A stretch of 29,170 bases of DNA, taken from the IMG/VR virus record IMGVR_UViG_3300022744_000081, positions 1 to 29,170 of that record; one strand, given 5' to 3'. Of this stretch, positions 1 to 29,170 are shown piece after piece. A program made the translations under genes and the position numbers. This DNA comes from a virus. How positions within the stretch are numbered: the first letter of the stretch is position 1; each line of letters starts with the position of its first letter. The notes under the pieces are model-generated. The model saw nothing but the letters and a program-made list of their open reading frames with translations. It had not been told where the DNA came from and did no database searches.

Positions 1-38
1 AGACCACTGTAGTAAATGCGGTAAAGGACCGCAGCAAA

Positions 39-230
39 ATGCTGCAGTCTGTGGGCGGTGGGCGGTACGAATACGGTTGGGTAGTGTACAACCGGCGAGA
101 TCGGACCAAGGATTACTTCAACAAAACTGGTGAGGGTACATACGAAGACGCGGTGGCGTGGATGAGCGATACAAACTACGTCCCACCCAAGCGCCGTGTC
201 ATCGCTATAGGCCCCGGTGAAAAGGCATAG
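39..230 (+). CDS. Hypothetical protein, possibly 5'-truncated by window edge
   Basis: 63 residues from ATG 39; I do not recognise the family. The frame stays open to the left edge, so the gene may begin upstream of the window. An AAAGGA about 10 nt before ATG 39 makes that start possible. The protein is aromatic and basic (GGGRYEYGWVVYNRR near the N-terminus, VPPKRRVI near the C-terminus) with no membrane segment. It ends 1 nt before the next ATG, so the two genes are probably co-transcribed. Confidence 0.65.
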   Translation: MLQSVGGGRYEYGWVVYNRRDRTKDYFNKTGEGTYEDAVAWMSDTNYVPPKRRVIAIGPGEKA

Positions 231-231
231 C

Positions 232-570
232 ATGAAACCTAAAGTGGCACAATTTACAAAGGACAACCCTGTTACCAAGCTGGAACTCTGGCGCTGCTTC
301 AAGCGTGACCTATCCGGTTTTGCCAAAGTGCAGGTAGATCAAGCCCACGCCATCGTGGGGAAGAATGCACCGAGGTATCTGGAGCGGCAGGGCTATCTCA
401 TAAAAGACTGCACAGAAGAAGGCGACTTCTACTACTTGACTTTGACCGGTGAGCATTGGCTGATTAACGGTATAAAGGCTTATGCAAAAAACCATCCGGC
501 AGAGCGTGAAAGTATTGCTTTTTTCCCTGACGATGCACCAAAAGCTAGGCGCGTAGTGCGAAAACGATAG
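232..570 (+). CDS. Hypothetical protein, possible winged-helix fold
   Basis: 112 residues. ATG 232 is preferred over an in-frame GTG at 217 because it sits right after the upstream stop with an AAAAGG stretch in front. Residues 15-75 alternate helical segments with a turn and a strand-like stretch (YLERQGYLIKD, then FYYLTLTGEHWL), the look of a small winged-helix domain. This is a visual fold impression, not a family match. The C-terminus is very basic (KARRVVRKR), compatible with nucleic-acid binding. It is the last gene before a promoter. Confidence 0.75.
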   Translation: MKPKVAQFTKDNPVTKLELWRCFKRDLSGFAKVQVDQAHAIVGKNAPRYLERQGYLIKDCTEEGDFYYLTLTGEHWLINGIKAYAKNHPAERESIAFFPDDAPKARRVVRKR

Positions 571-623
571 CACCTATAGTCGGAAACCCCGCTGTTTGAA
601 AATTTAATGCGTTTTTGTGCATA

Positions 624-691
624 TTTTCCGGGGGTTTCTGGCGGGGTATAATACAAACATCGCGGCATGTCCGCATTTATTCCATAAAGGA
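624..691 (+). promoter_or_regulatory. Promoter and leader of the 700-1639 operon
   Basis: A perfect TATAAT lies at 647-652 after CTGGCGGGG; the -35 region (TTTTCC, 624-629, 17 nt spacer) is weak. The leader ends in TCC-ATAAA-GGA at 681-691, the recurring mini-stem that carries the Shine-Dalgarno. Confidence 0.65.
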
Positions 692-699
692 GAAGCGTG

Positions 700-1170
700 A
701 TGAAACATCTTTATTCATTTAATGATCTGGTACCGTACGGCATAAACCCGCTGACCGGGGAGGCGTGTGCTTACGGTATGCGCGTGCTTTGCGACTTGTC
801 CGCTTCCGGTTGTGCCCTAATCTCTGACTTCATGGGCTTGCGCTTTAACCCGGACGATCCGACTGCCGCATTCCAGAAGAACTGGAACAGCCGCGTAGGG
901 GAGCGCCCTGCTATCGCCAGCGTAATGCTATGCCGAAATATGGTGTCGCCTCTCATGCGCTTCGCCCTGTTCTCGGTCGATAGATGCGACTACGTGATTG
1001 AATGCCCAGACGGTGCTATGATCGGCATGCACGAAACGGACGAGTACTGCGAGAAGCAATTGCAGAACGCCCGTAGTGAGCAAGCCTACGCACAGGGCTA
1101 CCGTGTTCTTACGAACTTTTCCAAGACTGGTAGCCGCAATCAACACGCATTTTCTGGACGAATCGAATGA
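700..1170 (+). CDS. Hypothetical phage protein
   Basis: 156 residues, family not recognised. ATG 700 is chosen over GTG 697 because it sits 7 nt after AAGGAG. The protein has several Cys (C at about 22, 28, 34, 74, 90, 98) but no regular CxxC pairs, so a zinc site is not evident. It is first in a three-gene operon and overlaps the next start by ATGA. Confidence 0.8.
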   Translation: MKHLYSFNDLVPYGINPLTGEACAYGMRVLCDLSASGCALISDFMGLRFNPDDPTAAFQKNWNSRVGERPAIASVMLCRNMVSPLMRFALFSVDRCDYVIECPDGAMIGMHETDEYCEKQLQNARSEQAYAQGYRVLTNFSKTGSRNQHAFSGRIE

Positions 1171-1466
1171 CCGAAACCAAACAACTGACCCTTCCCGCCA
1201 ACCTTCGTGTTGCCGACTTGATTGCCAAAGCAGCACGAGTGACGCTGAAGGACACCCTCCGGGTGCTTGCCGCGCTAGACGCCGTGGCCTACCTTTACGA
1301 TACCGGTCCGACCGATATTGTCGAGGACCTGAACTACGACGCTACGCGCCCTGCCCCGCCCAATGTAGCCGCGTGCGAGCAGGGCTTCTTCGATCTACGG
1401 TCCAAGGATCAGGCATACGCTGAAGAGATCAGTACGCGGCTCAAGCTCATCAAGGAACTCATGTGA
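1167..1466 (+). CDS. Hypothetical protein, helical
   Basis: 99 residues, starting in an ATGA overlap with the preceding gene, so translation is probably coupled. The composition suggests an all-helical protein: VADLIAKAARVTLKDTLRVLAALDAVAYLYD forms a long amphipathic stretch and the C-terminus ISTRLKLIKELM is helical. No catalytic motif is seen and no family is recognised. Confidence 0.78.
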   Translation: MTETKQLTLPANLRVADLIAKAARVTLKDTLRVLAALDAVAYLYDTGPTDIVEDLNYDATRPAPPNVAACEQGFFDLRSKDQAYAEEISTRLKLIKELM

Positions 1467-1639
1467 AACGTAAGCTGTTCGGGGAACACAAAGGCCGGGG
1501 CGTGGCGGGCGTCTCGCTCCTATCTATCGGTGTTCTCAAGCGGACTATGAGTGCAGACCCCAGCGTAGTGCTAGCTGTACGCGGCGACCACAAACCGAAG
1601 CGTAAGGTGAAGCTACGCAAGGAGCCTCTGCCCGAGTAG
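1463..1639 (+). CDS. Small basic hypothetical protein
   Basis: 58 residues from GTG 1463, which overlaps the upstream ATG-TGA end (GTGA coupling); AAGGA lies 6-7 nt before it. The protein is strongly basic (KRKLFGEHKGRG at the start, KPKRKVKLRKEPLPE at the end) and may bind nucleic acid, which is inference. Its TAG stop is also the first half of the TAGAAT -10 box of the next promoter. Confidence 0.7.
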   Translation: MKRKLFGEHKGRGVAGVSLLSIGVLKRTMSADPSVVLAVRGDHKPKRKVKLRKEPLPE

Positions 1640-1678
1640 AATGTAGGTATTGAAATTGATTTCAAATTCCAGATAGGA
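1637..1678 (+). promoter_or_regulatory. Promoter and leader of the 1686 operon
   Basis: TAGAAT at 1637-1642 overlaps the upstream stop codon. It is followed by the palindrome at 1651-1664 and the leader TCC-AGATA-GGA at 1668-1678. The operator lies between -10 and Shine-Dalgarno. Confidence 0.5.
1651..1664. promoter_or_regulatory. Dispersed palindrome, copy 1 (TGAAATTGATTTCA)
   Basis: First of 15 copies of the TGAAA-N4-TTTCA palindrome. It lies 8 nt downstream of a TAGAAT box and directly before the Shine-Dalgarno leader of the 1686 gene. The central variant is TTGA. Confidence 0.8.
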
Positions 1679-1685
1679 GAACCAA

Positions 1686-1883
1686 ATGGCTGAACGTCCC
1701 GTATGTATCGAGTGCAAGTACTTCAAGGCAAATGCCTTCAGTGAGGTCAAGTACCACGATTGCACCCACCCTGATTTGCGCCACCCTGTTTCCGGCAGGC
1801 CGCAGCCTTGCGTGGATATGCGCAAGAACACCTACGGCACTAGCTGCCGTATCAACGGCTACCTCTGGGAGGCCAAAAAGTGA
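1686..1883 (+). CDS. Cys-rich probable zinc-binding mini-protein
   Basis: 65 residues with Cys at 6, 9, 26, 42 and 54, beginning MAERPVCIECKYF. The CxxCKxF start with later Cys spacing is typical of small phage zinc-binding proteins of unknown role, and the protein at 21435 has a similar CSTCKWY start. ATG 1686 follows TAGGAGAACCAA. First gene of a four-gene operon, overlapping the next start as GTGA. Confidence 0.82.
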   Translation: MAERPVCIECKYFKANAFSEVKYHDCTHPDLRHPVSGRPQPCVDMRKNTYGTSCRINGYLWEAKK

Positions 1884-2098
1884 TTACCAAGCAAATCGCC
1901 CTTAGCCTGCACTCCGGCCAAATCTTGCACCACAAGTCCCTGAAGAACTCGGACAAGACCCCTCTGCGGGCGCGGGTCAATGGCAAGGTGCAGACATGGA
2001 AGACTAGGCCGGAGGAGTTCAAGCTGCCCCTGAAGCATGGGCTCAAGGACTGTTTCTATATTACTGAATTCAACGCGGCGGAGTGGGAGGTCGCATGA
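1880..2098 (+). CDS. Conserved small phage protein of unknown function
   Basis: 72 residues from GTG 1880, overlapping the previous stop. It contains LHSGQILHHKSLKNSDKTPL, then RARVNGKVQTWKTRPEEFKLPLKHGL and an NAAEW end. I believe this pattern recurs in small proteins of many phages and plasmids, but I know of no assigned function. A compact beta-rich domain is likely. Confidence 0.8.
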   Translation: MITKQIALSLHSGQILHHKSLKNSDKTPLRARVNGKVQTWKTRPEEFKLPLKHGLKDCFYITEFNAAEWEVA

Positions 2099-2283
2099 GT
2101 GCCTATACCGAAACCATCAAGACTATGAAGCGTATGGACTGGCGCATGCTGCGCATGCAGAAGTCGTGGCTTCTCCAGCAAACGCACCCCGTCGCTGATG
2201 GTCTAGTAAATCTGATAGACGCACTACAGGATGCCGCAGTAGCTGACGGTATCGCTACCCAACGTGAGGTGTTTCATGGCTGA
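2095..2283 (+). CDS. Hypothetical protein
   Basis: 62 residues. ATG 2095 overlaps the previous TGA (ATGA), which favours it over the in-frame GTG at 2083; GGAGG lies just upstream. Met-rich amphipathic helices (MKRMDWRMLRMQKSWLLQQ) suggest a small helical protein. Family not recognised. Confidence 0.75.
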   Translation: MSAYTETIKTMKRMDWRMLRMQKSWLLQQTHPVADGLVNLIDALQDAAVADGIATQREVFHG

Positions 2284-2611
2284 GGTAAAGCGCACACGTT
2301 CCCGCCCTGTACAGGACCCGACACGATTACGCCGTGTTCGTCCATCCGGTACTGGCATGGATATTACTGTACCCCCTGCTGCTTCAGAACTCTCTGGGTA
2401 CGCGGGCGGTGAGACTGTCGAGATCGTCATGCGTATCTCCGCCGAAGTGACGGAAGGCAATATGCACCGTGGCGAACTGGAGAACTGGTTCCGCGCTGCA
2501 ATGCACTCCTACCATACATTCCGCAATGGCTTCGTGGGTATGAACGCGAACGCAAAGATTCGTGTGCCGCGATGTGTCCGTATCGACAAGCTAGCTGACT
2601 CCGTAGAATAG
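2276..2611 (+). CDS. Hypothetical protein with basic N-terminus
   Basis: 111 residues. ATG 2276 is preferred to GTG 2264 because GAGG sits 7 nt before it; it overlaps the previous gene by 8 nt. The N-terminus is basic and probably flexible (VKRTRSRPVQDPTRLRRVRPSG), followed by a beta-type core (GETVEIVMRISAEV). Family not recognised. The next promoter's TAGAAT box overlaps its last codons. Confidence 0.78.
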   Translation: MAEVKRTRSRPVQDPTRLRRVRPSGTGMDITVPPAASELSGYAGGETVEIVMRISAEVTEGNMHRGELENWFRAAMHSYHTFRNGFVGMNANAKIRVPRCVRIDKLADSVE

Positions 2612-2650
2612 CATCATCGAAATTTGAAACCGATTTCATCCCATAAAGGA
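2591..2650 (+). promoter_or_regulatory. Promoter and leader of the 2659 gene
   Basis: CTAGCTGACTCCG-TAGAAT (box 2604-2609) followed by AGCATCATC matches the recurring promoter seen at 10328, 11749 and 12134. The palindrome (2625-2638) and a CC-N5-GG leader with AAAGGAG follow. Confidence 0.6.
2625..2638. promoter_or_regulatory. Dispersed palindrome, copy 2 (TGAAACCGATTTCA)
   Basis: In the 5' leader of the 2659 gene, 15 nt downstream of TAGAAT. The central variant is CCGA. Confidence 0.8.
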
Positions 2651-2658
2651 GAGCTCTG

Positions 2659-3102
2659 ATGTCGATTACGTTTTGGGTACCTGAAGCCCCGCGCTCTACG
2701 CAGCGCAGCCCTTGCCCCTTCTGCGAAGGGAGCGGCGTGGTTGCCTACGTGGAGGGCCTTGATTGCGGCTACTGCGGCGGTCATGGTTGGGCAGAGGAGG
2801 AGGTCTCTGAGTTACCTGAGATCAACATGTCCAACCACAATGCCTACAGCTTCCTGATGGAACTGGGCCTTGAAGCGGATTGCTGCGGCAGTATTCCGGT
2901 ATCGGCCATGGACGATCTGGCCGTCAAGCTCACCCTCCTGTCTTGCGGCATTACCTCCGCCTTTCTGGAAGAGGAGCCGCGCAGTGAAGGCATCATTACC
3001 TACTGCGGGCGTGATACGCAGTACGTGCAGGCCAGAGCGAAGGAGCTTCTGGCCCTCGTCAAACAAGCAAAGGCGAAGAACTACAGCGTCACGTGGGGCT
3101 AG
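2659..3102 (+). CDS. Zinc-finger-like protein with DnaJ-type CxxCxGxG motifs
   Basis: 147 residues. CPFCEGSG (about 19-26) and CGYCGGHG (about 36-43) are two CxxCxGxG-like units, enough for one zinc site as in DnaJ-type zinc fingers. The C-terminal part (NMSNHNAYSFLMELGLEADCCG) is a separate helical domain I recall from other phage and bacterial small proteins of unknown function. It lacks a J domain, so it is not a DnaJ. ATG 2659 follows AAAGGAGAGCTCTG. Confidence 0.82.
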   Translation: MSITFWVPEAPRSTQRSPCPFCEGSGVVAYVEGLDCGYCGGHGWAEEEVSELPEINMSNHNAYSFLMELGLEADCCGSIPVSAMDDLAVKLTLLSCGITSAFLEEEPRSEGIITYCGRDTQYVQARAKELLALVKQAKAKNYSVTWG

Positions 3103-3110
3103 CCCCTACG

Positions 3111-3128
3111 TAGCTGGACATGGATAAT
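3111..3128 (+). promoter_or_regulatory. Probable promoter before the 3177 gene
   Basis: TAGCTGGACATG-GATAAT (box 3123-3128) resembles the recurring CTGGCTCCG-TANAAT promoter. No convincing -35 was seen. Confidence 0.5.
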
Positions 3129-3176
3129 TCAAACGTCGCCGGGGCGTTTCCCGGTATATCTCAGAAGGAGAAACAA

Positions 3177-3383
3177 ATGGCTGCTAAGAAACCTGTTGAA
3201 CTCGGTACCAACCTGACCGGCGAGATCGTCGGCGATGAACTGATCCTCCGGATCAACCTGAAGAGCCGGCACGGCAAGTCTGCCTCCGGCAAGACGACCA
3301 TCGTGGCAACGTCCTCCGGCAACAAGCTGATCGAGGGGACGGGCGGTGTCATCATCGGCTTCAACGCCTACGTGAAGGAGTAA
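3177..3383 (+). CDS. Small hypothetical protein
   Basis: 68 residues from ATG 3177, 6 nt after AAGGAGA. A longer reading from ATG 3120 overlaps the GATAAT promoter box and has no Shine-Dalgarno, so it is rejected. The protein is basic at the start (MAAKKP) and then beta-rich (TGEIVGDELILRINL, KTTIVATSSG), ending GGVIIGFNAYVKE. It looks like a small single-domain beta protein. Family not recognised. Confidence 0.8.
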   Translation: MAAKKPVELGTNLTGEIVGDELILRINLKSRHGKSASGKTTIVATSSGNKLIEGTGGVIIGFNAYVKE

Positions 3384-3387
3384 CAGG

Positions 3388-3633
3388 ATGTCGTACCGCT
3401 TCGTGGAGTTTGACGGGGAGCGCGACTGCTCCGAACCCAACGTCGTACAGGATGTTTGCGTGTCCCTCGTCAATGGCACCCTCTGCATCGAACAACCGGA
3501 TGGAGTCGGTGATATCTACCACTTCATCGCCATGCCGCCGCACATGCTGACCGGCTTCGTTGAGGCGCTGGGGGCGGTCATTTCGGGCGCGGACCCGATC
3601 ACCATCTCTGGGGTACCGACAACTGAAGAGTAA
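3388..3633 (+). CDS. Hypothetical protein
   Basis: 81 residues from ATG 3388, 4 nt after the previous stop, with only a weak ACAGG Shine-Dalgarno, so probably translationally coupled. Acidic overall, with strand-like stretches (VCVSLVNGTLCIEQ) and a C-terminal helix (MLTGFVEALGAVISG). No motif recognised. Confidence 0.78.
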   Translation: MSYRFVEFDGERDCSEPNVVQDVCVSLVNGTLCIEQPDGVGDIYHFIAMPPHMLTGFVEALGAVISGADPITISGVPTTEE

Positions 3634-3646
3634 TCCATCCCTTTAC

Positions 3647-3671
3647 CCTGCCGGTCCGATCAACCGGCAGG
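3647..3671 (+). other. Stem-loop without U-tract
   Basis: CCTGCCGGT and ACCGGCAGG form a perfect 9-bp stem with a 7-nt loop, 14 nt after the 3388 gene and 27 nt before a small reading frame. There is no T run, so it is more likely an mRNA end-stabilising or processing element than an intrinsic terminator. Confidence 0.7.
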
Positions 3672-3697
3672 CGGGATACTGAAAGGAGGTAATCACA

Positions 3698-3766
3698 ATG
3701 CTGCTCATATGTACCGAGCTAGCCCTGACATGCTCGCCAATAACAGGGTCGCGGTGGGGGGGGTAG
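3698..3766 (+). CDS. Possible 22-residue leader peptide or mini-gene
   Basis: ATG 3698 follows a near-perfect Shine-Dalgarno (AAAGGAGGT) and opens a 22-codon frame, MLLICTELALTCSPITGSRW-GG, ending at TAG 3764-3766. The signal is strong but the peptide is tiny and its end crosses a G run. It could be a leader peptide, a real mini-gene, or the remnant of a deleted gene. No promoter is visible other than the one upstream of 3177. Confidence 0.4.
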   Translation: MLLICTELALTCSPITGSRWGG

Positions 3767-3806
3767 CGGACGCGCTACTGTCCACCCATTAGCGGGTAAG
3801 TGGCTC

Positions 3807-3861
3807 TTGCCCCTAGCCAACTGGCTATGGATAATGGCTACATCGCAATTCAATCCGGAAA
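3807..3861 (+). promoter_or_regulatory. Promoter and leader of the 3872 operon
   Basis: TTGCCC (3807-3812), a 17-nt spacer containing CTGGCTATG, GATAAT (3830-3835), then GGCTACATC. The leader ends TCC-GGAAA-GGA. This is one of the clearest copies of the recurring promoter-leader cassette. Confidence 0.7.
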
Positions 3862-3871
3862 GGAGAAGCAA

Positions 3872-4048
3872 GTGAACGGCTACGTCTGTTTCTACAAATC
3901 AAAGCGCATCGAGGTTGAAGCTGAAACCTCGCATCAGGCACAACTGAAAGCGGCGGGCATCCTCAAGCTGAAGAAAGCCTATGAGATCACAGTCATGCTG
4001 GCCGAGAAGAACGGTCAGCCTGTTGTTCATTCCACTTCCGCTATCTGA
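3872..4048 (+). CDS. Conserved small phage protein of unknown function
   Basis: 58 residues from GTG 3872, 6 nt after AAGGAGA. A longer frame from ATG 3800 would cover the promoter and leader, so it is rejected. The sequence (YKSKRIEVEAETSHQAQLKAA, then LKKAYEITVMLAEKNGQPVVH) is a small alpha/beta protein of a type I recall as recurrent in phages, without an assigned function. Operon with 4057. Confidence 0.82.
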   Translation: MNGYVCFYKSKRIEVEAETSHQAQLKAAGILKLKKAYEITVMLAEKNGQPVVHSTSAI

Positions 4049-4056
4049 GGTATGCG

Positions 4057-4464
4057 ATGGATACTCGTGATTACGCTATTCGTTACGCAAACGCAGTGGG
4101 CAAGGCACTCAAGCTTGCCGTTACTGTCGGCGGACCCGAAGACGGTTACCTTCTGGAGATCGATGGGTGGGTCTATGTAGCGCCCGCTGACATTCAGGTC
4201 GAGCATCCGCGAATCGGTGCGAAGACGGCAGAGACCATCGAAGTGCCGGGGTTCATTGTCCAACGTGTTGCCCGTATCCCGGGTTCGTTCTGGGAGCCGG
4301 ATGACTACGATGTGGTCGATGACGGGGAGTACCGTGTTCTCACGGATGCCATCAAGGCGGCATTCATGCTCGTGCAGGAGAACATCATCGAGAACGTTCT
4401 GCAGTCGGAAAGCGAGTCTATGTGGGCCGACGAGCTTAACTCTGGCACCGTAGAATCGGTTTGA
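4057..4464 (+). CDS. Hypothetical acidic protein
   Basis: 135 residues, ATG 4057 after TGAGGTATGCG, 8 nt from the upstream stop. Acidic (FWEPDDYDVVDDGEY at about 86-100). Family not recognised. Its TGA stop is the first three bases of the palindrome at 4462-4475. Confidence 0.8.
   Translation: MDTRDYAIRYANAVGKALKLAVTVGGPEDGYLLEIDGWVYVAPADIQVEHPRIGAKTAETIEVPGFIVQRVARIPGSFWEPDDYDVVDDGEYRVLTDAIKAAFMLVQENIIENVLQSESESMWADELNSGTVESV
4451..4456 (+). promoter_or_regulatory. Possible -10 box before the 4489 gene
   Basis: GGCACCG-TAGAAT matches the other TAGAAT boxes that precede a palindrome by 5-15 nt (1637, 2604). It lies inside the end of the 4057 coding sequence and no -35 was confirmed. Confidence 0.4.
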
Positions 4465-4475
4465 AATCAATTTCA
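4462..4475. promoter_or_regulatory. Dispersed palindrome, copy 3 (TGAAATCAATTTCA)
   Basis: Its TGA is the stop codon of the 4057 gene. It runs straight into CAAAGGAGG, the Shine-Dalgarno of the 4489 gene. The central variant is TCAA. Confidence 0.8.
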
Positions 4476-4488
4476 CAAAGGAGGCATC

Positions 4489-4698
4489 ATGCCTGTATTC
4501 GGATTTGCTGTTGATTATGACGCGGGCGGCTGTGACTTCGTTGTCGCACTGGGCGAGAACATCGAGGAGGCACACGCTGCCGTCCTCACTCGTTTCGAGG
4601 GAGCGGCTGTCACCGTCGAACCTGTCCATATCGAGGACTTGCTGGGCGATCAGTACGATTGCGTGGCTATCCTCTCCAACCAAGCATCCGTGGAGTAA
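4489..4698 (+). CDS. Small hypothetical protein
   Basis: 69 residues from ATG 4489 after AAAGGAGGCATC. Very acidic with an alpha/beta pattern (FGFAVDYDAGGCDFVVALGEN, IEEAHAAVLTRFEG, VTVEPVHIEDLLG). The look is of a compact ferredoxin-like mini-domain, which is only an impression. Family not recognised. Confidence 0.78.
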   Translation: MPVFGFAVDYDAGGCDFVVALGENIEEAHAAVLTRFEGAAVTVEPVHIEDLLGDQYDCVAILSNQASVE

Positions 4699-4720
4699 CG
4701 TGACGATTGCGGGTCGGTAG

Positions 4721-4777
4721 CTGGACCCGTAATATACGAATTGTCGCAAGACAAATTCTTTTCATCTCATAAGGAGG
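4721..4777 (+). promoter_or_regulatory. Promoter and leader of the 4784 gene
   Basis: CTGGACCCG-TAATAT (box 4730-4735) resembles the recurring promoter. The leader has an imperfect stem (AATTGTC-GCAA-GACAAATT, 4739-4757) and then CATAAGGAGG. Confidence 0.5.
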
Positions 4778-4783
4778 TTTCTG

Positions 4784-5332
4784 ATGGCTACTACCAAAAC
4801 CAAGCCGGTCCCTGCCAGCAAGAGCAAGCTGCATCCGGCAATCAAGTCGGTCTCTGTCAAGACCGAGACCACGGAACTGAAGAAGGTTCCGGCCAAGCCC
4901 GCTGTCAAGGCGGAGGCCAAGCCTGAAGTCAAGGCCAAGCCCGCTGCGAGGACGGCGATGAAGGAGGTTGTGAAGAACCTCCACATCATCACTGACATCG
5001 CTCGCCCGCAAAGCGGCCCGCGCCTGTTTGCGCATACCATCGCGGCGATGACCGTTCTGGGCATGTTCGATAAGAACCGCCCTGCCGTCATGCGCTCCGC
5101 GCTGCAAGCGATGATCGGCGCGACTGCGATCCGCTACCACGCCAAGACCAAGGGCAATCTGGTCGAGGAGGGGGATCGTGTCCGGTTGAGCGAACCGGGT
5201 GTGGGCTTCTTCAAGGCCCGGAAGTTCGACGCCGCTGAGGAGAAGGGCTTTGAAAAGCTGTTCCTCAAGGGCGACGGTGCCGATGTTAAAGTACGGGCGC
5301 AGCACATCGTTCCCGTATCGCTCGCTGTTTAA
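4784..5332 (+). CDS. Hypothetical protein with Lys/Ala/Pro-rich N-terminal tail
   Basis: 182 residues. Residues 1-60 are a low-complexity, highly basic K/A/P/T/E tail (KPAVKAEAKPEVKAKPAART), probably disordered. About 60-182 is a globular part (NLHIITDIARPQSGPRLFAHTIAAMTVLGMFD) I do not recognise. Similar tails occur on the 14205, 15541 and 21003 (HU-like) proteins, suggesting DNA or RNA association; that is inference. Strong AAGGAGG. A weak terminator-like hairpin follows. Confidence 0.85.
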   Translation: MATTKTKPVPASKSKLHPAIKSVSVKTETTELKKVPAKPAVKAEAKPEVKAKPAARTAMKEVVKNLHIITDIARPQSGPRLFAHTIAAMTVLGMFDKNRPAVMRSALQAMIGATAIRYHAKTKGNLVEEGDRVRLSEPGVGFFKARKFDAAEEKGFEKLFLKGDGADVKVRAQHIVPVSLAV

Positions 5333-5334
5333 CC

Positions 5335-5358
5335 GGAGGGGCCTCGTGCCCCTTCCTT
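5335..5358 (+). terminator. Weak terminator-like hairpin
   Basis: GGGGC-CTCGT-GCCCC (5338-5352) with flanking GGA/TTCC, followed by TTCCTTTC. The T-tract is poor, so it may only attenuate transcription. Confidence 0.45.
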
Positions 5359-5380
5359 TCAATCCGGATAGGAGACTGAC

Positions 5381-6109
5381 ATGGCATTGCAATGGCAACG
5401 CGATCTGCCCGAGGCACAAGGCAGCAAGACGGTGAAGTCGCAGGAGAAAGAACTCTGGCGCTCACCACCTTTTACCGTGGGAACTCGCGCCTCTGTTTAT
5501 GAGGTCCGTATCTCTGCACGATGGGATGACCACTGCGGGAACGGAAGCAACGCTTTCTATGCTGCCTTCGACGTTGTGTTGGAGGGCGGGATGAACCCCT
5601 CTGAGTACGTTGGTGTGGATGACGTACCGAAGGCCATTCTGGCTCAGATTCCACCGCACATCGCTGATCTCAAGAAGTGGAGCGGATGCCACCCATTCGG
5701 CCCGTGGCCCTACATCGAGAACACGGTGTATCACGCTGGAAACAAGGATCGCTATGGCTTGCTGAAAGGCGAGAAGCGGCAGCTTGTGAATGGGCGAAGC
5801 GGATTGCCTGCTTGGCATCTGATGGCTATCGACGAGGAGGGAAACGAGATCGATCTGTTCATGCTGCCCAAGAGCGCCGACTCCGCAGAGCAGCCGCCGT
5901 GTCCGTACCGTATCGAGTACCGTCCTTGGTGGCGGATCGGGGAGGGCAAGATTAGGGAACTGGATTACGCTCGTAGCACTGCCATTTGGCCGGAGGCGAC
6001 AGAGGATCAGTTGATCGATGAAAACCTCGCCACGGCCCTGAAAACAAGACTGCCGGGGTTGCTCGTAGAATTCCGTAAGGTAATCGAATCGCTGGGGTTC
6101 GTATGGTAG
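5381..6109 (+). CDS. Conserved phage/plasmid protein of unknown function
   Basis: 242 residues from ATG 5381; the leader TCC-GGATA-GGA lies 12 nt upstream. The core reads NGSNAFYAAFDVVLE, IPPHIADLKKWSGCHPFGPWPYIENTVYHA, and the C-terminal part ELDYARSTAIWPEATEDQL then LPGLLVEFRKVIESLGFVW. I recall this pattern (an NTVYHA segment and an ARSxAxWPxAT segment) in hypothetical proteins of phages and plasmids; no function is known to me. It overlaps the next gene. Confidence 0.85.
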   Translation: MALQWQRDLPEAQGSKTVKSQEKELWRSPPFTVGTRASVYEVRISARWDDHCGNGSNAFYAAFDVVLEGGMNPSEYVGVDDVPKAILAQIPPHIADLKKWSGCHPFGPWPYIENTVYHAGNKDRYGLLKGEKRQLVNGRSGLPAWHLMAIDEEGNEIDLFMLPKSADSAEQPPCPYRIEYRPWWRIGEGKIRELDYARSTAIWPEATEDQLIDENLATALKTRLPGLLVEFRKVIESLGFVW

Positions 6110-6603
6110 TCGATTTGCTGGGCATGCTAGAGGAGACCGTATCCAACTGGGCACGGTTGGGGCACCACGCCTTGCTGGAGCGCTTCGTTCTACGCAATGG
6201 CGTGTTGGTCGCCGGTAACGCATTGCCTTCTGGGTACAAGCGCGGCCAGATGAAGGAGTGCTTCAGCAACTCCGCCAACGCGGCGCTGGCCGACTTTAGC
6301 CTGACGTACTACGAGGGGCTTGCTGTCAGTAGCTCGCTGCCTATGCCAATACACCACGCATGGTGCGTACAGGAGGGTGGCGGGATAGTGGACCTGACAT
6401 GGGCCGACCCGTCCGATTGTGTCTACATGGGCATTGCCGTTCCGCTCGCCACTCTATGTGAGGAGCTACAAACCAATGGTGTCTATGGCGTACTCGATAC
6501 TGGTCGCGGCCTGAACTCCAGCTACATGTTCGGGGCGGACCCGGAACTGGCCGAGGTATTCAAGCGCGTGGCGGGTACCCACAGGACACTGTTTCCGTTA
6601 TAA
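6103..6603 (+). CDS. Hypothetical protein with Cys-Asn/His/Asp pattern (possible papain-like fold)
   Basis: 166 residues, overlapping the previous gene by 7 nt. GQMKECFSNSANAAL, YYEGLAVSS, IHHAWCVQEGGGIVDLTW form a Cys...His...Asp order separated as in papain/transglutaminase-like folds. I recall a family of phage proteins with this CxNA...EGxA...HAW...DxTW layout, but catalysis is untested and unassigned. Its TAA stop is inside a TATAAT box for the next operon. Confidence 0.8.
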   Translation: MVVDLLGMLEETVSNWARLGHHALLERFVLRNGVLVAGNALPSGYKRGQMKECFSNSANAALADFSLTYYEGLAVSSSLPMPIHHAWCVQEGGGIVDLTWADPSDCVYMGIAVPLATLCEELQTNGVYGVLDTGRGLNSSYMFGADPELAEVFKRVAGTHRTLFPL

Positions 6604-6628
6604 TTCGTCTATGGCATTCCATAGAGGA
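6576..6628 (+). promoter_or_regulatory. Promoter and leader of the 6636-7814 operon
   Basis: A perfect TATAAT at 6599-6604 contains the upstream stop codon; the -35 region is weak. The leader has TCC-ATAGA-GGA at about 6619-6629. Confidence 0.6.
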
Positions 6629-6635
6629 GAATCAA

Positions 6636-6863
6636 ATGAAGTGCAGAGCGGCGTTATGGTACAGCATGCCTTGTGCAGTACCGGATATCCGGACCTACCC
6701 TAGCCGCAAGGCTGTACGGCAGGACATGGAGAGCATGGTGGAGGACTGGATGCGTTTCGGCGGGGCGGAACCTGTCGGCGCGATCTACGACTACCATTCT
6801 GACGAACAAACCCACTACCTTACGGTGAGCCCACATGGAACAATCCACCAAAACCCTGTATAG
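6636..6863 (+). CDS. Small hypothetical protein
   Basis: 75 residues from ATG 6636 after GAGGAGAATCAA. YPSRKAVRQDMESMVEDWMRFGG looks like one helix; the C-terminus (EPVGAIYDYHSDEQTHYLTVSPHGTI) is beta-like. Family not recognised. First of four overlapping genes. Confidence 0.78.
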   Translation: MKCRAALWYSMPCAVPDIRTYPSRKAVRQDMESMVEDWMRFGGAEPVGAIYDYHSDEQTHYLTVSPHGTIHQNPV

Positions 6864-7236
6864 GCTTCTTAACGAGGACGCAAAGGCATGGTGGTACTTT
6901 CGCCGCCTTCGTGAATGGGGCCAAGTAGCAGAGGCCCGTGCGAAGGAGCGCGAGAGTATCCGTCGCTGTATCGAGCATGTCCGGGAAGCCGCGTGGAGTA
7001 GCGGGTACCTTGTCCTTACTGAGGACAACCGCTTCATCCTGACAATCAGCAACAGGACCGTCCTGTCAGGCGGCGGTACGGTCCAGCACTACCAACGCCT
7101 GTGCGAGTACTTCAACGTACCCGTGTTCGATCTACGCAAGTCGCCGGAAGGCAATGCGCTGATGTGGAAGGAACCACTCGACGCCGCTGACCGTATCGCA
7201 TACTACAAGGAGAAACTGAATGGCACACATTCTTGA
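6835..7236 (+). CDS. Hypothetical protein
   Basis: 133 residues, starting 29 nt inside the previous gene with a weak Shine-Dalgarno, so expression likely depends on coupling. A basic helical N-terminal half (AWWYFRRLREWGQVAEARAKERESIRRCIEHV) precedes a mixed part (SGYLVLTEDNRFILTIS). Family not recognised. Confidence 0.78.
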   Translation: MEQSTKTLYRLLNEDAKAWWYFRRLREWGQVAEARAKERESIRRCIEHVREAAWSSGYLVLTEDNRFILTISNRTVLSGGGTVQHYQRLCEYFNVPVFDLRKSPEGNALMWKEPLDAADRIAYYKEKLNGTHS

Positions 7237-7558
7237 CGGTCTGGAGCGCGACGTAGCCAAGTTGCGCAACGTGCATACCCGCATAGACATCCTGTCGAAT
7301 ATGGGGGAGGACCACGACGGTGAGTTACGTGCAGCCATACGAGAGGCTATGTGCCTATCGACTGATGTTGCCATCAACTTGCTCGCCGCGAACTTCTCTG
7401 TTCTTGCTAGCGAGAACTCGCTGGATAGCGCAGCCGAGTTTCTGAAGTCCGTCAATAGGGACACTATGGCGCGGGCGCTGAAGGCCATGGCGCAGTTCGG
7501 CGAATTGCCCGCAGAGGTGAAGGAGATACTAAATGCTGCCAAAGCTAACACTCACTGA
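7220..7558 (+). CDS. Hypothetical helical protein
   Basis: 112 residues from ATG 7220, after AAGGAGAAACTGA and overlapping the upstream gene by 17 nt. Almost entirely helical by composition (LERDVAKLRNVHTRIDILSN, LRAAIREAMCLSTDVAINLLAAN). No recognised motif. Confidence 0.78.
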   Translation: MAHILDGLERDVAKLRNVHTRIDILSNMGEDHDGELRAAIREAMCLSTDVAINLLAANFSVLASENSLDSAAEFLKSVNRDTMARALKAMAQFGELPAEVKEILNAAKANTH

Positions 7559-7814
7559 GATGTTCCTTCGGGCGGAGATCGGTGAGGCATTCTTTACCGA
7601 CACCAAGGATACCGTGGCCGCAGCCTACGCTGCACGGGCCGGGGTCAAGGTATCTACCGAGCGCATGCTGGCTATCCATCCGGGCAAGCGTGAACTGATA
7701 GATATCGTACGCGTCACCGTGTTGGAGCGCGACGACGATAAGCTGACCCGAAAGGCGAAGACTATCGAGAACACGGTAGCTGCAGTCCGAAAACGGATGC
7801 GGCATGCTGGGTAA
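7533..7814 (+). CDS. Hypothetical protein
   Basis: 93 residues from ATG 7533 after AAGGAGATACTAA, overlapping the previous gene by 26 nt. A helical protein with a basic C-terminus (KLTRKAKTIENTVAAVRKRMRHAG). Last gene of its operon, directly followed by an intrinsic terminator. Family not recognised. Confidence 0.78.
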   Translation: MLPKLTLTEMFLRAEIGEAFFTDTKDTVAAAYAARAGVKVSTERMLAIHPGKRELIDIVRVTVLERDDDKLTRKAKTIENTVAAVRKRMRHAG

Positions 7815-7844
7815 AGAGGGCGGCTTCGTGCCGCCTTTTCTTTT
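7814..7844 (+). terminator. Intrinsic terminator
   Basis: GGCGGC-TTCGT-GCCGCC (7819-7835) followed by TTTTCTTTT. Closes the 6636-7814 operon. Confidence 0.88.
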
Positions 7845-8063
7845 GGCCTCATGCCCTACTGGCATGGCGCGTTCATTACTAGGCTGCTGGCGAATCGATA
7901 CCCGGATCGGGGCGGATGCTGCCCGCTAAAGGGGATGCTGTAATCGCTCTGGGGCGCACTGGCGGGGCGCGGGTAGGCTCAGGTACTACCCAGAGACTGC
8001 AGAGGCTGGTAGGCCCTGTATGCAAGCCTGCATTTTGAAATCGATTTCAAAGTAGGTGGGGGG
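7845..8063. other. Non-coding stretch upstream of the 8130 operon
   Basis: Together with its flanks, about 315 nt without a credible gene. It holds a small inverted repeat (ATGCA-AGCC-TGCAT, about 8023-8036) abutting a perfect palindrome copy, and no tRNA-like fold or long frame that I can see. It probably serves as the upstream control region of the 8087 promoter. Confidence 0.5.
8036..8049. promoter_or_regulatory. Dispersed palindrome, copy 4 (TGAAATCGATTTCA)
   Basis: Perfect palindrome, about 37 nt upstream of the TACAAT -10 box, so upstream of the promoter core rather than in the leader. Confidence 0.85.
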
Positions 8064-8124
8064 TAGCGTCGGGGTAGTGGTACCCCTACAATGGCGACAT
8101 CACCAACGCAATCCATAAAGGAGC
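8064..8124 (+). promoter_or_regulatory. Promoter and leader of the 8130 operon
   Basis: TAGCGT (8064-8069), 17 nt, TACAAT (8087-8092), then GGCGACATC. TAGCRK-N17 recurs at 10305 and 14778, each also with a palindrome upstream. The leader has TCC-ATAAA-GGA. Confidence 0.65.
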
Positions 8125-8129
8125 AGGCC

Positions 8130-8285
8130 ATGCCTGACCAAGGCGACCAATACTGTGTAATGCAAGTTACCGAAACCGGGGAGGAGTTCTGTGTTTCCTC
8201 CGGCGATGAGGGCGAGTGCTTCGACTGGATCGAAGACAATCGGGAGCAGTTCCCTGAATCCAAGTTCTACGTTACGTATATCTGA
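8130..8285 (+). CDS. Small acidic hypothetical protein
   Basis: 51 residues from ATG 8130, after AAAGGAGCAGGCC. The longer in-frame ATG at 8091 lies in the -10 box and is rejected. Acidic, with an YCVMQVTETGEEFCVSSGDEG hairpin-like start and an EDNREQFPESKFYVTYI end. Family not recognised. Confidence 0.78.
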   Translation: MPDQGDQYCVMQVTETGEEFCVSSGDEGECFDWIEDNREQFPESKFYVTYI

Positions 8286-8292
8286 GGACAAC

Positions 8293-8634
8293 ATGCTAGT
8301 AGAGCGCACGCGTGGCGGGCTTCGCGTTATCCGCACTGATGACGACCCCAAAATCTACAAGGAGTCCGAGTTCTGGCACAAGCTGAAGACCTACCTCAAC
8401 GACTGGCACAGCTTTGACCTGATTAAGAAGCTGATGTACAAGGACGGTCACATGGTGGACGACCACCAGTATTACTTGCGTGATCGCAAGTGGAACTTCT
8501 GCATATTCGACAACTACTATGCGCTGCGTTGCGTGCACGAGCCGTTCAACGCGGGCGATGTGGAGCTTTCAATCGTAGTCTGGAACGGGATAATGACGCC
8601 TATCGATTCCAGAAAGGAGCAATCATGCAACTGA
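8293..8634 (+). CDS. Hypothetical protein
   Basis: 113 residues from ATG 8293 (TGAGGACAAC upstream), which removes a long in-frame extension overlapping the previous gene. Aromatic-rich (YLNDWHSFDLIKKLMYKDG, YYLRDRKWNFCIFDNYYAL). No recognised family. The next gene's leader, TCC-AGAAA-GGA, lies inside its 3' end. Confidence 0.77.
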   Translation: MLVERTRGGLRVIRTDDDPKIYKESEFWHKLKTYLNDWHSFDLIKKLMYKDGHMVDDHQYYLRDRKWNFCIFDNYYALRCVHEPFNAGDVELSIVVWNGIMTPIDSRKEQSCN

Positions 8635-8840
8635 TCCATGAAAAGACCCGCCTGCCAGTCAAGGTTGGCGATACCGTTACCTCGTTCCGTGGCGAAGAGA
8701 CCGTTATTCGCTGGATTGAGGAGCCGCACAAGCCTGCTTCTACGGGACGCGTGTACGTCTCGAAGGAAAGCACGGACATGCAAGCTGCCTACTTCCCGAG
8801 CGTGTTCGGCCTTGTGTGGGAGGGACGCAGTGATCGCTGA
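8625..8840 (+). CDS. Small beta-rich hypothetical protein
   Basis: 71 residues from ATG 8625, after AAAGGAGCAATC and overlapping the previous gene by 10 nt. LPVKVGDTVTSFRGEETVIRWIE resembles SH3/KOW-like small domains that begin with V-x-G-D-x-V; TGRVYVSKES follows. I treat this as a fold impression only. Confidence 0.78.
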   Translation: MQLIHEKTRLPVKVGDTVTSFRGEETVIRWIEEPHKPASTGRVYVSKESTDMQAAYFPSVFGLVWEGRSDR

Positions 8841-9105
8841 TGCCATCAAGGTCGAGGACGTTGTGCGGTCTTATGACTTCCCGAACGACAGGACCTGTTA
8901 CGTTGTCGGGCAGGTTGTGGCTATCGGGTTTTTGCCGGCCTTCGGTAATGACTGCGAGCGCTACACCATTCGACCGATTGCTGTTGTGTGGGCGGGCGAG
9001 GTAAGCATACCGACGCAAAGCGAACTGATCTACGTAGCGGTGAACGGCACGCCAAGCCTACTGGGCGGACCGACACATGGCGTGGTACCATTCTGGGCAG
9101 AGTAA
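8830..9105 (+). CDS. Hypothetical beta-rich protein
   Basis: 91 residues from GTG 8830, which overlaps the upstream stop; GGGAGGGA lies just before. The ATG at 8840 is out of frame. DFPNDRTCYVVGQVVAIGFLP and ERYTIRPIAVVWAGEV suggest a small beta-barrel-like protein. Family not recognised. Confidence 0.75.
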   Translation: MIADAIKVEDVVRSYDFPNDRTCYVVGQVVAIGFLPAFGNDCERYTIRPIAVVWAGEVSIPTQSELIYVAVNGTPSLLGGPTHGVVPFWAE

Positions 9106-9120
9106 CCACGGGAGGTTGTG

Positions 9121-9330
9121 ATGCTGCCAAAGCCGATCTACGAGCTATTGCCCTACCTATACGGTGTGTTTGGGTTGATGGCTTTCTTCAACGTTGAGGT
9201 GATGTCTGGCCGCGTGTGCGGCGTTCTGTTGGCCCTTGCCGGGGCGATAATCTGGCGAATGCGCTGGATATACCGCAAGGAATGGACTGAGATGAAAGCT
9301 AGGTGCTACTCGACGGAGGATAGGTGGTAG
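9121..9330 (+). CDS. Small inner-membrane protein (two predicted TM segments)
   Basis: 69 residues from ATG 9121 after GGGAGGTTGTG. Two hydrophobic segments, about 9-25 (LLPYLYGVFGLMAFFNV) and 30-45 (GRVCGVLLALAGAIIW), are followed by a positive tail (RMRWIYRKEWTEMKAR), which should keep the C-terminus in the cytoplasm. A holin-like or host-envelope role is possible, but no lysin gene is adjacent and no function is assigned. Confidence 0.78.
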   Translation: MLPKPIYELLPYLYGVFGLMAFFNVEVMSGRVCGVLLALAGAIIWRMRWIYRKEWTEMKARCYSTEDRW

Positions 9331-9364
9331 GCTAAAATAACCATATCGCCAATCCATACAGGAG
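9310..9364 (+). promoter_or_regulatory. Promoter and leader of the 9370 operon
   Basis: TAAAAT at 9333-9338 after GGTAGGC, then AACCATATC and the leader TCC-ATACA-GGA. The -35 was not resolved (9310-9315 region). Confidence 0.5.
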
Positions 9365-9369
9365 CCGAC

Positions 9370-9567
9370 ATGATCTGCCATTACATTGAAGCATACCGCG
9401 ACCCTGAAGGTCGTCGCGTTGCCGTCTGGCACCGAGGTAACTACCTCTACGAACTGAGCCTAGTGCCTTGCACGCACCTTCGCTGGTTCGATGACATGTC
9501 ACTGGACGAGGTTCGGTCGCTCCTGTCCGCCGAAGGTTACACCCTCTGGGAGACAGCACATGCCTGA
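9370..9567 (+). CDS. Small hypothetical protein
   Basis: 65 residues from ATG 9370 after CAGGAGCCGAC. IEAYRDPEGRRVAVWHRGNYLYEL is a probable beta hairpin, followed by a helical DDMSLDEVRSLLSAEGY. Overlaps the next start. Family not recognised. Confidence 0.77.
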   Translation: MICHYIEAYRDPEGRRVAVWHRGNYLYELSLVPCTHLRWFDDMSLDEVRSLLSAEGYTLWETAHA

Positions 9568-9757
9568 CGAAACACACATAACAACTGAACAAGCGACTCG
9601 CTCGTTCTATGCTACTGCCCGCACTGCGAAGGCACAGATCAACGCCTACACTGATGAGTACGGGCGGGGGCGGTGCTTCTACGCTAATGGGTACCTGTAT
9701 ATTCTGCGCAAGATCGACGGAAAGCCGGTCCTGACGCTGCGTGAAGACCATCAATAA
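9560..9757 (+). CDS. Small hypothetical protein
   Basis: 65 residues. ATG 9560 sits within the end of the previous gene, after GGGAGA; a longer in-frame start at 9491 is less likely because it would overlap by 77 nt. A helical N-terminus (TTEQATRSFYATARTAKAQINA) and a Tyr-rich C-terminal part (CFYANGYLYILRKID). Family not recognised. Confidence 0.75.
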   Translation: MPDETHITTEQATRSFYATARTAKAQINAYTDEYGRGRCFYANGYLYILRKIDGKPVLTLREDHQ

Positions 9758-9768
9758 GTGAGGAAAAC

Positions 9769-9954
9769 ATGCCGCAATACACACGTGATATCGTACAAGT
9801 GGACAAGGATTGGCTGAAAGGCCGATTGCAGGAAGGCGTCGTGGATAGCGAGGGTAACGTTATCTGCGTTTGCTCTGAGGACGGGGAGGCCGCAGCGCTG
9901 ATCGCTAAGCTGCTGAGCGACCACTACCGTAAAGTGAAATCGATTTCAAACTGA
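9769..9954 (+). CDS. Small acidic hypothetical protein
   Basis: 61 residues from ATG 9769, after GAGGAAAAC. Its last codons (KSISN) are encoded by a perfect copy of the dispersed palindrome at 9935-9948, so the operator constrains the C-terminus. Family not recognised. Confidence 0.76.
   Translation: MPQYTRDIVQVDKDWLKGRLQEGVVDSEGNVICVCSEDGEAAALIAKLLSDHYRKVKSISN
9935..9948. promoter_or_regulatory. Dispersed palindrome, copy 5 (TGAAATCGATTTCA)
   Basis: Perfect palindrome inside the last codons of the 9769 gene, 12 nt before the ATG of the 9961 gene. Confidence 0.82.
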
Positions 9955-9960
9955 GGGAAC

Positions 9961-10257
9961 ATGCAAGTTACTGTAGGGAAGTACCGTACGCGTAGTGGGA
10001 AGTTTGCTACTGTATTCAAGCTGGACGACGGCGGGATAGGTGCTACCTTTCTTGCCAAGGGCCACATCTGGGGACGGGTGCAGTCGAATGGCCGTCGTCG
10101 TGGTATCTTCACCACGTGGAAGATCAACGGACAGCATCAGGCCGTGGGGGAACACGGATGGGATTTGATGGAGCGCCTTCCTGATCGACCGAAAGAGGAT
10201 GCTGGCATCGCGCTGGGAGGCGCTGAAATCGGGCGGGCATACCTCACCCTACCCTAG
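9961..10257 (+). CDS. Hypothetical protein, paralogue of the 11367 gene product
   Basis: 98 residues. Shares with the 11367 product the blocks SGKFATVFKLDDGGIGATF, KGHIW, WKINGQHQ and WDLMERLPDRPKEDAGIALG (there: TASVFKIDDGGIRATF, KGTVW, WTIDGRH, WDLVERLPDKPKEDAAIALG). This is a clear duplication within 1.4 kb. Beta-rich core, function unknown. ATG 9961 follows TGAGGGAAC. The region after both copies contains a promoter with a palindrome or its remnant. Confidence 0.82.
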   Translation: MQVTVGKYRTRSGKFATVFKLDDGGIGATFLAKGHIWGRVQSNGRRRGIFTTWKINGQHQAVGEHGWDLMERLPDRPKEDAGIALGGAEIGRAYLTLP

Positions 10258-10280
10258 AGACAGCAAACGCTGAAATCGAG

Positions 10281-10294
10281 TGAAATCGATTTCA
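10281..10294. promoter_or_regulatory. Dispersed palindrome, copy 6 (TGAAATCGATTTCA)
   Basis: Perfect copy preceded directly by a half-site (TGAAATCGAG, 10271-10280), giving tandem half-sites 10 bp apart, about one helical turn. It lies 33 nt upstream of the TATCAT -10 box. Confidence 0.85.
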
Positions 10295-10304
10295 CATGTG
10301 GAGC

Positions 10305-10342
10305 TAGCAGAGTACTAGCTGGCTCCGTATCATGGCTACATG
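10305..10342 (+). promoter_or_regulatory. Promoter of the 10366 gene
   Basis: TAGCAG (10305-10310), 17 nt containing CTAGCTGGCTCCG, TATCAT (10328-10333), GGCTACATG. A best-match copy of the recurring promoter. The leader here (AATACCGGAGAACGCC) departs from the TCC-N5-GGA pattern. Confidence 0.62.
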
Positions 10343-10365
10343 TTCATTCAATACCGGAGAACGCC

Positions 10366-10590
10366 ATGCGTGGCATCGTAAAGAAAGCGGCAGCACGCTA
10401 TCCGCTAGTATCACCTGAAGTCTTGAATCAGATCGTGCACTTGGCCGAATGCCGGTACCCGCCTGCGGAGGGGTGGTCCAACTGTACCCTCACCCGGATA
10501 CACGAAGCGCTGGACAAGGCGGCAACGGACTTGATCGTGGAGACGGAAGATTGCGATCTGGACCTTCTCTTCACCCTACTGGAACAGTAG
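10366..10590 (+). CDS. Small hypothetical protein
   Basis: 74 residues from ATG 10366, after CCGGAGAACGCC. Helical with a basic start (RGIVKKAAARYP) and acidic end (ETEDCDLDLLFTLLEQ). Its TAG stop is the start of the next TAGAAT box. Family not recognised. Confidence 0.77.
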   Translation: MRGIVKKAAARYPLVSPEVLNQIVHLAECRYPPAEGWSNCTLTRIHEALDKAATDLIVETEDCDLDLLFTLLEQ

Positions 10591-10622
10591 AATAGAAACA
10601 CCAACCACTCCATACAGGAGGT
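10565..10622 (+). promoter_or_regulatory. Promoter and leader of the 10629-11705 operon
   Basis: TTCTCT (10565-10570), 17 nt, TAGAAT (10588-10593), and the leader TCC-ATACA-GGA with AGGAGG before the GTG at 10629. Confidence 0.5.
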
Positions 10623-10628
10623 TACACC

Positions 10629-10847
10629 GTGTACCATCCCCGTTTCGATTACGCCCTTCTGTCTCTCTTCGACATCGAGCAACTGTCCGAGCCCTTCACC
10701 GTGAAGAAGATGGCGGAGGGGCTCTGGTATGTCTTCATTAAGGATGAGGCAGAACTGCTTGGTTCCGTACGCTACTCTGTCCAGACTGGATGCTACGTGT
10801 CGTACAAGGTTCAATTCATTCCTGCGGAGAGAAAAGATGAGCGCTGA
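10629..10847 (+). CDS. Small hypothetical protein
   Basis: 72 residues from GTG 10629, 8 nt after AGGAGG. FDIEQLSEPFTVKKMAEGLWYVFIKDEAELLGSVRYS suggests a small mixed fold. First gene of a five-gene overlapping operon. Family not recognised. Confidence 0.77.
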   Translation: MYHPRFDYALLSLFDIEQLSEPFTVKKMAEGLWYVFIKDEAELLGSVRYSVQTGCYVSYKVQFIPAERKDER

Positions 10848-11016
10848 ACACCTTCGCGTTATTTGCCGGCGTAGTCTGGCGGAGCATGGGGTAACCCGTG
10901 TTCTCTTCGAGGGGACGCGGGAGCAGTGCTACGCATTCATGCGGAAGTATCGTGCGCCCGCCAAGCACTTCGACCTGATGTACGATTGCGGGAGGCTGTC
11001 ATCATGGGCGCTGTGA
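10837..11016 (+). CDS. Small hypothetical protein
   Basis: 59 residues from ATG 10837, after GGAGAGAAAAG and overlapping the upstream gene by 11 nt; a longer in-frame start at 10729 would overlap it by over 100 nt and is rejected. Basic and helical (HLRVICRRSLAEHGVTRVLFEGTREQCYAFMRKY). Family not recognised. Confidence 0.75.
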   Translation: MSAEHLRVICRRSLAEHGVTRVLFEGTREQCYAFMRKYRAPAKHFDLMYDCGRLSSWAL

Positions 11017-11192
11017 GTCATGTCTATGCCAAGTGCTCGGGAGGGCGAGAGGTCTATCTGCAGACAATGCATACAGGCACCCGCCACTCGTGCGAGAAAT
11101 ACATCCGTGAACGGGTGCGGCAAGGACTACCGACGCACTTCCTGTTCATTTCCAAGATGAAAACTGAGGAGGCAGCAAAACGATGGCTCTGA
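11004..11192 (+). CDS. Small basic hypothetical protein
   Basis: 62 residues from ATG 11004, after GGGAGGCTGTCATC and overlapping the previous gene by 13 nt. CEKYIRERVRQGLPTHFLFISKMKTEEAAKRWL is a helix-strand-helix stretch. Family not recognised. Confidence 0.75.
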   Translation: MGAVSHVYAKCSGGREVYLQTMHTGTRHSCEKYIRERVRQGLPTHFLFISKMKTEEAAKRWL

Positions 11193-11386
11193 TATCACGT
11201 GACCCGTTCGCTCGGGAAGAACTGCACCAAGAGACGGTAGCAACCACGTCCTCCTGCAAATGGTGCGGGCAGACACGCAAGAGCGGGAAGCTGTTCCAGT
11301 ACTACACCGAACTGGACAACGGCCATATCTACTACCACAACGGCCTGTTCTGCTCGAAAGGATGCCATGACGCATACCACAACTGA
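11183..11386 (+). CDS. Probable zinc-binding mini-protein (CxxC...CxxxC)
   Basis: 67 residues. CKWCGQ (about 25-30) and FCSKGCHDAYH (about 56-66) give four Cys plus His in a treble-clef/TRASH-like spacing, typical of small phage proteins with an LFCSxxCHxAYH end. A protein- or nucleic-acid-binding role is inferred; no enzyme is suggested. Overlaps both neighbours. Confidence 0.8.
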   Translation: MALISRDPFAREELHQETVATTSSCKWCGQTRKSGKLFQYYTELDNGHIYYHNGLFCSKGCHDAYHN

Positions 11387-11705
11387 AATCACCGTGGGCC
11401 TTTACAGGATGCGTAACGGCATGACCGCTTCCGTGTTCAAGATTGACGACGGAGGCATTCGTGCTACATTCCCTGTCAAGGGCACAGTCTGGCGTCCATA
11501 CAAAGACGGCAGGAAGCCGCGAGCCCTGTACGCCATCTGGACAATTGATGGTCGGCATAGCACTCTGGGGACGGATTCATGGGATTTGGTAGAAAGGCTC
11601 CCTGACAAGCCCAAAGAGGACGCTGCAATCGCTCTAGGAGACGCTGAAACCTCCTCGCCTATACCAGACCCTACCCCAAACGCTATAGGCCCTGAAAACG
11701 CGTGA
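11367..11705 (+). CDS. Hypothetical protein, paralogue of the 9961 gene product
   Basis: 112 residues, starting 20 nt inside the previous gene after AAAGGATGCC. Shares with the 9961 product the DDGGIRATF block and the WDLVERLPDKPKEDAAIALGDAE block. The extra C-terminal tail is Pro-rich (SSPIPDPTPNAIGPENA). Conservation is highest at the strand-turn blocks, suggesting one shared small fold. Function unknown. Confidence 0.82.
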   Translation: MTHTTTEITVGLYRMRNGMTASVFKIDDGGIRATFPVKGTVWRPYKDGRKPRALYAIWTIDGRHSTLGTDSWDLVERLPDKPKEDAAIALGDAETSSPIPDPTPNAIGPENA

Positions 11706-11712
11706 AATCAGT

Positions 11713-11736
11713 CCGACATGTGAATTTGCATGTCGG
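11713..11736 (+). other. Hairpin at the -35 of the 11789 promoter
   Basis: CCGACATG and CATGTCGG form a perfect 8-bp inverted repeat around an 8-nt loop. It directly follows an eroded half-site (GTGAAATCAG) and contains the -35 element, so it may be a second type of operator in the place of the usual palindrome. Confidence 0.7.
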
Positions 11737-11781
11737 TAACTGAATACGTAAGATAGCATCATGTTCAATCCAGACAGGAGA
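11726..11781 (+). promoter_or_regulatory. Promoter and leader of the 11789 gene
   Basis: TTGCAT (11726-11731), 17 nt, TAAGAT (11749-11754), then AGCATCATG and the leader TCC-AGACA-GGA. The -35 is embedded in the hairpin at 11713-11736. Confidence 0.65.
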
Positions 11782-11788
11782 AAAAAGG

Positions 11789-12124
11789 ATGAAATCCCAT
11801 GTGTCTTTGGAGCAGCACCAGTGCCCCGTATGCCTCTCCGTGTTCGATACTGGCAGCATACTGCTAGACAAGCGCCTGCGGGAAAGCATGGAGCAACACA
11901 CCGTCACTGGGCAGTCGCTATGCCCCTCCTGCGTAGATCGCAAAGAGCAGGGATACATAGCCCTGATCGAAGCTGATGAGCGTACGCACAAGCGTCTTGG
12001 TCGCGTGGTACATCTTCGCTCAGAAGCATGGGGCAAAGTGTTCAATGTGCCGCCACCAGAGGGCGGTATCTGTATGGTGCCTTCAGCCGTCATCGACCAA
12101 CTCGTGAGCATGGTCGGCGGGTAA
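11789..12124 (+). CDS. Conserved Cys-containing phage/plasmid protein
   Basis: 111 residues from ATG 11789. MKSHVSLEQHQCPVC, then DTGSILLDKRLRESME, LCPSC, and EQGYIALIEAD: two CxxC knuckles around a GxILLDxRL segment. I recall this arrangement from many hypothetical proteins of phages and integrative elements in Pseudomonadota. A structural zinc is likely; the function is not known to me. The C-terminal half (VFNVPPPEGGICMVPSAVIDQL) follows the same family pattern. Confidence 0.86.
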   Translation: MKSHVSLEQHQCPVCLSVFDTGSILLDKRLRESMEQHTVTGQSLCPSCVDRKEQGYIALIEADERTHKRLGRVVHLRSEAWGKVFNVPPPEGGICMVPSAVIDQLVSMVGG

Positions 12125-12133
12125 CTGGCTCCG

Positions 12134-12178
12134 TACAATGTAGTTATTGAAATCGATTTCAAATCCCAGAAAGGGGAC
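12134..12178 (+). promoter_or_regulatory. Promoter and leader of the 12184 operon
   Basis: CTGGCTCCG-TACAAT (box 12134-12139) then the palindrome (12148-12161) and the leader CCC-AGAAA-GGG. Here both the first and last stem positions differ from TCC/GGA, preserving pairing. Confidence 0.65.
12148..12161. promoter_or_regulatory. Dispersed palindrome, copy 7 (TGAAATCGATTTCA)
   Basis: Perfect palindrome 8 nt downstream of the TACAAT box and just before the leader of the 12184 gene. Confidence 0.85.
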
Positions 12179-12183
12179 ATCTG

Positions 12184-12402
12184 ATGAGCAAGCAATACAC
12201 CACCCGCACTGGCCTAGTCCAGTACAAGCCGTCGTTCAAGCAAGTGCAGAACATGGAAGACAACATGCGTGGCTTTTGCCTCGCCTGCGGCAAGACGCAG
12301 AGCGGAGTCGAGCCTGATGCTCGCAAGTATGAATGCGAGCATTGCGGGAAACCTAAAGTGTATGGACCGGAAGAGTTGGTTCTGATGGGCCTTGTCTATT
12401 AA
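12184..12402 (+). CDS. Zinc-ribbon mini-protein
   Basis: 72 residues. RGFCLACGKTQSGVEPDARKY ECEHCGKPKVYG has CxxC at about 32-35 and 51-54, a classic zinc ribbon, and ends EELVLMGLV. I recall this GFCLACG...CEHCG...VYG pattern in phage mini-proteins of unknown role. Likely binds nucleic acid or protein. ATG 12184 after AAAGGGGACATCTG. Confidence 0.85.
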   Translation: MSKQYTTRTGLVQYKPSFKQVQNMEDNMRGFCLACGKTQSGVEPDARKYECEHCGKPKVYGPEELVLMGLVY

Positions 12403-12416
12403 CTGAGGAGATGCAA

Positions 12417-12686
12417 ATGCGTGAAAAGAATCTGTTGCAAGAGCGTAGCTTCCGGGGCGGTGTCCAGAGGCTGTACAAGTTCCCGAACGGCTATGGTGCC
12501 AGCGTCGTGCGGCACGAAGGCAGCTACGGCCATGAAGCTGGGAAGTGGGAGCTTGCGGTAATCAAGTTCGACGCTGACGGGGCGAATTGGGACCTGTGCT
12601 ACACCACCCCTGTCACGGACGACGTAGTCGGCTGGTTGTCGGACGATGCCGTAGATGAGGTGCTGGTAGATATCGAGGCATTGTGA
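12417..12686 (+). CDS. Hypothetical protein
   Basis: 89 residues. ATG 12417 is 6 nt after GAGGAG; the in-frame ATG at 12411 abuts the Shine-Dalgarno and is less likely. Strand-rich (GGVQRLYKFPNGYGASVVRHEGSYG, then GKWELAVIKFDADG). A C-terminal acidic helix follows. Overlaps the next start by 1 nt (TGATG). Family not recognised. Confidence 0.79.
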   Translation: MREKNLLQERSFRGGVQRLYKFPNGYGASVVRHEGSYGHEAGKWELAVIKFDADGANWDLCYTTPVTDDVVGWLSDDAVDEVLVDIEAL

Positions 12687-12868
12687 TGGGACAGCTTCGC
12701 CTGTACTTCAATAATGGCAAGACGCCTGTACTCATCATGCCCGACACGCCTGAGTATCTGAAATGGCATACGCCTGCGCGGGGAGAGCATCCGTGGCGTA
12801 TCGTCAATGATCGCGGGGGGCTAGTGTCAAGCTACTCCCCTGCACCTATCCATAGGGTGAAAAGATGA
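12686..12868 (+). CDS. Small hypothetical protein
   Basis: 60 residues from ATG 12686, coupled by TGATG to the previous stop. QLRLYFNNGKTPVLIMPDTPEYLKW then a loop-rich basic C-terminus (APIHRVKR). Family not recognised. Confidence 0.74.
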   Translation: MGQLRLYFNNGKTPVLIMPDTPEYLKWHTPARGEHPWRIVNDRGGLVSSYSPAPIHRVKR

Positions 12869-13077
12869 ATGAACGTCTGACTGTGTTGCGGGGAGGTATT
12901 CTCCGTTATCGCTATGATGTGAATAAGTACATCGGTTTCAACTTCAATACACTGGCCGAAGTCGGTGAGCCCTACCAGCAATGGTTCCGTTATGAAATTG
13001 CGCGGAGAGGACTTACTGTTACCTACGGGAAGGAACTCGACTGCAAGCCTTGGATAGCCGACGTAGTGGAGAGATAA
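12865..13077 (+). CDS. Small hypothetical protein
   Basis: 70 residues starting in an ATGA overlap. Aromatic and basic (RYRYDVNKYIGFNFNTL, WFRYEIARRGLTVTYGKELD). Family not recognised. It is immediately followed by another small frame. Confidence 0.76.
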   Translation: MNERLTVLRGGILRYRYDVNKYIGFNFNTLAEVGEPYQQWFRYEIARRGLTVTYGKELDCKPWIADVVER

Positions 13078-13194
13078 GTGAGGCGGGCGAGGGACATACT
13101 ACTATTCCTATTAGTGAGTCTTCCTGTATACACTCTGTATTGGAGACACCTATCTCGCTGCGAAAGATTCATCCGCAGGAACAGATTGAAATAA
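13078..13194 (+). CDS. Probable small membrane protein (38 aa)
   Basis: GTG 13078 lies directly after the previous TAA, with GGAGAG 4-5 nt upstream. The product is VRRARDILLFLLVSLPVYTL followed by YWRHLSRCERFIRRNRLK: one hydrophobic segment (about 7-22) flanked by positive charges. The context fits a translationally coupled small membrane protein, but the shortness leaves doubt. Confidence 0.5.
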   Translation: MRRARDILLFLLVSLPVYTLYWRHLSRCERFIRRNRLK

Positions 13195-13611
13195 GTGGGC
13201 GGGGAGGCTAAGTGCAATAAGAAGAAAGATAGAATGGATATAGACTGAATCCAATAGAAACAAGCCTGATCTATTCTACATCTGCGATGAATTCCATTAT
13301 TTGTGCCAAAAATCTACCCACCCTCACAGCAAGTTTTCTGTCGTGCTGGGATTTCTGAGTCAGATATATAGTTTTTGTGCAGTTGTGCAGTAGTGTCATA
13401 GTGCAAAATCGGACCTAAAAGTGCGATTTCATTGGGGGTGATGTCACTTTGCCCTATAGAGAGAACCATTAGGTGCTGGCACGCGACAACATTAACCTTT
13501 CTGGTGGAAAGCGATGTAGTGCTGGCACGTGGGCATCATTACTACTACTGCTGGTATCTACTGTCTCTACTGTAGTAGTACTGCTGGTGCCTGCCCCGCG
13601 ATTATGTGTCT
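13195..13611. other. Non-coding, repeat-bearing stretch
   Basis: No gene that I can support. It is richer in A/T than its flanks on the left (13230-13420), carries a lone half-site (GCGATTTCATT, about 13423), clustered GTGCA words (13377-13405), AAGTTTTCTGTC (13331, repeated at 14669), two GTGCTGGCAC repeats, and a TACTAC/GTAGTA inverted repeat (about 13542-13580). It is the left flank of the candidate origin. Confidence 0.55.
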
Positions 13612-13612
13612 A

Positions 13613-13682
13613 TTGTGGCCCTCCCCTGAACCCGGATAATGGGAAGCCTAGCAGTTGAAACCGATTTCAATCCAGACAGGAG
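13613..13682 (+). promoter_or_regulatory. Promoter and leader of the 13689 gene
   Basis: TTGTGG (13613-13618), 16 nt, GATAAT (13635-13640), the palindrome (13656-13669), and the leader TCC-AGACA-GGA. Confidence 0.65.
13656..13669. promoter_or_regulatory. Dispersed palindrome, copy 8 (TGAAACCGATTTCA)
   Basis: 15 nt downstream of the GATAAT box and abutting the leader of the 13689 gene. Central variant CCGA. Confidence 0.82.
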
Positions 13683-13688
13683 AATGTG

Positions 13689-13949
13689 ATGTCCCTTCAA
13701 GCACAGCAGCAATCTGCCCGCCGCTCGCCATATTACGCTGCCTATCAAAATGGTTTCCGAGCCGGGGAGGTGGATGCTGAACTCGGATCGTGTGAAGGAT
13801 CGCATTTCGATTCTCCGCCCGAGGGCGTTAATCCTGACGCCTACCACGAAGCCCAGATGTGGGGCTACAACGACGGGCGGGAAGCGAATAGTGAGTCTCG
13901 CTCCGCGTGGAGCATCCTCGCCTATCTGGATAACGAATACTGTATCTGA
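13689..13949 (+). CDS. Hypothetical protein
   Basis: 86 residues from ATG 13689, 6 nt after CAGGAG. YYAAYQNGFRAGEVDAELGS and YHEAQMWGYNDGREAN are two copies of a short YxxGxxxG helix-like motif, seen in many small phage proteins. Function unknown. A strong terminator follows. Confidence 0.8.
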   Translation: MSLQAQQQSARRSPYYAAYQNGFRAGEVDAELGSCEGSHFDSPPEGVNPDAYHEAQMWGYNDGREANSESRSAWSILAYLDNEYCI

Positions 13950-13975
13950 TCGGATTTGTTGGTGCATGGTGATTT

Positions 13976-14003
13976 GGGGAGGCTTCGTGCCTCCCTTCTT
14001 TTT
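13976..14003 (+). terminator. Intrinsic terminator
   Basis: GGGAGGC-TTCGT-GCCTCCC (13977-13995) followed by TTCTTTTT. Ends the 13689 transcript. Confidence 0.88.
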
Positions 14004-14100
14004 GACTCTGCTATCTGGTGCTGGCACGTGCGCCTTATTACTACTCTGCTGCCTTCGGTTATAGGTGCTGGTGGTAGGTGTCTGGGCGGCTGGATTTCGT

Positions 14101-14116
14101 TATAAAAATATTTATA
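14101..14116. promoter_or_regulatory. AT-rich inverted repeat upstream of the 14125 promoter
   Basis: TATAAA-AATA-TTTATA, a 6-bp inverted repeat 8 nt upstream of a good -35. It may be an UP-element or a binding site. Confidence 0.5.
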
Positions 14117-14124
14117 CAAACCGC

Positions 14125-14153
14125 TTGTGCTTCGTCGCTGTTTCAGGCATAAT
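14125..14153 (+). promoter_or_regulatory. Strong sigma70-type promoter of the 14205 gene
   Basis: TTGTGC (14125-14130), 17-nt spacer, CATAAT (14148-14153), then GGCTTCAC. The leader ends CCC-AGAAA-GGG. An AT-rich upstream element adds strength. Confidence 0.75.
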
Positions 14154-14204
14154 GGCTTCACGGTCAAGACGCGACCGGATACCATCCCAGAAAGGGGACC
14201 TGAA

Positions 14205-14558
14205 ATGACCACCAAGACCACCACCAAGCCCGCTGCCGCCAAGCCCACCCAGAAGCCCGCACCGCGTGCCAAGCCGGCGACCAAGACCCTGTTCTACGCT
14301 ATGCTGCTCGCCGATGCGCTGATGGGCAAGTACGGGGCGCAACTGCAGCGCTTCTACGTCAATGCCTGCAGCTACCACCTGAAGGGCAAGACCACCTTCC
14401 CCCGTGCCCGCCTCGCCAACGAGCCGCTGCTCAAGCCGGAGGACGCGGTGGCCTTCCTGAAGAAGCACGAGCAGACCAGCATCCCTGCCGGTAGCAAGGT
14501 GGGCCAGCGTCTGTACGACGAGATGATGGTCCAGACTGCCAGCAAGGCTGCCAAGTAA
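14205..14558 (+). CDS. Basic hypothetical protein, GC-rich paralogue of the 15541 product
   Basis: 117 residues. A disordered-looking K/T/P/A tail (1-28) precedes a domain with KTLFYAMLLADALMGKYG, QRFYVNACSYHLKGKTTFPR and SIPAGSKVGQRLYDEMM. The 15541 product shares the same blocks (QRFYVNAIAYH, FPRARLA, SIPAGSKQGQKLFDQMM). Its strong promoter and position beside DnaA boxes suggest an abundant DNA-associated protein, which is inference; I do not recognise the family. Confidence 0.85.
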   Translation: MTTKTTTKPAAAKPTQKPAPRAKPATKTLFYAMLLADALMGKYGAQLQRFYVNACSYHLKGKTTFPRARLANEPLLKPEDAVAFLKKHEQTSIPAGSKVGQRLYDEMMVQTASKAAK

Positions 14559-14559
14559 G

Positions 14560-14593
14560 TTACCCACAGGGGGTTGTGGATAAGTTATCCGCA
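14560..14593. other. DnaA-box-like triplet, left group
   Basis: TTACCCACA (14560, one mismatch), TGTGGATAA (14575-14583, a perfect box on the - strand) and TTATCCGCA (14585-14593, one mismatch) within 34 nt, directly after the stop of the 14205 gene. Confidence 0.6.
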
Positions 14594-14658
14594 GCCTCCT
14601 GATTAATTTTCATGCCAGCCCTGCTGCTGGCGCTGCTGAATTTTTGCTGCTGAACGAT

Positions 14659-14680
14659 GGACAGAAAAAGTTTTCTGTCC
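14659..14680. other. 22-bp inverted repeat
   Basis: GGACAGAAAA and TTTTCTGTCC form perfect 10-bp arms with a 2-nt centre. There is no T-tract after it. The right arm recurs as AAGTTTTCTGTC at about 13331. Likely a protein-binding site in the origin-like region. Confidence 0.65.
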
Positions 14681-14745
14681 CCTGCTGGCACTGAGCCAAC
14701 TCAACCCCCTGCTGGTGGCCGTCGCGTGCTGGTGGTGCTGAGGAT

Positions 14746-14759
14746 TGAAATCGATTTCA
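14746..14759. promoter_or_regulatory. Dispersed palindrome, copy 9 (TGAAATCGATTTCA)
   Basis: Perfect palindrome 41 nt upstream of the GATAAT box of the 14845 gene, the same layout as at 8036 and 10281. Confidence 0.85.
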
Positions 14760-14777
14760 CCGGGGCGGTGGTGAGGG

Positions 14778-14837
14778 TAGCGGAGCGGCTTGTGGGTAGG
14801 GATAATGAAGACTCCTACCACCAACCCCATATAGGGA
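14778..14837 (+). promoter_or_regulatory. Promoter and leader of the 14845 gene
   Basis: TAGCGG (14778-14783), 17 nt, GATAAT (14801-14806). The leader is CCC-ATATA-GGG, another paired change from TCC/GGA. Confidence 0.62.
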
Positions 14838-14844
14838 GCCTCGT

Positions 14845-15057
14845 ATGTCCAAGATGCACATCTCCGCAGCAGTCGCCGCCGTTATCTTCGCCGCTGATGT
14901 TCCAGCCTCGGATGATGCCCTCGCCCATGTCGAAATGGATTTGTTCAGCGCAGGCGTCGAAGAGAACTACCTGATGCCCGGGCATGGCTTCCAGTCGGTC
15001 CATGACTACATCGATTGGATCAACGACGGTGAGGATGCCCGCTTTGAGATGAACTAG
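14845..15057 (+). CDS. Small acidic hypothetical protein
   Basis: 70 residues from ATG 14845 after AGGGAGCCTCGT. The N-terminus (KMHISAAVAAVIFAADVPASDDALAHVEMDLF) is hydrophobic but too charged for a clear signal peptide. The C-terminus DYIDWINDGEDARFEMN is acidic. Family not recognised. It lies within the origin-like region. Confidence 0.78.
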   Translation: MSKMHISAAVAAVIFAADVPASDDALAHVEMDLFSAGVEENYLMPGHGFQSVHDYIDWINDGEDARFEMN

Positions 15058-15061
15058 CACC

Positions 15062-15085
15062 AAGCCCTACGGGGCTTTTCTTTTA
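15062..15085 (+). terminator. Intrinsic terminator
   Basis: AGCCC-TACG-GGGCT (15063-15076) followed by TTTCTTTTATT. Ends the 14845 transcript. Confidence 0.78.
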
Positions 15086-15199
15086 TTCCATCATCTGCTG
15101 GCACTGAGCCAATATTACATATAGTGCTGGCACCCAGCCTTTATTACTGTTACTGCTGCTGAAAGGCTAAAAACGTGGCTGCCGGCCATGCGATTTGAG

Positions 15200-15440
15200 T
15201 TATCCACAGGTTATCCACAGGGCGGCGACTTATCCACAGGTTATCCACATATCCACAGGCCAGCTTGTTGATATGTTAATAACTTGGGGATAACTCAAAA
15301 TGCAAGCGAGTTATCCACAGATAGCGAAAATTCATAAAAGAGCGAAAATCGATACAAAAATATTTCATGGATTGCTATAAAAAAGTTCTTGCAATCCGCG
15401 ATTTTCAACTATAATTCAGTCACAGCAACAGAAACACTCT
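15200..15440. other. Candidate replication origin: DnaA-box cluster plus AT-rich DNA
   Basis: Perfect TTATCCACA on the + strand at 15200, 15211, 15230, 15241 and 15311; a near copy (ATATCCACA) at 15249. Boxes 1-2 and 3-4 are paired at 11-bp spacing, one helical turn. From 15265 the DNA turns AT-rich (TTGTTGATATGTTAATAACT, then A/T runs to about 15440), as expected for a duplex-unwinding element. No gene overlaps. Binding by host DnaA is inferred from the consensus. Confidence 0.72.
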
Positions 15441-15530
15441 TTAAAAATTCGGCGGATGTAGGGGTAGTCTCAAAGGATGCCGCTTGTATCGGCGAGACCC
15501 CGAAACCGAAAACCTTTCATTCCATATCGG
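15389..15530 (+). promoter_or_regulatory. Promoter and leader of the AT-rich island
   Basis: TTGCAA (15389-15394), 15 nt, and a perfect TATAAT (15410-15415). A long (about 120 nt) leader ends TCC-ATATC-GGA before ATG 15541. No palindrome is present. Confidence 0.65.
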
Positions 15531-15540
15531 AGAAAATACC

Positions 15541-15864
15541 ATGCAACAAAAAACCCAAACCAAACAAACCCAAACCAAACAAACCCAAACGAAAGCAAAA
15601 ACGCTTTATTACAAAGCGCTTTTAGTTGAATGTTTGGCGGGGAAGTTGGGGAGCGAAATTCAGCGCTTCTATGTAAATGCTATCGCTTATCATACGAAGC
15701 AAAAAACAGCATTTCCCCGGGCACGTTTGGCAGATGTTGAACTAATGAAAATCGAAGAGGCTAAAAGCTTCCTCGAAAAGCATAAGGCGACATCGATTCC
15801 GGCGGGCAGCAAACAAGGCCAAAAGCTTTTTGATCAGATGATGATTGAAGCTAAAGCCAAGTAG
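15541..15864 (+). CDS. Basic hypothetical protein, AT-rich paralogue of the 14205 product
   Basis: 107 residues. The tail is a repeat of QTQTK-type units encoded by a tandem DNA repeat (about 15552-15595), then KTLYYKALLVECLAGKLGSEI, QRFYVNAIAYH, TSIPAGSKQGQKLFDQMM. Roughly half the residues align with the 14205 product, yet codon use is A/T-rich where the other is G/C-rich, so this copy was probably acquired from a different source rather than duplicated here. ATG 15541; the Shine-Dalgarno is CGGAGAAAATACC. Confidence 0.84.
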   Translation: MQQKTQTKQTQTKQTQTKAKTLYYKALLVECLAGKLGSEIQRFYVNAIAYHTKQKTAFPRARLADVELMKIEEAKSFLEKHKATSIPAGSKQGQKLFDQMMIEAKAK

Positions 15865-15870
15865 GCAAAC

Positions 15871-15896
15871 GGCGGGCAGAAATGCCCGCCTTTTAT
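15871..15896 (+). terminator. Intercistronic hairpin, possible terminator
   Basis: GGCGGGCA-GAAA-TGCCCGCC followed by TTTTATT. A near-identical hairpin follows the next gene (16260). It could terminate part of the transcription or protect mRNA ends. Confidence 0.7.
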
Positions 15897-15915
15897 TCCA
15901 GAATGGAGAAACAGA

Positions 15916-16251
15916 ATGAACACGATATATAAAATTGTTGCGGGTAATTCGGTCCGCTATATCCGCGCAACAAACGCCGCGAGCGCTCGCGTAAGGGCGT
16001 TTAAGGTATGGGGCATCAAAGCCGCGCAAACGTTCGCCATAGGCGAGCAAACGCCCGATATCGGCGCAGTTGGTTATGATGCAGCATGTAACCAAATGGA
16101 AGCGGCAACAAGCGGCGCAAGCTTGCGGGCAATGCAGAAGGCGGGCGGCGCAGATAATACCGGGCGCTCTTTCTACAAAGTAACAGAGAAAGAGAAAACA
16201 AAGGTTAATAACAAAGCAATTGCAATGATGCAAATGCTAGGTTTAGCCTAA
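15916..16251 (+). CDS. Hypothetical protein of the AT-rich island
   Basis: 111 residues from ATG 15916; leader TCC-AGAAT-GGA. VAGNSVRYIRATNAASARVRAFKVWGIKAAQTFAIG is basic and probably alpha/beta; EKTKVNNKAIAMMQMLGLA ends it. Not recognised. Codon use is A/T-richer than the genes outside the island. Confidence 0.79.
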   Translation: MNTIYKIVAGNSVRYIRATNAASARVRAFKVWGIKAAQTFAIGEQTPDIGAVGYDAACNQMEAATSGASLRAMQKAGGADNTGRSFYKVTEKEKTKVNNKAIAMMQMLGLA

Positions 16252-16259
16252 TCAAAAAC

Positions 16260-16280
16260 GGCGGGCAGAGATGCCCGCCA
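16260..16280 (+). other. Intercistronic hairpin, repeat of 15871
   Basis: GGCGGGCA-GAGA-TGCCCGCC differs from the hairpin at 15871 by one loop base. No T-tract, so more likely an mRNA-stabilising element than a terminator. Confidence 0.65.
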
Positions 16281-16301
16281 TATTCCATAATGGAGAATAT
16301 G

Positions 16302-16460
16302 ATGAAACGCAAGCATGAACAAAAACCTTATACCGTTTTCGGTTCAGTTAAAACAATTCGGATTATTTGGAGCGCAACTATTCGAGGCGCATTAATCCGC
16401 TTTATTAAACAAACGGGCGAGAATGTAGATGCAGTCTTGCCGGGAGCGATGATTAACTAA
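16302..16460 (+). CDS. Small basic hypothetical protein
   Basis: 52 residues from ATG 16302 (an adjacent in-frame ATG at 16299 is also possible), after the leader TCC-ATAAT-GGA. KRKHEQKPYTVFGSVKTIRI, then IWSATIRGALIRFIKQTGEN. Basic, part of the AT-rich island. Not recognised. Confidence 0.65.
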   Translation: MKRKHEQKPYTVFGSVKTIRIIWSATIRGALIRFIKQTGENVDAVLPGAMIN

Positions 16461-16471
16461 AAGGAAATCAA

Positions 16472-16585
16472 ATGTTATATAAAGGAAATGCAATAAAGAA
16501 AACCGATTATTATTTAATTGGTTTTTCGATTATCTCTTTTTCGATTTTCGTTTATACATTCTATGAATATATCCGGCTTATTTAG
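16472..16585 (+). CDS. Probable 37-residue membrane protein
   Basis: ATG 16472, preceded by AAGGAAATCAA, opens MLYKGNAIKKTDYYLIGFSI ISFSIFVYTFYEYIRLI, ending at TAG 16583-16585. Residues about 13-31 form one hydrophobic segment after a positive N-terminus. It is the last gene before the island's terminator. Short, so moderate confidence. Confidence 0.5.
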   Translation: MLYKGNAIKKTDYYLIGFSIISFSIFVYTFYEYIRLI

Positions 16586-16638
16586 TTTGTTTATTATTTT
16601 TATAATAACCTTGTTAATATTCTTTTAATTAGAAAATC

Positions 16639-16664
16639 GGGCATACATAATGCCCCTTTTTTTT
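16639..16664 (+). terminator. Strong intrinsic terminator at end of AT-rich island
   Basis: GGGCAT-ACATA-ATGCCC followed by eight or nine T. The strongest terminator in the window; it marks the right edge of the island. Confidence 0.92.
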
Positions 16665-17010
16665 AACCTCAGGGTGGAGTAGGTTTTTTGTACGGACGAA
16701 AATTTGAGTCATACCCATAGCTTTTTTTGTATGGTTTCTTTTGCGTACCGGATTTGAGGTCACCCCCATAACCTTTTTTGTCGGACTAGAGTCGGACTAA
16801 ATTTTGAAATCGATTTCAATTTCAGGGGTATCCAATTTTTGTCAGAGTCAGGGCAGAGCGCGGATCGAAGCCGGAAGTCACCCCCTATACACTTTTAGAA
16901 AAAATTCGCGGGGACAGGCCAGAGCGTTACCTTGTACTTACCGAAGGTCTTACCGAAGGTCTTACCGTGTATCTACACTATAGGCAACCAAGGTTGCGCC
17001 CGCGTGGTAG
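16665..17010. repeat. Non-coding stretch with imperfect direct repeats
   Basis: No gene seen. TTTGAGTCATACCCATA (16703), TTTGAGGTCACCCCCATA (16753) and GAAGTCACCCCCTATA (16874) are imperfect copies of one unit, each followed by a T-run with GT or similar. CTTACCGAAGGT is repeated in tandem at 16937 and 16949 with a partial third copy at 16961. A perfect palindrome lies at 16805-16818. Spacing and length suggest control DNA or a remnant, not a transcript I can name. Confidence 0.6.
16805..16818. promoter_or_regulatory. Dispersed palindrome, copy 10 (TGAAATCGATTTCA)
   Basis: Perfect palindrome in the repeat-bearing stretch, about 240 nt before the next gene, followed by a second TTTCA (ATTTCAATTTCA). 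Confidence 0.83.
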
Positions 17011-17039
17011 TTTGGTCTATTTGCTGGATGCGAGATAAT
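17011..17039 (+). promoter_or_regulatory. Probable promoter of the 17059 operon
   Basis: TTTGGT (17011-17016), 17 nt, GATAAT (17034-17039), then AGGAGG at about 17048-17053. Confidence 0.5.
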
Positions 17040-17058
17040 AGGCGGACAGGAGGAAACC

Positions 17059-17229
17059 ATGATCGAAAAGCTAGAAGTCGATGTAGAAGACATCACGCCA
17101 GAGATGGCACAGAAGATACTTGACTGGATCGCCATGGGCGAACAGATCGTCGAAAAGGACTTGCGCCCGTTCTATCTATTCAGGGCCGGCGCTTGGTGGT
17201 CGGATAGACCTTGGAGGAAAAGACCATGA
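17059..17229 (+). CDS. Small hypothetical protein, Trp-rich C-terminus
   Basis: 56 residues from ATG 17059, after ACAGGAGGAAACC. MIEKLEVDVEDITPEMAQKI is helical; the C-terminus ends FRAGAWWSDRPWRKRP. It overlaps the exported-protein gene by ATGA, so the two are coupled. Family not recognised. Confidence 0.76.
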   Translation: MIEKLEVDVEDITPEMAQKILDWIAMGEQIVEKDLRPFYLFRAGAWWSDRPWRKRP

Positions 17230-17582
17230 GATTGCTGCTTTTGGTTCTACTTGCATTCAGCGTGCAGGCGGAGACCATCTATAAATGCGGGAAGGCATAT
17301 TCTTCTGAGCCGTGTCCAAATGCAGAAGTGCTTCAGATGTCGCGGGAGGCTAACGTGGTTCAGGCCACCCCCATTACGCAAGACACGACACCAAGCAACT
17401 ACACCGTCTACGGTGGATCACTTCCGTCTTATGGCCAGTCGTATCGACCGGGAGGACCCACTGGCTATACCGTGTCTACTCCGTTTGGGCAGTTTTCGAG
17501 CAAAGACCCCATACGTGTTGATGGTGTCGGGCTCAGGCAAGGCGTTACAATCAACGGCGTCACATATCGCAAGGGCAGATAG
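17226..17582 (+). CDS. Exported protein with N-terminal signal peptide
   Basis: 118 residues. ATG 17226 gives MRLLLLVLLAFSVQA-ETIYKCG, a typical Sec signal peptide with an AxA-like site before Glu16. The mature start YKCGKAYSSEPCP resembles DUF4124-type proteins, which have two Cys near the N-terminus, perhaps as a disulfide. The rest is Gly/Ser/Pro/Tyr-rich, ending GVTINGVTYRKGR. Predicted periplasmic or outer-surface. An envelope role such as superinfection exclusion is conjecture. Confidence 0.82.
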   Translation: MRLLLLVLLAFSVQAETIYKCGKAYSSEPCPNAEVLQMSREANVVQATPITQDTTPSNYTVYGGSLPSYGQSYRPGGPTGYTVSTPFGQFSSKDPIRVDGVGLRQGVTINGVTYRKGR

Positions 17583-17592
17583 GCGGTGAACG

Positions 17593-17895
17593 ATGAGACG
17601 ACTACGGAAAACCCCACAACTTGACGAAGCCGCAGTCCTCGCCAAGTTGCGGGAGCAAGAGCCTGTTGGATGGTACGACACAGAAAACCACGATTACAGC
17701 AGAGTCAATCGCGTTGGTTGGACTCCGCTCTACGCCCACCCGCTGCCGCCATCCGATGTAGTGCAGGATGCAGAACGGTATCAGTTTATTAGAGACAACC
17801 CGTGGGATGAAACCGACTTGGAGTGGGTAATAAAGGGCCATTGCAATGCCCTATGGGACACCGCAATTGATGCCGCAATGAAGGAATCGAAATGA
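17593..17895 (+). CDS. Conserved small phage protein with DAERYxFIRDNP motif
   Basis: 100 residues. EPVGWYDTENH, then PLYAHPLPP, then DAERYQFIRDNPWDE, and a TAIDAAMKE end. This PLYxHPxPP-...-DAERYRxLR-...-DAAIDxAM pattern is widespread in phage hypothetical proteins; its function is unknown. ATG 17593. The stop codon lies within the -35 of the next promoter. Confidence 0.85.
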   Translation: MRRLRKTPQLDEAAVLAKLREQEPVGWYDTENHDYSRVNRVGWTPLYAHPLPPSDVVQDAERYQFIRDNPWDETDLEWVIKGHCNALWDTAIDAAMKESK

Positions 17896-17920
17896 CACTA
17901 CTTAGTGCCTAGGGTAAAAT
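17892..17920 (+). promoter_or_regulatory. Promoter of the 17952-19045 operon
   Basis: ATGACA (17892-17897), 17 nt, TAAAAT (17915-17920). The spacer begins inside CACTA-CT-TAGTG (17896-17907), a small inverted repeat that overlaps the -35 and could be an operator. Confidence 0.7.
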
Positions 17921-17951
17921 CGTCATACCACTCACGCATGGAGATACAGTA

Positions 17952-18128
17952 ATGAGTTTCACGCTTCAGTTTGCTGGCGGGCCTTGGCACAAACGCTCTG
18001 AGGAACGCCGCAGCGCCCCTGACTACATCAAGGTAGCTGAGGAAGACAACGTAGGCACCTACAGCCTAGACCACGTGACAGGGACCACCGCTCACATGAT
18101 CTGGAAGCCCACCGCGAAGCCGCAATGA
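17952..18128 (+). CDS. Small hypothetical protein
   Basis: 58 residues from ATG 17952 after TGGAGATACAGTA. MSFTLQFAGGPWHKRSEERR, then DYIKVAEEDNVGTYSLDHVTG. Overlaps the next start as ATGA. Not recognised. Confidence 0.76.
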   Translation: MSFTLQFAGGPWHKRSEERRSAPDYIKVAEEDNVGTYSLDHVTGTTAHMIWKPTAKPQ

Positions 18129-18571
18129 CCACCAAAAAGAAACGTGTGCCACGCGCCACGCAGATACCTATGCTCGTAATGCGCGGGGTCGTCAACGATG
18201 ACCTCGAACTCAGGGAGCGAATGGCGGTAGAAGCCTTTGCTCTAGGCTTCGCCACAGAGACCCACTACAACACGCTGGCAGACATGCAGGGAAGTATGAT
18301 GTTGGCCGCAACGGCACGCAAGGAGACCATACCCGCAGCCACGTACGCCCGAGACGTTGTAGGCCCCGTGCTAGCCTCTATAGTCCGACGTTGGCAGAAG
18401 ACCGAGAAGTTTGGCTGTACCGGAGACGAGCTAGTGGTACTTCGAGAGTTCGTCACCAAGCACCGAGAGTTCTGGCTACGACAGCCGCTCGGCCTGTATA
18501 CTCAAGCCTACCGTCGAATGAAAGAAGTACAGGCGGACCTTCGGGCAAAACAGAAATTAGTGTCGGAGTAG
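18125..18571 (+). CDS. Hypothetical helical protein
   Basis: 148 residues in an ATGA overlap. A basic start (TTKKKRVPRATQIPML) and mostly helices thereafter (ERMAVEAFALGFATETHYNTLADMQ, VGPVLASIVRRWQKTEKFG, LVVLREFVTKHREFWLRQP). I recall similar proteins from phage early regions but no function. No membrane or catalytic motif. Confidence 0.8.
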   Translation: MTTKKKRVPRATQIPMLVMRGVVNDDLELRERMAVEAFALGFATETHYNTLADMQGSMMLAATARKETIPAATYARDVVGPVLASIVRRWQKTEKFGCTGDELVVLREFVTKHREFWLRQPLGLYTQAYRRMKEVQADLRAKQKLVSE

Positions 18572-18573
18572 AT

Positions 18574-18843
18574 ATGCGGTTGATAGATATGTTGAATACG
18601 GCGGCAGCTACGCCACCGAAACGGAAAAAACAGACACTGGTCTACGATACAGACGCCGCGAGGCGGGCGGTGTATTCAGTTCTATCGAATAACCCGATGA
18701 GTAAGGCCCAGATTATCAAAGGAACGGGCCTCACAGAGCATATAGTGACCAAAACCTTGAAGGAGATGATACGCTGCGAGAGCGTTTTGGGGGTATTTCC
18801 GGGCGAATTTGGCCGCAGACTGATGTATATCAAGGGGAAATAG
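18574..18843 (+). CDS. Winged-helix-type protein
   Basis: 89 residues from ATG 18574, 6 nt after CGGAG. ARRAVYSVLSNNPMSKAQII, then GTGLTEHIVTKTLKEMIRCE fit helix-turn-helix order: helix, NPMSKAQII helix, TEHIVTKTLKEM recognition helix, and then a wing-like FPGEFGRRLMYIKGK. A DNA-binding regulator is likely. It is a possible but unproven candidate to bind one of the inverted repeats here. Confidence 0.78.
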   Translation: MRLIDMLNTAAATPPKRKKQTLVYDTDAARRAVYSVLSNNPMSKAQIIKGTGLTEHIVTKTLKEMIRCESVLGVFPGEFGRRLMYIKGK

Positions 18844-18844
18844 C

Positions 18845-19045
18845 ATGAAAAAGAAGGCAAAATCACCAAAAATTCCGGAAGAATTATTCGTTTTTATGGC
18901 CGGTTTTGACGATTCGGCCTTGTCTGACGGCACTTGGCAGGCCATTTTGCAGGACAGTGTAGCCTTCTACAACACCAAAAACAGCACAAATTTCGACCCG
19001 TACGAGACATTTTTGGCTTACTGTGCGAGAACATCACCGTTTTGA
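18845..19045 (+). CDS. Small hypothetical protein
   Basis: 66 residues from ATG 18845, 1 nt after the previous stop. A basic start (MKKKAKSPKIPEEL) then an acidic helical core. Its TGA stop (19043-19045) is the first three bases of a perfect palindrome. Not recognised. Confidence 0.76.
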   Translation: MKKKAKSPKIPEELFVFMAGFDDSALSDGTWQAILQDSVAFYNTKNSTNFDPYETFLAYCARTSPF

Positions 19046-19066
19046 AATCGATTTCACCGGTAAAAT
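19040..19066 (+). promoter_or_regulatory. Promoter of the 19101 operon, with palindrome in its core
   Basis: TAAAAT at 19061-19066 with a TTTTGA -35-like element at 19040-19045, 15 nt spacer. The palindrome occupies the -35 and spacer, so a bound protein would block RNA polymerase. Confidence 0.5.
19043..19056. promoter_or_regulatory. Dispersed palindrome, copy 11 (TGAAATCGATTTCA)
   Basis: Perfect palindrome that also supplies the TGA stop of the 18845 gene and lies within a promoter core. Confidence 0.83.
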
Positions 19067-19100
19067 ACGCGTAAATTTGTCGTTTTTGGAGGTAAAAGTC

Positions 19101-19406
19101 GTGAAAACTCACATCGATAGAGCCAAAACCTACTTAATCATGGCCGAAACCGTGATTTCTGAGCTTCGGCGGGAGTTGCAGGATGCGCAGAAAGACCCAC
19201 AGTTAGGGGAGGATCGGTTTCTGGAGCTAGTAGTCGAGGCGCGTTGCTTGCTAAAATACGCTCTTGAAAAGCAGGAAACCGACACCGTTTTCGCTAATGT
19301 GGTTAACTTTAGGGTACCTGCAGAGACGCTAATCCGCCGTATAGACTCCGTAATCGGCGAGGAGTTGATCTTCCCGAGGGACAAAAATGCCAAAGCCACA
19401 GCCTAA
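19101..19406 (+). CDS. Hypothetical helical protein
   Basis: 101 residues from GTG 19101, 8-9 nt after GGAGG. A longer in-frame start upstream at 19023 overlaps the palindrome and promoter and is rejected. Long helices (AKTYLIMAETVISELRRELQDAQKD, LVVEARCLLKYALEKQ) could form a coiled-coil or helical bundle. Not recognised. Confidence 0.78.
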   Translation: MKTHIDRAKTYLIMAETVISELRRELQDAQKDPQLGEDRFLELVVEARCLLKYALEKQETDTVFANVVNFRVPAETLIRRIDSVIGEELIFPRDKNAKATA

Positions 19407-19656
19407 TGTACCGTCTCCGATTGTCGCCCCGCCTACCCCGGAGGCCCCTGCAGAGCTTCGGCACGCCAGAACCATCGCTCCCGGCAAAGAGGAGTATCAC
19501 CTTGTCTGGCCTAGCGGCCATATTCGCATGGTTGTGTCCTCTGATGCTGAGCTTGCCGAAAAAGCAGCACGCGGTAAGGCAGGCAAGGTGAAGAAGAAGC
19601 ACACACCGGGGGCGGAGCGGTACGAGCGCAACCCCCACGAACCCATCAAATGCTGA
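19387..19656 (+). CDS. Pro/Lys-rich hypothetical protein
   Basis: 89 residues from ATG 19387, overlapping the previous gene by 20 nt. A Pro-rich start (PKPQPNVPSPIVAPPTPEAP) is followed by a short core (EEYHLVWPSGHIRMVVSSDAEL) and a basic tail (GKAGKVKKKHTPGAER). Probably mostly disordered. Function unknown. Confidence 0.77.
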   Translation: MPKPQPNVPSPIVAPPTPEAPAELRHARTIAPGKEEYHLVWPSGHIRMVVSSDAELAEKAARGKAGKVKKKHTPGAERYERNPHEPIKC

Positions 19657-19665
19657 GAGGTACAC

Positions 19666-20130
19666 ATGCCGAAAATTATCCGCCCGATTGTCGAGTTCGA
19701 CCTACCCAGACCGGAGGCGGACACCCCACTGAACTACACGCCCGACTTTCGGGGAGCCGACCTACGAGGCGCAGACGCACGTAGCGCTGTTCTGGACGAC
19801 TCACTTTTTACTTCTGCCTCTTTCCGTCGTGCAAACTTCACCAGAGCGGACTTCTCTGGCGCAATCTTTAACAACTGCATATTCGAGTCCGCCATCATGG
19901 ACGGCGTATCAATCAGCAAGAAGCACATTGCGCTGTACGGACTGCGCCACCTTGTCCTGATTACACCGACTCACATGTTTATCGGCTGCATGAACCACAC
20001 GCATGAGGATTGGCGCAACATGCCCCTTGAGTCTATCCTCGCGCAGGACGAAGGTGCCGCCGAAATTTGGGGCGCGTGGAAGGACGCCTTACTCGGTGTA
20101 TGCGCTACACTAGCCACAGGCATTCTATAA
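19666..20130 (+). CDS. Pentapeptide-repeat protein
   Basis: 154 residues. About residues 28-83 are pentapeptide repeats of the A(D/N)LxG type (FRGADLRGADARSAVL, SASFRRANFTRADFSGAIFN), predicted to form a right-handed quadrilateral beta-helix. The C-terminal part (HLVLITPTHMFIGC then a Trp-rich helical stretch) is common in phage pentapeptide proteins. Roles in the family vary; DNA-mimicry as in Qnr proteins is known for some members, but not shown here. Confidence 0.87.
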   Translation: MPKIIRPIVEFDLPRPEADTPLNYTPDFRGADLRGADARSAVLDDSLFTSASFRRANFTRADFSGAIFNNCIFESAIMDGVSISKKHIALYGLRHLVLITPTHMFIGCMNHTHEDWRNMPLESILAQDEGAAEIWGAWKDALLGVCATLATGIL

Positions 20131-20142
20131 AGGAGGTTTACA

Positions 20143-20520
20143 ATGCAAGTTTCCGATATCACCAACCTGATTCGCTACAAGATTCGCCAACGAGCGCAGC
20201 AGGACCAGAACACGCTTCGCTTCAGCCTCACCGATTACGATATGGAGGCGGTTGCTGCGGAAGTCGCAGCGGAGCTATCCAACAGGTTCACTCGCCCTGT
20301 TGTTACGTTCACGCGGAACGATGTACTCACGGCGGCGGCGCAAGCTGGCTTCCAGATTGCAACCACGACAAACGAGGCTGGAGGGGCGCTAGCCTCACCG
20401 GTAGATAATGCCGGCGTTGATGTCTACGACAAACTGCACAAAATAGTAGACTGGTCTTTCTGTGTTGTCATGTCTCGTCTACCGGAGCAGGACCTACAGC
20501 GGCAGTTGGCCCAGCCATGA
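20143..20520 (+). CDS. Hypothetical protein
   Basis: 125 residues. ATG 20143 follows TCT-ATAAA-GGA and AAAGGAGG; a TACACT box about 35 nt upstream (20106) may be a promoter. Helical (DITNLIRYKIRQRAQQ, MEAVAAEVAAELSNRF) with a Thr/Ala-rich middle. Overlaps the next start as ATGA. Not recognised. Confidence 0.79.
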   Translation: MQVSDITNLIRYKIRQRAQQDQNTLRFSLTDYDMEAVAAEVAAELSNRFTRPVVTFTRNDVLTAAAQAGFQIATTTNEAGGALASPVDNAGVDVYDKLHKIVDWSFCVVMSRLPEQDLQRQLAQP

Positions 20521-20909
20521 CCAAAGACGAGCAGTTTGCACTAGCCAAGAAAAATCTGCTAGACAAGATCAACTCGTGGGCCGATATCTACGAGTTTTTC
20601 GATGCGTCCATGGATCGTGTGCGGGAGACTCTACACCCGCATAACGTCTTCAATTCGCTATTCATAATGTATGCGTTCATCCAAGCGCTTCGTGAGTTAC
20701 CAGAAGAAGGAGATATCAAGGTCCTAGCGGAGCGTATGGTCCGCATTATGATCTACGAGGGTAAGGAGAAGCTGGGCTCCGATGTCTCTTTTGTTAGCGA
20801 GAAAGAGGCAGAGGCGCACACCGCAGCAAAGGTGCGAGAGCTTGCAGCAACTGCCGTCGCGGAGGCGCTTACTGTTTACGATACAGAGCAACCCAAAACG
20901 TTGCACTAG
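20517..20909 (+). CDS. Hypothetical helical protein
   Basis: 130 residues in an ATGA overlap. Helical throughout (FALAKKNLLDKINSWADIYEFFDASMD, FIMYAFIQALREL, EAHTAAKVRELAATAVAEAL). Not recognised. Last gene before the HU-like promoter. Confidence 0.79.
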   Translation: MTKDEQFALAKKNLLDKINSWADIYEFFDASMDRVRETLHPHNVFNSLFIMYAFIQALRELPEEGDIKVLAERMVRIMIYEGKEKLGSDVSFVSEKEAEAHTAAKVRELAATAVAEALTVYDTEQPKTLH

Positions 20910-20918
20910 CTCTGACGC

Positions 20919-20947
20919 TTGCGGTATTCGTGTTTTGCAGCTAAAGT
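20919..20947 (+). promoter_or_regulatory. Promoter of the HU-like gene
   Basis: TTGCGG (20919-20924), 17 nt, TAAAGT (20942-20947). A CCGCA-GTTT-TGCGG hairpin (20958-20971) and the palindrome (20973-20986) follow in the leader. Confidence 0.62.
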
Positions 20948-20972
20948 AGCAATGGTTCCGCAGTTTTGCGGT

Positions 20973-20986
20973 TGAAATCAATTTCA
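20973..20986. promoter_or_regulatory. Dispersed palindrome, copy 12 (TGAAATCAATTTCA)
   Basis: In the leader of the HU-like gene, 1 nt after a small hairpin and just before TTTGGAGAAGG. Central variant TCAA. Confidence 0.82.
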
Positions 20987-21002
20987 TTTGGAGAAGGTGA
21001 AC

Positions 21003-21371
21003 ATGGCAAAACTCCCGCCGACCAAGCAGGCCCCGACCAAGGTCGCACCGGTCAAATCTACCCCCGCAGCACCCGTAGTTACCCCCGGCGAAAAGTACTC
21101 GCTGGTCGATTTGCGCGACAACGTTGCAGCCAAGCTGCCCCTCGTCGCCAAGGCAACTGTCGAGAAAGTCATCCTCGCCACGTTCGAGGAGATGTCTCGT
21201 GCCTTCCTGTCGGGTAAAGCTGTGACCATCAAAGACTTCGGCAAACTCGAAGTGAAGCACCGCCCTTCGCGGCAGGGGCGCAATCCGGCAACCGGTGACA
21301 CGATCACCATCCCAGCCAAGACTGTCCCGAAGTTCACCTTCGCAAAGAAGCTGAAAGACGGCGCAAAGTAA
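21003..21371 (+). CDS. HU/IHF-family DNA-binding protein with N-terminal tail
   Basis: 122 residues. About 1-30 is a K/P/A/T tail; 36-122 fits the HU/IHF fold: dimer-forming helices (SLVDLRDNVAAKLP, TVEKVILATFEEMSRAFLSG), a VTIKDFGKLEVK strand pair, and the beta-arm with QGRNPATGDTI, where the RNPxTG Pro intercalates into DNA. The fold ends with the KFTFAKKLKD helix. Binds and bends DNA, perhaps in packaging, replication or transcription. Start ATG 21003 follows GGAGAAGGTGA. Confidence 0.92.
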   Translation: MAKLPPTKQAPTKVAPVKSTPAAPVVTPGEKYSLVDLRDNVAAKLPLVAKATVEKVILATFEEMSRAFLSGKAVTIKDFGKLEVKHRPSRQGRNPATGDTITIPAKTVPKFTFAKKLKDGAK

Positions 21372-21390
21372 ATCACCCAGCGTCAACCCA

Positions 21391-21416
21391 GCGCCCCGCC
21401 TCTTGCGGGGCGTTTT
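21391..21416 (+). terminator. Intrinsic terminator of the HU-like gene
   Basis: CGCCCCGC-CTCTT-GCGGGGCG (21392-21412, overlapping loop edge) followed by TTTT. Close and GC-rich, so effective. Confidence 0.88.
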
Positions 21417-21434
21417 ACCTTCTAGGAGTACATT

Positions 21435-21629
21435 GTGAAAACATGCAGCACGTGCAAATGGTACGAGGCAGACCACTGCCACTACGCACCGCCTACCGTA
21501 CAAGTCATCATGGCCCAGACAATGACTGGCGTACAGCCGCAACCTATTTCGGTCCATCCACCGGTCCGTCCGAACAACTTCTGCTCCAAGCATTCCGGCG
21601 CGGATAGCAACAACGTTATCGACCTCTAA
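21435..21629 (+). CDS. Cys-rich probable zinc-binding mini-protein
   Basis: 64 residues from GTG 21435, after AGGAG. MKTCSTCKWYEADHCHYAPPT gives CxxC, then C and H, with a later FCSKH: a probable zinc site (Cys 4, 7, 15 and about 54, plus His). Similar start to the 1686 product. Function unknown. Confidence 0.8.
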   Translation: MKTCSTCKWYEADHCHYAPPTVQVIMAQTMTGVQPQPISVHPPVRPNNFCSKHSGADSNNVIDL

Positions 21630-21631
21630 TT

Positions 21632-22243
21632 ATGGAAACGCTTACCCGTACGTTGCTCCCGCCATTGATCGGTATTACAGGCCGGAAGGGTGCAGGCAAG
21701 GATACAGTCGCCGATCACCTAGTTGAGATATTCGGCTACCGTAAGCACTCGTTTGCTGACCCCATCAAGAAAGCACTAGCCTTAATCTTTGGGGTCCCGG
21801 ACTACTTCTTCCATGACCCGTCCGTGAAGGAGGTACCGCACCCTCTACTCATGGGACGCTCCCCGCGCTACCTCATGCAGACGCTAGGTACCGAATGGGG
21901 TCGTGATTTAGTCATTTCCGACCTATGGGCGCGGCTCTTGATTCGCACGGTAGAGGACGAGGCCGCATGTGGTCATCACTACGCCGTAGTGCCCGATGTA
22001 CGATTCGATAGCGAAGCTCAGGCCATTAAGGAGTCGGGAGGGCTTATCTGGGAGGTTACACGCCCGGATGCCCTTTACTCTACCGACGATACGCACCGGT
22101 CTGAGCGCGGCATAGATCGTAAGTACATCGATACGGTACTCGAAAATAACTCGGACACGCGTATGCTGTTCACACAGATAGGAGTAGCCATTACTCATGC
22201 CACAAGAAAGCTATATCGACCCGACGACGGTTCGGCTGTCTAG
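21632..22243 (+). CDS. Deoxynucleoside monophosphate kinase
   Basis: 203 residues. The P-loop GITGRKGAGKDT (14-25) is near the N-terminus, then HSFADPIKKALALIFGV, a lid-like region and PDVRFDSEAQAIKESGG, as in the T4 gp1-type dNMP kinase family, which converts dNMPs to dNDPs for phage DNA synthesis. No modified-base specificity can be read from the sequence. ATG 21632, 2 nt after the upstream stop, has no clear Shine-Dalgarno, so it may be coupled. Overlaps the next gene by 47 nt. Confidence 0.88.
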   Translation: METLTRTLLPPLIGITGRKGAGKDTVADHLVEIFGYRKHSFADPIKKALALIFGVPDYFFHDPSVKEVPHPLLMGRSPRYLMQTLGTEWGRDLVISDLWARLLIRTVEDEAACGHHYAVVPDVRFDSEAQAIKESGGLIWEVTRPDALYSTDDTHRSERGIDRKYIDTVLENNSDTRMLFTQIGVAITHATRKLYRPDDGSAV

Positions 22244-23207
22244 GCACTTTCTTCTGTCAGACCTTATGGGGTGCAACTCGGTATACGCCAAGGGGTACCC
22301 CAATATTTTTGACGGGGACAAAAAGAAACTGCGGGAGGGCAAGGCACTATGCGAAAATGTCCTAGAGCCCTTGCTGGAGTACAGCCGGCTCTCCATCGCA
22401 TACGGATACATTTCCCCCGAGCTATCGCGGCTCATCGTCAAGTATCAGGACCCGGACAAGCCTTCGTATCATCGCTGGGATTTGGGAGCAGCGTGCGATG
22501 TCATGCTCCACGAGCGAGTAGACTCGCAGGAGGCCCCTGCCGTCTCTTCGTTCTGGATTGACGAGAACCTACCGGTCTCGCGGGTCATTTCCTACTCAGA
22601 ATCACCGTTCATCTGCGTAGGCTCCCGCTATTCCGAGATTCATAGCGGGGATCACCGCAGGGCGCTATATGAGAACCGGTACATCGGGGAGCGCAAGCCG
22701 CAGTACATTGCATACTCGGATAACCCCGCAACACGCAAGCGACAGAAGGATGAGGCCCTATACTTCTATGCCAAGGCGGGTGACGGATGGCGTGGCGCAG
22801 GCCACCCTACCTACCATGGGGGCGGGGTACGGCAGTTCCAGCATATTCGCACGGGCAAGTATTCGGTCCTCTCCGACTTCCTCTACAGCGAGGAGGCAGT
22901 AACTGACGGTCACCGCAATGCCCCTACCCAGCGAGGTATGCGCAAGTTCCAGCGGGCCGGCGAGATATACGACGCCCTGATAAGCGCTATGCACCTTCGC
23001 AGGCTATCCATCGTTCGCGGGTATGAATCGCCGGATTGGAAGGATAGCTTGCATAACTGGTCGGACGGGGTGTATCTTGTCGTTGTCCCGCCCGATGGGG
23101 TCAACCCCAACGAGGTAGCAGAGGTAGCACGCTCGCTGCCGGGGGTTCACATGGTCGGGGCGGCAAAGAACCGTCGCGTAGCAATTGGAGCAAGATTGCG
23201 TGTATGA
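22197..23207 (+). CDS. Peptidase M15-like protein with internal tandem duplication
   Basis: 336 residues. Copy 1 (about 50-103): NVLEPLLEYSRLSIAYGYIS, then YHRWDLGAACDVML, the His...Gly-x-Ala-x-Asp layout of M15 (D-Ala-D-Ala carboxypeptidase-like) zinc peptidases but with a two-residue wider spacing. Copy 2 (about 250-310): RRLSIVRGYESPDW, then HNWSDGVYLVVVPPDG, which lacks the Gly/Ala/Asp set. The middle (PVSRVISYSESPFICVGS) resembles the M15 W-V-H segment with the His replaced. Probably a degenerate or repurposed peptidase fold. ATG 22197, TAGGAG 12 nt upstream. Confidence 0.72.
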   Translation: MPQESYIDPTTVRLSRHFLLSDLMGCNSVYAKGYPNIFDGDKKKLREGKALCENVLEPLLEYSRLSIAYGYISPELSRLIVKYQDPDKPSYHRWDLGAACDVMLHERVDSQEAPAVSSFWIDENLPVSRVISYSESPFICVGSRYSEIHSGDHRRALYENRYIGERKPQYIAYSDNPATRKRQKDEALYFYAKAGDGWRGAGHPTYHGGGVRQFQHIRTGKYSVLSDFLYSEEAVTDGHRNAPTQRGMRKFQRAGEIYDALISAMHLRRLSIVRGYESPDWKDSLHNWSDGVYLVVVPPDGVNPNEVAEVARSLPGVHMVGAAKNRRVAIGARLRV

Positions 23208-23524
23208 AGGAACTCAAAAAGTACGGGCTCAAAAGCGCGAGGCGACCGAAGGAGCATACGCTACTTAGCGGTGTCGCCCACGTATGCGACTGGGAGGGCA
23301 CAGGGTATGCCTACATTAGTTTCACGGAAGCCTTCGTGGACGCCGTAGGTAAGGCCCTCCCAGCGGGTCTACACCCAGCAAGGCCAGCGTATCTCAAGGT
23401 CTTGCACATGCCGGGGAGAAAAACTTGGCGTATATTCGCCATCTACCTAAATGAGCTTCGCGGCGTACTTCTCTGGGAATCACCGGAGCTTCCACACTGG
23501 ATTTCCAACGTCACACGAAGTTGA
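23204..23524 (+). CDS. Hypothetical protein
   Basis: 106 residues in an ATGA overlap. Basic start (MKELKKYGLKSARRPKEH) then a core with VCDWEGTGYAYISFTEAF and GRKTWRIFAIYLNELRG. Family not recognised. Its TGA stop is the first three bases of the palindrome at 23522. Confidence 0.78.
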   Translation: MKELKKYGLKSARRPKEHTLLSGVAHVCDWEGTGYAYISFTEAFVDAVGKALPAGLHPARPAYLKVLHMPGRKTWRIFAIYLNELRGVLLWESPELPHWISNVTRS

Positions 23525-23535
23525 AATTGATTTCA
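23522..23535. promoter_or_regulatory. Dispersed palindrome, copy 13 (TGAAATTGATTTCA)
   Basis: Supplies the TGA stop of the 23204 gene and lies directly before a strong terminator. Central variant TTGA. Confidence 0.8.
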
Positions 23536-23540
23536 AATGA

Positions 23541-23567
23541 GCCGACTGTTTATCAGTCGGCTTTTTT
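23541..23567 (+). terminator. Strong intrinsic terminator
   Basis: GCCGACTG-TTTAT-CAGTCGGC (23541-23561) followed by TTTTTT. Separates the M15-like genes from the head module. Confidence 0.92.
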
Positions 23568-23608
23568 GTTGATATACTTGCGCTGTTCATTTTTCCGGTG
23601 TAGCAATC

Positions 23609-23986
23609 GTGACGGTGCATAACATGAGCCATGACCAAAGACTGTACGACGTAGATGTAGAAGAAGTGCATTCCGGAGACGACCTAGTTCTGTTGGTCAA
23701 CCTCGGGGTGGACGGGTTATTCAAACGAGTCCGTGCGCGACTTAAAGGCGTAGACACGCCTAGTGCGTTCCGTGCGGCTAAGGGGACAGAGGCCGGGGCG
23801 GTGCGCGACACCCTCAAGTCTTTGGTGACAAGGGGTAGATGCTGTATCGAGCTTCACGCTCAAGGCAAGGGCGGGTGGATGGTTACGCTCTACGTGATTC
23901 ACAAAGACGGGCAGGAGATAACCAACATCAATGAACTGATGATGGCCAAAGGCTACGTCTATCAAGGCAAGCAGGAGACCCAATGA
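23609..23986 (+). CDS. SNase-like (thermonuclease-fold) protein lacking two catalytic residues
   Basis: 125 residues from GTG 23609 (ATG 23624 is an alternative; neither has a strong Shine-Dalgarno). VHSGDDLVLLVNLG, RARLKGVDTP and GTEAG, then NINELMMAKGYVYQG follow the SNase fold. By alignment from memory, Arg35 is retained as Arg44, but the Glu43 position is Ser52 and the Arg87 position is Trp90. It is probably not an active nuclease and may bind nucleic acid or serve a structural role. Directly upstream of portal, overlapping as ATGA. Confidence 0.75.
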   Translation: MTVHNMSHDQRLYDVDVEEVHSGDDLVLLVNLGVDGLFKRVRARLKGVDTPSAFRAAKGTEAGAVRDTLKSLVTRGRCCIELHAQGKGGWMVTLYVIHKDGQEITNINELMMAKGYVYQGKQETQ

Positions 23987-25563
23987 CTGACCAGAGAATT
24001 CGCCGTATACGCCAACCACAGTTAAAGACGCGTGTTACGGGGCTGGGCTCCACTAAGCGAGCCGATACTAGCCGACAGATCGAGCAGGAAGATGCCTTTA
24101 CCGTCACTACGCTAGGCAAGACTGCCCTATCCCCGCCCTACGACCCACGCTTCCTCTATAACTGCGTTGAGCGCTCCAATATGCTGAAGCAGTGCATTGC
24201 GGCCATGGTAACTAACGTAGCCATGACCGGCTTCGATATTGCCCCTACCCGCACTGACCAAGATATTGACGATGGGGAAAAGGAAGAGCTTCAGTCTTTT
24301 ATCGATGCCTGTAACTCTGAAGAGTCGATCACTACCGTTCACGCAAAGGTTGTAGAAGACTACGAGACCTACGGCTACGGCTTCCTTGAGGTTATCCGTG
24401 ATCGTAAAGGCCGCATCACCCTCCTCCGCCACGCCAAGTCAAGCAATACGCGCCTCCTCCCGAAAGATGCAGAGCCGCAAGCGGTCACGTACGATGTAAT
24501 GCGCGGGCGGCGCACGGCCCAAGTTACTGAGTACCGTAATTTCCGCCGCTTCGTACAGATCGTGAACGGCAAGACCCGATTCTTTAAGGAGTTCGGCGAC
24601 CAGCGGGAACTGAACATGGAGACCGGCGAATACGGTAACTGCCCGCAGGCGGTTCGTGCTACTGAGGTCATACATATCAGGCAAAATTCTGAAGACCCAT
24701 ACGGCGTACCGCGCTGGATCAACCAGCTTCCGTCTATTCTGGGTAGCCGGGAGTCGGAGGAGTGCAATCTGCGCTACTTCGAGGACAACACGATCCCGCC
24801 CATGATTATGTCTGTGGCCGGTGGCCGACTAACTCGACAGTCATACAAAGAACTCCACGATATTCTCCAGACGCAAGGTCTCGGGGCGGAGCGCCAGCAC
24901 AAGATGCTCCTGATTGAAGCGGTACCGGAGCGTGAAAGCCTAGACGATAAGGGGACAGTCAGTCTCAAGATCGACAAGCTGACAGACGCACGGCAGAGTG
25001 ATGGCCTCTTCAAGGAATACGACGAGTCCAACCAAGCCAAAGTTCGCTCCAGCTTCCGCCTACCGCCCGTTGCTGTGGGCCTCTCGCAGGATGTCACCTT
25101 CGCCACGGCAAACGTCTCTGCGTTCATCGCGGAGTCTCAGGTCTACCTCCCGCTACGTAACATCTTCGATGAGGTCTACAATAAGCGTCTAGTAAACAAC
25201 GAGCTTGGCCTTAGCCTTCGTACCTGCAAGCTAGTCAGCCGCGTACCGCTTACCTCCAATGCTGAGACTATCATCAAGTCGATGACCGCTCTCAATACGA
25301 TGGGCGCACTCACGCCGCGCATGGCTAACCAACTAGGTAACAAAGTGCTTCAGGTTGAGATCGATGAGTACCCGAAAGACGGCGAAGAGGGCTACGAAGA
25401 CTGGATGGACAAGCCTATCCTGTTTGTATCTCGCGGTACTGCCTCGCAGGCGGGGCAGGCCCAAAAAGACCCAGCTACGAAGAAGATCGAAAACCCGAAT
25501 ACAAACGTGGACCCCAATAACGGAGATGTCGGTATGCAGCAGCCCGAGAATGGACAGCAATGA
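23983..25563 (+). CDS. Portal protein (PBSX/XkdE-like family)
   Basis: 526 residues. The pattern of phage portals is clear: an N-terminal region with PPYDPRFLYNCVERSNMLKQCIAAMVTNVAMTGFDI, then DYETYGYGFLEVIRDRKGRI, HIRQNSEDPYGVPRWI, RYFEDNTIPPMIMSVAGG, then PPVAVGLSQDVTFATANVSAFIAE and the hydrophilic C-terminal tail. It forms the dodecameric DNA channel at one vertex. It is followed at once by protease, scaffold and capsid genes. ATG 23983 overlaps the previous stop. Confidence 0.93.
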   Translation: MTDQRIRRIRQPQLKTRVTGLGSTKRADTSRQIEQEDAFTVTTLGKTALSPPYDPRFLYNCVERSNMLKQCIAAMVTNVAMTGFDIAPTRTDQDIDDGEKEELQSFIDACNSEESITTVHAKVVEDYETYGYGFLEVIRDRKGRITLLRHAKSSNTRLLPKDAEPQAVTYDVMRGRRTAQVTEYRNFRRFVQIVNGKTRFFKEFGDQRELNMETGEYGNCPQAVRATEVIHIRQNSEDPYGVPRWINQLPSILGSRESEECNLRYFEDNTIPPMIMSVAGGRLTRQSYKELHDILQTQGLGAERQHKMLLIEAVPERESLDDKGTVSLKIDKLTDARQSDGLFKEYDESNQAKVRSSFRLPPVAVGLSQDVTFATANVSAFIAESQVYLPLRNIFDEVYNKRLVNNELGLSLRTCKLVSRVPLTSNAETIIKSMTALNTMGALTPRMANQLGNKVLQVEIDEYPKDGEEGYEDWMDKPILFVSRGTASQAGQAQKDPATKKIENPNTNVDPNNGDVGMQQPENGQQ

Positions 25564-26162
25564 TGGGACCGGAAATCCGACTACACTGCCGAGCAGATAA
25601 CCCCGCGTGGGAGCGGGTTGTCTTTGCTGAAGTCCTGATCCCGGAAACGCCAAACGTTTACGGGGACTACTGGACGCACGAGGGCGTCAAGGAAGCGGCA
25701 TACGAGTTCATGCGTGTCGGCTTTGCCATCGACATCAACCACGACAACATTGACGTTACCGGCTCCGTCTACGTGGTTGAGAGCTTTATCGTCCGCCCCG
25801 GTGATCCAGACTTCATCGAAGGTTCGTGGGTTGTCGCCATGAAGATCGAAGATGACGACATCTGGGAGCAGGTACTCAACAACGAAATTAACGGCTACTC
25901 CTACGAGGCATTGATTGCTTTTCTGAGGGGAACGCTTAAAATGGACGACGACGGCATTCGCACTGGGTACACCGAGCCTGACCTTAACGACGGTCACGTG
26001 CACGGGTTCATGGTGATAATGGACGCCGAGAATCGCCCTATTTCGGGCGGGACGGATGAAACCAACGGGCACTCCCATACGATCACGCAGCACACCGTCA
26101 CGGACACTGCGGCAGGGCACAGCCATCGATATAACCTAGTTTCCGGGAAGGAAGGTAAATGA
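25560..26162 (+). CDS. Prohead protease (XkdF-like) with His-rich C-terminal tail
   Basis: 200 residues. EVLIPETPNVYGDYWTHEGVKEA, IDINHDN (His61), VVESF, GSWVVAMKI and EINGYSYEAL (Ser114) match the XkdF-type serine protease that matures the prohead; His61 and Ser114 are the likely catalytic pair. The C-terminal 50 residues add GHVHGF, GHSHTI and GHSHRY motifs, which could bind metal as HxH repeats do in phage fibre tips. ATG 25560 overlaps the portal stop; ATG 25563 is an alternative. Confidence 0.88.
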   Translation: MMGPEIRLHCRADNPAWERVVFAEVLIPETPNVYGDYWTHEGVKEAAYEFMRVGFAIDINHDNIDVTGSVYVVESFIVRPGDPDFIEGSWVVAMKIEDDDIWEQVLNNEINGYSYEALIAFLRGTLKMDDDGIRTGYTEPDLNDGHVHGFMVIMDAENRPISGGTDETNGHSHTITQHTVTDTAAGHSHRYNLVSGKEGK

Positions 26163-27577
26163 CTGAGGTAACCAAGGATGTCGGCCTAGCCCGCATCGTA
26201 AAACCCAAGTTCCTAACGCTGGTGGGGCGACCCGCCAATCAAGTAGCTTTCAAGGTAATTCGTGACGACAATGGAGAAACAACTATGACCGCACCGCACA
26301 TTCAACGTAAGCGGGTTCGCCGTGCCGAGCCGCTGATTTCCATCGAGTTCGAGGTCAGTGTCAGCGACGAGCAGATTCAGAAGACCATGGCGGACTGGGG
26401 AGTCTCCGAGTTCAACATTGAAACCGTTGACGACAAGAAACGCGTGCGTTGCTCCGATGCACCGGACGGGGCCGAGACGATGAACGTCAAGCTCAACGAC
26501 TGCACCGCTACGATTTTGAAACCGATTTCACAACGCGCAGACACCGCAAATGCACACATCGCTGTTGCGGCTATCGAGTTTGCCGCTGACTACTTCCCGG
26601 ACCCGGAAGATATTTCTGCATGGTGCAAGCGTAGTAATATTGACTTTTCAAACCTCGCCGTAGAAAATGGCGCTCAACAGACTGTTGCGCGTCGGGGTGT
26701 TACGGTTGCAGAAGGTGCAGAGACGCGTAAGATTGAGGTAGATGGTGGTGTTCAGTTCGTCGTAGCGCGGGCCGACTCCCAAGATATTCCGGAAGACTTC
26801 GTTACCGTCATCAATGACGCTGCGTATGGTTGCTGGGGTTGGGGCCAGTTGGATTTCGCTGCTACAATGGCGGATGTGGAATTCTGCGAGATGTCTCAGG
26901 AAGCGGTTTACACTTTGAATCGCGTGGTTGATCGTATTCTGTTCTACAGCGATATGCCGATCACGTTGCGCAAAGAGTTGGTCGTTAACGCCACTACGCA
27001 GTTTGCCGATTATATTGTGACCCTGATGGACGCTCTCCCAGCACGGGTCGTTGTTGCTAACCGTTCCATCCTTGAGAAGGAGAAGTTAATGAGCAAAGAC
27101 AAGGGGCAAGACGGCCAAGCCGTAGAGCGTCAGGATCAAACCGGCGCGAACGACAAGGCCACTGAAGCCGGTGCAGCTACCGGCGCTACCGATGCCGCTG
27201 AAGCCAAGCCGAACGGCGACGGCATTACGCGTGCCGATGTCGAAAAGATGATTGGTGATGCCATGACCGGTATCTCCACTCAACTCGCTACGTTACAGTC
27301 TTCGCTTGCCGCTCCGGCTCAAGCGGAAGCGCAGCGCAGCGATGGCACTACCGGCGAACAGGGCGATAAGTCCGGTTCCAAGGAAGATGCTTCTGGTGAA
27401 ACCCTGCTTGAAGTCCTGCGTTCGATTAAGGACCTTGGCGAGTCCGTCAAGGGCGTTGCTGAGCGTGTGCAGTCTCTGGAGGGCTCGACCGTTGTCCGTA
27501 GCGATGCTGCCGACGACAAGCAACAAGCCACCCAGCGCAAGGACGTTTTCAAAGGCATGTTCGGTAGCCAGAAGTAA
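26159..27577 (+). CDS. Capsid assembly protein: XkdF-type N-terminus plus scaffold-like C-terminus
   Basis: 472 residues. The first 42 (KPKFLTLVGRPANQVAFKVIR) match the segment that follows the protease domain in XkdF-like proteins. 43-310 is a mixed domain I do not recognise. From 311 it is Ala/Gln/Asp-rich and coiled-coil-like, ending DVFKGMFGSQK, as in scaffolds. Two in-frame internal starts with Shine-Dalgarno sites (26285, 27089) suggest several products. A palindrome copy (26517-26530) is inside the coding sequence. Confidence 0.8.
   Translation: MTEVTKDVGLARIVKPKFLTLVGRPANQVAFKVIRDDNGETTMTAPHIQRKRVRRAEPLISIEFEVSVSDEQIQKTMADWGVSEFNIETVDDKKRVRCSDAPDGAETMNVKLNDCTATILKPISQRADTANAHIAVAAIEFAADYFPDPEDISAWCKRSNIDFSNLAVENGAQQTVARRGVTVAEGAETRKIEVDGGVQFVVARADSQDIPEDFVTVINDAAYGCWGWGQLDFAATMADVEFCEMSQEAVYTLNRVVDRILFYSDMPITLRKELVVNATTQFADYIVTLMDALPARVVVANRSILEKEKLMSKDKGQDGQAVERQDQTGANDKATEAGAATGATDAAEAKPNGDGITRADVEKMIGDAMTGISTQLATLQSSLAAPAQAEAQRSDGTTGEQGDKSGSKEDASGETLLEVLRSIKDLGESVKGVAERVQSLEGSTVVRSDAADDKQQATQRKDVFKGMFGSQK
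26517..26530. promoter_or_regulatory. Dispersed palindrome, copy 14 (TGAAACCGATTTCA), intragenic
   Basis: Inside the 26159 gene, over codons for LKPIS. The only copy well inside a coding sequence. Central variant CCGA. Confidence 0.75.
27089..27577 (+). CDS. Probable nested scaffold protein (internal start)
   Basis: An ATG at 27089 is in frame with the 26159 gene and lies 6 nt after AAGGAG (27077-27082). It would give a 162-residue Asp/Ala/Gln-rich, coiled-coil-type protein ending MFGSQK. Phage capsid operons often produce a scaffold this way, as lambda Nu3 does inside C. Expression of the short form is inferred from the start signals only. Confidence 0.6.
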   Translation: MSKDKGQDGQAVERQDQTGANDKATEAGAATGATDAAEAKPNGDGITRADVEKMIGDAMTGISTQLATLQSSLAAPAQAEAQRSDGTTGEQGDKSGSKEDASGETLLEVLRSIKDLGESVKGVAERVQSLEGSTVVRSDAADDKQQATQRKDVFKGMFGSQK

Positions 27578-27624
27578 CCGACGAGCCACCACGACTTTTC
27601 ATTCTTTCCAAGGAGAAACACAAG

Positions 27625-28578
27625 ATGCTTACCAATCAAGAACTGGCTCGCCGTGCTGACCTCGTACTGGCGGACCTAAACGCCAACGGTGGTCTACTGG
27701 ACCCCGAGCAGGCCAACACCTTCATCGATCTGCTTCTGGAGCAACCGACGATCCTGCGCCAAGTGCGTCAGATTCGTATGAGCGCCCCGGAGCGCAAGAT
27801 CAATAAGATCGGTTTCGGTTCTCGTATCCTGAAGGCCGCACCGCAAGGCACCACCCCGTACGACGACCCGGCTACCGGCGTCAACAATCGTTACCTCGCG
27901 GCTGCTGACCGTTCCAAGCCGACGACCTCGCAAATCCAACTGAACACCAAGGAAGTCATCGCGGAAGTCCGCCTGCCTTACGAAGTTCTGGAAGACAACA
28001 TCGAAGGCGAATCCTTCGAGTCCCACATCATGCGCCTCATTGCTGAACGCGCCGCTGTGGACTTCGAGGAATTTGCTTTGTTCGCCGATACCGCTTCGGG
28101 TGATGCTTTCCTCGCCCTGCAAGACGGCTACCTGAAGCGCATGACCTCGCATGTGGTCAACAACGCCTCTGCCGGTGTCTCCCCGACCATGTTCACCGCA
28201 GGTCTACTGGCCATGCCGCAGAAGTATCTGCGCAACATCGCCCAGATGAAGCATTTTGTTTCCGTCGCCAACACGATCAAGTACCGCTCCAAGGTTGCTG
28301 AGCGTGCCACCGGCTACGGCGATTCGATGCTGACCCAAGGTGGCCCGATCTACGCTCAAGGCGTGGCCGTTGAAGCCGCCCCGATGCTGGCCGCTCAAGG
28401 CACTGGTAACTCGGGTATCTTCACCTACCCGCAGAACCTGATCTTCGGTATTCAGCGTCAACTCCAAGTCGAAACCGACAAGGATATCCGTTCGCGTGAA
28501 ATCATCATCGTCCTAACCGCCCGTGTCGCTCTGGGTATCGAAGACGAAGACGCAACGGTCAAGTACACCAACATCTAA
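27625..28578 (+). CDS. Major capsid protein (XkdG-like, HK97 fold)
   Basis: 317 residues from ATG 27625 after AAGGAGAAACACAAG. LLDPEQANTFIDLLLEQPTILRQVRQIRMSAPERKINKIGFGSRIL matches the N-terminal part of the XkdG/major capsid family, followed by STEVTLPYEVLEDNIEG-like (TKEVIAEVRLPYEVLED) and IMRLIAERAAVDFEEFALFAD. This family forms HK97-fold icosahedral shells. It has stronger G/C-ending codon use than the small genes, fitting high expression, and is followed by a terminator. Confidence 0.93.
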   Translation: MLTNQELARRADLVLADLNANGGLLDPEQANTFIDLLLEQPTILRQVRQIRMSAPERKINKIGFGSRILKAAPQGTTPYDDPATGVNNRYLAAADRSKPTTSQIQLNTKEVIAEVRLPYEVLEDNIEGESFESHIMRLIAERAAVDFEEFALFADTASGDAFLALQDGYLKRMTSHVVNNASAGVSPTMFTAGLLAMPQKYLRNIAQMKHFVSVANTIKYRSKVAERATGYGDSMLTQGGPIYAQGVAVEAAPMLAAQGTGNSGIFTYPQNLIFGIQRQLQVETDKDIRSREIIIVLTARVALGIEDEDATVKYTNI

Positions 28579-28593
28579 GTTGGTAGCGGCACC

Positions 28594-28613
28594 GGGGGCT
28601 TCGGCCCCTTTGT
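28594..28613 (+). terminator. Terminator-like hairpin after major capsid gene
   Basis: GGGGC-TTCG-GCCCC (28595-28608) followed by TTTGTC. A stable tetraloop with a short T-run, so perhaps partial read-through into the next gene. Confidence 0.7.
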
Positions 28614-28619
28614 CGCGTT

Positions 28620-28633
28620 TGAAATCGATTTCA
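28620..28633. promoter_or_regulatory. Dispersed palindrome, copy 15 (TGAAATCGATTTCA)
   Basis: Perfect palindrome between the capsid terminator and the AAAGGAG of the 28646 gene, abutting the Shine-Dalgarno. Confidence 0.85.
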
Positions 28634-28645
28634 AAGGAGAAGTAA

Positions 28646-28960
28646 ATGGCACTTGAGCAAAACGCACTGCTAGGCCACGGCGGTACCGGCTTCCAAGGTA
28701 CCGGTGCAGGCTCGGCTGCGGCGATGATTCGTGAACTGCAAGGTCTGACCGTCGTTGTCTTGACTGGCGCAGCCGCGAATACCAACATTGCTGTCGCAGG
28801 TATTGAGACGGAAGACACCATCGTTTCCGCTATCGAGTTTGAGGCTGGCGTCCCGGTTGACCGTACCGGCGTTACCTCGATCACCTCCGCTGGTAACATC
28901 CAGATCAACGATGTCACCACGGGTAACAAGGTCGTTCTGACCTACTTCCGCAAAGACTGA
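28646..28960 (+). CDS. Probable capsid decoration or structural protein
   Basis: 104 residues from ATG 28646 after AAAGGAGAAGTAA. Gly/Ala/Thr/Val-rich, beta-type (LTVVVLTGAAANTNIAVAGI, VTSITSAGNIQINDVTTGNKV), with few Lys/Arg. Next to the capsid gene in the head operon, this fits a decoration or head-surface protein, but I do not recognise the family. Confidence 0.7.
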   Translation: MALEQNALLGHGGTGFQGTGAGSAAAMIRELQGLTVVVLTGAAANTNIAVAGIETEDTIVSAIEFEAGVPVDRTGVTSITSAGNIQINDVTTGNKVVLTYFRKD

Positions 28961-28989
28961 ATCCTCTAGGTAAAGGTAAGGAGAATCAA

Positions 28990-29170
28990 ATGGCACAACT
29001 CAAAATGGTAGCCGGCAAGACGTACGTAGCCCCGACGATCTTCGGCGTGGAGCGCGTGGTTAATCGCGGCGAGGTGGTTGACGTTTCCGACGAACACGCC
29101 GCAGTCCTGCTGGACGACTTCTATACGGATGCGCTGGGCAACCAGCACTTCTACTTCGCCGAAGTAGGCA
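28990..29170 (+). CDS. Hypothetical structural protein, 3' end outside window
   Basis: At least 60 residues from ATG 28990, after AAGGAGAATCAA; the frame runs to the right edge. MAQLKMVAGKTYVAPTIFGV, then VVNRGEVVDVSDEHAAVLL suggest a small beta-type head or neck protein, to judge by position after capsid genes. Partial, so no further claim. Confidence 0.7.
   Translation, partial: MAQLKMVAGKTYVAPTIFGVERVVNRGEVVDVSDEHAAVLLDDFYTDALGNQHFYFAEVG

Follow-up and report, generated by a model that had tools for sequence, protein, structure and literature searches.

Does a phage that carries a tight cluster of DnaA boxes recruit the host initiator to start its own replication, or does it soak the initiator up against the host? 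Phages whose own proteins carry out their replication are not expected to need host DnaA. Phased arrays of DnaA boxes lie in many unrelated phages, often outside known origins, and either answer would connect takeover by phages with the clock of the bacterial cell cycle and offer simple cis elements for controlling that clock. We addressed the question at one such array, in a 29,170-base virus fragment in IMG/VR (the window, meaning the whole stretch analysed), for which the original prediction had proposed a replication origin.

The window contains six perfect TTATCCACA boxes, five on the plus strand (15200, 15211, 15230, 15241 and 15311) and one on the minus strand (14575). One-mismatch boxes lie at 15249 (ATATCCACA), at 15285 on the minus strand (TTATCCCCA), and at 14560 and 14585. 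All of the boxes named in the original prediction lay where it had placed them. The five plus-strand perfect boxes fall within 120 bp (15200-15319), with two one-mismatch boxes interspersed; a local order-3 Markov model predicts about 0.03 such boxes per 4.3 kb. When up to one mismatch was allowed, the window had 16 sites, as against 4.7 ± 2.0 in shuffled sequences, none of which reached 16, and no other 8-mer clustered four or more times within 300 bp anywhere in the window. Chance is excluded as the source of the cluster. The core array (15200-15257, plus strand) consists of the perfect boxes at 15200, 15211, 15230 and 15241 followed by ATATCCACA, with start-to-start spacings of 11, 19, 11 and 8 nt and every box on the same strand; with 11 nt between paired boxes and 19 nt between pairs, it is helically phased. 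From these sites, binding of the array (15189-15390) by host DnaA is near certain.

Positions 15058-15540 form a non-coding gap of 483 nt, and the array lies within it. The earlier description of a gene-poor segment is a relative one, as plausible small genes occupy 14205-14558, 14845-15057 and 15541-15864. An imperfect inverted repeat is found around the array (15189-15304; 31-nt arms at 15189-15219 and 15274-15304, 81% complementary and 54 nt apart), its single-strand DNA fold scoring z = -4.2 relative to shuffled DNA, and its right arm contains the minus-strand box TTATCCCCA (15285-15293). The last perfect box (15311-15319, plus strand) adjoins an AT-rich stretch. Two AT-rich direct repeats (AGCGAAAATTCATAAAA and AGCGAAAATCGATACAA, 15323-15357) come right after this box, GC content is 35% at 15301-15400, and a candidate unwinding element at 15327-15386 ranks third for low duplex stability among the separate 60-bp loci of the window, within the top 0.4% of positions. 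The predicted AT-rich stretch is therefore real, and it lies right of the array, immediately on the 3' side of its last box; in bacteria the unwinding element is on this same side. An AT-rich promoter could also account for the instability at 15327-15386.

The 3' flank of the array contains no CTA/TTA-type run of the kind that forms a DnaA-trio, a basal unwinding system that is not universal among origins. Between the boxes, the only IHF-like site (15261) has one mismatch and is not significant. GC skew showed no clear switch across the window, which is short and has nearly all of its genes on one strand, and the search for Rfam elements returned none that was convincing.

Portal, XkdF-type protease and capsid genes (Pfam matches) occupy 23.9-28.6 kb and are homologous and syntenic with those of Pseudomonas phage PA_L9, a Samunavirus (48% identity for the portal, 55% for the capsid); Stenotrophomonas phage DLP_5 has the same synteny and is more distant. 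Positions 1 to ~22 kb are filled by a series of small genes, mostly without assigned function. Judged from its sequence, the carrier is a Samunavirus-like tailed phage, and the 29-kb fragment falls in the small-gene part of its genome, ahead of the portal gene. In the window proteins that were scanned, which derive from an incomplete fragment, neither a Rep initiator nor an integrase nor a replication helicase was detected; PA_L9, DLP_5 and a related 80.9-kb contig, the three relatives checked, encode a DnaB-type helicase of their own. None of the relatives examined has the array, among them PA_L9 and DLP_5, whose genomes are complete, and the 80.9-kb contig; a search of these relatives for some other non-coding repeat array in its place found none. 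The only strong repeat cluster in the relatives, on the 80.9-kb contig, lies inside a repeat-rich open reading frame and was rejected as a substitute. Because the relatives examined carry no such array, it is, as far as sampled, lineage-specific.

The original prediction held that DnaA boxes would be unusual in a lytic-looking phage; this is contradicted by the recurrence of such arrays in many phage groups. A three-box pattern was present in at least 120 viral contigs, compared with 1 for the control pattern, in which the box was reversed. Together with the window, the matches form 61 sequence groups, about 60 of them unrelated by sequence comparison; the groups are a sample, and the prevalence that they indicate is a lower bound. 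Only 17 of the 120 listed matches overlap an open reading frame of at least 120 aa, the majority being non-coding and beside phage genes. The largest neighbour proteins of the listed arrays are phage terminases, portals, primases and helicases, and DnaA is absent among the neighbour protein families listed, which argues that the arrays are mostly not stray host origins. A box spacing of 11-12 nt dominates in the ~60 groups and is still the mode among spacings that the search pattern did not force. On the flank where an unwinding element would lie, these groups showed enrichment of neither AT nor DnaA-trios; the AT bias of the other phage arrays is on the opposite flank, and the groups share no sequence beyond the boxes.

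A BLAST comparison of the array with named phages returned 318 records, often in unannotated DNA, from Klebsiella and other T7-like phages, T5-like phages, Arthrobacter phages, Microviridae and others; many of these matches span only ~20 nt, so the count is not a number of arrays. The full genomes of matched phages, picked for matching the array, showed clustered boxes. In the T7-like Klebsiella phage Kp7 and Shigella phage A7, the same boxes occur at both genome ends at equal offsets, and the arrays appear to lie within both terminal repeats; the known origin of T7 is internal, not terminal. Limnohabitans phage DC31 carries five boxes in a 930-nt gap among small hypothetical genes, a microvirus has five just upstream of its replication initiator gene, and some matches in T5-like phages fall inside terminal repeats. 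The densest array observed, in viral contig L210 around 12984, comprises 28 DnaA-type boxes (23 perfect) within ~800 bp.

A marine phage family unrelated to the carrier was sampled regardless of boxes. In 28 of its 65 members, three or more perfect boxes share a single gap next to an AT-rich stretch; 301 kb of other sequence contained 0 perfect boxes. Strict conservation of the boxes was rejected, as this gap lacks a perfect box in 27 of the 65 members. Where a member has one box or none, the gap holds arrays of another repeat. In marine relatives L245-L247, which have no boxes, arrays of CCCATGCAA, CGTGCCAACT and GGTTGACA lie 700 nt upstream of the match and adjoin the AT-rich stretch that box-bearing members also have, as though one binding motif had been exchanged for another in the box-less phages.

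Our leading reading, which we hold tentatively, is that 15189-15390 serves the phage in cis as an origin-like element. DnaA would load in head-to-tail order on boxes that are one or about two helical turns apart, with the inverted repeat supporting loading, and would melt the AT-rich direct repeats that follow the last box closely on its 3' side; the opened stretch would help to load a helicase encoded by the host or by the phage. DnaA binding in vivo, unwinding, helicase loading and origin use are all steps that we infer. The reading is favoured by the phasing, by the inverted repeat, and by an unstable repeat stretch that lies flush with the last box on the expected side. It is favoured too by the excess of perfect boxes over the number expected, by a paired spacing of 11 nt that falls within the preferred 11-12 nt of ~60 independent phage arrays, and by the marine family, in which boxes are concentrated in one gap beside an AT-rich stretch. 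In oriC, box spacing in whole helical turns is important for function (PMC4285127). The proposed origin-like layout was upheld: the tandem boxes are one turn apart, and unstable AT-rich direct repeats follow them directly on the 3' side. Several observations argue against an origin: the relatives examined lack the array and three of these encode their own DnaB-type helicase, DnaA-trios are missing here and from phage arrays generally, AT bias elsewhere lies on the opposite flank, the arrays of two T7-like phages are at genome ends and not at the internal origin of T7, and the GC skew of this short window, with nearly all genes on one strand, shows no clear switch.

Like bacterial oriC, the array has a high-affinity cluster of several TTATCCACA boxes in helical register and adjacent, unstable AT-rich repeats 3' of the box strand; unlike oriC, it has no dnaA/dnaN/gidA context, no DnaA-trio next to its last box, a spacing unmatched in the genomes searched, and no counterpart in relatives. 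P1 oriR and iteron plasmid origins contain DnaA boxes. The window resembles them in placing tandem boxes by AT-rich DNA in a phage, with short direct repeats (TGCTGGCAC) nearby, but no adjacent Rep initiator gene was found among the scanned proteins of this incomplete fragment, and the TGCTGGCAC repeats, unlike tandem iterons, are scattered through four gaps. Another parallel is Pseudomonas phage vB_PseuGesM_254 (PseuGes_254), in which Ori-Finder predicted an origin with DnaA boxes and an AT-rich region (PMC11512268); both origins are predictions.

The same observations that count against an origin (relatives without the array, no trios, no AT flank, terminal placement) favour titration, in which the array would capture host DnaA on incoming and multiplying phage DNA, starve oriC and stop host initiation. 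We consider this decoy function possible but rather doubtful. It fits arrays that occur in ~60 unrelated sequence groups with nothing shared beyond the boxes, that lack DnaA-trios and an AT bias on the unwinding-element side, and that are found at both genome ends in two T7-like phages; the arrays of the window and of phage DC31 also both lie among runs of small hypothetical genes. Morigen et al. reportedly found in 2003 that excess datA titrates DnaA and delays initiation. The E. coli datA locus titrates DnaA with five boxes (PMC12371093), and the array is likewise a non-coding locus of about five DnaA boxes; it differs from datA in being on a phage, in having perfect and tightly phased boxes, and in its IHF-like site, which is one mismatch from consensus and not significant. 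However, 5-8 boxes per genome would be a small sink until the phage had replicated, and a pure sink would have no need of the unstable AT-rich stretch and the promoter-like element that directly adjoin this array.

We judge it unlikely that the array controls transcription, with upstream DnaA activating or repressing the promoter of the 15541 gene and so coupling its expression to host DnaA. That gene (15541-15864, plus strand) lies downstream of the array and encodes a 107-aa protein of unassigned function, whose 117-aa paralogue (58% identity) is encoded at 14205-14558 on the plus strand. When the upstream regions of the two paralogues were aligned, the array appeared as ~150 bp of extra sequence before 15541 only, lying between a TGCTGGCAC motif and the 15541 promoter, an anatomy that allows for regulation. 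A perfect TATAAT -10 element with a poor -35 (15410-15415, plus strand) lies upstream of the gene and ~90 bp past the last box; this combination would suit an activator-dependent promoter; the element was read from the sequence, and the promoter scan did not flag it. The boxes are, moreover, many more than regulation requires, and for the 15541 product no protein family was found, nor any relative in viral contigs or phages. Origin function, titration and promoter regulation are not mutually exclusive.

No relative of the 14205 product was found in plasmids, and an AlphaFold model of the flanking paralogous proteins was too poor for use (pLDDT 57). Third-position GC is 0.88 in 14205-14558 and 0.44 in 15541-15864, as if one copy had come from another genome.

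The group of three boxes predicted to the left of the array is present at 14560-14593 (TTACCCACA on the plus strand, a perfect TTATCCACA on the minus strand and TTATCCGCA on the plus strand), but is mostly contained in a 16-pair terminator-like hairpin (14567-14601) directly after the 14205 gene. Because of this overlap, the left group is weaker evidence than the array, and it may be dual-purpose or incidental. The TGCTGGCAC direct repeat occurs six times, always on the plus strand (13474, 13520, 14019, 14683, 15096 and 15125, the last two spanning 15096-15133), against 0.05 expected per 4.3 kb. All copies are confined to the non-coding gaps of 13.4-15.2 kb, with none elsewhere in the window, and they often come after a terminator-like hairpin and precede an ATTACT-type sequence. 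We rejected TGCTGGCAC as a sigma-70 or sigma-54 promoter, since most copies have no fitting second element.

We give very little credence to a role in DNA structure or entry like that suggested for the injection stop signal of T5. The T5 signal is rich in repeats, palindromes and DnaA boxes (PMC13250531), features of phage early DNA that the array shares, and T5-like phages, some with boxes inside terminal repeats, are among those that match it. The carrier, however, is an unrelated phage whose window has no recognised T5-like genes, the array is internal to the contig with no sign of a terminus, and the relatives of the carrier are neither T5-like nor in possession of the array. Chance or host-derived oriC debris is a very remote prospect: absence from relatives would allow recent acquisition, but chance fails on the box statistics, the 11-19-11 four-box spacing matched no bacterial or archaeal genome searched (so that capture from a host oriC was rejected), no DNA relative of 12000-17500 was found among phages, and no plasmid carries most of the array.

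Our literature search covered open-access papers, with subscription journals and preprints outside its scope, and found none that treats phage DnaA-box arrays as a class; there are only scattered notes on phage DnaA boxes (T5, PMC13250531; PseuGes_254, PMC11512268). We offer, as a conjecture that is far from secure, that phased arrays capturing host DnaA may be a common device that tailed and small phages have evolved repeatedly, serving to shut off or hijack host initiation early in infection, that the window would be one lineage-specific instance, and that the class would be undescribed.

A phage-encoded HU/IHF-type DNA-binding protein is predicted at 20988-21368 (Pfam PF00216, 2e-24), and a pentapeptide-repeat protein at 19666-20127 (PF00805, 5e-15). 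A 16-bp palindrome, TTGAAATCGATTTCAA, occurs with at most two mismatches at 15 sites across the contig (1650, 2624, 4461, 8035, 9934, 10280, 12147, 13655, 14745, 16804, 19042, 20972, 23521, 26516 and 28619), and resembles an operator or regulatory site used throughout the phage genome.
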